NCBI RefSeq assembly: GCF_010686685.1
Contig: NZ_JAAGWD010000002.1
Span: 186,001 to 250,000 of the forward strand
DNA: 64,000 bases
Source of the DNA: Pontibacter burrus
GTDB taxonomy: Bacteria; Bacteroidota; Bacteroidia; Cytophagales; Hymenobacteraceae
Direction of reading: 5' to 3'
Part shown: positions 1-64,000 of the stretch, one piece after another
Position numbering within the stretch: position 1 is the stretch's first letter
Layout: each line of letters opens with the position of its first letter
Program-made: the position numbers and the translations under genes
Notes under the pieces: generated by a model
What the model was told of the DNA's origin: nothing
Databases searched by the model: none
Seen by the model: only the letters and a program-made list of their open reading frames with translations

Positions 1-1305
1 CTTAATCAAAAATTGTTCAAGCTCCTGTGGTAGGATTTCTTGACCTGAATAAAATTTGGTTACTTCATCAGCCAATTCATTCTTAGTCTTTGTTATGCCA
101 TTAATGGTGATTCTGTCCCCAGTTAAATCTAAATTTTCTACACTAGCAGGTTGGCAGCCAAATATTTTGCAAAGTGTCTGAACTGGATATACATATTCGA
201 TTCCATTTCTACTCCATTGAATAATATTCTCCTCAAGGATACCTTGCTTTATTAACTCAGCTTTAAGTCCGGGGTTAACAACTTTATCTAAAACTACAAA
301 CACCCTTGTTTTGTAGGGGCTTTTTTCTAGATCTCCGATCACTTCTTTAAGTGAGTGTACCTTCTTCTTAGGATCTCCATTACTTCCAATAATTGTAATC
401 TTATTATCAGGAAATTTTAAGCTAATTACTCTCTCTAAGTAGTTATAATCTGTCTTTCCTTCTACTATAACGAAGGCCGATGGAAAGAACATCGATTCTA
501 ATGTGTTACCCAGTAGGTTGTATTGTAGTTTATGGAAGTCATTTACTGTCTTTATTTGTTGGCACGAAACATTATTGCCATTTTTTGAGACAATAAAATT
601 TGAAGTGAAATCCTTCCTGTTTAAAAATATATGTGAATGGGTTGCAATGTAAATAGCCTGAAGATGTGGAAAGTATTCATTTCTTCGGGTATCGTTCTGA
701 AAAAAATCTGATACTGCAGACTGTACACGAGGACTCAATCCTAATTCTGGTTCATCAATTATTATGTGTGTAAAAGACTCATCAAAGCAAATTCCAAGAA
801 GAGTCATTAACAAGCGTGTTCCTGTGCTCGAAACATTTAGGTTATATCCATCCATGTCAACATAGGATTGGCTGAAATCATTATTTGGATCAACCTTTTT
901 GATTGTAAAAGTATTTCCAATTAACTCAGAGCATAATTCAAGGAGGAGCTTTCTTTTGTTATTACTAAGTGTCGTAATTGTGGTGTTTAAGTCAATAAAA
1001 TTTTGCTCATGGTTCTGCTCCTGATTTAAATAAGTTTGATGAAACTGCTGATCATAATTTGTTAGTCTATTAGGATCTTTAGGAACGCTCGATAGATGAT
1101 ATACATGGTAGAATCTAACTGGGCTTAAATAATAACAAGTAGGCCCTAATTGTAGCTTAAGAAATTTTAATAGCAAAGATTTTCCAGAATTATTTGAGCC
1201 GGAGAAAACATAAAGATTTGGCCTTCTTGTATTTTGAACAATCTCGGATAGGTCAGGATTAAAATTGATTTCCTGCGGTGTATCTGTTGTAAATGGAGGG
1301 ACCAT
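1..1305 (-). CDS. OLD-family-like ATP-dependent nuclease (AAA ATPase + TOPRIM), C-terminus beyond window
   Basis: The reading frame starts at an ATG ending at 1305 and stays open for 435 codons to the left edge, so the C-terminus is missing. Visible in order are a Walker A motif GSNNSGKS (residues 36-43), an ABC-like Walker B IIIDEPELGLSP (about 181-192), a switch His in ATHSHIF (about 221-227), and a TOPRIM start FVIVEGKTD (about 278-286) with a later acidic strand ending at Asp340. ABC ATPase followed by TOPRIM is the OLD/GajA architecture of nucleases that cut DNA and often act in phage defence. It is AT-rich, has no CTATAG motif and lies just beyond the 3' end of tRNA-Leu, which suggests acquired DNA. 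It could be a stand-alone OLD gene or part of a Gabija-like pair; the partner would lie outside the window. Confidence 0.85.
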   Translation of the reverse strand, partial: MVPPFTTDTPQEINFNPDLSEIVQNTRRPNLYVFSGSNNSGKSLLLKFLKLQLGPTCYYLSPVRFYHVYHLSSVPKDPNRLTNYDQQFHQTYLNQEQNHEQNFIDLNTTITTLSNNKRKLLLELCSELIGNTFTIKKVDPNNDFSQSYVDMDGYNLNVSSTGTRLLMTLLGICFDESFTHIIIDEPELGLSPRVQSAVSDFFQNDTRRNEYFPHLQAIYIATHSHIFLNRKDFTSNFIVSKNGNNVSCQQIKTVNDFHKLQYNLLGNTLESMFFPSAFVIVEGKTDYNYLERVISLKFPDNKITIIGSNGDPKKKVHSLKEVIGDLEKSPYKTRVFVVLDKVVNPGLKAELIKQGILEENIIQWSRNGIEYVYPVQTLCKIFGCQPASVENLDLTGDRITINGITKTKNELADEVTKFYSGQEILPQELEQFLIK

Positions 1306-1397
1306 TTAAATATAAGTTTGTATAGTTACTAATATCTTTAGACTACAATAATACAAATATAAAAAGGTTTAATTGGTATTAATTCCGTCCCCTGAAA

Positions 1398-1435
1398 ACA
1401 AAAAAGCCTTGCAAATCAATGATTTACAAGGCTTT
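1398..1435 (-). terminator. Rho-independent terminator after tRNA-Leu
   Basis: Inverted repeat AAAGCCTTG (1403-1411) / CAAGGCTTT (1427-1435), extended by five inner pairs after one mismatch. On the minus strand the hairpin is followed by a T run (As at 1398-1405 on the plus strand). It sits just downstream of the tRNA-Leu 3' end. Confidence 0.75.
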
Positions 1436-1449
1436 CCATGTGTTAAAAG

Positions 1450-1533
1450 TACCCAGAGCCGGGGTCGAACCGGCACAACCGTGAAGTTATTGGTGTTTGA
1501 GACCAACGCGTCTACCAATTCCGCCATCTGGGC
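1450..1533 (-). tRNA. tRNA-Leu (anticodon CAA)
   Basis: 84-nt cloverleaf on the minus strand. The acceptor stem GCCCAGA pairs with TCTGGGT, the T-arm contains GGTTCGACC, there is a long class II variable arm, and the anticodon loop CTCAAAC sits in stem TTGGT/ACCAA, giving anticodon CAA (reads UUG). The discriminator is A at 1450 and CCA is not encoded. Its 3' end faces the OLD-type nuclease gene, the usual orientation for a tRNA used as an integration site. Confidence 0.95.
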
Positions 1534-1544
1534 ATGTTTCTCTA

Positions 1545-2078
1545 TCAGGAACGGGTTGCAAACTTAGATAAAGTTTCCTGAATACGCAACAAGTATTTTT
1601 TCTTCAGGTAGTAGGTTTTTACTTCGGCCAGGGCCTCTTCTTTTGTAATGCCGTGTAGCTCAGGGTAGCGCTGCAAAACCGGCAGAATATCGTTATCGAG
1701 CTGGGCAGTCAGGCCAATGGTTTTTTCACTGATCTCGTGAAACTTGTCGGCATCAAAATCGAACTCCAGTTCCATCAGCTCCTCGTTTATCTCCATCATC
1801 TCCATCAGGAAATCGCCGGGTAGTTCGTTTTTACCGCCTTCCTCAAGCAAGCCATGCTGCTTTAAAATGTACTGCATGCGCAGGTCCGCATCCGAAAGTG
1901 TGCGGTAGGCATTGGTATTCTGTGTGCTCAGCTGTAAAATTTCCTGCTGCTTCTCCTCCGGCTCGTTCGCATGAAAATCAGGGTGATACTCGCGGCTGAG
2001 TTTATAGTAGGTATTCTTCAGCACTTTTTCGTCGAGCAGAAAACTCTCGGAGATATTATAAAATTGGAAGTAATCCAT
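1545..2078 (-). CDS. hscB: Fe-S cluster co-chaperone HscB (J-domain protein)
   Basis: 177 residues, typical length for HscB. An N-terminal J domain carries the HPD tripeptide at 32-34, needed to stimulate the HscA-type Hsp70; the C-terminal acidic helical part matches the HscB oligomerisation domain that docks the IscU scaffold. Expected role: handing Fe-S clusters from scaffold to target proteins in the cytoplasm. The HPD motif and J-domain start (DYFQFYNIS) are seen directly; the name rests on J domain plus C-terminal helices and length. The hscA/iscU partners are not nearby. It ends 11 bp from tRNA-Leu and may be co-transcribed with it. Confidence 0.85.
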   Translation of the reverse strand: MDYFQFYNISESFLLDEKVLKNTYYKLSREYHPDFHANEPEEKQQEILQLSTQNTNAYRTLSDADLRMQYILKQHGLLEEGGKNELPGDFLMEMMEINEELMELEFDFDADKFHEISEKTIGLTAQLDNDILPVLQRYPELHGITKEEALAEVKTYYLKKKYLLRIQETLSKFATRS

Positions 2079-2231
2079 AGTTTCAGTGTTCAGTTATCAG
2101 TAACCATTAAACAGGTAGCAGTTACCACTACAAAAGTACAGTAAAAGCTACAGTATTGTTTACAACTATAGTTGATTACTGATCATAGATAATTGGATAC
2201 AGATAACTTTTAATTGCTAACTGTTTACTGT

Positions 2232-2522
2232 TCAGATGTTAACTGAGACGTTTGACCAGGCTTGTGGTTTATCGGCAAACAGCGCTTTGGTCGCTTTCCA
2301 TACCTGCCCAAAAAGCTCGGAGTCGCGGTAGTTGTTCAGGTGTTCTTCGGAGTCCCACAAACTATAAGTACTGTACACGTTCGGGTGGTTCAGGTCCTGG
2401 AGCAGCTCTACGTGGTTGCAGCCTTCAAAAGCACGGATCTTATCTTTCGAGTTGCGAAATATTTCCAGAAAATCCTCCGTTCTATCCGCCTGAAACGTCA
2501 TCCGGACAATGCGAATTAGCAT
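2232..2522 (-). CDS. Antibiotic biosynthesis monooxygenase (ABM) domain protein
   Basis: 96 residues, the size of a single ABM ferredoxin-like domain. It begins LIRIVRMTFQADRTEDFLEIF and contains the family-style FEGCNHVELLQD and YSLWDSEEHLNNYRDSELF segments. Family members are small dimeric cofactor-free oxygenases or haem-degrading enzymes; some have no known substrate. The sequence does not identify a substrate, and I infer only the fold. Long antisense frames exist over the same bases, but this frame has clear family conservation. Confidence 0.75.
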   Translation of the reverse strand: MLIRIVRMTFQADRTEDFLEIFRNSKDKIRAFEGCNHVELLQDLNHPNVYSTYSLWDSEEHLNNYRDSELFGQVWKATKALFADKPQAWSNVSVNI

Positions 2523-2540
2523 AAATTAATTGTTAGATTG

Positions 2541-2657
2541 TTGCTTGTTAAATTGTTGTTAATCTTTGATGAAAGTTAACAGCTTAGTGGCAAAATTAAG
2601 AATTACTGCAAGCCCCGCCAATTTTAGAAATCAGCAATCTAACAATTTAACAAGCAA
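2541..2657. repeat. Intergenic inverted repeat
   Basis: A 17-bp arm TTGCTTGTTAAATTGTT (2541-2557) is repeated exactly in inverse orientation at 2641-2657, around an 83-bp spacer. It fills the whole gap between the SAM hydrolase stop and the ABM start. Similar low-complexity TTGTTAxATTGTT-type text recurs before nuoM (about 26970-27000). It may be a repeat relic; no function is visible. Confidence 0.6.
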
Positions 2658-2660
2658 CAA

Positions 2661-3437
2661 TTAATTTCCCGGATAAAAGCGCACGTCTACCTGCGAGTCG
2701 AAGCCAAGGCCCAGGAGTTCGGCAGCGTGGCCTTTGTTAATGCCAATGCAAAGCTGGTCCTGAGAATTGAAAATGCAGCAGCAGTCGCCGTCGTCTACCT
2801 GCGCATAGTTTGGGTTGATGCGGCCTATAGTTTCGCGGCCAAAATGTATCGTAAAGGTTCTGCCATGGGCAATGGTATCTACGCTGTCGCGGGTTATATT
2901 TGTGATCAGGTTGCCGTAACGGTCCACGTGTATTACATGACCTGTTATGGAGTGGTCGTTCAGGCGCAGCTGACGGTTCAGCAACTGGCGTATCTCATAG
3001 GTCCGGTCGCCCAGCACTTCTATGTCGCCGCCGTTGGCCAGGTACACCGCAGCAGGGGCCAGTACATCTTTTACCGGAAACGGTAAGCAGGTATTTTCCA
3101 CATTCAGCGCTACCACCAGTTCCGGCTGCCCGTCGGTAAGTAACGATAGCAGCCCGTTATCAGGGAGCAGGAAATAATGACCTTTGTGCCTTGCCGCATG
3201 AAAACGACCGCTTCTGTTTCCATGTGTATCCACACCAATCAGGTGCACGGTGCCCAGCGGAAAGTCCTGGTATACTGCTCCCAATACGTATGCAGCGTGC
3301 GCAATATTAAAAGGATCTATGGCATGAGAAATGTCAACAATCTTACAGTCAGGATCTTGTGCAAGCAGTTTTGCTTTTACTGCAGCCACATAATGATCAG
3401 TATATCCAAAATCAGATATAAACGTAATTACAGCCAT
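2661..3437 (-). CDS. SAM hydroxide adenosyltransferase (SAM hydrolase, DUF62 family)
   Basis: 258 residues, the normal length. The N-terminal domain opens with ITFISDFGYTDHYVAAVK and continues through DISHAIDPFNIAHAAYVLG and HLIGVDTHG, the conserved core of the SAM-dependent chlorinase/fluorinase superfamily; the C-terminal domain carries VIHVDRYGNLITNI. Characterised non-halogenating members split S-adenosylmethionine with hydroxide into adenosine and methionine. It is divergent from phoH, with about 98 bp between the starts. Hydrolase rather than halogenase is inferred from the bacterial background and standard motifs. Confidence 0.85.
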   Translation of the reverse strand: MAVITFISDFGYTDHYVAAVKAKLLAQDPDCKIVDISHAIDPFNIAHAAYVLGAVYQDFPLGTVHLIGVDTHGNRSGRFHAARHKGHYFLLPDNGLLSLLTDGQPELVVALNVENTCLPFPVKDVLAPAAVYLANGGDIEVLGDRTYEIRQLLNRQLRLNDHSITGHVIHVDRYGNLITNITRDSVDTIAHGRTFTIHFGRETIGRINPNYAQVDDGDCCCIFNSQDQLCIGINKGHAAELLGLGFDSQVDVRFYPGN

Positions 3438-3535
3438 CTTTAGAACTATAATTTCAATAGATTTGTAATTATATAAAACTAAATTTCTTTTAAATTAAAT
3501 AAATATTACCAACATTCTATATAAGAGCTAAACAT

Positions 3536-4564
3536 TTGGTAGAGAAAGTAATAACACTCGAGAATATTTCCCTGATCGACTTCCTGGGAACCGAGAATCA
3601 GAATATAAAGCAATTGGCTGCAGCTTTTCCGAGCAGCAAAATCATATCCAGAGGCAACGAAATCAAAATACAGGGACAGACTCCTGAAATCACAAAAATC
3701 CACGAAATTCTCTCTTCGCTGATAGATCATTATCATAAGTTCGGGAAGATTACGCATAACAGTGTAAATAGATACCTTTCTTCTGATTCTTTTACTGAAG
3801 AAGAAGTAATTATTACATCTCCGGACGTGATTGTGTATGGCTCTAAAGGTGGTGTGATAAAGGCCAAAACGCCAAACCAGCAAAAACTGGTTGATGCCAT
3901 AGAAAAAAATGACCTTGTGTTTGCGCTGGGGCCAGCCGGTACCGGTAAAACGTATGTGTCGGTAGCAATGGCGGTGCGCGCCCTTAAAAACAAGGAAGTG
4001 AAGAAGATCATCATCTCCAGACCAGTGGTAGAAGCAGGTGAGAGTCTTGGTTTCCTGCCCGGCGACATGAAGGAGAAGGTGGATCCGTATCTGCGCCCGA
4101 TCTATGATGCTTTGGAAGACATGATTCCGGTAGAAAAGCTGAAGTATTACCAGGAGAACAAGATCATAGAAATAGCGCCGTTGGCCTATATGCGTGGTCG
4201 TACCCTGAACAATGCGTTTGTGCTACTGGACGAAGCTCAGAACACCACACCAGCTCAGATGAAAATGTTCCTGACCCGTATGGGTCCGAACGCCAAGCTG
4301 ATGGTAAACGGTGACTGGTCGCAGATAGATTTGCCGCGTAACCAGCGGTCCGGTTTAATGGAAGCCCTGACGATTCTGCGCGGTGTAAAAGGCATTGGCG
4401 TAGTTGAGATGACCGCAGACGACGTAGTGCGCCACAGACTGGTAAAAGACATTGTAAATGCCTATACCAAGCTGGAGGAGGAACGTCGTGCCAAGCGTGA
4501 CGCCGAGGCTGAAGAATCCGAAAAACAAGGTGTAAATAACAAGCGCGTAAAACAGAGCGCCTAA
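3536..4564 (+). CDS. phoH: PhoH-family ATPase
   Basis: 342 residues beginning at a TTG codon; no in-frame ATG lies nearby upstream and the protein start (VEKVITLENISLIDFLG) looks like PhoH proteins of this phylum. There is a KH-like N-terminal region, Walker A GPAGTGKT (132-139), Walker B FVLLDEAQ and the SRPVVEAGESLGFLPGD signature. The C-terminal tail is charged and variable. PhoH/YbeZ proteins are cytoplasmic ATPases linked to RNA processing and ribosome maturation. A TAnnTTTG element (TAGATTTG, 3458-3465) upstream could be its -7 box, though no good -33 partner is seen. Confidence 0.9.
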   Translation: MVEKVITLENISLIDFLGTENQNIKQLAAAFPSSKIISRGNEIKIQGQTPEITKIHEILSSLIDHYHKFGKITHNSVNRYLSSDSFTEEEVIITSPDVIVYGSKGGVIKAKTPNQQKLVDAIEKNDLVFALGPAGTGKTYVSVAMAVRALKNKEVKKIIISRPVVEAGESLGFLPGDMKEKVDPYLRPIYDALEDMIPVEKLKYYQENKIIEIAPLAYMRGRTLNNAFVLLDEAQNTTPAQMKMFLTRMGPNAKLMVNGDWSQIDLPRNQRSGLMEALTILRGVKGIGVVEMTADDVVRHRLVKDIVNAYTKLEEERRAKRDAEAEESEKQGVNNKRVKQSA

Positions 4565-4579
4565 GTACAGAACTGTTTT

Positions 4580-5008
4580 ATGATTGAAGTGATAAGAGCA
4601 ACGCAGGAGCAGGAGCTGAAACAGGCATTCCGGATTCGGGAACAGGTGTTTGTGGAAGAGCAGAAGGTGCCCCGCGATGCTGAGTACGATGCTTTTGAAA
4701 CTACAGCCAACCATTACCTGGCAACTATAGATGGCGAGCCGTGTGGCGCCGCCCGCTGGAGAACCACAGAGCATGGCGTTAAACTGGAACGCTTTGCCGT
4801 GCTATCAGACTATAGAAACAGGAAGGTTGGTGCCGAGGTGTTAAAAGCGGTGCTTGATGACGTAAAAGCCGAGCAAAACGGTAAGAAGATTTACCTGCAT
4901 GCGCAGCTTCCGGCTGTAAATTTTTACAAGCGCAATGGCTTTGTAACAGAAGGCGAGATGTTTACGGAATGCGATATACAGCACTATAAAATGTTCTTTG
5001 CCGGCTGA
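4580..5008 (+). CDS. GNAT-family N-acetyltransferase (ElaA/YjcF-like)
   Basis: 142 residues. It contains the acetyl-CoA binding segment LSDYRNRKVGAEVLKAVLDD and the closing strand NFYKRNGFVTEGEMF typical of small GNATs, plus the start REQVFVEEQKVPRDAEYDAFE seen in YjcF/ElaA-type members. The acceptor is unknown. It begins 16 bp after phoH and its stop overlaps the comEC start by one base (TGATG at 5006-5010), so phoH, this gene and comEC probably form one transcript. Confidence 0.85.
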   Translation: MIEVIRATQEQELKQAFRIREQVFVEEQKVPRDAEYDAFETTANHYLATIDGEPCGAARWRTTEHGVKLERFAVLSDYRNRKVGAEVLKAVLDDVKAEQNGKKIYLHAQLPAVNFYKRNGFVTEGEMFTECDIQHYKMFFAG

Positions 5009-7125
5009 TGCTACAGTGGGCGCCATACCCCTTTCTGCGTATAGCGCTGAGTTTTGTAGCGGGTATTATAGTGTATACAACTATAGGTGAAGGTTTCAGG
5101 TTTGCCCCTGAGGTCTTCACCTTTTTTGTTGCCCTGTTTGTAGCGCTTTACCTGTATGCACGCAACTATAGATCAGCAGAAGCAAACAGCTGGGTGGGGA
5201 TAGTCGGTTTGCTGTGTTTTGCTGCCGCCGGCTTCTGGATAACAGAGCTCCGAACACCACATCTGCAATCAGATCATCTTACAAAACTTGAGGAACAGCC
5301 CACTTACTATACCGGTGTAGTAAACGATTTTGTAGTGCAAAAGCCGGGCTATCAGCGCACGGTTCTCGCCGTTAATAAGGTGCTTGTGAACGGGAAGTGG
5401 AAGCAAGCAACAGGCCAGGTGCAGGTAACCGTACCACACGACACACCCGACGATTACACCTTTACCTATGGCGATAAGCTGCTGATAAAAGGTGCACCTC
5501 AGCTGGTTGCCCCACCGCTTAACCCTGCCCAGTTTAACTATAAAAAATACCTGCAACAGAAAGGTATTTACCACCGCCAGAACCTACAGGTCAATCAGTT
5601 CAAACAGATCGGTAACGAACCACCAAATCTGCTTTTGTATGCCAGTATAAAAGTGCGCCGCTTTTTCGAAGACGTTATCAGGGAAAATGTAATAGTAAAA
5701 AGAGAGCAAAGCATAGCGACGGCCCTGCTATTGGGGTTAAAAGACGACATGGATAACGAAGTGCGGGACGCTTATGCGGCCACCGGAACAATGCACGTGC
5801 TGGCCGTTTCGGGGATGCATGTGGGCCTGGTGTTCGGCGTATTTCTGCTTCTGTTCAAACAAGTAAATTTAAACAGGACCCAGCGTTTGCTGATGGCGTT
5901 ACTGGTGCTGGGCCTTTTGTGGCTGTATGGTTTCATGACGGGGCTTTCGCCCTCTGTATTAAGAGCGGTGCTGATGTTTAGCTTAGTATTGGTGGCGCAG
6001 GTGCTGAGCAGGCGGCACAACATTTACAATACACTGGCTATAGCTGCTTTTGTGCTGCTGTGCTACGACCCATACATGCTCTTCGATGTGGGTTTCCAGC
6101 TGTCGTTCCTGGCTGTGATCGGAATTGTGGCGCTGCATCCAGGCATCTATAGTTTGCTTACCGTAAATAACTGGCTTCTGGATAAGATCTGGGAGCTCTT
6201 TTCAATTGCTGTAGCGGCGCAACTGATTACACTGCCATTGGGCATTTATTACTTCCATCAGTTTCCTGTTTACTTCTGGCTGGCGAATATTGTAGTGGTA
6301 ACAGCCTCCACGTTTGCGCTCTACTTCGGAATGGTCGGGCTGTTGCTGCACTGGGTGCCTTACCTGTCAGACCTGCTTTTTTCTATTCATTTCGGTCTGA
6401 TATGGATCATGAACGAGTTCAACCAGCTGCTCATGAACCTGCCGGGCTCCCTGATTAATGGGTTGGATATTACGGTGCTGCAGTCTTGGTTAATGTACGT
6501 TGTGTTAGCACTGCTGGTGCTTTTCCTCTTGCAAAAGCAGCTACGCTATCTGGTTTTTGCTACGGCTATAGTTGCTATAGTTTCGGTGCAGCAAATTTTA
6601 GAAGCTCACGAACAACAAAACCAGAAAACGCTGGCCATCTATAGTTTGCGCGGCAGCACGGCCATAGGCTTCATCCAAAGCAAACAGGCCGTACTTGTAA
6701 CTGATAGCACGCTGCTGGTCGATCCTCAGAACTATAGTTTTAACGTACAGGCGCACCTATGGCAGCGAGGCATATCTGCCCCAGCATTTCAGTTGCTCGG
6801 CGATGTACAACCCGGGGATACCTTTGTGCTCAGAAGTTTTTTGCCAGATGGAAATGAATTGCTGGTATGGCAAGGACAGAAGTTGCTGCTGGTAAGAAAG
6901 CCACTAGCTATACAACCTGCATCAGAACTGGAGCTGGATTATATTTTGCTAACCCAGAATGCGAAGGTAAAGCCGGAGGTCTTGCAAAGCTTTAAGGTAA
7001 AAGCTATCGTGCTGGATGGAAGTAACCGCCCCTGGTACATCAGTCGTCTTAAAGCTGAATTAATGAAGTTAGATTTGCTAGTATATGATGTAACAACGGA
7101 AGGCGCTTTAATGCTGGAGTTCTAG
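5008..7125 (+). CDS. comEC: ComEC/Rec2-type DNA uptake channel protein
   Basis: 705 residues. The N-terminal third has membrane helices and a DUF4131-like soluble domain; the central competence domain shows LAVSGMHVGLVFGVFLLL, LSPSVLRAVLMFSLVLVAQ and FDVGFQLSFLAVIGI, followed by multiple helices. ComEC forms the inner-membrane channel passing single-stranded DNA during natural transformation. The C-terminal 180 residues show no HxHxDH metallo-beta-lactamase signature, so the nuclease-like domain of longer ComEC proteins is absent or degenerate. The start overlaps the upstream gene by one base. Many CTATAG motifs lie in the coding frame (for example near 6570 and 6640). Confidence 0.9.
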   Translation: MLQWAPYPFLRIALSFVAGIIVYTTIGEGFRFAPEVFTFFVALFVALYLYARNYRSAEANSWVGIVGLLCFAAAGFWITELRTPHLQSDHLTKLEEQPTYYTGVVNDFVVQKPGYQRTVLAVNKVLVNGKWKQATGQVQVTVPHDTPDDYTFTYGDKLLIKGAPQLVAPPLNPAQFNYKKYLQQKGIYHRQNLQVNQFKQIGNEPPNLLLYASIKVRRFFEDVIRENVIVKREQSIATALLLGLKDDMDNEVRDAYAATGTMHVLAVSGMHVGLVFGVFLLLFKQVNLNRTQRLLMALLVLGLLWLYGFMTGLSPSVLRAVLMFSLVLVAQVLSRRHNIYNTLAIAAFVLLCYDPYMLFDVGFQLSFLAVIGIVALHPGIYSLLTVNNWLLDKIWELFSIAVAAQLITLPLGIYYFHQFPVYFWLANIVVVTASTFALYFGMVGLLLHWVPYLSDLLFSIHFGLIWIMNEFNQLLMNLPGSLINGLDITVLQSWLMYVVLALLVLFLLQKQLRYLVFATAIVAIVSVQQILEAHEQQNQKTLAIYSLRGSTAIGFIQSKQAVLVTDSTLLVDPQNYSFNVQAHLWQRGISAPAFQLLGDVQPGDTFVLRSFLPDGNELLVWQGQKLLLVRKPLAIQPASELELDYILLTQNAKVKPEVLQSFKVKAIVLDGSNRPWYISRLKAELMKLDLLVYDVTTEGALMLEF

Positions 7126-7129
7126 TTTG

Positions 7130-7680
7130 ACACTAGCTATAGTTCTATAGTTGATTCCGTTATCTCGATCCAACTTGAAGGATCTTATATGTTCTATAGC
7201 TAACTATAGTTGCCACTGGACATAAGCAGTTCCTTTCATATTTACCTCAAATCCAGGGAGCTCTACCAGCCTACGGTTTTATAGTTGCCTTCGTGCGCTC
7301 ACGGCCGCGAGGCCTCGTCTTTTGGCATCGCGCTGCTGCCTTCTTGCTATCCTCCTACGTCGGATTGCCTATCGGCACCGCAACAAGTCAAAGGCGCTCA
7401 ACCCAAAGACTGCGATCACTCGATAGCTATAGTTCCTATAGTTTGTTGAATGACTATAGTTGCATCGCTTTTCCGTGGTAGTAGTTCCGAGGGCCAGGCT
7501 ATGCCTGCCTATTCGTGGTCTGTAACTATAGATGTATAGCTTTTGATTTGGCAGTAGCAACAATTCCCCTCCTAGGAGGGGTAGGGGTGGGTTAGAATGC
7601 TAACTATAGAACTATAGCTCAAACTATAGCGATGGCAGAAACTGTTCCCCTTTGAAGAGGGCTGGGGTGAGGTCATAATG
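7130..7680. repeat. Composite intergenic repeat, copy A (7.1 kb)
   Basis: This gene-free stretch holds about ten CTATAG motifs, a GC-rich block around 7295-7345 (GCGCTCACGGCCGCGAGG and following), the phrase GGCGCTCAACCCAAAGACTG around 7393, and two C/G-rich hairpin modules (7563-7593 and 7644-7672). The same blocks occur in the same order at 18550-18950, after murI. Short open frames across both copies share RSRPRG..VF.HRA but follow repeat similarity rather than codon selection, so I do not call them genes. Confidence 0.8.
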
Positions 7681-7686
7681 TAACCA

Positions 7687-7717
7687 CAAAAAAAGAGACG
7701 CAGTATACTGCGTCTCT
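7687..7717 (-). terminator. Terminator of the DEAD-box helicase gene
   Basis: A perfect 24-bp palindrome (7694-7717, arms AGAGACGCAGTA and its complement) is followed on the minus strand by seven Ts. It lies 68 bp after the helicase stop and reads in the right direction. Confidence 0.85.
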
Positions 7718-7784
7718 ACATATTATCTCAATCTATCTGACTCTAATTGAGTCAGGTGAATGCCATTGCAGGTAGATTTCTCGA

Positions 7785-9197
7785 TTAGCTTTCTGTTGGC
7801 GCTGCTTGAGGTGCTGTATTACCTGCCGGGCCACGCTTATTACGGTTGCGGTTGTTACGGCGTTTTTTCTTTGGCTTATTTTCTTCGCCACCTGGTTGTG
7901 CTACTGGTTGTGTGTTTGTATCGGTTGCAGCAGCTTGCTCAGGACGGGGGCCTTTGGGTTTATTTCGGTGGCGATTTTTGCTTCCGGAGCGCGGCTTATT
8001 GCCATGCGCTGGCTTATGTGCTTCGCGGTGGCGTACGTGGCCTTTTTTATTTGGGTCATATATTGGTCCGGGACCGAAATCTTCTGGCAACGGCAGCTTT
8101 GGTATCTCGCGCTCTATTAGCTGCTCCACGCGGCGAACGCGGTACATGTCATTGTCGTTCACAAAAGTAATGGCCATACCCGTTGATGCTGCACGTGCCG
8201 TACGGCCTACACGGTGCACATAATCTTCCGCATCCTGCGGCATGTCAAAGTTAAGCACGTGGCTCAGGTTGTCGATGTCAATGCCGCGCGACAGGATATC
8301 GGTACCAACCAGGATCTGGTATTTGCGGTTCTTGAAATCACGCAGCGCGGCTTCGCGCTCATCCTGCGTCATGTCAGACTGTATGCCTTCCGCTTCAAAG
8401 CCCATCTTGCGCAGCGAACGTACAATCTGGTTTACATTGGATTTACGTGAAGTGAAGATGATCATGTTCTGCACGTCCATCTCACGCAGCAGGTGCTCCA
8501 GTAAAGGCAGCTTCTGGTTGTCGTAAGTCAGGTACATACGCTGGTCAATGCCTTCAGCTGGTTTCGAAACAGCCAGGTTTATCTCTTCCGGGTTTTGCAG
8601 GATTTGCTGTGACAGGTCTCGGATCTTTTTAGGCATGGTAGCCGAGAACAGCAATGTCTGGCGGTTGGTTGGCAACTGGCGTACAATCTTCAGGATGTCG
8701 TCCATAAAGCCCATGTCTAGCATCTTGTCTGCTTCGTCCAGTACCAGGTAATTTAGTTGGTCCAGTTTCACGTAGCCAAGTGCCATGTGCGACATCAAAC
8801 GGCCAGGCGTAGCAATAATAATGTCAGCTCCGCTAGTAAGAGCACGCTTCTGCTGGTCCCATTCGTCGCCTTTGTTGCCACCATAAATGGCAATAGAGCT
8901 GACAGGGGCAAAGTAACCAAGGCCTTCTACCTGCTCATCTATTTGTTTTGCGAGTTCGCGGGTAGGCACCAGAATAAGTGTGCTGGTGTGCGAAATATCG
9001 GCGCGTGAGATCTTGTCAATCAGTGGAAGAAGATATGCTGCGGTTTTTCCTGTTCCGGTCTGTGCGCATGCAATCAGGTCTTTTTGCTCCAGAATAAGCG
9101 GTATGGCCTGCTGTTGTATCGGCGTAGGAGTATTGTAACCCATTGACTGAATGCCGGTTACAACGTCTTCGCGTAAATTGAATGAATGAAAATCCAA
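7785..9197 (-). CDS. DEAD-box ATP-dependent RNA helicase (RhlE-like)
   Basis: 470 residues. All core motifs are visible: an upstream aromatic/Q motif (YNTPTPIQQQAIP), AQTGTGKT, PTRELAKQ, DEAD, SAT, and in the second RecA domain IIFTSR, GTDILSRGIDI and HRVGRTAR. The last 100 residues are low-complexity and basic (PKKKRRNNRNRNKRG), an RNA-binding tail common in cold-induced RhlE/CsdA-like helicases. Expected role: ATP-driven RNA duplex unwinding in ribosome assembly or RNA turnover. Which paralogue this is cannot be decided by eye. It is a single gene with its own downstream terminator. Confidence 0.9.
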   Translation of the reverse strand: MDFHSFNLREDVVTGIQSMGYNTPTPIQQQAIPLILEQKDLIACAQTGTGKTAAYLLPLIDKISRADISHTSTLILVPTRELAKQIDEQVEGLGYFAPVSSIAIYGGNKGDEWDQQKRALTSGADIIIATPGRLMSHMALGYVKLDQLNYLVLDEADKMLDMGFMDDILKIVRQLPTNRQTLLFSATMPKKIRDLSQQILQNPEEINLAVSKPAEGIDQRMYLTYDNQKLPLLEHLLREMDVQNMIIFTSRKSNVNQIVRSLRKMGFEAEGIQSDMTQDEREAALRDFKNRKYQILVGTDILSRGIDIDNLSHVLNFDMPQDAEDYVHRVGRTARAASTGMAITFVNDNDMYRVRRVEQLIEREIPKLPLPEDFGPGPIYDPNKKGHVRHREAHKPAHGNKPRSGSKNRHRNKPKGPRPEQAAATDTNTQPVAQPGGEENKPKKKRRNNRNRNKRGPAGNTAPQAAPTES

Positions 9198-9906
9198 AGT
9201 TATAATAATTTAGTTCGAACTATTGGTAGCTCTAATGAGCAGGGCGCCCAATTAGGTAAAGTTAAAACATTTTAATTGTTTTTAAGCAAATGCAGCCTGA
9301 TGTTGTAAACTATAGTTTGTTTTAAATATTTATTAAATAATATTTTATTGAACTGTATTTTGTAAAGTACAATAGTGGTTTTGTAGTTGTTATTGCATTT
9401 GTGTGGTTTAAATGATAGAAAATCAAATCAAAAATTGATGTATTTTATAATATATATTATTATATAGATATTTAATTATAGGGTTTGTTATATGAAAAGT
9501 TATATTGTTGTGTAACATTTGATATAGGCGGGCGTAAGATGTGAAGGTCAGGCAACTGATATATTTAACACCTTACTTACTATTTATATGAAAAAGGCTA
9601 TACAGGAATCACCTAACTTCTATCTTCTTTTAGGAGTTAATATTATAAACATCATTTTCTTCTTGCTACAGTAATAATTAGGCGAGCGGATATACTTATG
9701 CTGCACCAGCTGCATAAAGGCTTGCCTGTACTACTGTATTGCTCAGGAGCGGCTGCTCAGCCATTCTATAGTCCCTGATCCCAATTAACCAGAGTAAATT
9801 TACTGTGATGCACCTGTGTTGTGCTGTTATAAGGCTGTGTTTTATAACTTGCAGCAAGAGCAGCTGCGTGCCGTTACCGGCTGCCGAAAACGCAGAACTT
9901 TAAATT
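9198..9906. other. AT-rich intergenic region, 709 bp
   Basis: This region separates the leftward helicase from the rightward CoA transferase. The first 350 bp are very AT-rich (9300-9500), which may hold the helicase promoter. The second half has short GC-rich self-complementary stretches (around 9702-9720 and 9748-9765) but no T-run. Apart from the 28-codon frame at 9588-9674 I see no gene, no clear RNA fold and no long repeat. Confidence 0.5.
9588..9674 (+). CDS. Possible small hydrophobic peptide, 28 residues
   Basis: ATG AAA AAG start, then a polar stretch (AIQESPNFY) and a hydrophobic tail (LLLGVNIINIIFFLLQ) ending in TAA. The length and composition would suit a single-pass membrane microprotein. 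It lies alone in a 709-bp gap and no ribosome-binding site or homologue is recognised. It may be a chance frame in AT-rich DNA. Confidence 0.2.
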   Translation: MKKAIQESPNFYLLLGVNIINIIFFLLQ

Positions 9907-11010
9907 ATGATCCCATCCGATATGCTGGTGCTGGAACTTGCAAGCGTGCTGGCTGGCCCCAGCGTGGGGCAGTTTTTTGCTGAACTTGGTGCACGTGTAA
10001 TCAAAATAGAAAATGCCGGCACGAAGGGGGATGTAACTCGCAGCTGGAAACTACATTCCGAATCTCCGGAAACCGATACGCCTGCCTACTTTTGCGCAGC
10101 CAACTGGGGAAAGGAATCGCTGGTGCTAAACTTGAACGATGCACAGGACCTAGAGCAGTTTTATAGTTTGGCCGCACAGGCCGATGTGGTGATTGCCAGC
10201 TATAAACCCGGTGATGCCGAGAAGCTGAAAGTAGATTATAGTACGCTGCAACAACTTAACCCGAAACTGATTTATGGGCATATAACAGGATATGGCCCCG
10301 ACGATGCGCGGGCTGGCTACGATGCCGTGGTGCAAGCCGAAACCGGTTTTATGTACCTGAACGGAGAGCCGGAAGGTAAACCCACTAAAATGCCGGTTGC
10401 GTTGATGGATGTACTGGCAGCACACCAGCTGAAAGAAGGCCTACTATTGGCACTATGGAAACGTGAGCGCACCGGGAAGGGGAGTTATGTGCATGTAAGC
10501 CTGGTGCAGGCTGCCATTGCAGGGTTGGCAAACCAGGGCACTAATTGGCTGGTAGCAGGCCATAATCCGCAACGCATGGGTTCCGAGCATCCGAGCATAG
10601 CGCCCTATGGCAGTGTTTATACCACCAAAGATAACAAAGAATTGGTTTTAGCCATTGGTGACGACCGCCAGTTTGCGCGTTTGTGCCAGGTGTTGTGTTC
10701 ACCTGAAACCGCAGAAGACAGTAAGTTTATGACCAACTATAGCCGTGTTCAGAACCGGACTGAGCTAAATAGCATACTGCAGGGATTGATTGTCAGGTTT
10801 AACCGGGAGGAGTTACTGCAAAAGTTGCATGCGCAACATGTGCCGGCAGGAGCCGTGCAGCAGGTGGCCGAAGTATTTGAAATGCCACAGGCGAAAGAGA
10901 TGTTGTTGCAATACCCGAGAGCAAAGTCGGGCATCCGGCAGGTGGCTTTCAATCTTGAGCAGCAGGCACCGCGGCAGCTTACGCCACCCCCGCCCTATAC
11001 CCGTAGATAA
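9907..11010 (+). CDS. CoA transferase family III (CaiB/BaiF) protein
   Basis: 367 residues. It starts LVLELASVLAGPSVGQFFAELGARVIKIE, the hallmark of family III CoA transferases, and has the expected Asp at residue 168 (ALMDVLA), the position of the aspartyl-CoA thioester in this family. Family members move CoA between acyl-CoAs and free acids. The substrate cannot be told from the sequence. It is somewhat shorter than the 390-430 residues usual for the family. The neighbour downstream begins 63 bp later, possibly in the same transcript. Confidence 0.85.
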   Translation: MIPSDMLVLELASVLAGPSVGQFFAELGARVIKIENAGTKGDVTRSWKLHSESPETDTPAYFCAANWGKESLVLNLNDAQDLEQFYSLAAQADVVIASYKPGDAEKLKVDYSTLQQLNPKLIYGHITGYGPDDARAGYDAVVQAETGFMYLNGEPEGKPTKMPVALMDVLAAHQLKEGLLLALWKRERTGKGSYVHVSLVQAAIAGLANQGTNWLVAGHNPQRMGSEHPSIAPYGSVYTTKDNKELVLAIGDDRQFARLCQVLCSPETAEDSKFMTNYSRVQNRTELNSILQGLIVRFNREELLQKLHAQHVPAGAVQQVAEVFEMPQAKEMLLQYPRAKSGIRQVAFNLEQQAPRQLTPPPPYTRR

Positions 11011-11073
11011 GCATATTTTATAACTCTTTACAGCGATATACTGTAAAATCAAATCAAACGACGAGCACCTGGT

Positions 11074-11766
11074 ATGGCAACAAAAAGCAAAAAGGCAAAA
11101 GACGACAGATTAGATGATATTATAAATGGCTTGCATCAGAAATCGGTTACCAAACAGGTAATTTACCGGAATACCAAAGCCACCTTCGATAGGATGAAGG
11201 AAATTGCCCAGGATATTGTAGAAGAATTAACGGAGCGGGTAACCAAGCACGATGCCGATGTTGTAATCGAGTACACCAACATTAGCGAGTTCGAGTTTCA
11301 TGTGAAATTCTCCGGTGACCTGCTCATGTTCATTATGCATACCAACATCATTACGTTCCCCGAAGATTATGAGCTGATGCGTAATGAGTACATAGAAGAA
11401 GATTTCCGGCGTCGCTTTTTCGGGCATATAATGGCCTATAACTTTATGGCAGATACTATTAAGTACAACCGTATAGATGACCCTGGTTACCTGGTAGGCC
11501 GCATGCTGATAAACATAGACCGCCACTTTGTGATAGAGGGTGTAAAGCAAATGGAGCTGCCCTACGACCGCATTGCGCAAAACGTGATCAACAACAAAAC
11601 GCTGCGCCTGATTATAGAAAGCGCGATGGTGGCTGCCGTAAACAACGACCTGATGGGGCAGGATGTAAGCGACATCGAGCGCATCACCCTGAAACAGAAA
11701 CACGAAAACATGATCTCGCAGCCGCGCAAGGTTGGCTTTCGGGTAAGTTCTACACTAACGCAGTAA
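11074..11766 (+). CDS. Conserved hypothetical protein, 230 residues
   Basis: No family recognised. The protein is soluble, with a lysine-rich start, a central alpha/beta region (FEFHVKFSGDLLMFIMHTNIITFP), and acidic/basic helices; no signal peptide or membrane segment. It looks like a folded cytoplasmic protein, with composition and codon use like its core neighbours, and is followed by a short hairpin that could end the transcript. Confidence 0.75.
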   Translation: MATKSKKAKDDRLDDIINGLHQKSVTKQVIYRNTKATFDRMKEIAQDIVEELTERVTKHDADVVIEYTNISEFEFHVKFSGDLLMFIMHTNIITFPEDYELMRNEYIEEDFRRRFFGHIMAYNFMADTIKYNRIDDPGYLVGRMLINIDRHFVIEGVKQMELPYDRIAQNVINNKTLRLIIESAMVAAVNNDLMGQDVSDIERITLKQKHENMISQPRKVGFRVSSTLTQ

Positions 11767-11799
11767 CTACAAATAACGATAGTTGTACTTAATATTGGT

Positions 11800-11820
11800 G
11801 CCCGGCTACTATAGCCGGGC
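11800..11820 (+). terminator. Probable terminator hairpin
   Basis: GCCCGGCT (11800-11807) pairs with AGCCGGGC (11813-11820) around a five-base loop, followed by ATGTTTGT, a weak T tract. It lies 34 bp after the 230-residue protein. The remaining bases up to 12091 show no gene or repeat; the promoter of the EF-hand lipoprotein should be there but no clear consensus stands out. Confidence 0.5.
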
Positions 11821-12091
11821 ATGTTTGTAACAGCTAGATTTACGGCACGTTAAAACTTAAATTATAGCAATTTCGTTTTTTTATATAACTGACTTTCAGA
11901 TGGTTGTATTAATAGTAGTTGTCTTTGCTCTAATTTTGACCTCTACTCAGAATTCCTACTCCGGATGAGTACCTGCCATTGATCTGCATTTTCTTGTCGA
12001 CGTCTTATCTGTCTAAGCTGTTGCCATAAATCGTAGACCTATGCCTCATGATAGATAAGCCTGTCGCTGCCTGGTTTTAAGTCCATTCGTT

Positions 12092-12979
12092 ATGAAAAAG
12101 AGCTATATCCTCCTGTTATGTATCTTTTCAATTACACTTCTCGGATGCGATAAAGATGATGACAACCTTACCGGACCAATTCCTTTTCCTTCTCCATCCC
12201 CTTCTCCTGGCCCTACACCCGTTGTAGATGTTACTGCCCCTCAGATTCAAGTGTATGATCCAACTGCAGATGACACATTTCTGTCGATAGGGGCATTGTC
12301 GGTATATGTGTATGCTATAGATAATGTCGCAATAAAGGATCCTAAAGTGTTTCTGATAGATCCTACCGGAGCACGCACCCCTATATCAAGCTTATACTTG
12401 AATACTTTTGAATCTTCAAAAGAGCGAAGCTTGACCGGCGTTATAAAAGTAGGGGGCAACTTGTCGGGCTTGTATACCATCCTAGTTGAGGCTGAGGATT
12501 TAAGCCAGAATAAAAGCCAGGTTACAGTGCCTGTTAACATAATTGCCGAAGACCTGGCATCGCTTGATTTTAAAACAGCTTTTATGGCCAGTGGCTGGTT
12601 TGAACAATCAGATTGGAATACTGGCTATCTTGATCTTGAGAGGTTTAACATTGCATTTTACTGGATACTGAATCAGAACGCGTGGGATTATAACATACAC
12701 CCTGAATATGTGGATAAATTCGGGGAGGATTTTGGGCAGCATAAGCAACTATGGTCTAAGTGGGATGTAAATAAAAATGGTTATCTGGAAAATAGTGAGC
12801 TTAATAATGGAATGGCAGACTTAAAGTTTTTTGAACTATGGGATGTGAACCAGGATAAAATGATAACAGAAGAAGAGCTTGCTGATGGGGTGGCTATACT
12901 TTGGGATGTAAACAAAGATAATATAGTAGATGCCAAGGAGTTTGTTGATAAGCTTACAGAATATTTTCTTCTGTTATAA
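12092..12979 (+). CDS. Lipoprotein with C-terminal EF-hand calcium-binding repeats
   Basis: 295 residues. The signal peptide ends in a lipobox LLGC (Cys19), followed by an acidic DKDDDN and a Pro/Ser linker. Residues about 45-150 look like an Ig-like or Big-type beta domain. The C-terminus has three EF-hand loops with a shared WDVN start: DVNKNGYLENSE, DVNQDKMITEEE and DVNKDNIVDAKE. Each has Asp/Asn at positions 1, 3 and 5 and Glu at 12, so calcium binding is likely. It should be anchored in an outer or inner membrane facing the periplasm or surface. Function unknown. Confidence 0.85.
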   Translation: MKKSYILLLCIFSITLLGCDKDDDNLTGPIPFPSPSPSPGPTPVVDVTAPQIQVYDPTADDTFLSIGALSVYVYAIDNVAIKDPKVFLIDPTGARTPISSLYLNTFESSKERSLTGVIKVGGNLSGLYTILVEAEDLSQNKSQVTVPVNIIAEDLASLDFKTAFMASGWFEQSDWNTGYLDLERFNIAFYWILNQNAWDYNIHPEYVDKFGEDFGQHKQLWSKWDVNKNGYLENSELNNGMADLKFFELWDVNQDKMITEEELADGVAILWDVNKDNIVDAKEFVDKLTEYFLLL

Positions 12980-12990
12980 GCTTGATCAAA

Positions 12991-13031
12991 GCGATAGATG
13001 CCCAGCCTTGTTAGTAGCTGGGCATTTATCG
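12991..13031. terminator. Bidirectional terminator between EF-hand lipoprotein and phhA
   Basis: Stem ATGCCCAGC (12998-13006) / GCTGGGCAT (13017-13025), extended outward by CGATA/TATCG after one mismatch. It lies between two convergent genes, 1 bp before the phhA stop codon. The T tracts are short. Confidence 0.65.
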
Positions 13032-13769
13032 TTATATGGCAACCTGCTCTTCTCTGAGTTTATGCAAAGCGCTTTCTAAAGCCGGCAACGCATCCATCAG
13101 CTCCTTAAAATCGGATATCAGGAAGTACTGGCTCTGGAAAGTCTCTTTAATATAAGGCGTGCTCAGAATGTGGTCTACATCAAACTTAAATTTTACACTT
13201 TCATCGGAAACAGACTGGTTACTTTCTCCAACCGATGATAAAATACCGGCTCCGTAGATCTGGGCTTTACCATTTTGGTTAAACAAACCAAATTCTATCG
13301 TGTACCAGTAAATGCGCGTAAGCAGGTCAATCACATCTGGCCTGTCAGTGAACTGGAGAGCCAGTTGAGATAGCTTTGCCAGAAACTCGCAGTATACCGG
13401 TATAGTTAGCAACGGCACATGGCCAAATACATCGTGAAACATGTCAGGCTCTTCCAGGTAATCTAACTGGTCCATAGTTCTAATCCAGATCGTTGCCGGG
13501 AATTTATGGTCGGCAATCAGTTTAAAGAAAAGGAAATCATCCACAATGCCTGGCGCAGGCACAACTTCGAAACCGGTTAAGGGTTTCAGGCGTTTGTTCA
13601 CTTCATCAAAGTCCGGGATGTAGTTGCGTTCGAAGCCTACTTTCTCCAGGCCTTCAAAAAACTCGGGTATGGCTTTGCCTTGCAGGTTCTGGTACTGGCG
13701 CTCAAATAATATCGCCCAAACGTTATGGTCTTCTGCTGTGTAGCTGCTGTAGTTCTGTGTCAGGTTCAT
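13032..13769 (-). CDS. phhA: Phenylalanine 4-monooxygenase (phenylalanine hydroxylase)
   Basis: 245 residues, the length of the bacterial catalytic-domain-only enzyme. The non-haem iron ligands are visible: His112 and His117 (MFHDVFGH) and Glu159 (YWYTIEFGL). The enzyme converts phenylalanine to tyrosine with tetrahydropterin and O2, serving tyrosine supply or phenylalanine breakdown. It is preceded by a 56-codon Tyr-rich leader and a terminator hairpin ending about 40 bp before the start codon, arguing for transcription attenuation by tyrosine supply and hence an anabolic role. No ACT regulatory domain is present. The start ATG at 13767-13769 gives the usual N-terminus. Confidence 0.93.
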   Translation of the reverse strand: MNLTQNYSSYTAEDHNVWAILFERQYQNLQGKAIPEFFEGLEKVGFERNYIPDFDEVNKRLKPLTGFEVVPAPGIVDDFLFFKLIADHKFPATIWIRTMDQLDYLEEPDMFHDVFGHVPLLTIPVYCEFLAKLSQLALQFTDRPDVIDLLTRIYWYTIEFGLFNQNGKAQIYGAGILSSVGESNQSVSDESVKFKFDVDHILSTPYIKETFQSQYFLISDFKELMDALPALESALHKLREEQVAI

Positions 13770-13810
13770 TTTGGTGAAAATTAAAAGTTTACAAAGGGGT
13801 ATAAATGAAA

Positions 13811-13834
13811 AAAGCAGAGCTTTCGCTCTGCTTT
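13811..13834 (-). terminator. Attenuator terminator in the phhA leader
   Basis: On the minus strand AAAGCAGAG-CGAAAG-CTCTGCTTT is followed by three more Ts, a nine-pair intrinsic terminator ending about 40 bp upstream of phhA. Its ascending arm, AAAGCAGAGCG, can pair instead with CGCTCTCTTT (13898-13907) inside the leader gene, ten pairs with one bulged C, which would prevent terminator formation. Confidence 0.75.
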
Positions 13835-13870
13835 CAGTATCACTTGAGGGAAACCTTTCGGTTCCCGTTC

Positions 13871-14041
13871 TTACAAATCGTAATAGGAGTGATTGCCAAA
13901 GAGAGCGCAGCAGGTACAGCGATAATAATAGCGGTAATAGCTATAGATGCTCTGGCAATAAGTACAAACAGTATGCAGCAGCTCCTGGCCAACAGAAGCT
14001 GGCAGAGAAAGTGTAATTGCTATGGGAGCTGGTTGATGCAT
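13871..14041 (-). CDS. Tyr-rich leader peptide of phhA (attenuator), 56 residues
   Basis: ATG at 14039-14041, stop TAA at 13871-13873. Nine of the last 29 residues are Tyr, including YSYYRYYY (codons at 13922-13939) and a second YY (13880-13885). Bases before the Tyr run (13949-13957, TGCCAGAGC) can pair with bases after it (13894-13906), enclosing the run in a loop; the latter bases overlap the antiterminator arm, which begins 14 nt past the last Tyr codon, about one ribosome footprint. This is the classical arrangement of a ribosome-controlled attenuator. It is inferred from sequence; translation of the leader is not proven, and its 56 codons are longer than most leader peptides. Confidence 0.65.
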   Translation of the reverse strand: MHQPAPIAITLSLPASVGQELLHTVCTYCQSIYSYYRYYYRCTCCALFGNHSYYDL

Positions 14042-14057
14042 GTGGTTAACTGTACTA

Positions 14058-14088
14058 CAAATATGGGCTTTTGTTCCGGAATTGCAAA
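14058..14088 (-). promoter_or_regulatory. Predicted promoter of the phhA leader transcript
   Basis: On the minus strand TTTG (14085-14088) is followed by 19 bases and CATATTTG (14058-14065), one mismatch from the Bacteroidota consensus TTTG-N19-TAnnTTTG. Transcription would start around 14050, about 10 bases before the leader ATG. Confidence 0.55.
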
Positions 14089-14121
14089 TGCTGAGTTAAA
14101 TTTTAGCAGAACCGGGCATAA

Positions 14122-14158
14122 AAAAACGCTGCTCTTAGAGATTTAGAGCAGCGTTTTT
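14122..14158 (-). terminator. Terminator of the ABC-F gene
   Basis: A perfect 14-bp stem AAAAACGCTGCTCT (14122-14135) / AGAGCAGCGTTTTT (14145-14158) with T runs on either strand. It lies 21 bp after the ABC-F stop and insulates it from the phhA leader promoter. Confidence 0.85.
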
Positions 14159-14179
14159 ATAGTTAACTATAGTTTAGAG

Positions 14180-16057
14180 TTACATGATCTCGGCCAGCTC
14201 CAGCCAGCGGAATTCCTTTTTCTCGATCTGCTCGTTTATAGTTTCGAGCTCGGTGGCCCAGGCCGTAAGTTGTTCGTGGTCGGTAGTGGTGCCGGCGTTC
14301 ATCAGCTCTATAACCTCTGCCTTACGAGTTTCCAGCTTCGCTATTTCCTTTTCCAGCTGCTCGTATTCTTTTTTCTCGTTATAGGTAGCCTTGCGTTTGT
14401 TTTGAGCAGGTTCGGCTTTCTGGACCGGCGCAGGTGCCGCAACTATAGTTTTGGTTTCAGCTTCCTGTTTTTCCTGTTCTTTCTGCCACTCGCGGTAGTC
14501 GGTATAGTTACCCGGGAAGTTTCGGATCTTGCCTTCGCCTTCGAACACAAACAGGTGCTCTACCAGGCGGTCCATAAAGTAACGGTCGTGGCTAACTATA
14601 AGCAGGCAACCTCCAAAATTAAGGAGGAAGTCTTCCAAAATGTTGAGCGTAATAATGTCCAGGTCGTTGGTTGGCTCATCCAGTATCAGGAAGTTCGGAT
14701 TTTTGATGAGCACACGAAGCAACTGCAAACGGCGCTTTTCGCCACCGCTCAGCTTATTAACCATGGTATATTGCTGTGCCGGCGCAAACTGAAAATGCTG
14801 CAGAAACTGGCTGGCTGTTATCACTTCGCCGTTTGCCATTTCTACCACTTCGGCAATTTCTTTTGCAATGTCTATAACACGCTGCCCTTCTTTAAACGCA
14901 AGCTCTTCCTGGGTATAATAACCAAAAACAGTTGTCTGGCCTGCATCAATCGTTCCGCTGTCGGGTTGTAGTTTGCCAACCAGCATGTTCAGGAAAGTGG
15001 ATTTGCCGGCACCGTTCGGGCCAACTATACCAATGCGGTCTTTCTTCTTAAATACATAACTAAAGTCATCCACAATCTTTTTGGCGCCAAACGACTTCGA
15101 GATATGGTCTACTTCTATAATCTTACCGCCCTGGCGTGTAGTTTTAACCGATAGTTCCAGCTGCGGACCGCTCACTTTTTTTGCTGCTTTCTCCTTCAGT
15201 TCCTCAAAAGCATCCACCCGGTACTTGGCTTTGGTACCACGCGCTTTCGGCTGTCTACGAATCCAGTCGAGTTCTTTGCGCATCAGGTTACGGGCTTTCT
15301 CGGTTTCGGCGGCGGCCATTTCTTCACGGCTAGCTTTTTTCTCTACAAAATAACTATAGTTGCCTTTGTATGTGTAAATCCCGCCGTTATCCAGCTCAGC
15401 GATTTCGTTGGCTACTTTATCCAGGAAATAGCGGTCGTGCGTTACCATCAGCAGGGTTGTGTTCTGGGTCGAGAGCAGGTTCTCGAGCCACTCAATGGTA
15501 TCCAGGTCCAGATGGTTGGTTGGCTCATCCAGTATCAGCATGGTCGGCTCTTCTATCAGCACACGTGCCATGGCCACACGCTTGCGCTGCCCGCCAGACA
15601 GGTGACTGATCTTGTTCTCGAGGTTATGGATGCCTAGTTTTGACAGGATCTGTTTTACTTTCAGTTCAAAGTCCCAGGCCTGCAGTTCATCCATCCGCTC
15701 CATAATGTGCTGCATCTTTTCGGGGCTGATGTTGGGGTTCTCCAACGCGACCTCATATTCCCGGATCACATCCAGCACTTCGCTCTGCCCAGAAAATATA
15801 GTTTGTTGTACGGTCAGGTTCTCGTCAAACTCAGGGTTCTGTCCCAGAAAGCCGATGCTCACCTCTTTGCGTACGCTTACGCTGCCTTCGTCTGGTGGAA
15901 TTTTGCCGGCCAGTACGTTTAGCAAGGTTGTTTTGCCCGAGCCGTTTACACCAACCAATGCCACACGCTGTCCTTGGCTAATACCAAAGTTCAGGTTCTT
16001 AAACAGCCAACGGTCGCCGTAGCTCTTTGCTATATTTTCTGCAGATAAATAATTCAT
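14180..16057 (-). CDS. ABC-F family ATP-binding protein (Uup-like)
   Basis: 625 residues with two ABC domains and no membrane segments. Walker A motifs GVNGSGKTT and GPNGAGKST, signatures LSGGQRKRVAMAR and LSGGEKRRLQLLR, and Walker B motifs LILDEPTNHLDL and LILDEPTNDLDI are all intact. A linker between the domains contains the ABC-F basic region, and the C-terminal 90 residues form a coiled coil (KKEYEQLEKEIAKLETRK) as in Uup. ABC-F proteins act on the ribosome, relieving stalling or aiding 50S assembly; some give antibiotic resistance. The Uup type is the best guess from the C-terminal coiled coil. It has its own terminator. Confidence 0.92.
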   Translation of the reverse strand: MNYLSAENIAKSYGDRWLFKNLNFGISQGQRVALVGVNGSGKTTLLNVLAGKIPPDEGSVSVRKEVSIGFLGQNPEFDENLTVQQTIFSGQSEVLDVIREYEVALENPNISPEKMQHIMERMDELQAWDFELKVKQILSKLGIHNLENKISHLSGGQRKRVAMARVLIEEPTMLILDEPTNHLDLDTIEWLENLLSTQNTTLLMVTHDRYFLDKVANEIAELDNGGIYTYKGNYSYFVEKKASREEMAAAETEKARNLMRKELDWIRRQPKARGTKAKYRVDAFEELKEKAAKKVSGPQLELSVKTTRQGGKIIEVDHISKSFGAKKIVDDFSYVFKKKDRIGIVGPNGAGKSTFLNMLVGKLQPDSGTIDAGQTTVFGYYTQEELAFKEGQRVIDIAKEIAEVVEMANGEVITASQFLQHFQFAPAQQYTMVNKLSGGEKRRLQLLRVLIKNPNFLILDEPTNDLDIITLNILEDFLLNFGGCLLIVSHDRYFMDRLVEHLFVFEGEGKIRNFPGNYTDYREWQKEQEKQEAETKTIVAAPAPVQKAEPAQNKRKATYNEKKEYEQLEKEIAKLETRKAEVIELMNAGTTTDHEQLTAWATELETINEQIEKKEFRWLELAEIM

Positions 16058-16088
16058 AGAGCAAATTTAGCTATTTATTATGGATGGG

Positions 16089-16135
16089 TTTAAATAAAAC
16101 AGGCCAACCGATGCGGCTGGCCTGTTTTATTTAAA
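16089..16135 (-). terminator. Terminator of the SPW-repeat gene
   Basis: An 18-bp stem (16089-16106 with 16118-16135), core ACAGGCCA/TGGCCTGT with A/T tracts on both sides. It lies just after the SPW gene stop on the minus strand; its position before the ABC-F start also suits insulation. Confidence 0.85.
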
Positions 16136-16152
16136 CGAATGCAGCTTTTGTA

Positions 16153-16548
16153 TTACATATTCCGGATATGATCGGGACTGGTATGCTCTGCCTTATAGCT
16201 GTGGCTTGGTACGCGGTGCGTGGTAAGCGAAGCCAGGATAGAGAAAACACCCAGGATCAGGTGTGGTAAATACACCCGCTCGTCGAAATTAAGCAGCCAT
16301 GGCGAAATTGCCAGCAGCACACCTAGCCCAAAATCTACCATCAGGTGGCTCTGCATTGGTATACGCCTTACCAGGCCAACCTCAAAATCAGTAAACACAG
16401 TCTGTAATAACACAGCAATACCGGCAATTACTAACGTCCAGGTGGCGGCAGTGTTATCCGAAAAATCAAGCACCCAAGGGGCGATGATCATAATAATACC
16501 AACTATATAGTCCAATATTCCGTGGAAACGGGTTGGGATAAATCGCAT
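16153..16548 (-). CDS. SPW-repeat membrane protein
   Basis: 131 residues with four hydrophobic helices arranged as two similar halves, each with an SPW-type motif: APWVLDF in the first and SPWLLNF in the second. This is the SPW repeat family of small integral membrane proteins, of unknown function. A strong AGGAGG lies six bases upstream of the start, which supports this ATG and is unusual for this phylum. It is a single gene with its own terminator. Confidence 0.85.
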   Translation of the reverse strand: MRFIPTRFHGILDYIVGIIMIIAPWVLDFSDNTAATWTLVIAGIAVLLQTVFTDFEVGLVRRIPMQSHLMVDFGLGVLLAISPWLLNFDERVYLPHLILGVFSILASLTTHRVPSHSYKAEHTSPDHIRNM

Positions 16549-16554
16549 AGTAGT

Positions 16555-16560
16555 CCTCCT
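16555..16560 (-). promoter_or_regulatory. Strong Shine-Dalgarno AGGAGG
   Basis: AGGAGG on the minus strand, six bases before the ATG of the SPW-repeat gene. Most genes in this window lack any such site, in line with Bacteroidota translation starts. It fixes the start codon and suggests high expression or a gene acquired from another lineage. Confidence 0.7.
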
Positions 16561-16640
16561 TTCTTATTGATACTCAGGTATACATATACGGGCACCCTGA
16601 AAGGAAGGGATAGAAATTTGTACAATTTTGGTGAACGTCT

Positions 16641-17144
16641 TTAGTCAGACACAACCACAGTGCGTGCAAAATAATCATGGAACATCTGGCTGCGGCGTGT
16701 AGTAAGGATCAGCAGAAAGCCCAACCCGACAGGAAGCAGTGAAAGTAATTTGCTGAGATGGCGCAAGTTGGCCTGCCACAGGTTTATGCGTTTGCCACGC
16801 AGGTCGGTTACCCGCAGCCCCAATGTAAACTTACCTATAGTTGCCTGTTTTGGCGACGACTCCAGCAAGGTATAATACAGCCAGTACACTACCGGGAAGT
16901 AAGGGTTGAAGAACAAGGTTTTGGCAATCAGGAGCAGTTCTGAAAAGTTGATGCCATGCGAGTGCATTGTTTTGTCCCATGAGCTAAAGTGCTCTGAGTT
17001 GCTGCCGGCAGAGTAAAAAATGATGGTATAGAAAAACACCAGCAACGTGGTATCAACCAGAAATGCTACAAACCGGGCGGTAAGGCTGCCATAGAGTGAG
17101 GATCGCTTTACGGTAGGTGCTGGTATGGATAGGGTTGTTTGCAT
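16641..17144 (-). CDS. RDD-family membrane protein
   Basis: 167 residues. The domain starts with SLTARFVAFLVDTTLLVFFY, where Arg and Asp of the RDD signature are visible, and continues with about three hydrophobic helices and ATIGKFTLGLRVTDLRG, the typical second conserved block. RDD proteins are small inner-membrane proteins; some work as Na+/H+ antiporters or in transport, most have no assigned role. No operon partner. Confidence 0.85.
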   Translation of the reverse strand: MQTTLSIPAPTVKRSSLYGSLTARFVAFLVDTTLLVFFYTIIFYSAGSNSEHFSSWDKTMHSHGINFSELLLIAKTLFFNPYFPVVYWLYYTLLESSPKQATIGKFTLGLRVTDLRGKRINLWQANLRHLSKLLSLLPVGLGFLLILTTRRSQMFHDYFARTVVVSD

Positions 17145-17480
17145 ATAGGGTTTTTGCTAACTATTTGAGTACTTGGTAACTACTATAGTTTAACTGCTGC
17201 GCACGTAATAATAAATGCAATATGTTCACCTTTGGCAGGCTGGCGGCTCGGCATCAAGCCCCAGTTGTGGTCTCATAATTCCCTTTAAATATAATTTATT
17301 GTCTGAAAATGACAAAATATTTAACTAAAATTATATTATGATTTTTAATTTGTAATATACCTGTTGTAAATTTAACTAAGTTGAGTTTTATATAATTCAA
17401 AAAGGTTGCGCTAATTGGTGAACAAACATATTTTAAGGGTAAACAGCATGCTATTCAGTTTTTAAGTAATTTCGCATACG
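17145..17480. other. Intergenic region between divergent RDD gene and murI
   Basis: 336 bp containing one CTATAG motif (about 17183), a moderately GC-rich segment near 17215-17275 and an AT-rich segment 17285-17400. Both promoters should lie here; I see no convincing -33/-7 pair, no terminator and no small gene. Confidence 0.5.
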
Positions 17481-18296
17481 ATGGAGAGCGAAAAAAGACA
17501 TAAGCCTATAGGGATTTTTGATAGCGGTATAGGCGGACTAACTGTGGCTCAAGCAATTACGAAAGTGCTGCCAAACGAAAGGTTGATTTATTTTGGCGAT
17601 ACAGCGCATCTGCCCTATGGCGATAAGTCTACTGCTGCCATCCAGGCTTACGCTGTTAAGATCTGCGACCTGTTGCTGAAGCAGCAATGCAAAGTAATCC
17701 TGATTGCCTGTAATTCGGCATCGGCTGCTGCCTATGAACTGGTGAAGGAATATGTCGGAAGTAAAGCCAAAGTATTAAATGTGATCGACCCGATTGTGGC
17801 TTATATTGGTAAAACATACCCGGGCAAACCGCTTGGCCTGATAGGTACCAAACAAACCGTAAACTCAAATGTATACCGCAAAAAAGTAGATGCACTGGGA
17901 TTGGGTATTGATTTGAAATCGCATGCTACGCCGCTTTTGGCAGCCATGATCGAGGAAGGTTTTTTCAATGACACCATCTCAGAGAGTGTAATTCATACCT
18001 ACCTCTCTGACCCGAATTTACAGGGTATTGAAGGATTGATTTTAGGTTGCACACATTATCCGCTCATTAAAAAGCAGATTGAGAATTTTTACCAGGGTAA
18101 AGTAGATGTGCTGGATGCCAGCCAGATTGTAGCGCTGCATGTTAAAGCGTTTCTGGAGCAGCATGGACTGGCATCAGATAAGCTGGTCGGCGACCACCAT
18201 TTCTACGTTTCTGATTATACACACTCTTTCGAGGAAAGCACCCGTCTCTTTTTTAAACGCAAAGTGCATTTAGAGCATTATCCGTTGTGGGAGTAA
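17481..18296 (+). CDS. murI: Glutamate racemase
   Basis: 271 residues, full length. It starts with the family motif IGIFDSGIGGLTV, has the two catalytic cysteines in ACNSASA (Cys77) and GCTHYP (Cys190), and YFGDTAHLPYG. MurI makes D-glutamate for peptidoglycan precursors in the cytoplasm. It stands alone, followed by nearly 1 kb of repeats. Confidence 0.95.
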   Translation: MESEKRHKPIGIFDSGIGGLTVAQAITKVLPNERLIYFGDTAHLPYGDKSTAAIQAYAVKICDLLLKQQCKVILIACNSASAAAYELVKEYVGSKAKVLNVIDPIVAYIGKTYPGKPLGLIGTKQTVNSNVYRKKVDALGLGIDLKSHATPLLAAMIEEGFFNDTISESVIHTYLSDPNLQGIEGLILGCTHYPLIKKQIENFYQGKVDVLDASQIVALHVKAFLEQHGLASDKLVGDHHFYVSDYTHSFEESTRLFFKRKVHLEHYPLWE

Positions 18297-18329
18297 TTCT
18301 GAGTTAGAAAGTTAAAAAGTTGAAAAGTT

Positions 18330-19080
18330 GATTGATGTTATCCTGAGCGCAACCGAGGAAGCTTATTATGTCTATAGTTTCTCATTGTCATGTCGAGCGC
18401 ATTCGAGACATCTTATATGTCTTATAGTTTCAACTCCTGTCATTTCGAGCAAAGCGAGAAATCTATCTCAGACTATCGTTTTATAGTTAACTATAGTTGC
18501 AACTTGAAACAAGCAGCTTCTTCTATAGTTGCCTTTTATCCTGGGAGCTTTACTGGCCTATAGTGCTATAGTTACTTTGGTGCGCTCCCGGCCGCGGGGC
18601 CGCGTCTTCGGGCATCGCGCGGTGTACCTTTCTTTTGCTCGTCCCTCGCCATGCCTGACGGCACCGGAACCTCTCGAGGCGCTCAACCCAAAGACTGAAA
18701 TCCTTCGATAGCAAATTTATAGTTTGATTTATACTGCTATAGTTCTGTCGCCTTTTCGTGATTTTAATTCCGTGGGGCAGGCTGCGCCAGCCTGCTCGTG
18801 ATGTGTAACTATAGAATGCGAGCTGCAACTATAGCAACAGCAGAAATTCCCCTCTCGGGAGGGGCAGGGGTGGGTTAATTGCCAACTATAGAACTATAGC
18901 CAAACTATAGCAATAGCAGAAAGTCCCCCTTTGAAGGGGGGAGGGGGATGACAAGTGCCAACTATAAAACTCTAGCTCCAACTATAGCAGTAGCAGCAAA
19001 AGCTCCCCTCCTTGCCTAAGGAGGGGTAGGGGTGGTTGGCCCCCGACAACTATAGAACTACAAAGCCAACTATAGCATAC
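18330..19080. repeat. Composite intergenic repeat, copy B (18.3 kb)
   Basis: No gene between murI and 19228. The left end has REP-like phrases such as TGTCATTTCGAGCAAAGCG (around 18438) and a related GTCATGTCGAGCGCATTCG (around 18389). Then come about fifteen CTATAG motifs, the GC-rich block CTCCCGGCCGCGGGGCCGCG (around 18585), the phrase GGCGCTCAACCCAAAGACTG (around 18678) and three C/G hairpin modules (18846-18877, 18922-18950, 19003-19036). Order and wording match copy A at 7130-7680 with one extra module. 19081-19227 shows nothing further. Confidence 0.8.
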
Positions 19081-19227
19081 AACCAAATCCATCAAATCCC
19101 CTTAATCCCAATTCAAACAAGTATCATAAAAATCAGCTAAATCCCTACAATCACTGGTCCGGACAAGCAGCAGATTATCAAAATTCCTCAGAAAACCGTA
19201 CCTTTAACTACACTTGCTTTAAATCAC

Positions 19228-19782
19228 ATGAAAAAACGATACCTGCGAATCGGAGATCTGAAACGAAATGCTTTTATAGTTGCTGCAGCTGCCTGTATGG
19301 GACTTACCAGTTGTGGACCCGACAGCAATAGCAACAATGTGGGTGCCAGCGAAGAAGTGAAAGTGCCGGACGGCATCATAACCGAACTGACAGAAGAAGC
19401 TCCGGACCAATGGAAAATAACTGATGAGCGCACTACCGTTCCGGGAGCAAGCATGGCTATTCTGAAGTATAACGACGGTCGTATTGATACCCTAAAAGGG
19501 CTGGATCTGGAAAATAAAATGAAAGACCTGGCCGCGAATGAGCAGCAATACAGGCAAGGTGGTTTTGGACTGGGCAGTGTGCTGTGGTGGAGTGGCATGG
19601 GCTACATGGCTGGCCGTATGATGGCACCGAGAGCAGGTTATTATGCTAACCCTGGTGTAATGAACAATACTGCAGCCTGGCGCCAGAATGTACAAACTTA
19701 CCGTCAGCAGGCAACAGCGCCTACATCTGGCCGAAGCGGGTTCTTTAAAGGACGCAGCAGCGGCACCGGAACCGGAGGTTAA
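19228..19782 (+). CDS. YgiB-like lipoprotein
   Basis: 184 residues. A signal peptide ends in a lipobox LTSC (Cys29). The middle is acidic; the C-terminal half has a hydrophobic Gly/Met-rich patch (SGMGYMAGRMMAPRAG) and a Ser/Gly-rich tail (GRSGFFKGRSSGTGTGG). This layout resembles E. coli YgiB (DUF1190), whose gene also precedes a glutathionylspermidine-synthase-like ygiC. Here the ygiC-like gene starts 19 bp downstream. The YgiB relationship is inferred from layout, the GYM.GR motif and context. Role unknown. Confidence 0.65.
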   Translation: MKKRYLRIGDLKRNAFIVAAAACMGLTSCGPDSNSNNVGASEEVKVPDGIITELTEEAPDQWKITDERTTVPGASMAILKYNDGRIDTLKGLDLENKMKDLAANEQQYRQGGFGLGSVLWWSGMGYMAGRMMAPRAGYYANPGVMNNTAAWRQNVQTYRQQATAPTSGRSGFFKGRSSGTGTGG

Positions 19783-19801
19783 TTCATTTCAATAAGATTA
19801 C

Positions 19802-20986
19802 ATGCTGAATAAGGATAGAATTGCTGTTCGCCTGGAGCCACACTCCGGCGACGTAGAAACCGCTGTGCGCGGGCTTGGCTGGGATTGGTGCGTGGAAGAC
19901 GGTTGTGCCAACTATGTGCCCGGTGAAGCAGTGATTATAAATGAACAGGACGCTGATGCACTTCTGGAAGCAGCCGACACACTGTATGACATGATGCTGC
20001 AATCGGTGCCGGATGAACTGCCGGATGCTTTCCTGAATGTGCTAGGTATACCGCAGAACCTCTGGCAACTGGTACGCCATTCGTGGAACGACGACCGCCA
20101 TTGGCACCTGTACGGCCGTTTTGACCTGGCCCAAACCCCCGAAGGCCCGAAGCTGCTTGAATTTAATGCTGATACAGCCACATCTATACCCGAAACGGCC
20201 GTGGTTCAATGGGCAAGCCTGGCAGCAGCCGGTAAAAACGATGCCAACCAATATTCTGGCTTATACGAGGCCTTGGTAGAGCAATTTAAAACCTGGCGCA
20301 TGATGAACAATGATCTTGCCCCGGCTCTGCTATTAACTTATATCGGTGGAAGCGCCGAAGACGAAACCAACTGCGCTGTACTGGCACAAGCTGCCACAGA
20401 AGCCGGTTTCGACACGCACCTATGCCCGATTGAGGAAGTAAATATTTCGACGCAGGGTGCAGAACGTGGCGTTTGGGCGCAGATAGGGCAGGAGCAATGG
20501 CAGCAGTTTCCGTTTCTGTTTAAGTTACTGCCATGGGAGCAGATTGCCTGGGAAGAACCTGAACTTTGCGAAAGCCTTACCCAACTGGTGCGCAGCCGGA
20601 ATGTAGTGATTGCGAACCCGGCATATACCTTATTATTTCAAAGCAAAGGCATGCTGGCCTGGCTCTGGAAAGCGTACCCATACCACCCGCTACTATTAGA
20701 AGCTGATCTAGCGCCTTTAAGAGATAAGTACATCCGTAAACCATATTTCGGAAGAGAAGGCCAAAGTATAGAGGTAGTGGATAAAGTGCCCGTAACTAAA
20801 ATGGAAGGCGAATACGACCAGCAACAGCAGGTGTACCAACGCTGGTGCGACTTACCACAAGATAACAAAGGCTATACCTACCAGGCAGGTGTTTTCTGGG
20901 CGGGAGAAGGCTGTGCTATTGGGTTTAGAAGAGAGAAAGGCATCATCACCAACCTGTCGCAGTTCGTGCCGCATTTGGTAGAATAA
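19802..20986 (+). CDS. ygiC: Glutathionylspermidine synthase family protein (YgiC-like)
   Basis: 394 residues, matching the ATP-grasp synthetase domain of the family without the amidase domain of bifunctional Gss. Visible are HLYGRFDLAQ, LLEFNADTATSIPE (metal/ATP-binding ATP-grasp motif), FQSKGMLAWLWK and RKPYFGREGQSIEV. In E. coli YgiC was long called a glutathionylspermidine synthase, but the activity is not established; the family likely ligates a peptide carboxylate to an amine. It follows the YgiB-like lipoprotein, as in enterobacteria, suggesting an envelope-linked function. Confidence 0.85.
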   Translation: MLNKDRIAVRLEPHSGDVETAVRGLGWDWCVEDGCANYVPGEAVIINEQDADALLEAADTLYDMMLQSVPDELPDAFLNVLGIPQNLWQLVRHSWNDDRHWHLYGRFDLAQTPEGPKLLEFNADTATSIPETAVVQWASLAAAGKNDANQYSGLYEALVEQFKTWRMMNNDLAPALLLTYIGGSAEDETNCAVLAQAATEAGFDTHLCPIEEVNISTQGAERGVWAQIGQEQWQQFPFLFKLLPWEQIAWEEPELCESLTQLVRSRNVVIANPAYTLLFQSKGMLAWLWKAYPYHPLLLEADLAPLRDKYIRKPYFGREGQSIEVVDKVPVTKMEGEYDQQQQVYQRWCDLPQDNKGYTYQAGVFWAGEGCAIGFRREKGIITNLSQFVPHLVE

Positions 20987-20998
20987 GCAGATTTGGGG

Positions 20999-21655
20999 AT
21001 GAGTAGATTTCTTAAATATAGCTTACTGCTATGCCTGTTTAGTTTACTGCTATGCCTGTTTGCTTTTGCTTGTAGCCAGACGAAACAGGAAGAGAAGCCT
21101 GTTGTTATTCCTTTCACACAAGACGACCTGACGCAAATCTATAGTTTGGCTTTTGATTCTTTGCTTGGACCTACTGAAAGGTGGATAGATGAAGAGTCAT
21201 CTATTGTTAACGATACAGCTATAGTTCAATATTACTATAGGCTTGAAACGAACGACTTGTTTGATGATCGGATTCTCTCAGAAAAAAGGTATTACGGTAA
21301 AGGGAGAAAACTACTTGAAAAGTATGAAGGGTTTGATCAGGAGCAATTTAAAGCTATTGTTGCTGATAGTGCTTGGAAAGCTTACTCCTACCAAAAACCT
21401 ACTAAGCTTAAATCTAAGTATAAATATAAGTTGATTCCAGCAGATATAAGTTCTTTAAAAGAGTCTTACCACCCGGGAGCCACGTTAGCTGCAGTAAGAT
21501 TAAATAAGGTTGCTTTCAACAATACTGCTGATAATGCTATTATAACTATAAGCTTACATATTGCACCAGATTGGGGAACTGAAAAGGCATATTTCTTAAG
21601 GAAAAAGAATGGTGCATGGTCTATAGTAGGACAAAATCGATTATTGATTTGGTAG
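20999..21655 (+). CDS. Hypothetical lipoprotein with duplicated signal-peptide segment
   Basis: 218 residues from the ATG at 20999; an in-frame TTG six bases earlier is less likely. The signal peptide has a hydrophobic core made of two copies of a seven-residue unit (LLLCLFS, LLLCLFA) and a lipobox FAC. The mature part is soluble with mixed charge, no recognised domain; the C-terminus (FLRKKNGAWSIVGQNRLLIW) looks like an NTF2- or lumazine-like strand pair. It starts 12 bp after ygiC, probably the same transcript, and is more AT-rich than its neighbours. Confidence 0.7.
   Translation: MSRFLKYSLLLCLFSLLLCLFAFACSQTKQEEKPVVIPFTQDDLTQIYSLAFDSLLGPTERWIDEESSIVNDTAIVQYYYRLETNDLFDDRILSEKRYYGKGRKLLEKYEGFDQEQFKAIVADSAWKAYSYQKPTKLKSKYKYKLIPADISSLKESYHPGATLAAVRLNKVAFNNTADNAIITISLHIAPDWGTEKAYFLRKKNGAWSIVGQNRLLIW
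21023..21064 (+). repeat. 21-bp tandem duplication in a signal peptide
   Basis: Units 21023-21043 and 21044-21064 share their first 18 bases and start TTACTGCTATGCCTG. The period of 21 keeps the frame and adds seven hydrophobic residues to the signal peptide. Confidence 0.85.
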
Positions 21656-21777
21656 ATCTTTAAAATTTAATCCTGCCAATCCTTTAATCCTGTAAATCCT
21701 GATTCTGACAAAATCTTCACATCCTCAAATTTCCAAATTTAAACTTACCTTTGCCAGCTAATAAACTATAACCGCCT

Positions 21778-22881
21778 ATGCTCGCTTTTGTGCTGACACT
21801 TGTGCTATTACTATCTATAGTGATTGTGCTGGCGTATGCAGAGCGGAAGGTAGCGGCTTTTATGCAGGATCGTATGGGCCCAACCGAGGCTGGTCCATAT
21901 GGCTCACTTCAATCGGTGCTGGATGTACTGAAGCTCTTGCAGAAAGAAGACATTGTGCCCGCCGCTGCCGATAAAAAGCTGTTCAAACTGGCCCCGATTT
22001 TAATTTTTGCTGCCGTCTTTGCTGGTTTTGCTGTTATTCCTTTCACTCCAGACCTGGTGCCTGCAGGCATTGGTATTGGTGTGTTTTACCTGCTGGCCAT
22101 TATCTCGCTGGATGTAGTTGGTTTGCTGATGGCAGGCTGGGGATCGAATAACAAGTATGCCATGCTGGGTGCCATGCGCTCGGTTGCGCAGATCGTGTCA
22201 TATGAGATTCCGGCAGGGTTGGCTATACTTGCCGCCGTTATGGTTTGCCAGTCGCTGGACTTTCAGGAGATCAGTTACCAGCAAGGCGCTATCATGAACC
22301 AGTTTCCGGGCTTGGAGTATGAAATGAACTGGTTGTTTGGCATTGAGGCGTTAGGCATAAACACCACAACTATAGGTGGTATTACTACCTGGAATATTTT
22401 CCGGGCGCCAATTCTTCTGGTGGCTTTTGTGATCTACTTCATCGCATCGCTGGCCGAAAGTAACCGCGCACCATTCGATATTCCGGAAGCGGAGTCGGAG
22501 CTGGTGGCAGGTTTCCACGTAGAATACTCAGGGTTCAGGTTTGCCATCTTGTTTCTGGCCGAGTATAGTATGATGGTGTTGGTAAGCCTGGTAGCAGTAA
22601 TTCTGTTCCTGGGCAGTTGGAATACGCCATTGCCGAATATCGGCCCGCTAAGCCTGGCTTACTGGACTACCGGCACTGTAGGAGAACTATCGGGTATACT
22701 ATGGGGTGGCTTCTGGTTATTGAGCAAAACGTTTGTGCTGCTGTTTCTGCAGTTACAGATCCGTTGGACATACCCGCGTCTGCGCGTAGATCAGCTCATG
22801 CACTTGTGCTGGAAAGTGCTTACGCCCATTGCTTTAGCTGTAGTGTTAGTTGCAGGTATCTGGCGACTATTGATGATTTAA
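21778..22881 (+). CDS. nuoH: NADH-quinone oxidoreductase subunit H
   Basis: 367 residues with eight or so membrane helices. The family landmarks are present: AERKVAAFMQDRMGPTEAGPYGSLQ near the start, RSVAQIVSYEIPAGLA, and ESNRAPFDIPEAESELVAGFHVEYSG, part of the quinone-binding site. NuoH links the peripheral arm to the membrane arm of complex I. It is the first nuo gene here; nuoA-G do not precede it. The N-terminus is short compared with other NuoH, but the ATG at 21778 follows a long non-coding stretch. Confidence 0.95.
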   Translation: MLAFVLTLVLLLSIVIVLAYAERKVAAFMQDRMGPTEAGPYGSLQSVLDVLKLLQKEDIVPAAADKKLFKLAPILIFAAVFAGFAVIPFTPDLVPAGIGIGVFYLLAIISLDVVGLLMAGWGSNNKYAMLGAMRSVAQIVSYEIPAGLAILAAVMVCQSLDFQEISYQQGAIMNQFPGLEYEMNWLFGIEALGINTTTIGGITTWNIFRAPILLVAFVIYFIASLAESNRAPFDIPEAESELVAGFHVEYSGFRFAILFLAEYSMMVLVSLVAVILFLGSWNTPLPNIGPLSLAYWTTGTVGELSGILWGGFWLLSKTFVLLFLQLQIRWTYPRLRVDQLMHLCWKVLTPIALAVVLVAGIWRLLMI

Positions 22882-22890
22882 AACTAATGT

Positions 22891-23023
22891 CATTTCGAGC
22901 TGGGGGTAGGAGCCCTCGATAAGGGAGAAATCTATCTGGAATTCTAAATAGATCCCTCATTACATACGAGATGACAGAATAATAAGGATAATTCCCCTCC
23001 CTGGAGGGGTTAGGGGTGGGTTA
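22891..23023. repeat. REP-like hairpin and C/G module between nuoH and nuoI
   Basis: TGTCATTTCGAG (about 22889-22900) recurs in inverse, altered form near 22966-22977 (CGAGATGACA), with an inner imperfect pair GGGAGAAATCTAT / ATAGATCCCTC. Next is a C/G hairpin module (22992-23023) of the same kind as in the repeats at 7.6 and 18.9 kb. The element lies inside the nuo operon. Confidence 0.7.
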
Positions 23024-23040
23024 ACACGCCACATAAAATT

Positions 23041-23649
23041 ATGGAGCAAAAAGCCATAAGACATAAACTAAGTATCTGGAATGCCGTGAAGTCGCTGGTG
23101 AGTGGTTTGCAGCTGACGTGGAGGCATTTTAAGAATGCCAAAAACCGCCGTACGCCAGAGTATGTGACCGATAAGAACTATTTTAACCAACCCGACGGAC
23201 TGGTTACACTCACATATCCCTACGAAGCCATTCCTGTACCAGACAACGGCCGCTACCGCCTGCACAATGAGATCGACGATTGTATAGTTTGCGACCTGTG
23301 CGCCAAGATTTGCCCGGTAAACTGCATCACGATTGAGTCTGTAAAAGCGACGGAAGACATTGGCACAACATCAGATGGCACTAAGAAACGCCTGTACGCA
23401 CCGGTATTCGATATTGATATGGCTAAATGCTGTTACTGCGGTCTGTGTACTACGGTCTGCCCAACCGATTGCCTGACCATGACACCAGTTTATGATTTTG
23501 CTGAAGTAGATATCAAGAACATGATCTACCATTTCACTGATCTGAGTCCGGAGCAGGCTGAAGAAAAGAAACAGCTCCTGGCAAAACAGCAGGAAGAAAT
23601 GGCCGCCGCCAAAGCGGCTGCACTTGCAGCTAGGAAACAACAGGGGTAA
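23041..23649 (+). CDS. nuoI: NADH-quinone oxidoreductase subunit I
   Basis: 202 residues. Two 4Fe-4S ferredoxin motifs are intact: CIVCDLCAKICPVNC (about residues 81-95) and CCYCGLCTTVCPTDC (about 131-145), ligating clusters N6a and N6b that carry electrons to the quinone site. The C-terminal 40 residues are an Ala/Lys/Glu-rich helix (EEKKQLLAKQQEEMAAAKAA) longer than in enterobacterial NuoI. It sits between two intergenic repeat elements. Confidence 0.95.
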   Translation: MEQKAIRHKLSIWNAVKSLVSGLQLTWRHFKNAKNRRTPEYVTDKNYFNQPDGLVTLTYPYEAIPVPDNGRYRLHNEIDDCIVCDLCAKICPVNCITIESVKATEDIGTTSDGTKKRLYAPVFDIDMAKCCYCGLCTTVCPTDCLTMTPVYDFAEVDIKNMIYHFTDLSPEQAEEKKQLLAKQQEEMAAAKAAALAARKQQG

Positions 23650-23653
23650 GCCT

Positions 23654-23747
23654 GACCTCACAGCGTCTACCAGACCTGTGAGTGTCTTACTACGAAGCAA
23701 AGCCTATGGCAACAGACGCTCACAGGAACTGCGCACACTGTGAGGTC
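23654..23747. repeat. Nested inverted repeat between nuoI and nuoJ
   Basis: The outer arms GACCTCACAG (23654-23663) / CTGTGAGGTC (23738-23747) are exact. The inner arms CCTGTGAGTGTCT (23675-23687) / AGACGCTCACAGG (23714-23726) have one mismatch, and the inner arm also repeats part of the outer arm. The element could fold into a long hairpin in the nuo transcript; it ends in a T tract (TCTTTTT) and could act as a partial terminator or RNA-processing site. Confidence 0.7.
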
Positions 23748-23794
23748 TTTTTAAGAAACTGATAACTGATTACTGTTAACTGATAACTGAAAAA

Positions 23795-24307
23795 ATGCTT
23801 TTCTACATCTTTGCCGCACTGGCTATAGTTTCGGGGGCTTACATGGTGCTAACGCGTAACCTGTTGTATGCAGGCTTTTCGCTACTGATAACTTTGCTGA
23901 GTGTAGCCGGAATTTACGTGCTGCTTTTCGCTGATTTTATAGCTGTAACCCAGCTCATGGTGTACGTGGGTGGCGTGCTGGTGCTTATTCTTTTCGGTAT
24001 CATGCTCAGTAGCCGCGTGCAGGATAAATCGGTGCTTTCGGAGAACGTGAATACGGTTTGGGGCGCGTTGGTGGCCGGGCTTATAGTTGTAGGGTTGAGC
24101 TATAGTATTTTAAAAGCAAATATCAGCAGCTTACCGTGGTTGCAAACGACTGAGATCGATGTGCTCGGAGATCAGAAAAGTACGGTGCAGATGATCGGTA
24201 TTAAACTGATGACGGATTTTGTGTTGCCCTTCGAGATTGCCTCGTTGCTGCTGCTGGTCGCCCTCATGGGAGCCGCTTACATTGCCACCGACAGACAGAA
24301 AGTATAG
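23795..24307 (+). CDS. nuoJ: NADH-quinone oxidoreductase subunit J
   Basis: 170 residues with five membrane helices. It begins FYIFAALAIVSGAYMVLTRNLLYAGFSLL and contains VTQLMVYVGGVLVLILFGIML, the conserved NuoJ helix 3 with its pi-bulge region. It is a membrane-arm subunit of complex I next to NuoK. It stops 2 bp before nuoK, so the two are coupled. Confidence 0.95.
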   Translation: MLFYIFAALAIVSGAYMVLTRNLLYAGFSLLITLLSVAGIYVLLFADFIAVTQLMVYVGGVLVLILFGIMLSSRVQDKSVLSENVNTVWGALVAGLIVVGLSYSILKANISSLPWLQTTEIDVLGDQKSTVQMIGIKLMTDFVLPFEIASLLLLVALMGAAYIATDRQKV

Positions 24308-24309
24308 CT

Positions 24310-24618
24310 ATGCATATTCCCATAGAACACATCCTGCTGCTGAGTGCTGTGCTTTTTAGTATCGGTGTGCTGGCAGTTATTACCAAACGCCACGCGGTGG
24401 TGGTGCTGATGGGGATCGAACTCATCTTTAATGCAGCCAACCTGAATCTGGTTGCCTTCAGTCGCCACGACCCGCAGTTATTGCAGGGGCAACTTTTCTC
24501 GCTGTTTGTTATAGTTGTGGCTGCTGCAGAAGCTGCTGTTGCACTGGCTATAGTTTTACGCGTGTACCAGCATTTCAAAACCGCCAACCTGAACGAGATA
24601 TCGACTACCGAAAAGTAG
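24310..24618 (+). CDS. nuoK: NADH-quinone oxidoreductase subunit K
   Basis: 102 residues, three helices, normal length. MGIELIFNAANLNLVAFSR carries the conserved Glu of helix 2, and VVAAAEAAVALAIVLRVY the second conserved Glu of helix 3, both needed for proton translocation. It directly follows nuoJ. Confidence 0.95.
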   Translation: MHIPIEHILLLSAVLFSIGVLAVITKRHAVVVLMGIELIFNAANLNLVAFSRHDPQLLQGQLFSLFVIVVAAAEAAVALAIVLRVYQHFKTANLNEISTTEK

Positions 24619-24732
24619 GTCCTCTTAGACTAGGAACAGCTTAATCAAAGCGCAAACAAAGCTTACTATATTAGATCAATATACTTAACTTTGGCGGCTT
24701 AAAGTCTAAAAACTGAAACCATAAACCTAAAC

Positions 24733-26904
24733 TTGGAGCTGACCGAACTTTTAAAGCCATTGGCTGGTACACCACAAACCACTACTGCCCTGGTAGTGTT
24801 GTTGCTGCCGCTGCTGGCTTTTTTTGTGCTCTTTTTTGCAGGTAAGCGTTTGCCGCGCCGTGGCGATTGGCTGGCGATTGGTATTTCAACTATAGCTTTT
24901 GCGCTCTCGGTTTACCTTTTTACCCAGACCTGGAATACGGCCACCTTCCATGCCCGCACCACCTGGTTTAGTTTGCCATCAACTGTAGTTTCCGATTTTA
25001 CGGCTGGTATATTGTTAGATAACCTGACAGTTCTGATGCTGGTAATCGTGACCTTTATTTCCACGCTGGTGCAGCTGTTCTCGGTGGGGTACATGCAAGG
25101 CGATACGGGTTATCATCGCTATTTTGCTTACCTAGGGCTGTTTACGTTCAGTATGTTGGGTATCGTGCTGGTAGATAATCTGTTACTGTTGTTCATGTTC
25201 TGGGAGCTCGTGGGCTTTTCATCATACCTGCTCATCGGGTTCTGGTACCATAAGCCGGCAGCAGTGGCTGCAAACAAAAAAGCCTTCTTGGTAAACAGGG
25301 TAGGAGATATCGGCTTGCTGCTCGGTTTATTCGCTTTCTACACCTACTTCCGCACCTTCGACCTGGAAGCACTCCGGTCTCTTATCAGCGCCGGCGATTG
25401 GCTGAACAGCAGTTTTATAGTTAACTATAGTTTACATGGTGAGCCGTGGCTGCTGGAGCTTTCACCGTTGTTGCTGACCCTGGCCGGTTTGGGTTTGTTT
25501 ATGGGTTGCGTGGGTAAGTCGGCGCAGTTTCCGTTGCAGATCTGGTTGCCCGATGCCATGCAGGGGCCAACGCCTGTTTCGTCGCTGATACATGCGGCTA
25601 CCATGGTGGCGGCCGGCGTTTACCTGCTGGCGCGTTGCTATGCTTTCTTTACACCGGATGCCCTCACGGTTATTGCTATAGTTGGTGCTATAACTGCACT
25701 GGCTGGTGCGTTGGCTGCACTCAGGCAATACGATATTAAAGCAGTGCTAGCCTTTTCCACCATCTCGCAGCTGGGCTACATGGTAATGGGAATGGGAACA
25801 GGCGCATACGATGCATCGCTTTTCCACCTCACTACGCACGCTTTTTTTAAAGCAGCCCTGTTTCTGAATGCCGGGATCATCATACACGCCATGCACCGCG
25901 GACTACACCACGCGCATTTAGATCATATGGATGCACAGGACATACGAAACATGGGCGGGCTGCGCAAAACAATGCCGTTTACATTCTATAGTTACCTGTT
26001 AGCTGCTGCTGCACTGGCCGGTATTCCGCTTACTTCAGGCTTCCTGTCCAAAGATGCCATTCTCTCGGTGAGTTGGGCCTGGGCGCAAACCATGAGTGCG
26101 AATTGTAACCTGCTCTATTTTATAGTTCCGGCAACAGGTTTTGCAGTAGTGGTGCTTACGGCATATTACATGACACGTCACATGTGGTTCATGTTTTTCG
26201 GGAGCTTCCGGGCACCGTTTGATGTGCAGCAGATCAGGCACTCACTTAAACTGGAAACAGAGCGCGTGATGCTGGTGCCGGTTGTACTACTGGCTGTGCT
26301 TTCACTGGGGATTTTCTTCTCCCTTAACCCGCTAAGTTTTAGCAGCAGTTGGGTAGTGGAGGGTATCAGTCTGAAAAACCTATCGCTAAACATGCTGGCT
26401 GGAAACCTGGTGCAGGCGGTCACGATGCAGGACGATGCGAACCATTTGCCACACATACTGATAGGCATTTTTTCGGCATTGCTGGCAGCAGCCGGAATTA
26501 TAGTTGCCCTGATCCAATATAATCGCAAAACCAGCGAGCAGCTGTTACTTGAGCAGCCAGCTACCACCTTCCAGCGCTTAACTTATAACCATTTTTACCT
26601 CGATAGCTTCTTCAGAACAGGCTTTGTTAAACCGGCGCACTGGACAGCTACCACCTTGTACCGCGTGGATAAATGGGTGATAGATTTTATTCTGAACTAT
26701 AGCAGTAAATGGCTGGTGGTTATCTCCAAAATTGTAGGCTGGTTCGATAGGCTGGTAGTAGATGGACTGGTGTTACTGGTAGGAGCCATTTCGAAACTGT
26801 TTGGTATGTTAGGCCGGAATCTGCAAAACGGTAAGGTGCAGAGTTATTACGCCTATTCGCTATTCGGATTTATTCTGATAATGCTATATATCATGCTGTT
26901 TTGA
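24733..26904 (+). CDS. nuoL: NADH-quinone oxidoreductase subunit L
   Basis: 723 residues beginning at TTG (24733); no in-frame ATG fits the family N-terminus. The antiporter-like core is clear: FMFWELVGFSSYLLIGFWYHKPAA with the key Glu, GKSAQFPLQIWLPDAMQGPTPVSSLIHAATMVAAGVYLLAR, and KAVLAFSTISQLGYMV. The C-terminal part contains the long lateral helix and extra helices of NuoL. It pumps protons in the distal membrane arm. 114 bp separate it from nuoK with no repeat. Confidence 0.95.
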   Translation: MELTELLKPLAGTPQTTTALVVLLLPLLAFFVLFFAGKRLPRRGDWLAIGISTIAFALSVYLFTQTWNTATFHARTTWFSLPSTVVSDFTAGILLDNLTVLMLVIVTFISTLVQLFSVGYMQGDTGYHRYFAYLGLFTFSMLGIVLVDNLLLLFMFWELVGFSSYLLIGFWYHKPAAVAANKKAFLVNRVGDIGLLLGLFAFYTYFRTFDLEALRSLISAGDWLNSSFIVNYSLHGEPWLLELSPLLLTLAGLGLFMGCVGKSAQFPLQIWLPDAMQGPTPVSSLIHAATMVAAGVYLLARCYAFFTPDALTVIAIVGAITALAGALAALRQYDIKAVLAFSTISQLGYMVMGMGTGAYDASLFHLTTHAFFKAALFLNAGIIIHAMHRGLHHAHLDHMDAQDIRNMGGLRKTMPFTFYSYLLAAAALAGIPLTSGFLSKDAILSVSWAWAQTMSANCNLLYFIVPATGFAVVVLTAYYMTRHMWFMFFGSFRAPFDVQQIRHSLKLETERVMLVPVVLLAVLSLGIFFSLNPLSFSSSWVVEGISLKNLSLNMLAGNLVQAVTMQDDANHLPHILIGIFSALLAAAGIIVALIQYNRKTSEQLLLEQPATTFQRLTYNHFYLDSFFRTGFVKPAHWTATTLYRVDKWVIDFILNYSSKWLVVISKIVGWFDRLVVDGLVLLVGAISKLFGMLGRNLQNGKVQSYYAYSLFGFILIMLYIMLF

Positions 26905-27008
26905 TAGTAACTTTGGAACTTAGATTTTTAAGAATTAAGAGATTATAAGATTTTGCTGGAAGTTGTGTTAAATCAACAATCAGCAATTAACAATCAACAA
27001 TAAGTAGC

Positions 27009-28754
27009 TTGAACGATTTTATACTCAGTAGCCTGATTTTTACACCTTTGCTGGCCGCACTTATCGTGCTGCTGCTACCTATGCGCTTCCAAAACACGAT
27101 TAAGGCAGTTGCTTTAGGTGGCGCGTTGGTGCAAATGGTGCTGGCTATTCTTTTGTATTTCCGATTTGATGGCACAGCTGCAGCCAACGGGCAAAGTGGC
27201 TACCAGTTCGTAAATAAACTGGACTGGATCGGTTTTTCGCTGGGCAGCCTGGGGCGTTTCCAGATCGAGTATTTTGTGGGTGTGGATGGCATCAGCATCA
27301 GCATGGTGTTGCTTACGGGTATAGTTGGCGTCATAGGTGTTATTTCATCCTGGACGATCAAAAAGAACATTAAGGGCTATTTCCTGCTTTACCTGTTGCT
27401 CCTCACAAGTGTGATGGGCTGCTTCCTGGCACTGGATTTCTTCCTGTTCTACCTGTTCTTCGAGTTCATGCTCCTGCCTATGTATTTCCTGATCGGCATC
27501 TGGGGCGGGCCGAAACGGGAATACGCAGCTATCAAATTCTTTATCTACACACTGGTTGGCTCGCTTTTCATCCTGATCGTGATGATCGGGCTCTATACTT
27601 CTGTCATTGACCCGGAAGCTACAGCAGCACAACTTGGTATGTTACAGGATGGGGTTGCCAACTCTGATGTAATCCTGCAGGTGCAGCAGTTATTGCAGCA
27701 GAATGTAATTGAAGGCGCCAACATTGTCAGAACATTCAGCATTCCAGCCATGATGGATCCGGCTAACTTCATACCGGGTAGTTTGCTGCATGTATTGTCG
27801 GGGACGGTGCTATGGGACCTGCCAATCAGGTTTATTGCTTTTCTGCTACTGTTTGTTGGTTTTGCGATTAAAGTGCCTTCGGTGCCAGTGCATACCTGGT
27901 TGCCTGATGCGCACGTAGAGGCGCCTACGCCCATCTCGGTGCTGCTGGCGGCTATACTTTTAAAGGTAGGTGGTTATGGGCTGATCCGTATTGTTTACCC
28001 GATCTTCCCGGATGGCGGTGCTTATTTTTCTGTGCTGGTCGGTGGACTGGGGGTGTTGTCCATCATTTATGGTGCACTCTGCGCACTGGCCATGAACGAC
28101 CTGAAAAAACTCATCGCCTACTCATCGGTATCGCATATGGGTTTTGTGCTGCTGGGGCTGGCGTCGCTTACTTCGGAAGGGGTGAATGGTGCCATTTATA
28201 TGATGTTCAGCCACGGTATCATTTCGGCTATGCTCTTCCTGGTGGTAGGTGTTATTTACGACCGTGCCCACGACCGCATGATTCTGAATTTCCGGGGACT
28301 GGCAAAGCGCATGCCGGCTTACACCACGTTTGTAGTAATTGCTTTCTTTGCCTCATTGGGCCTGCCAGGTTTCTCAGGTTTTATTGCCGAACTGCTGGTA
28401 CTGGTAGGCGGATTCAGCGCTCCGGATATTACAGGTATGTTGCCGCGCTGGCTAACTATAGTTGCGGTTTTTGGTCTGTTGCTGGCAGCGGCTTATTACC
28501 TGTGGGCACTGCAGCGTATGTTCTTCGGCAAGTACTGGATCTTCCCGGAACTGCGCGAAAAGGCTAAACTCTCTGACCTGAATGCCCGCGAATACCTGAT
28601 GCTGGTTCCTCTGGCGATACTGGCCCTGGTGTTCGGTATTTTCCCGCACCTGCTCCTCAATAAAATTGGTGTAGCTGCACAGGGCTTTACAGAACTGGTA
28701 TTGCGCAACGGGCAGGAGCAGCTGCAAATGGTTCTATCAACTATAGTTAGGTAA
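27009..28754 (+). CDS. nuoM: NADH-quinone oxidoreductase subunit M
   Basis: 581 residues, starting at TTG (27009). The conserved stretches include FFLFYLFFEFMLLPMYFLIG with the essential Glu, AIKVPSVPVHTWLPDAHVEAPTPISVLLAAILLKVGGYGL and KKLIAYSSVSHMGFVLLG. It is an antiporter-like proton-pumping subunit. It is longer than E. coli NuoM (about 510) because of a 60-residue insertion around residues 200-260 (the segment with PEATAAQLGMLQDG and FSIPAMMDPANFIPGS), a variant common in this phylum as far as I recall. Confidence 0.95.
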   Translation: MNDFILSSLIFTPLLAALIVLLLPMRFQNTIKAVALGGALVQMVLAILLYFRFDGTAAANGQSGYQFVNKLDWIGFSLGSLGRFQIEYFVGVDGISISMVLLTGIVGVIGVISSWTIKKNIKGYFLLYLLLLTSVMGCFLALDFFLFYLFFEFMLLPMYFLIGIWGGPKREYAAIKFFIYTLVGSLFILIVMIGLYTSVIDPEATAAQLGMLQDGVANSDVILQVQQLLQQNVIEGANIVRTFSIPAMMDPANFIPGSLLHVLSGTVLWDLPIRFIAFLLLFVGFAIKVPSVPVHTWLPDAHVEAPTPISVLLAAILLKVGGYGLIRIVYPIFPDGGAYFSVLVGGLGVLSIIYGALCALAMNDLKKLIAYSSVSHMGFVLLGLASLTSEGVNGAIYMMFSHGIISAMLFLVVGVIYDRAHDRMILNFRGLAKRMPAYTTFVVIAFFASLGLPGFSGFIAELLVLVGGFSAPDITGMLPRWLTIVAVFGLLLAAAYYLWALQRMFFGKYWIFPELREKAKLSDLNAREYLMLVPLAILALVFGIFPHLLLNKIGVAAQGFTELVLRNGQEQLQMVLSTIVR

Positions 28755-30269
28755 GTGAAGGAGCAGGCAGCATACTTATCTCAAACCATTGATGCCATTA
28801 TAGCCGGGCTCGGCTCCCTGATGCCTGAGCTACTGCTGGCCTCCTTTTTTCTGTTGCTTGTTACGCTCGACCTATTCAAATCCAGCACTATAAAACAACT
28901 GTTACCCTGGCTGGCGCTTACCGGGCTTTTTGCGGCATTTGTACTACAGCTGTTAGGTGGCTATACTTCGGGTGGTGTGCAGTTCCTGAGTTTGCTGCGC
29001 TCCGATAGCCTGGCCCGTTTCAGCGGAGTGCTGTTTAGTGCGGCAGGTATTTTTACCATTCTGCTGTCGCTGCAAAGTAAAGTGCTGGAAAAGCTGAAAG
29101 AGGGCAGGGGAGAATACTATGCGCTAATCCTGGTGCTGGTGTTGGGCCTGAACCTGATGGCAAAGTCTGTTAACCTGCTGATGGTATTTCTGGCTATCGA
29201 GCTTGTTTCCATTGCCTCTTACATTCTTACGCTTACTTTAAAACAGGAAAAACGTGCTGTAGAAGCCGGCCTGAAATATGTACTATACGGTACCCTGTCA
29301 GCAGGAGTAATGCTGTATGGCATGTCGTTTTTCTATGGTTTTACCGGCTCGCTCAACTATACCGAAGGCACGTTCTGGCAGGCGCTGCTGCAGGCCGATA
29401 CATTGCTGGTAACGATAGCTGCTATTCTGGTTTTTGCTGGGTTCTTCTTTAAAATATCGGCTGCGCCATTTCACTTCTGGGTTCCGGATGTGTACCAGGG
29501 GGCACCTATGCCTATCGTTGCGCTCTTCTCTACTGGGCCTAAAATGGCAGGCGTAATTGTCATTCTCCGTTTTGTTGCCGCTTTCTCTGATCCGGCTGTA
29601 GCAAGTTATTTCGATGATGTGCTCCTGTTCCTGGGCATAGCAGCATTGCTAACCTTAGCGGTAGGTAACTTTACAGCCCTATTGCAGAAAACACCACGCC
29701 GGTTAATGGCTTATTCGTCGGTATCGCATGCAGGCTTTCTGCTGATGGCGCTGCTGGCATTTGGCACAAACTATACGGTAAGTGTACTTTTCTACCTGAC
29801 GGTACTTCTGTTCATGAACTATGGCACTTTCCTGTTTCTGCAGATAACAGAAGAGAAATTTGGGACACATAAACTGGAACATTTTACCGGTTTAGGCTAT
29901 AAGTTGCCTTTTATGGGTGTAATGGCAGTGCTGTTTTTGCTTTCGCTTACGGGCTTACCGCCCCTGGGTGGTTTTATGGGCAAATTGCTTATTTTCAGCA
30001 ATGTTTGGGAAGCCTATAGTGCCTCAGGCCAGGTGCTGCTGCTGGTACTTTTAGTAGCCGGAGCCTTGCTAACAGGGGTAGCGCTTTTTTATTATATCCG
30101 GATTCCATACTACCTTTTCCTGAAAAGGAATTTAACTGAAGAAAAATTAGTTATTTCACTGTCGAATAAGCTGCTGCTGGCGTTTTTTGCAGTGCCGCTG
30201 CTGGTCCTGTTCTTTAAACCCGACCTGCTGCTTAACTGGATAGAAAAATTGCTGGCACAAACTCTTTAA
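28755..30269 (+). CDS. nuoN: NADH-quinone oxidoreductase subunit N
   Basis: 504 residues starting at GTG immediately after the nuoM stop (no gap). The conserved core has LMVFLAIELVSIASYILT, FKISAAPFHFWVPDVYQGAPMPIVALFSTGPKMAG and RRLMAYSSVSHAGFLLM. It is the third antiporter-like proton-pumping subunit of complex I and the last nuo gene here. The next gene, a purF-type amidotransferase, starts only 8 bp downstream. Confidence 0.95.
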   Translation: MKEQAAYLSQTIDAIIAGLGSLMPELLLASFFLLLVTLDLFKSSTIKQLLPWLALTGLFAAFVLQLLGGYTSGGVQFLSLLRSDSLARFSGVLFSAAGIFTILLSLQSKVLEKLKEGRGEYYALILVLVLGLNLMAKSVNLLMVFLAIELVSIASYILTLTLKQEKRAVEAGLKYVLYGTLSAGVMLYGMSFFYGFTGSLNYTEGTFWQALLQADTLLVTIAAILVFAGFFFKISAAPFHFWVPDVYQGAPMPIVALFSTGPKMAGVIVILRFVAAFSDPAVASYFDDVLLFLGIAALLTLAVGNFTALLQKTPRRLMAYSSVSHAGFLLMALLAFGTNYTVSVLFYLTVLLFMNYGTFLFLQITEEKFGTHKLEHFTGLGYKLPFMGVMAVLFLLSLTGLPPLGGFMGKLLIFSNVWEAYSASGQVLLLVLLVAGALLTGVALFYYIRIPYYLFLKRNLTEEKLVISLSNKLLLAFFAVPLLVLFFKPDLLLNWIEKLLAQTL

Positions 30270-30277
30270 CAGCAAAC

Positions 30278-32170
30278 ATGAGCGATTCAATAAAACACGA
30301 ATGCGGTATTGCCCTTATCAGGCTCCGAAAACCAATTGAGTATTACGTTGAGAAATATGGCACGCCCATGTACGGCGTTAATAAGCTGTTTCTGCTTATG
30401 CAGAAGCAGCACAACCGCGGCCAGGACGGGGCAGGCGTAGCGAGCATCAAAATAGACTCTATGCCCGGCATGGAGTACATCAGCCGCTTCCGTTCGGTAA
30501 AGACCCGCGCCATCGACAGTATTTTTGGCAAGATCGGCAAGGAGTATAAGAAACTGAAAGAAGATTCCCCTGACAAGGCGCAGGATATAAACTGGGTGTG
30601 GGAGAATATGCCTTTCCTGGGTGATGTGTATCTGGGCCATCTGCGCTACGGCACACATGGCGTAAACAGCGTTGATAACTGCCACCCGATGGTGCGCGAA
30701 AACAACTGGCGCAGCCGCAGCCTGGCAGTGGCTGGTAACTTTAACATGACCAACGTGGATGAGCAGTTCCAGAAACTGATCGAACTGGGCCAGCATCCGA
30801 AACATAAGTCTGATACTATTACGGTTTTAGAGAAGATCGGCCACTTCCTGGACGAAGAGAACCAGCAGCTGTTCGATTCTTATAAGAATGACTTCACTAA
30901 CAAGGAAATCACTACCCTGATTGAAGATAACCTTAACCTGGAGCGTGTTTTAAAACGTGCCGGTAAGGATTTTGACGGTGGGTATGCCATGGCCGGCTTA
31001 ACAGGTTACGGTGCTTCATTTGTAGTGCGCGATCCGAATGGCATTCGTCCGGCTTACTATTATATTGATGATGAAGTGGTGGTAGTGGCTTCTGAAAAGC
31101 CAGCTATTAAAACAGCATTTGATGTAGACTATAGCGCCATTAAAGAGGTACCACCGGGCCATGCGCTTATAGTTGATAAAGAAGGCAATCCATCGCTGAA
31201 AGAGATTCTGGAGCCCCGCCAGAAATTATCGTGCAGTTTTGAGCGTATCTACTTCTCCAGAGGTAACGACCCGGAGATTTATGAAGAGCGCAAGAACATG
31301 GGCAAGCTGCTATGCCGCCAGATTCTGGAAGCAGTAAACTATGACCTGAAACATACGGTTTTCTCCTATATCCCGAACACAGCCGAAACTTCGTGGTTGG
31401 GCATGATGAAAGGGATTGAAGATTATCTGCGCATGTACCGCAAGCAAGCCATCCTTAACCAGGAATTAACCGAAGAGCAACTCGACGACATTCTGCAGTT
31501 TAAGCCGCGTGCCGAGAAACTGGTGATTAAAGACGTGAAGCTTCGCACTTTTATTACCGACGACTCAAACCGCGATGACCTGGTGACGCACGTGTATGAT
31601 ACGACCTACGAGGTGGTAGAAAAAGGTGTGGATACACTGGTGGTGCTGGATGATTCTATCGTTCGGGGCACGACGCTGGAGAAGTCTATCATAAAAATGC
31701 TGGACAAACTGGAGCCCAAAAAGATCATTATCGTTTCATGTGCGCCACAGATCCGTTACCCGGATTGCTATGGTATTGATATGAGCCGTGTGAAAGAGTT
31801 CGTTGCTTTCAGGGCGATGCTGGAGTTGCTGAAAGACCGTGATCTGTACTATAAAGTAGACGAGGTTTACGACAAATGCCTGGCCGCTGAAGGTACAGAT
31901 GCCTTTATGGAAACTAACTTCATGAAGGAACTATACGACTTGTTTACCCACGACGAGATAGCAGCCAAAGTTTCTGAAATAGTGAAGGCACCGAACGTGA
32001 ACGCTGAAGTACAAGTGATTTACCAAACAATAGAAGAGCTTCACCAGGCCTGCCCGAACCACAAAGGCGACTGGTATTTTACAGGCAACTACCCAACGCC
32101 GGGTGGTACACGCGTGGTAAACCGTGCCTTTATGAACTTTGTAGAGAAAAAAGCAGTACGAGCGTACTAA
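30278..32170 (+). CDS. purF: Amidophosphoribosyltransferase-like protein (PurF family, long form)
   Basis: 630 residues, longer than classical PurF (about 500). The N-terminal Ntn glutaminase begins at Cys9 (ECGIALIRL), preceded by a short propeptide; RGQDGAGVASI and GHLRYGTHG are glutaminase motifs. The phosphoribosyltransferase part shows VVLDDSIVRGTTLEKSI (about 454-470), the PRPP loop, and ISCAPQIRYPDCYGIDM-type text. It catalyses the first step of purine synthesis if it is the true PurF; Bacteroidota often have a second, shorter PurF, so this could be a paralogue. A strong terminator follows. Placement 8 bp after nuoN suggests co-transcription with complex I genes. Confidence 0.8.
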   Translation: MSDSIKHECGIALIRLRKPIEYYVEKYGTPMYGVNKLFLLMQKQHNRGQDGAGVASIKIDSMPGMEYISRFRSVKTRAIDSIFGKIGKEYKKLKEDSPDKAQDINWVWENMPFLGDVYLGHLRYGTHGVNSVDNCHPMVRENNWRSRSLAVAGNFNMTNVDEQFQKLIELGQHPKHKSDTITVLEKIGHFLDEENQQLFDSYKNDFTNKEITTLIEDNLNLERVLKRAGKDFDGGYAMAGLTGYGASFVVRDPNGIRPAYYYIDDEVVVVASEKPAIKTAFDVDYSAIKEVPPGHALIVDKEGNPSLKEILEPRQKLSCSFERIYFSRGNDPEIYEERKNMGKLLCRQILEAVNYDLKHTVFSYIPNTAETSWLGMMKGIEDYLRMYRKQAILNQELTEEQLDDILQFKPRAEKLVIKDVKLRTFITDDSNRDDLVTHVYDTTYEVVEKGVDTLVVLDDSIVRGTTLEKSIIKMLDKLEPKKIIIVSCAPQIRYPDCYGIDMSRVKEFVAFRAMLELLKDRDLYYKVDEVYDKCLAAEGTDAFMETNFMKELYDLFTHDEIAAKVSEIVKAPNVNAEVQVIYQTIEELHQACPNHKGDWYFTGNYPTPGGTRVVNRAFMNFVEKKAVRAY

Positions 32171-32186
32171 ACCAAACTATAGTTTT

Positions 32187-32233
32187 AAAAACGCAGGAGC
32201 CTGTAGCATTTTACTACAGGCTCCTGCGTTTTT
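32187..32233 (+). terminator. Terminator of the nuo-purF transcript
   Basis: A 20-bp stem AAAAACGCAGGAGCCTGTAG (32187-32206) with its exact complement at 32214-32233, a seven-base loop and a T run. It lies 17 bp after the purF-type stop and could work in both directions. Confidence 0.9.
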
Positions 32234-32319
32234 GTTATATGACGTATTTACCGAAAGCCCACCAATTATAGTTTTAAACTAACATGAAAGCTATAGTTGG
32301 GCGAAGGACATTTGAACTG

Positions 32320-33651
32320 TTATTTAACTTCTGCCAGCTTTTCTTCCACTACTTCGCCGTTGCGGTAAACTATAGTTTTTAACAGTTTACCTTCTTCGTT
32401 GTAGTACTTCCAGGTATTCACCTGCTTGTTGTTTCCGTACCTGCCGGTAATCTCTTCTTTACCGTTTTCGAAGAACTGTTTAAACGGACCAAGCTTTCTG
32501 CCATCTTTATAGGTGGTCTCAGACTTCACTTTTCCGCTTGGGTAATACTCGTAGCTCAGGCCAACAACTTTATCGTTCTGGTAAGTGTCTTTGGTTTTCA
32601 CCTGGCCGTTTTCGTGGTAGGTCAGGCGGTCGCCGTGCAGTTTGTTTTTAACATAGGTAGCGCTGGTTTCTACCTTTTTGCCGGGCGCATCAAAGTAGGT
32701 CTTCCAGATGCCTTCGCGTAGTTTAGCCTTGTACAGTTCTTCAGCTTTCAGGTTTCCGCTTGGGTAGTAAGTGGCTATTTTTCTGTCGGCGCCGTTGCTG
32801 CTATAGTTGCCCGACTCACGCAGCGTGCCGTCTTCGTAAAAGTGCTGGGTAGTACCGTTTGGTTCGCCGTTCTTATAGTTTATCTGGCTGCGCAGTTGCC
32901 CGCTCGGGTAATACGATTTGCTTATGCCGTTCATTTTGCCCGCAGCAAATCCGCCTTCGGTGCTAAGCTTGCCATCCGGGTAGTAACTTTTAAAGGTGCC
33001 GTGTTTCTGGCCGGCCACATTTATCACTTCAGTTTCCAGTTGGCCGTTCTCGTAGTAGGTTTTGTAAGAGCCTTCCAGCATGCCGGCTCTATAGTTTGCA
33101 TCCGTTTCCAGCTGTCCGTTCGGGTAGTAGGTTTTAGCTGGTCCGCTTTGCTTCCGGTCCTTGTAGTACAGTTCAGATTTTACTTTTCCATCCGGGTAGT
33201 ATTCCTTCATCAGCCCTTCCGGGTAGCCGTTAGCAAAGGTGGTTTCCTTGCGCAGTTTGCCATCGTCGTAAAAGGTCTTGAAAACCTGGCTTTGCTGGTC
33301 GTTCTTGTACTGGCCTTCCTGCATTAGCCTGCCATCGGGGTGATAAGCCAGGAATGGGCCCTGCTTGACGTCCATTACATAGGTTACTTTAATACGGGGT
33401 GTGCCATTCTTATAGTATTCGGTAAACACGCTGTCCTTTTTGCCTTCCACGAACTTGGCAAATGCTTCGCGCTCGCCGGTAGGGTAGTAGCGGTTATAAT
33501 AGCCAACTATAATCGAGTCCGGCTTCATGTAGTATACTTCCTTTACCGTATTGCGGTCATCGTTATAGTAGGTAACAACTTTTTGGGTTTGCCCCGCAGC
33601 AAAGGAGCCTGTAAGTAAAACAGTAGCTAAGAGTGAAAGCAACTTTGGCAT
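32320..33651 (-). CDS. MORN-variant/YwqK-type repeat protein, exported
   Basis: 443 residues. After a signal peptide (LLSLLATVLLTGSFAAGQ) the protein is built of about fifteen repeats of roughly 22-24 residues with the pattern YYPDGKLxxExxYKDGKxxG, the MORN-2 type (YwqK family). Such proteins are often labelled antitoxin YwqK, but here the signal peptide, length and lack of a toxin neighbour point to a periplasmic or surface beta-repeat protein. It is followed (upstream on the strand) by a HEAT-like gene, 26 bp away, probably co-transcribed. Confidence 0.85.
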   Translation of the reverse strand: MPKLLSLLATVLLTGSFAAGQTQKVVTYYNDDRNTVKEVYYMKPDSIIVGYYNRYYPTGEREAFAKFVEGKKDSVFTEYYKNGTPRIKVTYVMDVKQGPFLAYHPDGRLMQEGQYKNDQQSQVFKTFYDDGKLRKETTFANGYPEGLMKEYYPDGKVKSELYYKDRKQSGPAKTYYPNGQLETDANYRAGMLEGSYKTYYENGQLETEVINVAGQKHGTFKSYYPDGKLSTEGGFAAGKMNGISKSYYPSGQLRSQINYKNGEPNGTTQHFYEDGTLRESGNYSSNGADRKIATYYPSGNLKAEELYKAKLREGIWKTYFDAPGKKVETSATYVKNKLHGDRLTYHENGQVKTKDTYQNDKVVGLSYEYYPSGKVKSETTYKDGRKLGPFKQFFENGKEEITGRYGNNKQVNTWKYYNEEGKLLKTIVYRNGEVVEEKLAEVK

Positions 33652-33677
33652 AAGTGTTTTAATATAGTTCTGAAAGC

Positions 33678-34211
33678 TTACACTTTCTGTTTAATGATCT
33701 CTTTTGATACAAGTTTTAGAAACGGGTCCGAATCCTTCAGGAAAGTTTTTGCGAACTCGACTGCTTTGGTATAGTTAACATGGGCCAGGCTCATCAGCGC
33801 CCTTCTCACTACATACTTGTCATTATCCCGGGTAATCAAGTTAACCAGCATTTTTTCACGGTCCTCCACTTCCGTGCGCCCAAGCAGCTCGGCTGCCTGC
33901 CATCTGGCCTGCGGCAGATCAGAGTTGATGACCTTTTTCACAAACCGAAGCTTCGATTCCAGCTTTTCTTCTGCTTTCTGAAGTATAGTTCCGGATTCGT
34001 TATCAACGGCCAGTGCATAAACCAGTAACTGAGCCAGGTCGTGGTTAAATTCCTTATTCAGTAGTTCCAGCACTTCGGTTGCGGCACGGTATAGTTCATC
34101 CCAGCCAGGGTATTCGATCTCCCATTCGCCCAAACCCCTGTTTTCGGAATAGGTATCGGGAGACATGCCTGCCCAATCCCAGAACTTTGCTAATTCAGTT
34201 TCTAACGACAT
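33678..34211 (-). CDS. HEAT-repeat-like protein, 177 residues
   Basis: Soluble, all-helical, with paired helices in the C-terminal half (ARWQAAELLGRTEVEDREKMLVNLI, then YVVRRALMSLAHVNYTKAVEFAKTFL) that look like HEAT repeats. The N-terminal half is acidic and aromatic-rich (FWDWAGM, WEIEYPGWDELY). No catalytic motif. Probably a protein-protein interaction scaffold. It precedes the MORN-repeat gene in the same operon. Confidence 0.7.
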   Translation of the reverse strand: MSLETELAKFWDWAGMSPDTYSENRGLGEWEIEYPGWDELYRAATEVLELLNKEFNHDLAQLLVYALAVDNESGTILQKAEEKLESKLRFVKKVINSDLPQARWQAAELLGRTEVEDREKMLVNLITRDNDKYVVRRALMSLAHVNYTKAVEFAKTFLKDSDPFLKLVSKEIIKQKV

Positions 34212-34277
34212 TGCTCTTCAATATATCTGAACATCAAAACTATAGAAAACAGTTTAAAGTGCAGGCAAGGTATAAAA

Positions 34278-34308
34278 AAGAAAGCCTTACGCGCTTAACG
34301 TAAGGCTT
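34278..34308 (-). terminator. Terminator of the thiolase gene
   Basis: Stem AAGCCTTACG (34282-34291) / CGTAAGGCTT (34299-34308) with a seven-base loop; on the minus strand it is followed by TCTTTTTT. It lies 29 bp past the thiolase stop. Confidence 0.85.
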
Positions 34309-34336
34309 CCTGCAAATTGTATGCCTTGCGGCAGTA

Positions 34337-35521
34337 TTATAGTTTTTCGATAACCAGGGCAGAAGCGCCACCACCACCGTTGCAGATGCCGGTTACACCA
34401 ATTTTACCGCCTTTTTTATCCAGCACGTTGCAAAGTGTGGTTACAATACGCGCACCAGAAGCACCAAGTGGGTGACCCAGCGATACAGCACCACCAAACA
34501 CGTTTACGTTATCGCCTTCCAGGCCAAGTTTCTGGTTGTTAGCGATAGATACTACTGAGAATGCTTCGTTAATCTCATAGAAGTCTACTTCTTCAGGAGT
34601 AACGCCTGCATTTTTCAGTGCCTTCGGGATAGCCAGAGATGGAGTAGTTGTAAACCAGATCGGATCCTGCTCCGCATCAGCAAACCCACGGATCTTAGCG
34701 ATCGGTTTCACGCCAAGTTCTTCCGCTTTCTCACGGCTCATCAGTAGTACAGCAGCAGCGCCATCGTTCAGCGTAGACGCGTTGGCAGCAGTCACAGTAC
34801 CTTCTTTATCAAACACAGGGCGCAGTCCAGGAATCTTATCGAAGCTTACTTTTCTATACTCTTCGTCTTCCGACACAACTATAGGATCTTTGCCACGCTG
34901 CGGAATTTCAACCGGGATGATCTCGTCTTTCATCATGCCAGCTTCAGCGGCTGCAGCAGACTTTTTGTAAGAACTGATTGCATATTCGTCCTGCATTTCG
35001 CGCGTAATTTTCATTTCGCGGGCAGTGTTCTCAGCAGCATTACCCATATGGAAGTCGTTATAAACATCCCACAGACCATCTCTGATCAAACCATCAGCCA
35101 TTTGAGTATGGCCCATTTTAGCGCCCCAACGTGCTTTTTCTACATAGTAAGGCACATTGCTCATGCTCTCCATACCACCAGCCACGATCACATCTTTATG
35201 ACCCAGCATAATGGCCTGCGCCGCATACATAATAGCCTTTGTGCCTGAAGCACACACTTTATTTATAGTTGTACACTCTACATTATAGCCAAGGCCAGCC
35301 TTAACAGCAGCCTGACGTGCAGGTGCCTGGCCTACGTTAGCAGAAAGTACGTTGCCCATAATTACTTCCTGTACCAGTTCTTTGTCGATGCCGGCTCTTT
35401 CTACAGCGCCTTTAATGGCAGCTGCACCAAGGTCGGTAGCAGAAAGGCTGGCAAGGGCGCCGCCAAAGCTGCCGATCGGGGTACGAACAGCCGAGATAAT
35501 ATATACTTCTTTGATCTGCAT
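34337..35521 (-). CDS. Acetyl-CoA C-acyltransferase (thiolase)
   Basis: 394 residues, the usual size. Catalytic Cys90 (INKVCASGTKA), the His of NEAFSVV-type text, GHPLGASGARI and the C-terminal CNGGGGASA with the second Cys are present. It condenses two acetyl-CoA to acetoacetyl-CoA or runs in reverse in beta-oxidation. No fatty-acid oxidation partners are adjacent, so AtoB-like or FadA-like cannot be told. Single gene with terminator. Confidence 0.93.
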   Translation of the reverse strand: MQIKEVYIISAVRTPIGSFGGALASLSATDLGAAAIKGAVERAGIDKELVQEVIMGNVLSANVGQAPARQAAVKAGLGYNVECTTINKVCASGTKAIMYAAQAIMLGHKDVIVAGGMESMSNVPYYVEKARWGAKMGHTQMADGLIRDGLWDVYNDFHMGNAAENTAREMKITREMQDEYAISSYKKSAAAAEAGMMKDEIIPVEIPQRGKDPIVVSEDEEYRKVSFDKIPGLRPVFDKEGTVTAANASTLNDGAAAVLLMSREKAEELGVKPIAKIRGFADAEQDPIWFTTTPSLAIPKALKNAGVTPEEVDFYEINEAFSVVSIANNQKLGLEGDNVNVFGGAVSLGHPLGASGARIVTTLCNVLDKKGGKIGVTGICNGGGGASALVIEKL

Positions 35522-35865
35522 GATTTTGTAAGGATTGATTTTATAGTGTGAAATTATCAGGATTTATGGTGAAAACCAAACGAACGTTAGGCTTGCAAGT
35601 TCAGGAGTTAGAGAATTAAAGCGATATATGTTATTGTAGTAACTCTAGCTTTCCTTTCCAGGTCTTTAACTTCCGAACTTTTTAAGTCTATAACTCATAA
35701 ACACTAAAACTCTCAAACTGATTTTATATTTTACAAACTAAAACTATAAACAAAATATGGAAATGAAAGTTGCAGAGCGCAGATTTTAAACCTTTTAGGG
35801 TTTTACTTATCTTTAAGTACTGACAAACTGATCAACTATAAATTAACCAACCTATTTCACCCGGG
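35522..35865. other. Intergenic region between divergent thiolase and S9 peptidase
   Basis: 344 bp, AT-rich, with no long repeat, no small gene and no clear -33/-7 pair. It presumably contains promoters for both flanking genes. Confidence 0.5.
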
Positions 35866-38739
35866 ATGAAAAAACTTTTATACCTGGCTGTGTTCTGTAG
35901 TGCAGGCTTTTACCAGGCCAATGCGCAGCAGCAGACAGCAAAAAAACCACTCACCCACGACGTTTACGACAGTTGGAAAGGTGTGGATGGCGAATCCATT
36001 AGCAACAATGGTAAGTTCGTGCTGTTCAACGTAAACCCGCAGGAAGGCGATGGCGAATTGCTGATGCGCAACCTGGTTACGAACAATACAACGACCTTTG
36101 CGCGGGGCACCAAAGCCAGCTTTACCAACGACAGCCGCTACGCCGTTTTCCAGATAAAGCCGGAGTACCAGAAAGTGCGCCAGCTGAAACTGAAAAAGAA
36201 GAAAGCCGACGACCTGCCTAAAGACTCGCTGGCTATAGTTATGCTGGAAAATATGAATGTGGTGAAAATGCCGCGTGTAAAATCATATCAGCTGCCGAAG
36301 GAAGGAAATAACTGGGTGGCTTACCACCTTGAGAAAGAACTTCCGGCTAAAAAAGAAGATAAGAAAGCAGAGGGCGAAGAGAAAAAGGCCGAAGCCAAAA
36401 AGCCACTGCCTAAAAACAAAAAATACAATGGTACACAACTGGTACTGCGCAACCTGCAAACAGGGCAGGAGCAGCGTTACGACCGCGTAATTGACTATAC
36501 TTTCTCGGAGAAGGGCAACATGCTTTACTTTGTGAAAGACGAGCTGGACTCGCTGCACAAAGCCGGCGTTTATGCCGTAAACACCGCCGACCTGAAAGTA
36601 ATGCCGATTGATACGGGTAAGGTTACTTACAAAGGTTTAACACCGGATAAGGCAGGTGAGCAACTGGCTTTTGTGGCTACCAACGATACCCTGGAAGCCG
36701 AGATCCGTTATTTTGCGCTTCACCACTGGACCAAAAAGGACAACCGCAAAACTGTGCTTGCAGATACGGCCAGCGCCGGAATGCCGAAAGCCTGGATGGT
36801 GAGTGAGCATGGCAGGCTGAACTTCTCTGAGGATGGCAGACGCCTGTTCTTCGGCACTTTCCCGCGCCCAACACGCTACGAAAAAGATACCACGCAACTG
36901 GAAGAAGATAAAGTAAACCTGGATATCTGGACTTACAAAGATCCGCTTATCCAGCCAATGCAGCTAAAGAACAGGGACCGCGAGATGAAGCGATCGTTCC
37001 TGGCTATGTATGACCTGCGTGGCAAACGCATGCAGCAACTGGCAACGCTCGAAATGCCGGATGTTTACTTGGATGCTTACGGACAGGGAGATGTGGCGCT
37101 AGGCGTTAGCGATGAGAAATATAAAATTACGATAGGCTACGACACCCCAACTCGAAAGGACGCATACCTGCTGGATCTGAAAAAGGGAACGCGCAAACAG
37201 GTACTGAACGAAACACGTGGCTTCCCGCGCCTGTCGCCGCAGGGCAACTATGTGTACTGGTACGAGCCAACCGATAGCAGCTGGCATACGCTGGCAACCA
37301 AAAATGGCAAAGACCTGAACCTGACCAAGCGTATTGGCCTGCCATTCTACGACGAAACCAATGATGTGCCTGCGCTGCCTGGCTCTTACGGGCTTGCTGG
37401 CTGGGTAGAAAATGATAGCTACCTGCTTGTATACGATAAGTTTGACATCTGGAAACTGGACCCGACAGGCAAAAAAGCACCGGTTAACCTGACCGACAAA
37501 TATGGTCGTCAGAACAAGCTGACATTCCGCTACGAGCAGCTGGATAATGAGCAGAAGTTTATTCCTGCAAATGCCACCCTGTACCTGAGCGCGTTCAATA
37601 ACACGGATAAGTCGAATGGTTACTTCCTGGATTATGTAAGTAGAGAGGCACAACCACAGAAACTGGTTATGTCTGCAAACAGCTACTCCCGTTTAACTAA
37701 AGCGAAAGACGATAACCGCTTTACATTCCGCAGAGGCTCGTTCCAGGAGTTCCCTGACCTTTATATAGCCGCTACTGCTTTTGATAAGCCGACACAGTTA
37801 AGCAATGCCAATCCGCAGATGAAAGACTACCTGTGGGGCACAGTAGAACTGGTGAACTGGAAGTCGACGGATGGAATTCCGCTGGAAGGATTACTGTATA
37901 AGCCAGAGAACTTTGATGCATCTAAAAAATACCCGATGATCGTGTATTTCTATGAGCGTTCTTCGGATGGATTGTACAGCCACAAAACGCCGGCACCAAG
38001 CGCTTCTACGGTAAACATCTCTTATTTTGTGAGCAATGGCTACCTGGTGTTTGTGCCGGATATTGTTTACCAGAACGGTTACCCAGGCGAGAGTGCTATG
38101 GACTGCATTATACCAGGCGTACAGAAACTAGTAATGCAGGGCTTTGTTGACGAAAAGAACATGGCACTGCAGGGGCAAAGCTGGGGTGGTTATCAGATTG
38201 CCTATATGGTTACTAAAACCAACCTGTTTAAAGCAGCGATGGCCGGTGCGCCGGTATCTAACATGACGAGTGCTTACGGTGGTATTCGTTGGGGTACAGG
38301 TTTGAGCCGCCAGTTCCAGTACGAGAAAACGCAAAGCCGTATTGGTGGTACGCTCTGGGAAAAACCGATGCAGTTTATCGAGAACTCGCCGCTGTTCTTT
38401 GCCGATCGCGTAGAAACACCGCTGTTAATCATGCATAACGACCAGGACGGAGCTGTGCCGTGGTACCAGGGTATTGAGTATTTTATGGCGCTTCGCAGGC
38501 TAAACAAACCGGTTTGGATGCTGGTGTACAACGGCGAAGACCATAACCTGATGCAACGCAAAAACCGTAAAGACCTGTCAGTGCGTATGTCGCAGTTCTT
38601 TGATTACTACCTGAAAGGTGCACCGATGCCTGTCTGGATGAAACAAGGAGTGCCGTCTGTACTAAAGGGCAAAGACTACGGATTTGAGTTGATAGAGCCA
38701 GAGCCGCAGCCCGAAGTTGCCGGCGAAGCAACAGAGTAA
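35866..38739 (+). CDS. S9-family serine peptidase (prolyl oligopeptidase type), exported
   Basis: 957 residues. A signal peptide (KKLLYLAVFCSAGFYQANAQ) leads into a beta-propeller-like N-terminal region (residues about 30-620) with a Lys/Glu-rich insertion (KKEDKKAEGEEKKAEAKK). The C-terminal alpha/beta-hydrolase domain has the nucleophile GQSWGG (Ser about 772), an Asp in NDQDGAVPW (about 858-860) and His in GEDHNL (about 892). S9 peptidases of this size in this phylum act in the periplasm on short peptides, like DPP-type enzymes. Single gene with its own terminator. Confidence 0.92.
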   Translation: MKKLLYLAVFCSAGFYQANAQQQTAKKPLTHDVYDSWKGVDGESISNNGKFVLFNVNPQEGDGELLMRNLVTNNTTTFARGTKASFTNDSRYAVFQIKPEYQKVRQLKLKKKKADDLPKDSLAIVMLENMNVVKMPRVKSYQLPKEGNNWVAYHLEKELPAKKEDKKAEGEEKKAEAKKPLPKNKKYNGTQLVLRNLQTGQEQRYDRVIDYTFSEKGNMLYFVKDELDSLHKAGVYAVNTADLKVMPIDTGKVTYKGLTPDKAGEQLAFVATNDTLEAEIRYFALHHWTKKDNRKTVLADTASAGMPKAWMVSEHGRLNFSEDGRRLFFGTFPRPTRYEKDTTQLEEDKVNLDIWTYKDPLIQPMQLKNRDREMKRSFLAMYDLRGKRMQQLATLEMPDVYLDAYGQGDVALGVSDEKYKITIGYDTPTRKDAYLLDLKKGTRKQVLNETRGFPRLSPQGNYVYWYEPTDSSWHTLATKNGKDLNLTKRIGLPFYDETNDVPALPGSYGLAGWVENDSYLLVYDKFDIWKLDPTGKKAPVNLTDKYGRQNKLTFRYEQLDNEQKFIPANATLYLSAFNNTDKSNGYFLDYVSREAQPQKLVMSANSYSRLTKAKDDNRFTFRRGSFQEFPDLYIAATAFDKPTQLSNANPQMKDYLWGTVELVNWKSTDGIPLEGLLYKPENFDASKKYPMIVYFYERSSDGLYSHKTPAPSASTVNISYFVSNGYLVFVPDIVYQNGYPGESAMDCIIPGVQKLVMQGFVDEKNMALQGQSWGGYQIAYMVTKTNLFKAAMAGAPVSNMTSAYGGIRWGTGLSRQFQYEKTQSRIGGTLWEKPMQFIENSPLFFADRVETPLLIMHNDQDGAVPWYQGIEYFMALRRLNKPVWMLVYNGEDHNLMQRKNRKDLSVRMSQFFDYYLKGAPMPVWMKQGVPSVLKGKDYGFELIEPEPQPEVAGEATE

Positions 38740-38758
38740 TTTATAGTTGAACTATAGC

Positions 38759-38788
38759 AAAGGAGCAGGTGAAAACCTGCTCCTTTTT
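38759..38788 (+). terminator. Terminator of the S9 peptidase gene
   Basis: Stem AAGGAGCAGGT (38759-38770 region) / ACCTGCTCCTT (38775-38785) with a GAAA loop, then a run of Ts. It lies 20 bp after the stop. Confidence 0.9.
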
Positions 38789-38855
38789 TGTTTGTTAAGG
38801 TAAGAGATACTATAGTTTAAACTATAGCCACCTGCTTTTATATCACCCGCTTTTT

Positions 38856-38962
38856 TAGATTTGCAATCCGAAACATTTATAGGATATAGATTCAGGTTAT
38901 GCCTTTGGAAAGGCGGATTACAAATCCGCAATTAATGTACTTTCGGATTGCAAATCCGAAAG
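38856..38962. repeat. REP-like cluster of three related palindromes
   Basis: Three copies of a palindrome based on CGGATTxxAAATCCG: GATTTGCAATCCGAAA (38858-38873, one arm short), GCGGATTACAAATCCGC (38913-38929, 17 bp) and TTTCGGATTGCAAATCCGAAA (38941-38961 region). Similar palindromes are often found near REP-associated transposases in this phylum; no transposase is in the window. Confidence 0.75.
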
Positions 38963-38995
38963 AGCCTTGAGGATACTCTCAAACTCCTAAACTCC

Positions 38996-39433
38996 CTAGC
39001 TTTCACTATATCCTGTCAGGCTATTTAAGGGTTGGGTTGTTTTCATGAACTGGCCGGTGCCGAAGGCTATCTCTTTGCCTTTATCGTTGTAAAGGGTGCT
39101 TTGGGCTACAAAAAGGTTTTTGCCTATCGTTCTTACTTTGCCAATCGCCTTTATAGTTCCGCTGGTAACAGGGCGCACCAGGTTTATCTGGAAAGAGGAA
39201 GTAACTATGAAAACATCCTGCACTACCGAGGCTACAGCAAAATAAGCGGCATCATCCAGCAGCTTAAAGTAAAGCGCCCCATGCATGGCATTGGCACCAT
39301 GATGATATACAGGCAACACAGGCAAAGTAATTTCGGCTGTCTGGTGCTTAACTGTCAGGTGGCTGCCGGCAATAAACTCCTGAATGGCTGCGCTGTGGTA
39401 TAGTTTCTCCAGACGTTGGTAATGTGCTTCCAT
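38996..39433 (-). CDS. Hotdog-fold thioesterase (PaaI/YiiD-like)
   Basis: 145 residues, a single hotdog domain. It has the signature HHGANAMHGALYFKLLDDAAYFAVAS, the central helix of this fold with His and Asp, followed by the strands VTSSFQINLVRPVTSGTIKAIGKV. These enzymes hydrolyse acyl-CoA thioesters; the substrate is unknown. It is divergent from the VOC gene. Confidence 0.85.
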   Translation of the reverse strand: MEAHYQRLEKLYHSAAIQEFIAGSHLTVKHQTAEITLPVLPVYHHGANAMHGALYFKLLDDAAYFAVASVVQDVFIVTSSFQINLVRPVTSGTIKAIGKVRTIGKNLFVAQSTLYNDKGKEIAFGTGQFMKTTQPLNSLTGYSES

Positions 39434-39532
39434 ATTTAGGGGTAAATTGCTTTAACTACAGTTTCGGAGGGTAATCTACTGCAAATCGCTGTACTTTTCT
39501 TAATTTTCAGGCAGAACTATACACTGGTAACT

Positions 39533-39922
39533 ATGCAGTACCCGTACGGACCCGGCATTAACCACATCGAGTTTTGGGTGAAAGACCTGGAACAGTCACT
39601 GGCTTTTTATAGTAGGCTTTTCCCGCTGATCGGGTGGTACGAGCTTACGCGCACATCCTATAGTTGCGGCCATCATGAAATATACTTCAAAGAGATGCCG
39701 GTAGCGTTTCATGACAGCCTGGGCGTGCGCCATATCTGTTTCCATGCTACCAGTCGTGAGGTGGTGGATAGTGTAGGGGAGTGGCTGCAACGTATTGGTG
39801 CTGCTATTATCCGGGGGCCGATCGAGATGCCGCACTACGATGCCACTTACTATACAGTAGACTTCCGTGACCCCAATGGTTTTGTGCTGGAAGTTGCCCA
39901 CACTCCGGACATCAAACTATAA
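39533..39922 (+). CDS. VOC-family (glyoxalase/bleomycin resistance-like) protein
   Basis: 129 residues with a paired beta-alpha-beta-beta-beta layout. Metal-binding candidates are His in GINHIEFWV, Glu in HHEIYFKE, His in VRHICFHA and Glu in GFVLEVAHT. VOC proteins include glyoxalases, dioxygenases and resistance proteins. The sequence does not say which. Confidence 0.85.
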   Translation: MQYPYGPGINHIEFWVKDLEQSLAFYSRLFPLIGWYELTRTSYSCGHHEIYFKEMPVAFHDSLGVRHICFHATSREVVDSVGEWLQRIGAAIIRGPIEMPHYDATYYTVDFRDPNGFVLEVAHTPDIKL

Positions 39923-39988
39923 AAACAGAAAAGCGCCGGTATTGCTACCTGCGCCCGCTGTAATCAACCATTTATGTTGTTTGCTTAG

Positions 39989-40624
39989 TTAAGCCATTTC
40001 ATTTGATGAGGCAATACGTGCCAGCACTTGCGTGGTGGATATTCCGGCAGCTTCCATTTTCTGTGCTCCCTGCTCCTGAATCAGGTCCTTCAGCTGGTCC
40101 AGACAGGAATCAAAGGCCGTGTGGTCTCCCATTTTAAATACGTTTTCCTGTTCCACCTCCAGCCAGGTTTTTATATCGGCGTGGTTGTGCTGCAGGCGTA
40201 CTTCCAGTTTATCGAGCGCAAAAGCCACGCGTGCTTCGTACGTTTCTCGGGCTTCAAACTCCTGCCAAAGTTCGTACACATGCTGGCCAATGCCGTTACC
40301 CAGTTTCTCACGCAGGGTTTCGATTGCCTTCAGCTCTTTCTGCTGCTTTTCGATTCTGGCTTCCACGGTGTTTAGCGTAAAAGCAGGGCAGTCACCGGCT
40401 TCTATTTCCACCAGGTCATGCACCAGAATCATCTTCAGCAAACGGGCTGTGTCTACTTCTTCATCCAGGTAAGGCTCCAGCAAAACAGCCATCAGGGCCA
40501 TGCGCCAGGTATGCTCGGCTACACTTTCCTGGCGACCATCAGAAAGCCAGCTGTGGCGAAGTTCTGATTTCAGGCGCTCGGCAAGCGTAAGCACTTCCAG
40601 TATGTTCTTAAGTTCTTGCTTCAT
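39989..40624 (-). CDS. HD-domain phosphohydrolase (YfbR-like)
   Basis: 211 residues. The HD signature is visible: His in SVAEHTWRMALM, the HD pair in LVHDLVEIEAGD, and a downstream Asp in FALDKLE. The order H...HD...D is that of metal-dependent phosphohydrolases such as 5'-deoxynucleotidase YfbR/YfdR. A nucleotide-pool role is likely, the substrate inferred only. Confidence 0.85.
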   Translation of the reverse strand: MKQELKNILEVLTLAERLKSELRHSWLSDGRQESVAEHTWRMALMAVLLEPYLDEEVDTARLLKMILVHDLVEIEAGDCPAFTLNTVEARIEKQQKELKAIETLREKLGNGIGQHVYELWQEFEARETYEARVAFALDKLEVRLQHNHADIKTWLEVEQENVFKMGDHTAFDSCLDQLKDLIQEQGAQKMEAAGISTTQVLARIASSNEMA

Positions 40625-40770
40625 AAAAAGACTGACCCGGAAACTATAGCAGTTGTTAAAAGTACTTGTTCCCGTTTAAGTTGGTAATAAATTGATGTTC
40701 TGTATCTATGAGAGTCTTAAACTGGATAAATGGTTGCAAACCCGACAGAATATTTCTACGCTGCTTCAGC

Positions 40771-41292
40771 CTATAGTTGTGCTTCTGCTGTGGCTACCTG
40801 TTGCTGCCTGAGCTCTTTTACCCGTTCTTCAAACATCATCGGATCTCTGCCTTCGCCAACTATAGCTGCTTTCCCGAACAGCTCCATCAGGTGGTCTTCG
40901 TGCTTTGCTTTTTTACCCAGCTTTACATCAACGTAGCTGAAACGCATCCAGGCCACCGATTTTATAGTTTGGGTCTTCTTATCCAGCATCAGCGCCTCCA
41001 TCATAATGTCGCTTTCAGTAAACCAACGCAGACAGGTCCGGATAATTACTTTTTCCATCAGCTTTGCTTCGCGCAGGTAAGCCATCTGGTTGGTAGCTAC
41101 TACCCATGCTTTGCCGGCAGCATGCATATGGCGGTAAATGTCCAGGTTGTAGTTGTCACGAAGCTGGTCTTCGCGGGCATTCAGAAAATAGTCGGTATAG
41201 CGGCCATTGTTCAGGTGCCCGAAAGGGTCGCAGTCTTCGAACCGGATCAGCGCTTCGCTCTCCGGGTACTTTGGGAATGTTGTTTCGTTCAT
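40771..41292 (-). CDS. Acyl-CoA thioesterase (4HBT-type hotdog)
   Basis: 173 residues. It contains IRFEDCDPFGHLNNGRYTDYFLNARED, the 4-hydroxybenzoyl-CoA thioesterase motif with the catalytic Asp and the HLNN turn, followed by the expected strands. It lies 50 bp downstream of a TetR gene on the same strand, and a near copy of the TetR operator (41312-41325) lies just upstream of its start, so it is probably the regulator's target. Confidence 0.85.
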   Translation of the reverse strand: MNETTFPKYPESEALIRFEDCDPFGHLNNGRYTDYFLNAREDQLRDNYNLDIYRHMHAAGKAWVVATNQMAYLREAKLMEKVIIRTCLRWFTESDIMMEALMLDKKTQTIKSVAWMRFSYVDVKLGKKAKHEDHLMELFGKAAIVGEGRDPMMFEERVKELRQQQVATAEAQL

Positions 41293-41311
41293 AGTCGTAA
41301 AATTTTAAAAA

Positions 41312-41325
41312 AGACCGATTGGTTT
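41312..41325 (-). promoter_or_regulatory. Second TetR-type operator, in front of the thioesterase gene
   Basis: AGACCGATTGGTTT, one central base change from the perfect operator at 41969-41982. It lies 20 bp upstream of the thioesterase start, downstream of a TTTG on the minus strand. Confidence 0.6.
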
Positions 41326-41342
41326 ATTTTTAGACAAAAAAA

Positions 41343-41945
41343 TTATAGTTTCATTTCCTGTATCATCTGGTGTAACTGGCGCAGCACGGTATGGAGGTAA
41401 TGTGGTTTTCCATACGCTTTCGAAACCATCACACCGCCTTCGATCATACTTACAAAAAGGATAGCAAACTGCTCCGGATTAGTGGTTGGTTTAAACTCCC
41501 CATGCTGTATGCCCTGCTGCACGATGTGCTCCAGGGAACGGTGCATTTTATTCAGCACTTTTACCACACTGGCCCGCAGCAGGGGGTTGGTGTCATCGGC
41601 TTCTACGGAGGTATTAAGCACAGGGCAACCACCTGTAACCGGGGGAGAAATGATGTATTTTTTATAAAACTCCAGCAGTGCTTCCAGCTTAGCAGATGAG
41701 GTAGCATGCGGGCCTATAGTTTGTGAAAGCAGTTGCAGAATAATTCCGGAAGCATAATCAAAAGCCGCGATCGCAATTTCTTCTTTGCTCTCGAAGTGTC
41801 CGTATATACCGCCTTTGGTTAAGCCTGTAGCCGCCATGATATCCTGCAGCGATGTACCGGCATAACCTTTCTGGTTAAACAGGTGGGCTGCCTGTTCAAT
41901 AATATACTGGCGTGTGCGTTCGGCTTTTCCGGTGGTTACTTCCAT
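41343..41945 (-). CDS. TetR/AcrR-family transcriptional regulator
   Basis: 200 residues from the ATG at 41945 (MEVTTGKAERTRQYI); a frame extending to 42041 would cover the operator and is rejected. The N-terminal helix-turn-helix is TSLQDIMAATGLTKGGIYGHFESKEEI; the C-terminal helical domain is of the TetR_C type. It is likely a repressor of its own gene and of the downstream thioesterase through the ACCGATCGGT operators. The ligand may be an acyl-CoA or a hydrophobic compound, which is inference. Confidence 0.9.
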   Translation of the reverse strand: MEVTTGKAERTRQYIIEQAAHLFNQKGYAGTSLQDIMAATGLTKGGIYGHFESKEEIAIAAFDYASGIILQLLSQTIGPHATSSAKLEALLEFYKKYIISPPVTGGCPVLNTSVEADDTNPLLRASVVKVLNKMHRSLEHIVQQGIQHGEFKPTTNPEQFAILFVSMIEGGVMVSKAYGKPHYLHTVLRQLHQMIQEMKL

Positions 41946-41968
41946 TGTACTGTTGTATACTGTAAAAT

Positions 41969-41982
41969 AAACCGATCGGTTT
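41969..41982 (-). promoter_or_regulatory. TetR operator (autoregulation)
   Basis: A perfect 14-bp palindrome AAACCGATCGGTTT, 23 bp before the TetR start. On the minus strand a TTTG lies upstream of it and an AT-rich TTATTTTA downstream, so the operator may sit between -33 and -7. Confidence 0.75.
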
Positions 41983-42179
41983 TTAATTTCCAAATAAATC
42001 TTTTTTGTAGAAAGCCAATCTATCCGTGGTCGCCATTCCAATACTCGTACAACATAATCTGTAGTTGCTTTAGATTGCTATAATAGTAGACTATGCTTTT
42101 TATAGTTTATAGCTATAGCAAAGGACGCTTTGCTAAGTAATGGTATCAAAACGTGGATCACTATACGTTGCTGATGTCT

Positions 42180-43097
42180 TTACCAGTCGGGCTTGGTTTT
42201 GTCGGGTTTGCTTTTGGGCTTTTTAGGCAGTTGCTGCAGGTATTGCATTTCGGCATCGCGCATGGCGTTCAGCAGCATTCTCGCTTTTTCAGGACTGATG
42301 ATGACCTGCTGCTGTGTTGCTTCAGTACGGGCACGCTCATCACCAGAGGCTGTATTTTCGCTGCTTCCACGGTCGTTCTGCTGTGGTGCTTCCTGCTTGT
42401 CGTCAAACTTCTGGCCTTCCGTCTCGCCTGGGTCGTTGCCAGTTGCCTGTTCTTTTTGCCTGTTTTGTGGCTGCCCGCCGTTCCCGTTCTGATTCGGTTG
42501 CTCGCCTGCCGGGTCTGGATGTGGGGTTTCTGTTTCTCCCTCTCTGTCGCCATTGGCATCAGGGTTCTGTTTCGGCTGTGTCTGTGAGTCGTCGAATGCC
42601 GGAGGCAGTAACTGGTCATCTTCCGGTTGAGGTTCCGGCTTATCCTCGTTGGCTTTTTCAGGATATAATGCCAGGTATTTTTTCAGTAGTTCGTAATTAT
42701 AGCGGGCAATGTCATTCTCTGGTTCTGCCAGAAGCGCATTGCGGTACAAGGCAAGCGCCTGAGGATACTTTTTATTGGCAGCAGCAATATTACCAAGTTG
42801 CAGATGCACCTGCGCCCGGATAAAAGCCGAACTATGGTCAGCTAGGTAGCGATACTGGTCACGGGCCTCGTTCAGCAGCCCGGCTTTATAATATGCGTGG
42901 GCCAGGTTCAGGCGTATCTGGTCGTCTTCCACGTTCAGGTCTGTCAGCAGGTATTCGTAAGCAGTTATGGCTTCGGCATACTTTTCCTGTTTGTAGGCTT
43001 TGGCAGCACGATCTGCATAGCTGTTTATCTTGGAAATGGTTTTAATGCCAGCGCCCGGTATGCTTAACAACAAGAAAATCGCGATCCAGACTTTCAT
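42180..43097 (-). CDS. BatC-like TPR protein
   Basis: 305 residues. A signal-like hydrophobic start is followed by about four TPR repeats (residues 30-130, YAEAITAYEYLLTDLN and later pairs), then a 120-residue Pro/Gln/Asp/Asn-rich tail of low complexity. TPR proteins following BatB VWA proteins are BatC/BatE types in the Bacteroides aerotolerance cluster. The start overlaps the batB stop by four bases, so translation is coupled. The tail is rich in PQNxN/GxET repeats. Confidence 0.75.
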   Translation of the reverse strand: MKVWIAIFLLLSIPGAGIKTISKINSYADRAAKAYKQEKYAEAITAYEYLLTDLNVEDDQIRLNLAHAYYKAGLLNEARDQYRYLADHSSAFIRAQVHLQLGNIAAANKKYPQALALYRNALLAEPENDIARYNYELLKKYLALYPEKANEDKPEPQPEDDQLLPPAFDDSQTQPKQNPDANGDREGETETPHPDPAGEQPNQNGNGGQPQNRQKEQATGNDPGETEGQKFDDKQEAPQQNDRGSSENTASGDERARTEATQQQVIISPEKARMLLNAMRDAEMQYLQQLPKKPKSKPDKTKPDW

Positions 43098-44065
43098 ATC
43101 CGAACAATCTTTATAGTTAACAAAGCATCCAACAGAATAAGGATAAGTGCCAGTACCAGCGGGTAAATATACTTGTTAGCGGTTACATCTATTGTTTTGC
43201 TTTCTCTCAGTTCGCCTTCTATGTTGTTGATGGCATTCACAAGCCGGCTTACTTCGCTTACGCGATCGTTTACTTCATAGTACTGTCCGTTTGTGAGTTC
43301 AGCCAGTTTAATCAGGGGTTCTGACTGCAGTTTAGTAATGACAACTTCGCCTTCCTGGTTGCGCTTGTACCTGTTGCCAACCGGAATGCGGCTGCCTTCA
43401 GTAGTGCCAATACCCAGCGTAAAGACTTGTACCTGTTGTTCGTTCAGGCGGTCGGCCAGCCGCTCTACATTCTCGCCGAAATTTTCCCCGTCGCTTACCA
43501 GTACCAGAATCTTTGCCTTTTGCTCTGCGGAAGGACTGCTGCCCAACTGCCCAAACTTATCTAGGGCAAGTTGCAATACAGATGCATAGTTGGTACCTGA
43601 ATTGGGAAGCAGGCTGGTATGCAGTGTGCGGGTGTATAGTTGCAATGCATTCTGATCGTAGGTGAGCGGGCTCTGGATATAAGCATCGTTGCCGTAGATC
43701 ATCAGCCCGATACGGTCGGAGTTGAAGCGGGATATAAGCCGCTGTATTTCCTGTTTGGCCTTTTCGAGTCGTGAGGGCTGCACATCTGTTGCATTCATAG
43801 ATGCCGAAAGGTCTACAGCGATGTAAACTTCCTTGCCTATCGTTTTAATCTCCTTCTTCATGGCGCCGAAGCTTGGGCCAAGTATCGCAACTATAAGCAG
43901 TATCAGGTACACATGGCGCAATATAAATTTCACCCAGATGCCATGTGGCCGCTGCCCGAAAAAATTAGCCACCCGCCTTACACGCCACAAATAGCCGATG
44001 TAGAGCCCCAGAAAGAGCACACCGAATAAAATTTCGAGCAGGGTGATGGTCTGGTACCAGGTCAT
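43094..44065 (-). CDS. batB: BatB-like VWA-domain membrane protein
   Basis: 323 residues. Two N-terminal helices flank residues 5-25 and 50-66, then a von Willebrand A domain with the MIDAS motif DLSAS (85-89) and VSDGENFG, and a C-terminal helix (YPLVLALILILLDALLTIKIV). This is the usual BatA/BatB layout, facing the periplasm. Role in the cell: the Bat proteins are implicated in stress tolerance in Bacteroides, without defined biochemistry. No moxR or batA lies upstream, only intergenic DNA and tRNAs. Confidence 0.85.
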   Translation of the reverse strand: MTWYQTITLLEILFGVLFLGLYIGYLWRVRRVANFFGQRPHGIWVKFILRHVYLILLIVAILGPSFGAMKKEIKTIGKEVYIAVDLSASMNATDVQPSRLEKAKQEIQRLISRFNSDRIGLMIYGNDAYIQSPLTYDQNALQLYTRTLHTSLLPNSGTNYASVLQLALDKFGQLGSSPSAEQKAKILVLVSDGENFGENVERLADRLNEQQVQVFTLGIGTTEGSRIPVGNRYKRNQEGEVVITKLQSEPLIKLAELTNGQYYEVNDRVSEVSRLVNAINNIEGELRESKTIDVTANKYIYPLVLALILILLDALLTIKIVRI

Positions 44066-44330
44066 GATTGTTTAAAATAGCGGCCCGTATTTTATAGTTT
44101 GAAGTAAACTATAGCTACGCCGGTTACAAAGATAAGAATTAACTGCGGCCTGTTACTATGCACTATTCGCCCCAGAAACGCACTTTTAAAAGTTTTTTAT
44201 ACTTGAGCTAAAAAATATTTTGGCAGTAGGATAATGGCAAGCTGATTTAGTATCAATTACTTAAGTTGGCAGGAGAAGCGAAGGTCGGTTTAATTGACCG
44301 AAAAAGGCTATTAAAATTTGGGAGAGACTA

Positions 44331-44360
44331 TTGCGCGATCGTAAAGTTTTTGTAAGTTTG
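44331..44360 (+). promoter_or_regulatory. Promoter of the tRNA-Ser gene
   Basis: TTG (44331-44333), 19 bases, then TAAGTTTG (44353-44360), an exact TAnnTTTG. It lies 25 bp before tRNA-Ser. Confidence 0.75.
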
Positions 44361-44385
44361 CATACTCTTTAGCAGAAAGAGCCTC

Positions 44386-44472
44386 GGAGGGGTGGGTGAG
44401 TGGCTGAAACCAGCAGTTTGCTAAACTGCCGTACTGGTAACGGTACCGGGGGTTCGAATCCCCCCTCCTCCG
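44386..44472 (+). tRNA. tRNA-Ser (anticodon GCT)
   Basis: 87-nt class II tRNA. The acceptor GGAGGGG pairs with CTCCTCC with one wobble, the anticodon stem GCAGT/ACTGC encloses loop TTGCTAA (anticodon GCT, codons AGC/AGU), a long variable arm follows, and the T-arm is GGGGGTTCGAATCCCCC. G73 discriminator, CCA not encoded. Confidence 0.95.
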
Positions 44473-44496
44473 CAAGAGAAAATTTTTAAAATTTGT

Positions 44497-44527
44497 TTTG
44501 ACTGTTTAAAAACTTCTCTTACTTTTG
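44497..44527 (+). promoter_or_regulatory. Promoter of the tRNA-Pro gene
   Basis: TTTG (44497-44500), 19 bases, then TACTTTTG followed by C (44520-44528), an exact fit to the Bacteroidota consensus. It lies 55 bp before tRNA-Pro. Confidence 0.75.
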
Positions 44528-44582
44528 CACCGCGTTCAACAATAACAACACGCAAGTGTTCACCGGAGTTGAAAGCATAGTT

Positions 44583-44656
44583 CGGGGTGTAGCGTAGCCC
44601 GGTATCGCGCCACATTTGGGATGTGGAGGTCGTAGGTTCGAATCCTGCCACCCCGA
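44583..44656 (+). tRNA. tRNA-Pro (anticodon TGG)
   Basis: 74-nt tRNA with acceptor CGGGGTG/CACCCCG, anticodon stem CCACA/TGTGG around loop TTTGGGA (anticodon TGG), T-arm with GGTTCGAATCC, A discriminator. Confidence 0.95.
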
Positions 44657-44659
44657 CTT

Positions 44660-44690
44660 AAAAATTTCGGAAGCAATTCCGAAATTTTTT
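44660..44690 (+). terminator. Hairpin after tRNA-Pro
   Basis: AAAAATTTCGGAA (44660-44672) pairs with TTCCGAAATTTTT (44678-44690), followed by another T and G. An intrinsic terminator between tRNA-Pro and tRNA-Arg. Confidence 0.8.
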
Positions 44691-44722
44691 GTTTAAAGGA
44701 TACAGTAACTAACTGTAACCAT

Positions 44723-44796
44723 GGTCTCGTAGCTCAGCTGGATAGAGCAACTGCCTTCTAAGCAGTAGGTCTTTGGTTCGAATCCAAACGGGATCA
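44723..44796 (+). tRNA. tRNA-Arg (anticodon TCT)
   Basis: 74 nt. Acceptor GGTCTCG pairs with CGGGATC (two wobbles), anticodon stem ACTGC/GCAGT around loop CTTCTAA (anticodon TCT, codons AGA/AGG), T-arm TTGGTTCGAATCCAA, A discriminator. Its 3' end faces the accessory island, so it is a candidate integration site. Confidence 0.93.
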
Positions 44797-44806
44797 CTTG
44801 ATAATC

Positions 44807-44845
44807 AAGCACTTATAAGGTAAAACTTGTAAGTGCTTTTTTTAT
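44807..44845 (+). terminator. Terminator after tRNA-Arg
   Basis: AAGCACTTATAAG (44807-44819) pairs with CTTGTAAGTGCTT (44826-44838) with one wobble, then a T run to 44843. It follows the tRNA by 10 bp. Confidence 0.85.
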
Positions 44846-44865
44846 GTGCACACAATTTGCACACA
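44846..44865. other. Paired TGCACAC repeats, possible attachment-site remnant
   Basis: TGCACAC occurs twice 11 bp apart (44847-44853, 44858-44864) right after the tRNA-Arg terminator, at the border where gene content and composition change. No integrase is visible in the window, so recombination here is speculation. Confidence 0.25.
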
Positions 44866-44934
44866 GCTTTTTTGAAGGTATTTTCTAATAATTGATCATT
44901 TAAAGTTCAAGAAATTTTTAACTTGAACTCCTCC

Positions 44935-44976
44935 AAAACAAAAGTCCTTCAATTTTTATTGAAGGACTTTTGTTTT
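44935..44976. terminator. Terminator of the TerB/VWA lipoprotein operon
   Basis: A perfect 19-bp stem (44935-44953 / 44958-44976) with a four-base loop; core AAAAGTCCTTCAAT. It lies 31 bp past the lipoprotein stop on the minus strand and has T tracts on both sides. Confidence 0.9.
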
Positions 44977-45007
44977 AAATAACCTGTTTCGGAAGAACCC
45001 TTAAAGT

Positions 45008-45904
45008 TTATTTACTCCTGAAAAAGCTTTCAATTCGCTTCTCTGTATTTGACGGTAGATCAGTATTATATAAGGCTTTATCTTCAACTTTCATTTCATC
45101 AAACCATTTTCCTAGATAAGTGCGAATGATGTCTTCATCGTTCTTGTGAGCAGGAGATGGGTTAATTTCTAAGACCATTACATCTAAATTCTCATAACTC
45201 TGATCAGAAGCAATTAAGCCGTAATTTTCATTCTCGAATTTTTCCTTCCAGTTTGAGTTATTTCTGAAACCTTCCTTTTGAAAAAAGTTGGCAGTAATGA
45301 ACGCAGTCTTGTTTGCTTGCCTGTCTTTGGACTGCGAGTGATATAAATAGCCGTCTGTTACTATAACCAGAACATTTCTGTACTGAGGGTCTGGATCAAT
45401 GCATAGCTCTTTTGCATCATACTTAAAAAAGCGCCAAATATCAGATCCTGGCCAATTCTTAGTACTAATGGCTTGTGCATAGATTTCTTCAAGACCTTGT
45501 GTGAAAGTAGTGGTGATGTTGTCGTAAACTTCTTTCTTACCTTTGTTGTCCAGTTTTGTCAAATCAACTGACAAACTGTTAGCAATGTTATTTATGTTGG
45601 GGTCTTTCGGAGTAGGAGTGAACAATACTCTTATTTTATCCTTGGCTTGAAAAGCTCCCTTAGCCTTCATATTGTTTTTAAAGATTTCAGTAATCTTGCT
45701 TACTATCTGAATATCTCTTTCACTTTGTGACGGCTGCATTGGTTGTACTACTCTATCAGAAAGATCTAAAACAATACTGATATTAAGTAAATCTGGCTGA
45801 ACAGTACTAGTTGATTTACCGGCAGAAGTTTCTACCTTATCTGTTTCTGTTTGGCAACCAAAAAGAAGTAAAGCAACAATGAAGATTGCTAGTCTATTTT
45901 TCAT
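45008..45904 (-). CDS. Lipoprotein with VWA-like fold
   Basis: 298 residues. Lipobox LLLFGC (Cys17), then NISIVLDLSDRV (Asp47-Ser49-Asp50) and VLVIVTDGYLY (Asp184). DxSxR...TDG resembles a VWA MIDAS but DLSDR replaces the usual DxSxS, so metal binding may be altered. Long insertions link the strands. The start overlaps the upstream gene by 11 bases, implying coupled translation. The lipoprotein likely faces the periplasm. I know no named family. It is the third gene of a TerB-like/membrane/lipoprotein operon, and AT-rich. Confidence 0.7.
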   Translation of the reverse strand: MKNRLAIFIVALLLFGCQTETDKVETSAGKSTSTVQPDLLNISIVLDLSDRVVQPMQPSQSERDIQIVSKITEIFKNNMKAKGAFQAKDKIRVLFTPTPKDPNINNIANSLSVDLTKLDNKGKKEVYDNITTTFTQGLEEIYAQAISTKNWPGSDIWRFFKYDAKELCIDPDPQYRNVLVIVTDGYLYHSQSKDRQANKTAFITANFFQKEGFRNNSNWKEKFENENYGLIASDQSYENLDVMVLEINPSPAHKNDEDIIRTYLGKWFDEMKVEDKALYNTDLPSNTEKRIESFFRSK

Positions 45905-47147
45905 TTTCTTGAGTTAAGGCTTCTAAAGGTTTTACATTCAAGTTGATAAAGTCACACACAATGTTGTGCGCATTCTGCCTGTGTGTCTCATCCCTGCTAT
46001 TAAAATTCAGGAACTCAAGCCAACCATCTAAGAATCTCATAAGAGAGTGTTCCAACTCTTTTGGCTTAATAACATCAGAGTGTTCAAGTATAGTCTTAAG
46101 CTTCTCTATTTCTGTGTTATTGGTTCCGATTAAGTAGGTGAGCTTGTTTATTTCTTCATCCAGTTTATGAACTTGCTCCTCTTTTTTCTGGATTTCTTCC
46201 TTCTTCGCATTAATTAATACACTTAGCTGGTCCAGTTTGCCATAAGCTTCCATTACAAAGTCGAAAACAAATCCCCAGATCAGGTATACAATAAATCCGG
46301 CAAAGATGATAAGCCAGAAATTTACAGACTGGAATGCCATTGCTACTGTATAAGGGGGCAAACTATCGAAACTATTTTCAGCTTTTATGTTGTAGATTTT
46401 TTCCGTGATCTCATAGGCTAGTATACAGTCAAAAATGAAGGTCACTAAAATCAGCATGGCTATTTTAGGATATTTTCCCCATCCTTTTACCTCCTGGAAT
46501 TTGTGAATCAGGTAGCCTAGTCCTAAGAAAACAAAAGGGATTGTGAGGATCAGTACAAGCTCAGTAAAGCCATCATTGAACGCTATTGTAAGAGCATTGG
46601 GGTCGAAGATGGAGCTGGCAACTCCAATTTCATTTAAAGTAAACTCTTTGAAGAAAGCTGAAAAAGAGGCAGAGCTATAAAAAATAAATAGGTAAACAGT
46701 TAAGAATGTCAAGATAATGCACCCTACTATAAAGCCGGCTTTGCCCACTTTGTCACCTATAAATTGATCAGGATTCCTTTTGATTTCTCTTATCTCTTCC
46801 TGTAAATATTCTATTTTGTTGTCCAACTTTGGGAGCTCTTCACTCTTGATTTTGTCTATCCGTTCCTGAAAGAACTCATTTTTTTTGATGTATTCTTTAA
46901 GCTTTACCCTATAAGGTTGTTTAGCTTTCTCCTGCTCTATCTCATCATTCCGTAAAATCTCTTTATGGTTATGATAAATCTTTCCTATACAAGTTTTTAA
47001 GCCTGTCTCAGAGGCACCATGATTCTGAGCTTTTGCTTTACCTTCATCATACCAATCAACCAGGACAAACTCTTGATAAGAAGGCGTACGCTCAATAGTA
47101 TCAGTCTGACTGGCATTATCGAAGATTCCTTTAAACAACTTAACCAT
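45894..47147 (-). CDS. Membrane protein with coiled coils, unknown family
   Basis: 417 residues. The N-terminal 90 residues are soluble; coiled coil at about 93-125, four membrane helices near 138-157, 195-214, 228-246 and 275-297, a second coiled coil near 305-350, then a soluble C-terminal domain with His/Asn-rich DETHRQNAHNIVCDF. No enzymatic motif recognised. It lies between the TerB-like gene (3 bp gap) and the lipoprotein gene (11-base overlap). It probably transmits a signal or assembles a membrane complex. Confidence 0.75.
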   Translation of the reverse strand: MVKLFKGIFDNASQTDTIERTPSYQEFVLVDWYDEGKAKAQNHGASETGLKTCIGKIYHNHKEILRNDEIEQEKAKQPYRVKLKEYIKKNEFFQERIDKIKSEELPKLDNKIEYLQEEIREIKRNPDQFIGDKVGKAGFIVGCIILTFLTVYLFIFYSSASFSAFFKEFTLNEIGVASSIFDPNALTIAFNDGFTELVLILTIPFVFLGLGYLIHKFQEVKGWGKYPKIAMLILVTFIFDCILAYEITEKIYNIKAENSFDSLPPYTVAMAFQSVNFWLIIFAGFIVYLIWGFVFDFVMEAYGKLDQLSVLINAKKEEIQKKEEQVHKLDEEINKLTYLIGTNNTEIEKLKTILEHSDVIKPKELEHSLMRFLDGWLEFLNFNSRDETHRQNAHNIVCDFINLNVKPLEALTQENEK

Positions 47148-47149
47148 AG

Positions 47150-47563
47150 TTAAAGAGCTTGTTTTACTTGTCCAATAATCAATTTCTTCTCTGTACCTTT
47201 TGTTGCTTCCTCAATTAGATATTGCATGATGGCTGGTATGTTCTGCTCCTCAAAGCCGAACTTTTTACAGAACTTTCTGAGCGTTAACTCTTCATGTTCA
47301 TCTACCCTTCCGTCTGCTAGTATCATCGTTACATAATCATACAAATACTCTATTTTAGTTAAAGTATCTTGGGGAATGGTAAATTTAATGCTATCAGGGC
47401 GGAGTATGATTTTTTCAATTTCCTCTCGTTCTATCCCCCTGTTCTGTCCCAGCTGGAACAGCATTTCAAGTTCTTCAGAGTCGATCTGAGTATCAGAAAG
47501 TGCGAGAAAGTACAGGTTTAGAAAGTGGCTTTTCAGTTCCTGGTCAAGTATCATTGTTTGCAT
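47150..47563 (-). CDS. TerB-like protein
   Basis: 137 residues, all-helical. It has two acidic loops at comparable positions: SDTQIDSEELEMLF (residues about 18-31) and LADGRVDEHEELTLRKFCKKFGF (about 82-104), the second being the ADGxxxxEE pattern of TerB/tellurite-resistance domain proteins that bind metals at membranes. It has no DnaJ or other domain. It starts the three-gene operon and would face the cytoplasm. Function is inferred from family only. Confidence 0.7.
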   Translation of the reverse strand: MQTMILDQELKSHFLNLYFLALSDTQIDSEELEMLFQLGQNRGIEREEIEKIILRPDSIKFTIPQDTLTKIEYLYDYVTMILADGRVDEHEELTLRKFCKKFGFEEQNIPAIMQYLIEEATKGTEKKLIIGQVKQAL

Positions 47564-47966
47564 AACTTGTAATTAATTTATTTCTGGAGTATAAATGAGG
47601 CATATCAAAAGTGCAGCACTTGTATCTAAGTATAGAGTCTCTTGTTTAACTCTTGGGAGTTGACTGAACTTCTCTTTGCTTATAGATGGATACTGTTACA
47701 TTTACTTTGTCTCTTTTGATGCAAAAGGACAAAGTTGGTCAATGGCTTAGTCTCGGTAAAAGAAAAGTATTAAGCTATAAAGTTCTAATATAGTTAAAAT
47801 ATATTATAGTCCTAATGTTTAAGCTGTTTTTACTATAATTTTATCAGAAGCTTTAACTGTTGTTATGTTGCCGTTGCTGATAGAATCTTATAATTTCAAA
47901 AAATGACAGTACTCCTGATTGGACAATTATGAAGGATTCATTAGTTCTATGTACAAAGGGTAATGA
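47564..47966. other. Intergenic region between TerB operon and YgjP gene
   Basis: 403 bp, AT-rich, without CTATAG, long repeat or small gene. The promoter of the TerB operon should lie here on the minus strand; no clear consensus is seen. The region 47900-47966 follows the metallopeptidase stop and shows no terminator. Confidence 0.5.
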
Positions 47967-48653
47967 TTACAAATCCATCCCCGCCCCATTTACCCGTAGC
48001 CAGTTCTTCCGCTCCCGGTAATCCGGCAGCACTTTATCTACTTCGTTCCAGAAGGCTTCTGAGTGATTGGCGTGGATCAGGTGGGCCAGTTCGTGCACGA
48101 TGATGTAATCCAGCACCTTGAGCGGAGCCATCATACATTTCCAGTGGAAGTTGAGGTCGCCTTTGGTGTTGCAGCTGGCCCAGCGGTTCTGCAGGTCCAT
48201 AATCCGGATTTCGCTGGTGGTGAGGCCCATCAGCTTTTCATAATAGCGCACACGCTCAGGTATGCGCTTGGCGCCTTTCTCCTTGTAATACTGTTTGAAG
48301 ATCTGATCGGCTTTAGGGGCATGCTTCTTCTGTAGCAGGAAATAACCATCCTTCAGCTTAAGCGGGGTTTCCTGCTTTTCTACCAGCTCCAATCTGTAAT
48401 TACGGCCCAAGTAAAGGTAGCTTTCCCCATTAACGGCTTCGCGTGTTTTCTTTACCTGGTTCAGTTCTTCCAGCTCTGCCTGGTGCTTAAAGATGGAAGC
48501 CGCTTTACTATCTACAAGTTCATCAATAGCAGTGTCAGACAGCTCTTTGGGAGCCATCACCATAACCTCGCCATCACGCTCTACATAGATACTGACTGTT
48601 TTGCGCTGGCTTCGTTTAAGATTGTACTGGATCAGGTGCTTGCTGCTCTTCAT
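47967..48653 (-). CDS. YgjP-type zinc metallopeptidase (DUF45/M48-like)
   Basis: 228 residues. HELAHLIHANHSEAFW near residue 190 is the HExxH zinc site followed by the third His; the N-terminal QRKTVSIYVERDGEVMVMAPK and NRWASCNTKGDLNFHW match the YgjP/SprT-like family. It overlaps the hsdR 3' end by 38 bases in another frame and is co-transcribed with it. This pairing is recurrent for type I R-M loci, but the role of the peptidase there is not known; restriction alleviation by proteolysis is a guess. Confidence 0.9.
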   Translation of the reverse strand: MKSSKHLIQYNLKRSQRKTVSIYVERDGEVMVMAPKELSDTAIDELVDSKAASIFKHQAELEELNQVKKTREAVNGESYLYLGRNYRLELVEKQETPLKLKDGYFLLQKKHAPKADQIFKQYYKEKGAKRIPERVRYYEKLMGLTTSEIRIMDLQNRWASCNTKGDLNFHWKCMMAPLKVLDYIIVHELAHLIHANHSEAFWNEVDKVLPDYRERKNWLRVNGAGMDL

Positions 48654-51600
48654 GTATCAACTCGTTGTGTCTGCGCCTTGCTAGGTCCAGCAGGTCATTT
48701 ATGATCTTGTTCTCGTGCTCAATCAAGGCCTCTACATCCGAAGAAATCAGGATGTCAGATAGGTCGCCTTTAAGCAGGTCTATCTCGCTGCCCTTTTCCC
48801 AGAAGCTGGTAAACTTTATGGTCGCCCTCATCTGCTTTACAGCTTCTTTTAAAGTGGCTTTCGCTTTTTCTTCCTCTTCAGCTGAAGGAGCTTTGCTCTT
48901 GAAGGCGGTTTGCATCATCAGGTCGTAAAAAGGGGCTTCGGTGGCAGATAGACCGGCTATACCTTCCTGACGACCGGCTGCGGCTTCGTTACGCAGGTTT
49001 TCCAGCGCTTTTACCATCGCATCCCAATCATCGTGGTGCTGTTGCAGGAGTTTCTCCAGTCGCTCGCTCAGTTTGGTGTAAAAGGCAGGGTCATCGTCAA
49101 CATTCACTTTGATGTGCTTACGTATGGCGTGCTCCATCTCGGAGGCCACGGCTTTCAGATTGCTGTTCTTCTTGGCTTCTTTCATGAAGTCCTTAGAGAG
49201 CAGCTCTACAGGCGGGATCTTCGGGTTAATGCCCAGGCTGACCAGGTGCTCGTTGATGAGTTGGCGGATCTTCTCGCCAGCACCTTCTATATTGATGGTG
49301 TCGTCTTTGTAGCGGTTGCGGATAAGGATCTGCAGGTGTCCCAGTTGCTTTGCCGGTATGCGGTACGGCGAAGCGGCGGGACGCGGAAGCACGATATCCA
49401 TGCTTTCCATTAACTGCTTCAGGTATACATCAAAGCTGGAGCGGAACTTGATGTCTGCGGCCAGATCTATGCATTGCTCCTGTATCTTGAGCAGGGTAGG
49501 GATGTCCTTTATATGCTGGGTCAGGTACTTCTCAAAGTTAGCCACGCCTTTACCTTCGAAGAGCTGCACCAGCCTGCGGTAACGCGACTCCAGTACGGGT
49601 ATCTCTGTCTCTACACCCTTCAGGTTCTCCATGATCTCTTGCACTTCGTCGGAGCCGTAAATGCTGAGGGCGGTTTGCAGGTTTTGGGTGTTGGTGGCGT
49701 AGTCTATCACATAGCCACGTGTTTTGCCTTTGTAGGTACGGTTCACACGGGCAATAGCCTGCAGCAGGTTGTGCTCCTTCAGCTTTTTATCCAGGTACAT
49801 CACCTGCTCAATCGGGGCATCAAAGCCGGTCAGCAGCATGTCGCATACTACCAGAAAGGCAATACCTGTTTCCGGAACATCGTAGTTGAAGGCTTTCTTG
49901 AAATTGTCTACGGCGTTGGCTGCAGAAGCTTCTTTTCGAGCCTGGGTGATAATAGCCTCTTCGTTCGTACCTTGCCCGGAAACTACGGCGTATACCTGCA
50001 GGAACTCCAGCTTTTTGATTAGTTCTTCATCTGGCGTGGCTTCAGCCTTTAGCGCAGTTACTTTTTCTTGCAGCGTCTTTAGCAGGGCATCTTTGTAGCG
50101 CACAGCTGCCAGCACCGAGCTGGTTACCACCTGTGCCTTAAAGCCGTTAGGAAGAATGTTTTCGGTGTAGTGGTTTACTATGTCCCTTGCAACGGCTGCA
50201 ATGTGTTCTTCTGCTTCGCGCAGGTCGCTGCCGATGGCGTACTTGCGCTTAATAAGCTCTTTCTCTTTCTGCTCTTTACTGCCGAATGCCTCCTCAAACT
50301 TCTGGTCCAGCCCGCTTTTGTCATTGATAGCGTTGTCGGGTTCACGGCCCTCGTAGAGGATAGGGATGGTGGCCCCGTCGTTTACGGCATCGCGCAGGCG
50401 GTACTGGTCTATGTAGCCGCCGAAGCGGTCGTGTGTCTTTTTCTTATGGCGCTCCGTGATAAGCGGCGTTCCGGTAAAGGCAATTTTGGTGGCGTTCGGG
50501 AAAGCCTCGAATAAGTTGTTGCCCAAATCGCTACTTTGGGTGCGGTGCGCCTCGTCTATCAGGATCAGGATCTTCTCGGATGGGTTAACCTCTCCGAATA
50601 CATTGTACTGCTTTAGTGGCTCTGCTGCCTGGCTTAGTATCTCGCCGGCTATACCTGTCAGCTTATACTCCTTTGCCTGGAACTTGTGCATCATCACCAT
50701 CACCGCGTTGCTGGTAGGGGTGGAGAGCTTCGGCTTTACGTCTTTTATACTTTCTATAAAGTCTATCTTCTCGCCGGTGAGCGTAGCGGTGTCGCTGAGC
50801 TGGTCTTCCAGATCGGTGCGATCGTTTACGAGCAGCACTTTGTAGTCGGCAAGCTTGGACTCGGTGCGCAGTTTTTTAATTAGCATAACCATGGTTAAGC
50901 TTTTGCCGGAGCCTTGCGTGTGCCATACTACACCAGATCGCTCCATGGGGGTCTGACCTGCCTTCAGGCGCTCTACTATCTTGCCCACGGCACGGTACTG
51001 CTGATAGCGGCACACGATCTTGGCTTCTTTGCCACCGCCTACCGGCATAAACAAGGTAAAGCTGCGGACAATATCCAGCAGGGTGTGCGGGGGTAGAATG
51101 CCCTGTACCAGCCGCTCCTGGCTGCGCTCCACATCCAGCGGCTTAATGTAGTTTTGGAAAGCTTCGGGGTAGATGTACTTCCACTCTGCAAAGAACTGTT
51201 CATTGAGGCTGGTGATGGTGCCGTAGCAGGCTTTGTCGCCGTAGGTGGCTACGCAGATCTGGTTGTACCAGAACAGGCTTTCTTCGCCTTCCTTCAGGCC
51301 GGCGGCATGAGTGGAAGGACGCTGGTTGCTGTAGCGCTGTAGTTGCTTCAGGGCCTCGTGCAGTGGGTTGGTGGTATAGGCATTGGTGTTCTTACACTCC
51401 ACCACTACCAGCGGCAGACCGTTCACGAACAGCACCACATCGGGTATGATACAGGCTTTTGCCAGCCCCGGCGTATCCACCTTAAACTGGTTGATGGCAA
51501 TGAAGCTGTTGCGCTCGGGATGGTCAAAATCTATGAGCTTGACAGGGCGCGGATCGGCGGGGTCGTCGTGGTAATCGGCGCGGAGGCTGTTGTTGAGAAG

Positions 51601-51891
51601 CGTATGCGTGAAGCTTTTGTTGGCCTCCAGCAGGTGCATGCGCCCGAAGTCGCTGATCTCATTGTAGAGCTCATCTACCTGCTTCTCGCTGAGCCAGGGC
51701 TGTCTGTTCTCATCCAGGTTTATACTTTGTAGAGCTTGCTTCAGCACACTGGGTAGCACCACTTCTTTAAAGTTGGTGCGCAGCGAAAGCGTAGCATCTG
51801 TAGGTATACCAGCAGACTGCTCGTATACTTGCCAGCCTAGGTTCTCCAGTTGCTTCAGGAAGGGTTGCTCTACTAAAGTATGTTCTGTCAT
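48616..51891 (-). CDS. hsdR: Type I restriction enzyme R subunit
   Basis: 1091 residues, normal size. The N-terminal PD-(D/E)XK nuclease is IIPDVVLFVNGLPLVVVECKN (Asp then Glu-x-Lys), the SF2 motor has a Walker A in TQGSGKSLTM, DEAH in ILIDEAHRTQ, FTGTP and the motif VI HNLLQAIARVNRTYKGK. It cuts DNA after translocation in complex with HsdM and HsdS. It has its own upstream region (51892-52034) shared with the divergent 112-residue gene, so hsdR may be transcribed separately from hsdMS. GC content is higher than in neighbouring island genes. Confidence 0.95.
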   Translation of the reverse strand: MTEHTLVEQPFLKQLENLGWQVYEQSAGIPTDATLSLRTNFKEVVLPSVLKQALQSINLDENRQPWLSEKQVDELYNEISDFGRMHLLEANKSFTHTLLNNSLRADYHDDPADPRPVKLIDFDHPERNSFIAINQFKVDTPGLAKACIIPDVVLFVNGLPLVVVECKNTNAYTTNPLHEALKQLQRYSNQRPSTHAAGLKEGEESLFWYNQICVATYGDKACYGTITSLNEQFFAEWKYIYPEAFQNYIKPLDVERSQERLVQGILPPHTLLDIVRSFTLFMPVGGGKEAKIVCRYQQYRAVGKIVERLKAGQTPMERSGVVWHTQGSGKSLTMVMLIKKLRTESKLADYKVLLVNDRTDLEDQLSDTATLTGEKIDFIESIKDVKPKLSTPTSNAVMVMMHKFQAKEYKLTGIAGEILSQAAEPLKQYNVFGEVNPSEKILILIDEAHRTQSSDLGNNLFEAFPNATKIAFTGTPLITERHKKKTHDRFGGYIDQYRLRDAVNDGATIPILYEGREPDNAINDKSGLDQKFEEAFGSKEQKEKELIKRKYAIGSDLREAEEHIAAVARDIVNHYTENILPNGFKAQVVTSSVLAAVRYKDALLKTLQEKVTALKAEATPDEELIKKLEFLQVYAVVSGQGTNEEAIITQARKEASAANAVDNFKKAFNYDVPETGIAFLVVCDMLLTGFDAPIEQVMYLDKKLKEHNLLQAIARVNRTYKGKTRGYVIDYATNTQNLQTALSIYGSDEVQEIMENLKGVETEIPVLESRYRRLVQLFEGKGVANFEKYLTQHIKDIPTLLKIQEQCIDLAADIKFRSSFDVYLKQLMESMDIVLPRPAASPYRIPAKQLGHLQILIRNRYKDDTINIEGAGEKIRQLINEHLVSLGINPKIPPVELLSKDFMKEAKKNSNLKAVASEMEHAIRKHIKVNVDDDPAFYTKLSERLEKLLQQHHDDWDAMVKALENLRNEAAAGRQEGIAGLSATEAPFYDLMMQTAFKSKAPSAEEEEKAKATLKEAVKQMRATIKFTSFWEKGSEIDLLKGDLSDILISSDVEALIEHENKIINDLLDLARRRHNELIHEEQQAPDPVQS

Positions 51892-52034
51892 AGCTTATGT
51901 GGTGATGATTTATATCGCTTTATTTTATTTTGGATAAATATTATTTTAAATATAAAAATTTTACTTAATTTAATAAGTACTATTGTTTAATACAATCCAT
52001 ATGAATCTAAATATTTTACTTAAAATTATAAAGT

Positions 52035-52373
52035 ATGAATCAAACTACAACATTAGTAAACATTGGCACATGGTCTGCCAAAACTCTGTCTGACGAAAAG
52101 GGTTTCTCTTTGCGAGTAGAGGGTGAGTTCCCCACAAATGGTGAAAAGCCATTGTTCGAGCTAACTAAGGAATACCCACAAGGGCCAAATGAGACAGAAT
52201 TAATTTTAACACTAAGTTTCTTCCATTGTATAGATCCTAATGGTAAGGAATTTGGACATGCATCTGATAAATTCCCATTGGAGCGAGAAGACCAGTATAA
52301 AACTGTTATGATTATTGGCAGCCACGAAGGTGAAACAATCGCAACCAATATTGAGGTTATAATACCAAAGTAG
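52035..52373 (+). CDS. Hypothetical 112-residue protein inside the type I R-M locus
   Basis: No family recognised. It is a compact soluble protein, mainly beta (LRVEGEFPTNGEKPLFELTKEY, ELILTLSFFHCIDPNGKEFGH) with one Cys and two His. It runs opposite to hsdMSR, lies between hsdS and hsdR, and has its own terminator. Its place suggests a cargo gene or a regulator/modulator of restriction, which is only a guess. AT-rich like the island. Confidence 0.7.
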   Translation: MNQTTTLVNIGTWSAKTLSDEKGFSLRVEGEFPTNGEKPLFELTKEYPQGPNETELILTLSFFHCIDPNGKEFGHASDKFPLEREDQYKTVMIIGSHEGETIATNIEVIIPK

Positions 52374-52392
52374 TCTACATTTACTTTACAAT

Positions 52393-52429
52393 AGTACAGC
52401 TGGCTGCATAATTTGTAGCCAGCTGTACT
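52393..52429. terminator. Bidirectional terminator between 112-residue gene and hsdS
   Basis: A 13-bp stem AGTACAGCTGGCT (52393-52405) / AGCCAGCTGTACT (52417-52429), loop 11 bases, followed by TTATTT. It lies between convergent genes. Confidence 0.85.
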
Positions 52430-52433
52430 TTAT

Positions 52434-53732
52434 TTAACAGACAGCTTCCTCATCAATCTGCACTCGTACTTTGCCTGAAAGCAAATCAGACATCATGCCT
52501 TTCTTAATTTGTTGAATCTTGTGTCTATGATCCATTTCCTCTTCCAGAAGCTTATCTGCTCTTTCTAATCTTGACGCTATTAGTTCTTGCTCCTTTCTAT
52601 CTTTAGGAGTTGGAAACTTTATTTTCCTAATGTCTGATAAGACTAGACGTTTAAGAGCACTTCCACTTTGAAGCTGATACAGTTGCACATCAAAATAACT
52701 TGTCTTGAATAGATAGCCTAAATATGTAGAATTGATGTGCTCGTAAGGGGTAAGTATTGCGATAGAGGACAATAGTACTAGTTGTTCATCATCATTGAAA
52801 ACAATAACTCTACCTATCGTACCATCCTTAGATAGTAAGACATCTCCCTTTTTAGGAGAGCAGTTCTGCCTAGCGAGCTCTTTAAAATCATTCTGACTGA
52901 TTTTGGTCATGCCTTCATAGTCAAAGCCATAATCAGTCATATCCTTTACGTTACCGATTCTGTAGCCATAGTCTAAAGGCTTTGGGCTGAAATGAGCTCC
53001 ATCGGTGACTTTAGAACATAAGTTTTGAACAGCATCAATATCCCAATCCTTCGGAATCATACCCAGCGAAGAGGGTTTGTATAGTTCAGGAGCGTCCTGG
53101 TAGCGGGGGCGGAGTTTGCCTGTGGACACGTCTATACCTCTGGTGAAGAGGTCTTGCATAAGCCCTTGCTTAATGGCTTTATACTTGGCAATAATAGCCT
53201 CCGTCTTCTCTATCTGCCCATCAATCGTCCGCAGGATTTTGGCTATTCTTTGTTGTGCAGGTATGGAAGGATACTTTACAGTAAGCTTCTCAATCCTATA
53301 TAAAGCTAACTTCGGTACACCTCCACCTACACCAATTTCCCTATAAAGCTGCTCTTCTAGGAAGATAGAATTGAGGTAGTACTTAAGATACTCCTTATCT
53401 AATTCATTAAAATCTATGGTTGTAAGCTTTGCAGCATTTTCTGTTAGTTGTGCATTGTCTAAATGATCGGGTATAGTACCAAATAGACCGAGAGTACCTG
53501 CAATTGTCACATAAATATCATTTTTAGAAATCTTATAGTTTCTAATGAATTTTTCTATTTCTGGCGTGACATATACTAAAGCGGAGTCATCTATAGAAGC
53601 ATTAACCATATCAGTTACTCTAAGATATGGGTACGGCGTTTTGCCATTAGCAAATTCACTTCCTGCAGGTAATCTTTTGCCTCCTTTAACTCGGCAAAAC
53701 TTACCAATTTGCTTTTGTTTCCAATTACTCAT
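52434..53732 (-). CDS. hsdS: Type I restriction-modification specificity subunit
   Basis: 432 residues with two target recognition domains. Each ends in a helix of the spacer type: first [45 protein letters not shown], second [25 protein letters not shown]. The DNA target cannot be read from the sequence. The start overlaps the hsdM stop by eight bases. Confidence 0.93.
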
Positions 53733-56118
53733 ACCCCAGCTCCACTAAAAATTCCTGTAAAATAGCCTGCTCTTCCTCTCTGCTGCTCAAAAGCTCCTTC
53801 AGGTTCACCTGGTACTTCTCGAAAAGGTTATCCAGTTGTGCCAGCACGTCCATCTGGTTCTGCTTCAGGTGCGTTTGCAAGCCAACCCATAGAGCGTTTT
53901 GCCAGCGTTGTAGTATCAACTCTTCGGCATCGGCAGGCGTTATTTTCTGGCGGGCTGCTTCTACCAGCTCGTCTTTCTTCTTCTCTATTGTGCTGATGTC
54001 GGCTTTTAGCGTCTTCAGTTCTTTGGTTAGGGCCTCGTGCTTAGCCACCAGCGCTTTTATACTTTTGTCGGATTTAGCTTTTTCCTTCAGGTCTTTCAGC
54101 TGGTTTTTAGGTAAGGCACCGCTTTCGCTGTTTTCCCAGTCATAGTCTTCGCCTTCTGCTTCTTCCAAAGCGGCTTCTATTTCGGCTATGCGTGCCTTAT
54201 ACTGCTCTATCTTCTCCAATTGCTCAGGAAACTGCGAGGCCAGTATGTCAGCATCCGGTATAAGCTCCGGACCCCAGCCGCTGGCCGCCACCGATTTCAG
54301 GTCGCTGTTCAGGTCGCTCCAGAAGCCGGCAAAAGCACCACGCAGCTGCGAGTCGCTGAGCATCGGCAAAGGCTGGAAGAACTCCACCAGCGAAGTATAA
54401 CCCTGCTGCTTTACCTCGTGCAAAGGCTTACCATTAGGCAGCTGCTGTAGCACCTGCTGGTACTGGCTCCACCACAGGCCAAACATGCTGTTGTACTGCT
54501 GCAGCACCTCGGCTACACCCGTATGCGCCTCCACCAGCGGCTTTATACTTTCTTTCTCGCTCATGTGCGGGTGGAACTGCAGGTAGTTTGGTTTAAGGTC
54601 GCAGAACAGATCCTCTTTCAGTCCTTTGTAATATGCCATCCCGTTCTGTTGCAGTGTCTCCACTTCGCTGGCAGGTATGCCGCCGTTCAGGTGCGCATGC
54701 ACGTCATGCGGCTCAGGTACAGGAGAGTTGTCTACGTAGCGGCGGATGTTCAGGTTAAATTCTTCCTTCTTAAGGTCTTCATGTTTCACCAGCTTTGCGT
54801 ATTTCTCCACCGGCAGGCGGTTGTGGTACACGTAGCTGATCTTCTCGATGTCTTCAGGGCGCAGCTTGTTCTGGTTCTTGCCCTCTTTGTATTCTTTGTC
54901 GGCGTTGATGAACAGCACCTCTTTGCGGTCGGCGGCATTCTGCTTGTTTACCACCAGCACGCAGGCAGGTATACCGGTGCCATAGAACAGTCCCGGCGGC
55001 AGTCCGATCACCGCCTCCAGCAGTCCGCTTTGTACCAGCCAGGTACGGCAGGCTTTCTCCTCACCGCCACGGAATAACACGCCATGTGGCATCACCACCG
55101 CCATACGGCCCGTAGTTTTGAGCGTGCTTACCATGTGCTGCACAAACATAAAATCGCCTTTCTTGCCGCTCTCTGGCATCCAGTACTTAAAGCGGTCTTT
55201 GTGCAGCATCTCCTTAGCGCTATAGTTCTGGCTGAACGGTGGGTTAGCGATCACGCGGTCGTAGCGGCGCAATTCTCCGTTCTCCTGCAGGTGCTGCGGG
55301 TTTTTCAGAGTGTCTTCATTGCGGATGTCTGCAGAGTAGAAGCCGTGCAGCAGCATATTCATGCGGCACAGCGCCCATGTAGTACCGTTCATCTCCTGGC
55401 CGTACAGCGCCAGGTCGCGGGTATTGCCGCCCATCTCCTCCACAAAGTTCTTACTCTGGATCAGCATACCACCCGAGCCCACCGTAGGGTCGTAAATGCT
55501 CATGCCCTGTGCCGGCTCCAGTATCGTTACCAGCAGGCGCACCACCTCGGCAGGCGTATAGAACTCGCCGCCTTTCTTGCCCGCGCTGTCGGCAAAGTAC
55601 TTGATCAGGTATTCGTAGGCAGCGCCCAGCAGGTCCGGGAACTCAAAGTCAGAATCCTTCAGCGGGATGTTTTCGAAGTGCTGGATAAACTCCACCAGCT
55701 TCGCATCGTCCATCGCTTTCTGGCCGATCTTCTTGTTGTAGTTAATTCCTTTCAGCACGTCCTGCAGGGTGTTCGGATTGGCATCCTCAATGGCAGCCAG
55801 CGCCTTATTCAGCGCTGTACCCACGTCCTTCTTCAGGTGGCGGATGTTCTTCCAGAGCGACTGCTCAGGTATGTAGAAGTTATACTTGTTCGGGTTATCG
55901 AGCTGCTTCTGTATCAGCTCCTCGCTCCAGCCCTTCGCCTCGTACTCTTTCTTCAGGTTGGCTCTGTCCTCCTCAAACTTATCAGACAGACGCTTCAGGA
56001 ACAGCATCCCGAAGATATGCTCCTTAAAATCAGAGGCATCCATGTTGCCACGCAGAATGTCGCATGCCTTGAGTAATAGGGATTCTAATTTAGGTAAGGT
56101 AAGTTTATGTTTGGTCAT
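53725..56118 (-). CDS. hsdM: Type I restriction-modification methyltransferase subunit
   Basis: 797 residues. The adenine methyltransferase motifs are [11 protein letters not shown] (AdoMet binding) and [10 protein letters not shown] (catalytic NPPF), preceded by an N-terminal helical domain and followed by a long C-terminal region of coiled coil ([37 protein letters not shown]), which makes it longer than the usual 500-550 residues. It methylates adenines for self-recognition with HsdS. A perfect hairpin lies two bases upstream of its start. Confidence 0.95.
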
Positions 56119-56119
56119 T

Positions 56120-56149
56120 TTACTTTCACGCTTTATAGCGTGAAAGTAA
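56120..56149 (-). promoter_or_regulatory. Perfect hairpin/palindrome immediately before hsdM
   Basis: TTACTTTCACGCT (56120-56132 on the plus strand) with its exact complement at 56137-56149 around a four-base loop. On the hsdM strand the hairpin ends one base before the ATG, so it could hide the ribosome-binding region or serve as a protein-binding operator. The remaining 63 bases to the next gene show nothing else. Confidence 0.7.
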
Positions 56150-56212
56150 TGTAAATATACTTAAACTAATAATTGATATTTTAATAATTTGTTGTATTAT
56201 GAAGGGGCGTTG

Positions 56213-57073
56213 TTATGTTATTGAGCTAAACCTATCTGGGTTTTTCTGATGTCTCAGTCTAAACAACAAATCATCAATTTGGTCTAGTTTTGACTGAAGG
56301 AATTCGATGGTCTGATCTTTATTTATAAGGCTTTTAGAAGGATGGGCGACTGAATTTCTTAATTTATTCATTGAATATAGTTCTTCCCATTCTTCATTTG
56401 AGCTGTAACCTAAGAGTATATGGAGATTAAATTCTTTAACAATTTCAAAAAACTGTTTAAAGTATAAGTTTTCAGTTATACTATTTTCAAAATCTTCAGA
56501 TAGTAACTTATTATAATTTTTAACTAATGATCTGATTTTATTATCAGTTTTAGCTTTCTCCTTCAAGTTTTGTAAGAGCACTTCTTCTTCTACATTATCC
56601 CGAATGAATTCACTTAATGTTCTTTCTAACTCGCATACTAGACTAAAAATATACACTTGTGCGCTCCTTGTATTTAGATTACTTAATGAAACTAAACCAG
56701 AAACTTTCCCATTTAAGGTTAAAAAAAAGTGGCTTCTAAACATGGAGCCAAACTTAAATATGAGTTCTTTTATTCCTGTATCTAGTGCTATAGTGTCTTT
56801 GTACGTAATGATTTCGCGAGTAGCAGCACTGTAGTCGTTTAGGGATACTGATTTAAAGTACTCATATGCCTGACCATCAGATGAAATTATTGGAAGAATG
56901 TTAAATCTGTTCTCCTGCATGATAGTAAGATAATTGTTCCCATCAATTTCACTTTCTCTAATTGCTACCCACTTGTTTTTGCTAACACCAATTGTTGCAG
57001 CGGTAATGTTTGGATTTATAACATCATGATAGTACAGTTCTTCAATCATAGCTTTCGCTGTGTAATTTAGCAT
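56213..57073 (-). CDS. HEPN-motif protein with N-terminal CBS-like region
   Basis: 286 residues. The C-terminal helical part ends in KLRNSVAHPSK, an R-x4-H (Arg239, His244) motif typical of HEPN domains, often RNases. The N-terminal 135 residues contain two related stretches, MQENRFNILPIISSDGQAYEYF and VSGLVSLSNLN, that look like a degenerate CBS pair. If right, a ligand-sensing module is fused to an RNase-like effector. The PD-(D/E)XK gene stops 5 bp upstream, so it ends the four-gene cassette. AT-rich. Confidence 0.65.
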   Translation of the reverse strand: MLNYTAKAMIEELYYHDVINPNITAATIGVSKNKWVAIRESEIDGNNYLTIMQENRFNILPIISSDGQAYEYFKSVSLNDYSAATREIITYKDTIALDTGIKELIFKFGSMFRSHFFLTLNGKVSGLVSLSNLNTRSAQVYIFSLVCELERTLSEFIRDNVEEEVLLQNLKEKAKTDNKIRSLVKNYNKLLSEDFENSITENLYFKQFFEIVKEFNLHILLGYSSNEEWEELYSMNKLRNSVAHPSKSLINKDQTIEFLQSKLDQIDDLLFRLRHQKNPDRFSSIT

Positions 57074-57078
57074 AAGTC

Positions 57079-58296
57079 TTAGTTAGCAACTCTTGTTCTT
57101 AAAAAGTCCTCAATTTTACATTCTGCCAAATAAGCTTTTGCTTCATTCCAAAGATCGGCTATGTATTTTTTTCTGATAGAAGGGTCTGCTAGTAGTAAGG
57201 TTCTCTTATCAGAGAATGTCTCAAAATTTACAGGTTTACTAAAATACTTTTTTGCAATCCAACGTTCGTCTTTTCTTTCTATAGTTGACTTACACATGAA
57301 GGCCAATTGATCGTACTCAGAACTGCTGCTTTTGAGTCTGTCTTTACCGTTGCCTAGCACAGTTATGCCGCAATATATATTTCCAGTACCCCGTCTGATG
57401 TACAAGCAGATAATATCTTCCTTATGGTGCCCTAACTCAATCATAATTCCGAACCAAGGGTTACGGTTTCTGTTTTTGTGAATTACACTATTTAGCTTTT
57501 GTACATCAAATTTCTCATTCGGGAGTATATTGAAGCCGTCATTACTAATCCCAGCTTCAAGTTCATTCCAAAAATCCCACTCCGTGTACCATTTAATATG
57601 TTTCCAGTTCTTTACTATTTTAGAAGCTTTCAAAATGTTATCATTAACTGAAAGCAAATCTTTTATTTCATTTCGTTCTTCTGCAGGCATGGAGTTACCA
57701 GTTAATTCTTCGATTAGTTTTTTGTATTGGACTAAAGTTTCTCGGAGAGTAGGCTTTGTAGAAACCTCCTTTAAGCATGAATCCAGCCAAGGAAGAATAT
57801 CATTGCCATAAGAACATAGATAAAGGTAAGTATAAAGTTTCGGATCATTTTTTAAGGTACCTAGACTGAACTCACTCGGCTCTTTTCCATCTAGTGTGAG
57901 GTAAATAATCTTTATTTCCTGTGCCCCTTCGGCTTTCATAATTTCGTAATACCTATCAAGCTGTCTTTTCTGATCTCTGGCCCAGATTTTATTTTCAATA
58001 ATAATTGCCTTGGTACCACTTCTTATTAGGATATCGATGTCCTTATATTCTTTGTGTACTTGTGGGTTCGGGTATAGTAATACCGGCAAACTAGACATTT
58101 CGAGAAAGCTTTCTAAGAAGGTGCCATTCAGCCGATGGCTACCTTTTGGATTAAGTAACTCTGCAATGAATCTTGAGTGAACTCGTACTTCATCAGTTTT
58201 ACTTCTGAGTATGCCGAATATATTAAAATCATCTTGCTCTCGCAGCTTTTTATACTTGAAATCAATGACCCCGATTTTATCTAATAGTGTCTGCAA
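57079..58296 (-). CDS. PD-(D/E)XK nuclease family protein
   Basis: 405 residues. Its N-terminal half has the active-site pattern: Asp88 in YKDIDILI, then IIIENKI with Glu101-x-Lys103, followed by the QLDRYYE helix. This is the PD-(D/E)XK_4 style of restriction-like nuclease. The C-terminal half is of unknown fold. It overlaps the PLD-like gene by 20 bases, so is probably translated with it. Confidence 0.8.
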   Translation of the reverse strand: MQTLLDKIGVIDFKYKKLREQDDFNIFGILRSKTDEVRVHSRFIAELLNPKGSHRLNGTFLESFLEMSSLPVLLYPNPQVHKEYKDIDILIRSGTKAIIIENKIWARDQKRQLDRYYEIMKAEGAQEIKIIYLTLDGKEPSEFSLGTLKNDPKLYTYLYLCSYGNDILPWLDSCLKEVSTKPTLRETLVQYKKLIEELTGNSMPAEERNEIKDLLSVNDNILKASKIVKNWKHIKWYTEWDFWNELEAGISNDGFNILPNEKFDVQKLNSVIHKNRNRNPWFGIMIELGHHKEDIICLYIRRGTGNIYCGITVLGNGKDRLKSSSSEYDQLAFMCKSTIERKDERWIAKKYFSKPVNFETFSDKRTLLLADPSIRKKYIADLWNEAKAYLAECKIEDFLRTRVAN

Positions 58297-61192
58297 TGGT
58301 TTCTTCTTCTGAAGGTGTATGAATATTTATTTGCTTGTAAGCGGTAATTTTAGTCTGAGGGTAGGAGACTTTCATTAGTAATTCCCCCATACTTTCATCC
58401 CACAACAATCCTGGCTTTTTCAATACAAGGAAATCCTTGCCAGCCTGTCTTAGTGCAGCGAAGCCCAAACTACTACTACAAACCAATGAGCCTAATCGAA
58501 TTGTAGAAGTTTCCTTTATTAATTGCTGCCTGTTTTCCTCAAAATTCTGTCGCCAAAGGTTGTAATTCGGAAGTTTCTCACGCTTGAAATAATCAAGGTT
58601 TTGATGAAAGTGGGTTCCTTTATGGGCTGCTCTTTCATAGAATGCATGTATGCTTTTGATGGCTGATTTAGCTTCATTCTTCTTCAAAATCTTAGGACAT
58701 ACAAAATGCAAAAGATCCAGTAAGAGTATGTCCCTATAGACCTCTTCATCTTCCTTCCAATTTACATTTAAGATCAGAAAAGTAGCAGTTTCAAATATAT
58801 CCATCCGATATGCCGATACTTTGTCATCATAAACTTCATAACCGTAGTGCTGATACCCTGCATTTGCACAAATCAGGAAACTGCCTAACACTTCAATTAG
58901 AACCGCTTTTAATCCGGAACCATCTGTTGCATAAAAATGACCTTCTATTATGTAGGGTATTTTATGTGGAATAGGGGAGAACTCTTCCTGCTGAATTAGG
59001 AGTGTTTGGTTTATTGCCTGCAAGTCAGTTTTTAAACTTAAAAACAAACCAGAGTCAACTTCATAATAAACTATATTGAAATTAGTTGGGTCTGTTTTTT
59101 TGAGTCTTGTCAGCTTGTACTTCTTCTCTATGTCTGCAAGTTGATTACCGAACTTTTTACTGAATAGCACACCAAGCTCTGTCTTATAGATAGTATAGGT
59201 CTTTCCATAAAAAATATAGAGAAGATCTAGCATGATAGACATGTTTGAAAGATCTTTTAACTTAATAAGCCTTTTGGGTGAATCTCTTAGTGTTTTTTTA
59301 TCATATAAAGAGCTTAACTCATTTCTATAAAATTTATAAAGAGTTTCAATGTGCCTGTAAATTGCTCTTTGCTCTTTCTCTCCTCTAAATCTGATTTTTG
59401 GGAGCGCTACAACCTCTTTTCCTTGTCCAGACTGTAATTCTAGATCTTCGATGGCAAGAGCCTCTTCCTCGTTTTCCTGTATTTCATTTTGCTGAGAGGC
59501 TAGTCCTTTAGAGACAAGTTTTAAAATATCAGCAATCTGGATGTTAGGGTTACTCATCAGTTCAATTTCCAATGACTGTACAGATGGTAACTGGTTTAAC
59601 TGCTCTTCTGAGAGAGCTCCATATTGTTTGGGTGCTTGCAGGTTGGGCCCTTTTTTAGAAAATCCACCGCCTGATAAATTAGTATCATCAGCCAGTTCAT
59701 CGTCTACCCAATTATAATCTGCATGTTTCAGAAGTTCTATGTAAAGATCATTATCAGGATCATATGATAGACCTTCGATAATTTGACTCAGTTCAGCTTG
59801 GTTAGGGTCTGGGTTACATTTAGCCTGATAAGCCACATTATGGATGAGGACAAAATTAGATTCGCGTTTTCCATGATAGAGCAAACACAATCTAAAAGCA
59901 TCATTAGGAAATAGGAGATTAACTATAGCTTCTCTAGTTCCAGCTTCTATTGTATGCTTTTCAACTTCTGTATTATGTACATCAAGCACTTGCAGTTCCA
60001 GTACCTCTGAGGATGACCGCTGAAGATGAACCGTCAGTTTAGATCCATTTCTTTCTGAGTATATGATTCTGTACTCCCATTTCGCTGCCGTAATACTGTC
60101 CCCTCTGTTTGCTGCTAGTCTGTCATATATGCTAATGTTTAGTGGTGTCGCTTTTAATGTGCCTATACCGAGATCTGTAAGTAGGTTATTTCCTTTTTTT
60201 TGTCTTTTCAGTAGTAGGGCAGCTTCTCCATTTTTAGCTGATGAAGTTGGGCCGCCAAAGGCTTGGATAGTGGCATTAGGGCTGCCTAGCAACAAGTACT
60301 CCTCGTCATCATAATCGAAATGAAGCATCTTAGCATGCAGCCTGTTATACCTTTTGTCAAAGTTCTCCAAACAATCCTTCCAGTCATAGAACATAATTTG
60401 TTCTAGCAGGTCAGTACTGGCCTTAGTAGGTAAGAGTCCGAATTGACTGTCAGTAATACATTGTATTTCATTGATCGAGTAATCACTTCTGAACAGATCT
60501 AGCAGTTTAGCCTTATCATCAAAATAGGGGGAAATTACTGTTAGCTTCTTTATCCTATTCTGTGGTAGCCAGTCTTTCAGAGTTTGGTAAATAGAACTGT
60601 TTGGGTTATTGGCTAAGAACTTTACTTCCTGCTCCTTATTAATCTTTATGAAGGATGTGGGGGAAGTATTATCGAGCTCATTTATCCAGGCAGCGTACTG
60701 GTTAATCCAGCTTATTTTCTGCTTATTAAACCCTTTGGCTTGTTGTAAGTATGGCTGCAGGTACTGCCATACATCCGCAAAGATTGGGGCATTTAAACTC
60801 TCTAAAGAATTTAAATGAAAGGCTGCCCACACTTCATCATTCGTGCTTAGACCCGAAGATGTCAGGTTACCCGAACCGATGATGAGGAGTCCGTGCTTTA
60901 CACCAGTTAACAGCATGATCTTTGGGTGAAAGATCCCGGTTTCGTAAACAGGCGTGAGGCTATATGTTTTGTGTGTCTTAAACTCATCACCTGTCACATT
61001 TTCTAATGTCTGCTCCAGGTGCTTTCCATCAAGAAAAACATTGATATTCTTGATGTTTGAAAGACGTAGAGTGGGAATGACGCGCTCTTCAAAGAAGGTA
61101 AAATCGAAGGTGTAGCATGTGATAATACACGAAGAGTATTTGTGCTTGTTTTTGCCAATCAGGTCTAAAACATTCTGTCTATCTATAACCAT
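58277..61192 (-). CDS. Phospholipase D-like (double HKD) protein, 971 residues
   Basis: Two HKD-type motifs in the N-terminal third: FHPKIMLL...GSGNLTSSG (His89, Lys91, Asn109) and LHAKMLHF...LLGSPNATIQ (His286, Lys288, Asn306), the signature of PLD-superfamily nucleases/phosphodiesterases. The rest, about 600 residues, is of unknown fold, mixed alpha/beta with no helicase motif seen. The start overlaps the 533-residue gene by one base (TGATG). Such proteins are found in R-M and defence loci as DNA-end-processing or nuclease factors, which is inference. Confidence 0.75.
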   Translation of the reverse strand: MVIDRQNVLDLIGKNKHKYSSCIITCYTFDFTFFEERVIPTLRLSNIKNINVFLDGKHLEQTLENVTGDEFKTHKTYSLTPVYETGIFHPKIMLLTGVKHGLLIIGSGNLTSSGLSTNDEVWAAFHLNSLESLNAPIFADVWQYLQPYLQQAKGFNKQKISWINQYAAWINELDNTSPTSFIKINKEQEVKFLANNPNSSIYQTLKDWLPQNRIKKLTVISPYFDDKAKLLDLFRSDYSINEIQCITDSQFGLLPTKASTDLLEQIMFYDWKDCLENFDKRYNRLHAKMLHFDYDDEEYLLLGSPNATIQAFGGPTSSAKNGEAALLLKRQKKGNNLLTDLGIGTLKATPLNISIYDRLAANRGDSITAAKWEYRIIYSERNGSKLTVHLQRSSSEVLELQVLDVHNTEVEKHTIEAGTREAIVNLLFPNDAFRLCLLYHGKRESNFVLIHNVAYQAKCNPDPNQAELSQIIEGLSYDPDNDLYIELLKHADYNWVDDELADDTNLSGGGFSKKGPNLQAPKQYGALSEEQLNQLPSVQSLEIELMSNPNIQIADILKLVSKGLASQQNEIQENEEEALAIEDLELQSGQGKEVVALPKIRFRGEKEQRAIYRHIETLYKFYRNELSSLYDKKTLRDSPKRLIKLKDLSNMSIMLDLLYIFYGKTYTIYKTELGVLFSKKFGNQLADIEKKYKLTRLKKTDPTNFNIVYYEVDSGLFLSLKTDLQAINQTLLIQQEEFSPIPHKIPYIIEGHFYATDGSGLKAVLIEVLGSFLICANAGYQHYGYEVYDDKVSAYRMDIFETATFLILNVNWKEDEEVYRDILLLDLLHFVCPKILKKNEAKSAIKSIHAFYERAAHKGTHFHQNLDYFKREKLPNYNLWRQNFEENRQQLIKETSTIRLGSLVCSSSLGFAALRQAGKDFLVLKKPGLLWDESMGELLMKVSYPQTKITAYKQINIHTPSEEETIADTIR

Positions 61193-62793
61193 CAGTTGTT
61201 TTCAATTAGCACTAATTCACCATATTCTGTTAATTGCCGGGAGGAATCCAAAAGGTGTAGGTCCTGAAGGAAAGCAATGAGATTTCCTACTCTTGGACCT
61301 GTAAAACCCGGACCAAAATTTCCGATCTTTCGAATATAATTCTCCTCTATAATAAATTTCTGAGTTGACTGAGACCCATTACCCATCTTGTGATAAGCTA
61401 CCTTTTGGTGTCTCTGTATAATCCTCTTAAGTAGGAAATCATCTAGAAAGCTTTTTATGGAAAAGTTTTTATACCTATCATAACCGAGATAAAAGGACAA
61501 GACATCATTTCCTCCACCGATTTCTCTTTTCTTGGTATAATCCTTTAGCCATATTAGATTTTCCTTATTCTCGTCATGCATCTTCCAGATTAGGAGAAAG
61601 CCTAAAATCACTCTTTCAATGCCTTGGAATGCTTCAATTTCAGAATACAACTCACTTTCAGGTAAAATTGCAGACGTGTTAATAGATGATATGGTGGCTG
61701 AGGTGGCTTCCTGCATACCTTCATTAACTAAAATCTCGATAATGGTATCTGAAGCTTGCTGAATTAACTCATGCACCGGCTTCCAACCCGGACCAGCTAA
61801 CTCATCAAGAAAATCAAGAAGACCATTAAAGATGGCTGTGCAGGAGAACTGCCAGTACTCATTGAATTGGTAATAATACCAGCCGCTTAAACACGCATCA
61901 GTTGCGTTCTCATGTCGTCCTTTTACCTCATAGGCATACATAGTAAATAATCGTGACCCTACTGGCTTGTTATGGTTTTTCGAAAAGCGCAGCACATGCA
62001 GCAAAGTTTCATTGCGCATGCTCTCAGGGGGTTCCTTTACTGTTAATGGTTCATCAACATCTAGGAGTAGCATCAAAAGGAGCTGTGCTTCCTCTGTATC
62101 TGGCCTGATTTGAGCCATGTTGAAATCTGGCGTTAGATCAATTAACTGATCATGATCAATTGTTCCCTTCTCTAAGCAGTTAAAGAATAATTGCTTATTA
62201 GGGGCTGATATGTTTTTATCGAAAGCAGTTGCAAGTTCCTCCCCACTTACTTTTTGATTCTCCCGCTTTGCAGTTCTTCTATAAATACCCATTGGCTGCC
62301 CCTTGTCATTGATGGGTTCTTCAATCAAACCAATCTGACGTAATGAGCCTATATAATACTGGCCAAAGACTCCAGAATCATATTGCCAGTAGGTGCCTAC
62401 AGTAGAGCCATCTGCATTGTATGTACCTGTATTCAGGTTAAACTCGGCTAAGTTCTCATTTAATCTGTGAGTGGCGTATAGGCTTCCGGATATACCAAGA
62501 ATTTCGGACTTAGCTGCAATAAGGGCAATGATGTATTCTGCCTTGCGTATAAAAGCTTTCTGCTCCTTAGGGTCGGAGCTCTTAATTCGTTTTGCGTACT
62601 CAGCCAGAAGCCAGCAATAGAAGCTGTAGTTTCTAATCCGACCGGTAACATTGTTAAGTCCAGGAAGGAGGTATGAATAAGCTTGAGCAGAAGGGTTTTG
62701 TAATCCTAAAGGGTCTAAGCCTATAACAAAGCTCATTTTGTCTCCGAAAAATGGGAGCCTAGCCTCGTTCTTATCTAGTACTTTTGTAGCCAT
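61192..62793 (-). CDS. Unknown 533-residue protein, first gene of the cassette
   Basis: No family recognised. It has a conserved-looking start (VIGLDPLGLQNPSAQAYSYLLPGLNNVT followed by RIRNYSFYCWLLAEYAKR), a middle region with LLLMLLLDVDEPL, and a C-terminal helical region ending in FIEENYIRKIGNFGPGFTGPRVG, a possible winged-helix. No obvious catalytic residues. It is soluble. It overlaps the PLD-like gene by one base, so the two are translationally coupled. Confidence 0.75.
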   Translation of the reverse strand: MATKVLDKNEARLPFFGDKMSFVIGLDPLGLQNPSAQAYSYLLPGLNNVTGRIRNYSFYCWLLAEYAKRIKSSDPKEQKAFIRKAEYIIALIAAKSEILGISGSLYATHRLNENLAEFNLNTGTYNADGSTVGTYWQYDSGVFGQYYIGSLRQIGLIEEPINDKGQPMGIYRRTAKRENQKVSGEELATAFDKNISAPNKQLFFNCLEKGTIDHDQLIDLTPDFNMAQIRPDTEEAQLLLMLLLDVDEPLTVKEPPESMRNETLLHVLRFSKNHNKPVGSRLFTMYAYEVKGRHENATDACLSGWYYYQFNEYWQFSCTAIFNGLLDFLDELAGPGWKPVHELIQQASDTIIEILVNEGMQEATSATISSINTSAILPESELYSEIEAFQGIERVILGFLLIWKMHDENKENLIWLKDYTKKREIGGGNDVLSFYLGYDRYKNFSIKSFLDDFLLKRIIQRHQKVAYHKMGNGSQSTQKFIIEENYIRKIGNFGPGFTGPRVGNLIAFLQDLHLLDSSRQLTEYGELVLIENN

Positions 62794-62881
62794 AAGTATG
62801 TTTTCTTGTTTGCTGATATCCAGTAAGCTTTAACATCATTTTGATCTACTGAACAGGTTATTCATGCATTCAATTTTATGT

Positions 62882-62929
62882 AATAACTACTTGAGAGCTG
62901 AAGGATCCTTCAGCTCTCAAGTAGTTATT
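62882..62929. repeat. 48-bp perfect palindrome without spacer
   Basis: 24 bp on each side of centre 62905/62906, no mismatch. Central bases AAGGATCCTT. It lies between the end of the DUF3320-type gene and the start of the four-gene cassette. It may end transcription of the former (weak T tract TTATT) or be a regulator site. Confidence 0.9.
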
Positions 62930-62962
62930 GGACAGTCATATGTAGATTAAAATTTGAGGGTA

Positions 62963-64000
62963 TCAATCCGCCAAAATCAGTCTTTCATTATCCTCAAGGG
63001 CGTATCCTAGCCTTACAGCATGCTCAATGCCAGAGGTCATGGCCATTTCCACATTGGTACCTAAACGGGCATAGCCAAAAAGTTTAGAGGTTTCGCGTAT
63101 TAAGTCACTTTTTGGCAGACTTATCTGGTTGATTAGAATTTCCCTGATACCATTAGCAATTTCTTCAGGAGGCAAATCATCGGCTTCTCTCTTCTGAGTT
63201 TCCTGAACACTTACTCTAAAAGATGCATACGACTCAGGACTTTGCTCTTCTGTCCATAGAATTACACTTTTGCCCAGCTGTGTCTTATTAATAGGTAACT
63301 CTGAAAACAAGCTCTCTAAATGAGCATTTACTCTTGATCCATTTCGTGAAATACCCCAGGCCGCCAGCACACGCTTACACAACAGATTTTGGCTTATAGG
63401 GGATTCTGTGGTTAACACTTGCATAATCTGCTGTGCTATTTTATCACGGTTCCAAGGCTGCAGGAAGTCATCAGAAGAACTGGTTAGGACAGACTCAAGT
63501 TGACAAACTTCATAGGGAAGTGCAGCCGTAGCACAAGAAACTTCAGTAACAACATCAACATCCCCAACCTCCTCCATGAGGGGAGATGAGCCGAAGTTGA
63601 TGCTTTTGAGCATCGGCTCACTATAGGAATGGGTAGTAGTGCTACTAGTTTCAACCTTTGGGTTGAAGAGCGTGTCTCTTTGTTCTTCAGCCTGTTTAAC
63701 TGCCAAAAGAATATCACTGACTGTCTTTTGTGGGTTTTCCCACCAATCAATTGACCACACTTTATGTATGTTCCAGCCAAGTAGACGTAGTACATCAGCT
63801 TGCACAATTTCACGATCCCTTGATGTTTTGGCGCTAAAGTAATTATGCCCATCACAGAGTACTCCCAGTATATATTCAGCAGGGTTTGCCGGATTAATTA
63901 TTCCGATATCGATTTTATAGTCAGAGCATCCGATGGCTGTGTGAACTTCGTATCCACACTTCCTGATCTCTTCAGCTATAGCATGCTCAAACGATAGCTC
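62963..64000 (-). CDS. Vsr-like nuclease + DUF3320-type C-terminal part of a large protein (N-terminus beyond window)
   Basis: 345 residues, open to the right edge, so the start is missing. The first 80 residues form a Vsr-like nuclease (REase_MTES_1575 type): GCSDYKIDIGI, VLCDGHNY and DVLRLLGWNIHKVWSIDWW, with Asp and Asp/His candidates for metal binding. The remainder, after a low-complexity linker, resembles the DUF3320 domain (two winged-helix-like halves, PEEIANGIREILINQISLPKSDLIRETSKLFGYARLG). Such domains usually end 1500-2000-residue SF1 helicase-nucleases (DUF4011). The helicase part must lie to the right. Confidence 0.8.
   Translation of the reverse strand, partial: ELSFEHAIAEEIRKCGYEVHTAIGCSDYKIDIGIINPANPAEYILGVLCDGHNYFSAKTSRDREIVQADVLRLLGWNIHKVWSIDWWENPQKTVSDILLAVKQAEEQRDTLFNPKVETSSTTTHSYSEPMLKSINFGSSPLMEEVGDVDVVTEVSCATAALPYEVCQLESVLTSSSDDFLQPWNRDKIAQQIMQVLTTESPISQNLLCKRVLAAWGISRNGSRVNAHLESLFSELPINKTQLGKSVILWTEEQSPESYASFRVSVQETQKREADDLPPEEIANGIREILINQISLPKSDLIRETSKLFGYARLGTNVEMAMTSGIEHAVRLGYALEDNERLILAD

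Follow-up and report, generated by a model that had tools for sequence, protein, structure and literature searches.

How is the gene for phenylalanine 4-monooxygenase (phhA) controlled in Pontibacter burrus, and what purpose of the enzyme does this control point to? In the window, the whole stretch of 64,000 nucleotides that was analysed, phhA lies on the minus strand at 13032..13769 (ATG at 13769); its product matches PF00351 with 142.7 bits and NCBIfam NF008877 with 269.3 bits, above the cut-off of 247, and reaches 254.6 against TIGR01267, below the cut-off of 264.75. The order on the minus strand is an ABC-F gene, a terminator-like repeat (recognized by eye), a promoter candidate, a leader open reading frame (ORF), a terminator and phhA. 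The leader ORF (56 codons, 13871..14041, minus strand), delineated from its reading frame and its conservation in relatives, contains the putative control codons YSYYRYYY (13922..13945, minus) and, further on, a second YY, which is not kept in near relatives in the leader alignment. An intrinsic terminator (13808..13835, minus; hairpin 13835-13810, T tract 13813-13808) has its hairpin about 40 bp 5' of the phhA ATG. Segment 1 (TGCCAGAGC, 13949..13957, minus) can pair with segment 2 (CGCTCTCTTT, 13898..13907, minus) and thereby hide it; segment 2, the candidate 5' arm of an antiterminator, starts 14 nt past the Tyr run; and segment 3 (AAAGCAGAGCG, 13825..13835, minus) is the left arm of the terminator as well as the putative 3' arm of the antiterminator. 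The leader with its run and later YY, the terminator, the three segments and the 14-nt spacing had been proposed in a sequence-only reading of this DNA, and their letters and coordinates check out. That reading had also placed a Bacteroidota-type promoter upstream, and the candidate in the window (14058..14088, minus; TTTG, 19 nt, CATATTTG) is indeed near consensus, scoring 9 of 10; however, because scores of at least 9 are found in just 14% of 42 Pontibacter upstream regions, compared with 1% of shuffles, conservation of the promoter across the genus is weak.

Between the promoter candidate and the ABC-F gene (16057-14180), an inverted repeat with a 9-nt loop and a T tract (14120-14159, minus) is, judged by eye, likely to be the terminator of the latter; our terminator scan took loops of 3-8, and this repeat hence falls outside its listing. 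Terminator-like sites are not rare as such, as the scan found 2 in 2.1 kb with 2.4 expected from shuffles. On the plus strand, an ORF convergent with phhA (12092-12979) has no NCBIfam match and appears by eye to be lipoprotein-like, with the EF-hand-like repeats DVNKNGYLE and DVNQDKMIT.

A Tyr-rich leader and a conditional stop before a gene whose product converts Phe to Tyr imply that Tyr shortage should switch phhA on. We propose that phhA is very probably under a ribosome-mediated transcription attenuator, in which a leader peptide is keyed to charged tRNA-Tyr. When Tyr is ample, the ribosome would clear the Tyr run and segment 2 would be hidden, either by segment 1, as in the window species, or by the terminating ribosome, as in short-tailed relatives, and the terminator would then form before phhA. 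When Tyr is low, the ribosome would stall on the run and cover segment 1, leaving segment 2 free to pair with the terminator left arm, so that RNA polymerase would read into phhA, whose product would then make Tyr from Phe. Comparison of sequences shows conservation of the leader with its Tyr codons, of the terminator and of the capacity for pairing; that the leader is translated, that ribosomes stall on it, that polymerase reads through and which way the system responds are what we infer.

PF00351 is present in 42 of 50 Pontibacter genomes, and all 42 have a Tyr-rich leader and a terminator 5' of phhA. In each of the 42 distinct upstream regions, an ATG ORF packs 5-7 Tyr into 8 codons; 5 or more are reached in 0.12% of 840 dinucleotide shuffles, and the antisense strands of the same 42 regions show none above 3 Tyr in 8 codons. 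An intrinsic terminator follows the leader in these 42 regions and in 34 upstream regions of other Bacteroidota, which together form the set of 76 used for the pairing analysis; as L172 and L106 are the same contig, the 34 other regions stand for 33 genomes.

Within Pontibacter, the Tyr codons of the leaders vary synonymously while the residue stays Tyr. Over all pairs of 40 aligned leaders, relatedness ignored, the Tyr run has a pN of 0.126 and a pS of 0.717 (ratio 0.18), and the flanking ratios are 0.71 for the N-terminal part and 0.87 for the tail. None of the 332 residues in the Pontibacter runs is Phe, and outside the genus Phe accounts for 3 of 199 residues, in 2 of 34 leaders. On the strength of these codon patterns, it is the regulatory residue, and not the DNA alone, that is under selection in the Tyr run. 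In the first part of the leader, codons 1-23 (13973-14041, minus) may form a hairpin in which the start codon is base-paired, ATGCA binding TGCAT. It was predicted at L001 in one folding and at L031 and L015 in another, the second folding lacking it at L001, and the consensus fold of the leader 5' part has an alifold value of -2.8, with shuffled columns reaching down to -2.8.

In 75 of the 76 leaders, a ribosome placed on the run leaves the left arm of the terminator able to form 6 or more base pairs with leader sequence shortly beyond the run; in the cases printed, the leader arm begins some +10 to +24 nt beyond it. For the 51 distinct left arms, with relatedness retained, the cognate duplex of left arm and leader is at -12.67 kcal/mol versus -8.95 +/- 0.45 kcal/mol for permuted partners, and none of 2000 permutations was as low; with relatedness likewise retained, the permutations by group gave 1 in 2000 for Pontibacter alone and 0 in 2000 for the others. 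The terminator and leader arms thus diverge among lineages yet match each other.

The effect of ribosome position was modelled by masking only the footprint and computing the sequestration of the left arm at equilibrium; this replaced a first model in which all upstream RNA was unavailable (0.71 versus 0.25), and its contrast is weaker. Over the 76 leaders, mean sequestration is 0.686, 0.678 and 0.652 for a ribosome stalled at the first, middle and last Tyr, 0.535 at the stop codon and 0.567 in the free state, and the difference between last Tyr and stop is 0.117 versus 0.023 +/- 0.015 in shuffles. The contrast is small in Pontibacter (0.67-0.73 versus 0.61) and larger elsewhere (about 0.63 versus 0.44). 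It is weak in the window species, where a ribosome at the first, middle and last Tyr gives a sequestration of 0.81, 0.81 and 0.58, one at the stop 0.66 and the ribosome-free RNA 0.80, the value at the last Tyr lying below that at the stop. With the best of the three stall positions, stalling comes out ahead by more than 0.1 in 37 of the 76 leaders, and in 39 the difference stays within 0.1; no leader is reversed. The complete terminator has an average probability of 0.906 in the stalled state, 0.923 at the stop and 0.912 in the free state; as it wins in every state at equilibrium, the predicted switch must be kinetic. The sequence-only reading had named as a weak point that a ribosome at the stop codon would leave the antiterminator arm incompletely covered, and this weakness is real in the window species (coverage 0.00), in which the 1:2 hairpin, predicted with a probability of 0.42 for a ribosome at the stop, would therefore have to hide segment 2. 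A ribosome at the stop has already passed segment 2 in 26 of the 42 Pontibacter leaders; these would need the 1:2 hairpin, whose pairing has a probability of 0.38 there versus 0.24 in shuffles. In the remaining 16, fewer than 4 bases of segment 2 lie upstream of that ribosome, which reaches over most of it. In the other Bacteroidota (24 of 34 regions), the 1:2 hairpin does not rise above shuffles, with 0.31 versus 0.30.

A terminator that forms, on average, in all equilibrium states would also be expected if the Tyr-rich ORF were present by coincidence, untranslated, and the terminator served as a fixed brake or insulator at the 5' end, and phhA of L185, from the sister genus, has a terminator without a Tyr leader. 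We nevertheless regard a fixed brake as very unlikely, because Tyr runs turn up repeatedly in front of phhA within otherwise unrelated sequence, with Tyr kept through synonymous changes, and because even 4 Tyr in 8 codons are reached by just 0.2-0.6% of shuffles.

Within Bacteroidota, one lineage of PhhA widely conserves the predicted attenuator. Outside Pontibacter, 59 loci were drawn from the best 80 of at least 580 PhhA similarity matches, with L052, a duplicate of L003, left out (L172 duplicates L106, and L176 duplicates L083). Of these 59 from the best 80, 31 (in Roseivirga, Marivirga, Hymenobacter and others) combine at least 4 Tyr in 8 codons with a terminator, another 9 carry a terminator behind a Tyr-poor or His/Tyr leader, and 19 have no such leader. 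Absence of the Tyr codons and pairings in relatives had been set beforehand as the outcome that speaks against attenuation; a Tyr leader with a terminator was found in all 42 Pontibacter regions and at the 31 loci just mentioned, and antiterminator arms fit their own terminators better than those of other leaders. In a sample of the phylum, PF00351 occurs in 116 of 345 genomes, of which 70 were taken besides the window's genome; 69 upstream regions were examined, L190 being left out because its stretch ends at the gene. Four of the 69 have a Tyr leader, four the His/Tyr type and 61 neither, L181 with only 17 nt upstream counted among the last; in this sample the leader is absent from all 9 long PhhA forms (about 580 aa) and from all 30 best-scoring distant ones. 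No Tyr leader was found in two genomes of the sister genus (L166 and L185), and at L177 a terminator missed by the scan is visible by eye. On a PhhA tree of 101 rows (protein obtained from 131 of 170 regions, Pontibacter thinned to 12), the three leader labels need 8 changes versus a shuffled mean of 39.2, near copies making the labels cluster. The PhhA proteins of L002 and L003 in Pontibacter group with Fulvivirga-like sequences, and their short leader is likewise of the Fulvivirga-like type; the position in the PhhA tree suggests joint transfer of PhhA and leader.

Leaders of the Algoriphagus type, MNPTPRTYVHHSYH, stand 5' of phhA at L098, L101, L103, L104, L105, L169, L174 and L180, with amino acids kept and codons changing synonymously; right behind their stop codon, a GGAATAGG-like segment matches CCTATTCC in the terminator (by eye; 7/8, with G-U allowed and a mismatch at L098). 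His exceeds Tyr overall in leaders of the Algoriphagus/Litoribacter type, and His lies within 3 residues of the Tyr run in 18 of 34 non-Pontibacter leaders versus 3 of 42 in Pontibacter. Codons for His and Tyr are both decoded by queuosine-modified tRNAs, and the biosynthesis of queuosine shares a GTP-derived precursor with that of the PhhA pterin cofactor. It is conceivable, if highly improbable, that the leader senses tRNA modification or the pterin state besides Tyr charging; drift from TAY to CAY is the simpler reading of His in the non-Pontibacter leaders.

Leaders with Phe and Tyr codons and terminators are also found before pheA, at all 13 Pontibacter loci taken of the 34 available; Phe is present in all 13 and exceeds Tyr in 12. 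Tyr-rich leaders precede tyrA operons at 14 of 27 loci, with Phe in 13 of the 14, and at the other 13 loci, among them those of all 8 phhA-less genomes, no leader was found within about 5 kb. Because the scan accepted only Tyr- or Phe-rich ORFs, it is uninformative about other codons. The mix of codons in Pontibacter follows the gene, being mostly Phe over Tyr before pheA, Tyr with Phe before tyrA, and Tyr without Phe before phhA; as it shifts with the gene, the assignment of control codons is directly testable. Tandem leaders occur at 8 of the 27 tyrA and 4 of the 13 pheA loci; those before aminotransferase-tyrA operons at L266 (G011:C11:153000-156200), L277, L280 and others consist of Tyr/Phe leaders with a terminator each, the aminotransferase having been read by eye at L237 only. 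Such tandem leaders before a tyrA operon were reached through a Tyr-run pattern within the genus. As a finder of a wider regulon in the order, Tyr-run patterns returned mostly simple repeats, long genes and terminator-less frames (30 of many matches became loci), and the only other YY.YYY match in the window's genome, inside a 322-codon frame, was rejected.

These leaders also bear on the idea that the phhA leader product, as an arrest peptide or a functional small protein, controls phhA through its own sequence rather than through Tyr-tRNA charging. Its N-terminal part is fairly conserved in Pontibacter, and the Algoriphagus type keeps its amino acids, both of which would suit such a peptide; but the genera listed share, by eye, little beyond the Tyr (or His/Tyr) cluster, and the codon mix of the pheA leaders of the genus is shifted towards Phe, which makes this reading less likely still than a fixed brake. 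A riboswitch or T-box that senses tyrosine or tRNA-Tyr directly, with the ORF incidental, has next to no probability, since the conserved element is a codon run and no Rfam family reaches its gathering score in the window (three matches, all far below) or at 16 related loci (the highest-scoring one below threshold, AaHKsRNA41 upstream in L069, has 55.8 of 97 bits), even though the accessible part of PMC1262725 states that Tyr genes do occur under T-boxes.

Attenuation keyed to tyrosine fits the way in which aromatic amino acid genes are distributed. Among the 50 Pontibacter genomes, 27 carry tyrA (PF02153 over the cut-off) and 34 carry pheA (PF00800); each of the 23 tyrA-less genomes has phhA, and each of the 8 phhA-less ones carries both tyrA and pheA (a hypergeometric value of about 0.004, worked out by hand with relatedness ignored); every one of the 50 has tyrA, phhA or both. 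In 15 of the 50, the window's included, phhA with its leader is retained without tyrA and pheA over the cut-off. The window's genome is 99.99% complete, and its PF02153 match is sub-threshold and covers profile positions 1-87. Because it is without tyrA and pheA, PhhA is its predicted source of Tyr, and the organism is predicted to be a Phe auxotroph that makes Tyr from Phe. The sequence-only reading had taken PhhA for a tyrosine-supply enzyme, a view supported by the tyrA/phhA distribution and by fitness data from Echinicola vietnamensis and Dyella japonica, which back a biosynthetic PhhA in the accessible part of PMC7311316; that PhhA is alike in its biosynthetic role, and regulation is absent from the same part of the text. 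Pterin dehydratase (PF01329) is found in 49 of the 50 genomes and HPPD, over its cut-off, in 48, lying about 137 kb from phhA in the window's genome. Tyr breakdown therefore exists too, and given HPPD in 48 of 50 genomes PhhA may take part in the degradation of Phe. In two more distant genomes (L165 and L168) the ORF preceding phhA, where there is no leader, has a C-terminus that we take to be HPPD-like.

The proposed mechanism is classical, and its amino acid specificity and target gene would be new. The pheL-pheA system combines a leader peptide enriched in the amino acid that regulates it, a terminator before an aromatic amino acid gene and alternative pairing. The phhA locus is like pheL-pheA of Escherichia coli (RF01859 Phe_leader; pheL is named in the accessible part of PMC11802643) in this layout of leader, terminator and alternative pairing, but has Tyr codons in place of Phe codons and would control a hydroxylase. 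RF01859 has no match at the window or at 10 phhA loci (E up to 1), and sub-threshold matches at 4 of 6 pheA/tyrA loci of the genus (30.9-34.7 bits, cut-off 55). In Corynebacterium glutamicum, aroR-aroF is similar in having a Phe-Tyr-Phe leader on which ribosome stalling raises transcription, whereas it responds to Phe limitation, not Tyr, and its target is DAHP synthase (PMC11802643, same part). The Pontibacter tyrA and pheA leaders share genus and leader-terminator layout with those of phhA but differ in their Phe codons (13 of 14 and 13 of 13), some being in tandem. Elsewhere, as far as the accessible parts of the papers go, there are strong clues for leader-peptide attenuation 5' of amino acid operons in Flavobacterium (PMC9723704, in whose accessible main text the words 'phenylalanine' and 'tyrosine' are absent), sORFs of the leader-peptide attenuation kind are mentioned for Bacteroides (PMC7366714), and no conserved element for Phe or Tyr was found in Actinobacteria (PMC1262725). 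In the accessible open-access literature we found no leader-peptide attenuator keyed to tyrosine alone or controlling phenylalanine hydroxylase; subscription papers may differ.

For the enzyme family, the leader would let the purpose of PhhA be read from evolution, in that leader-bearing genes should be Tyr makers and not Phe degraders only. For Pontibacter, it would mean a predicted tyrosine economy like that of animals, governed by attenuation, in the 15 of 50 genomes without tyrA and pheA.
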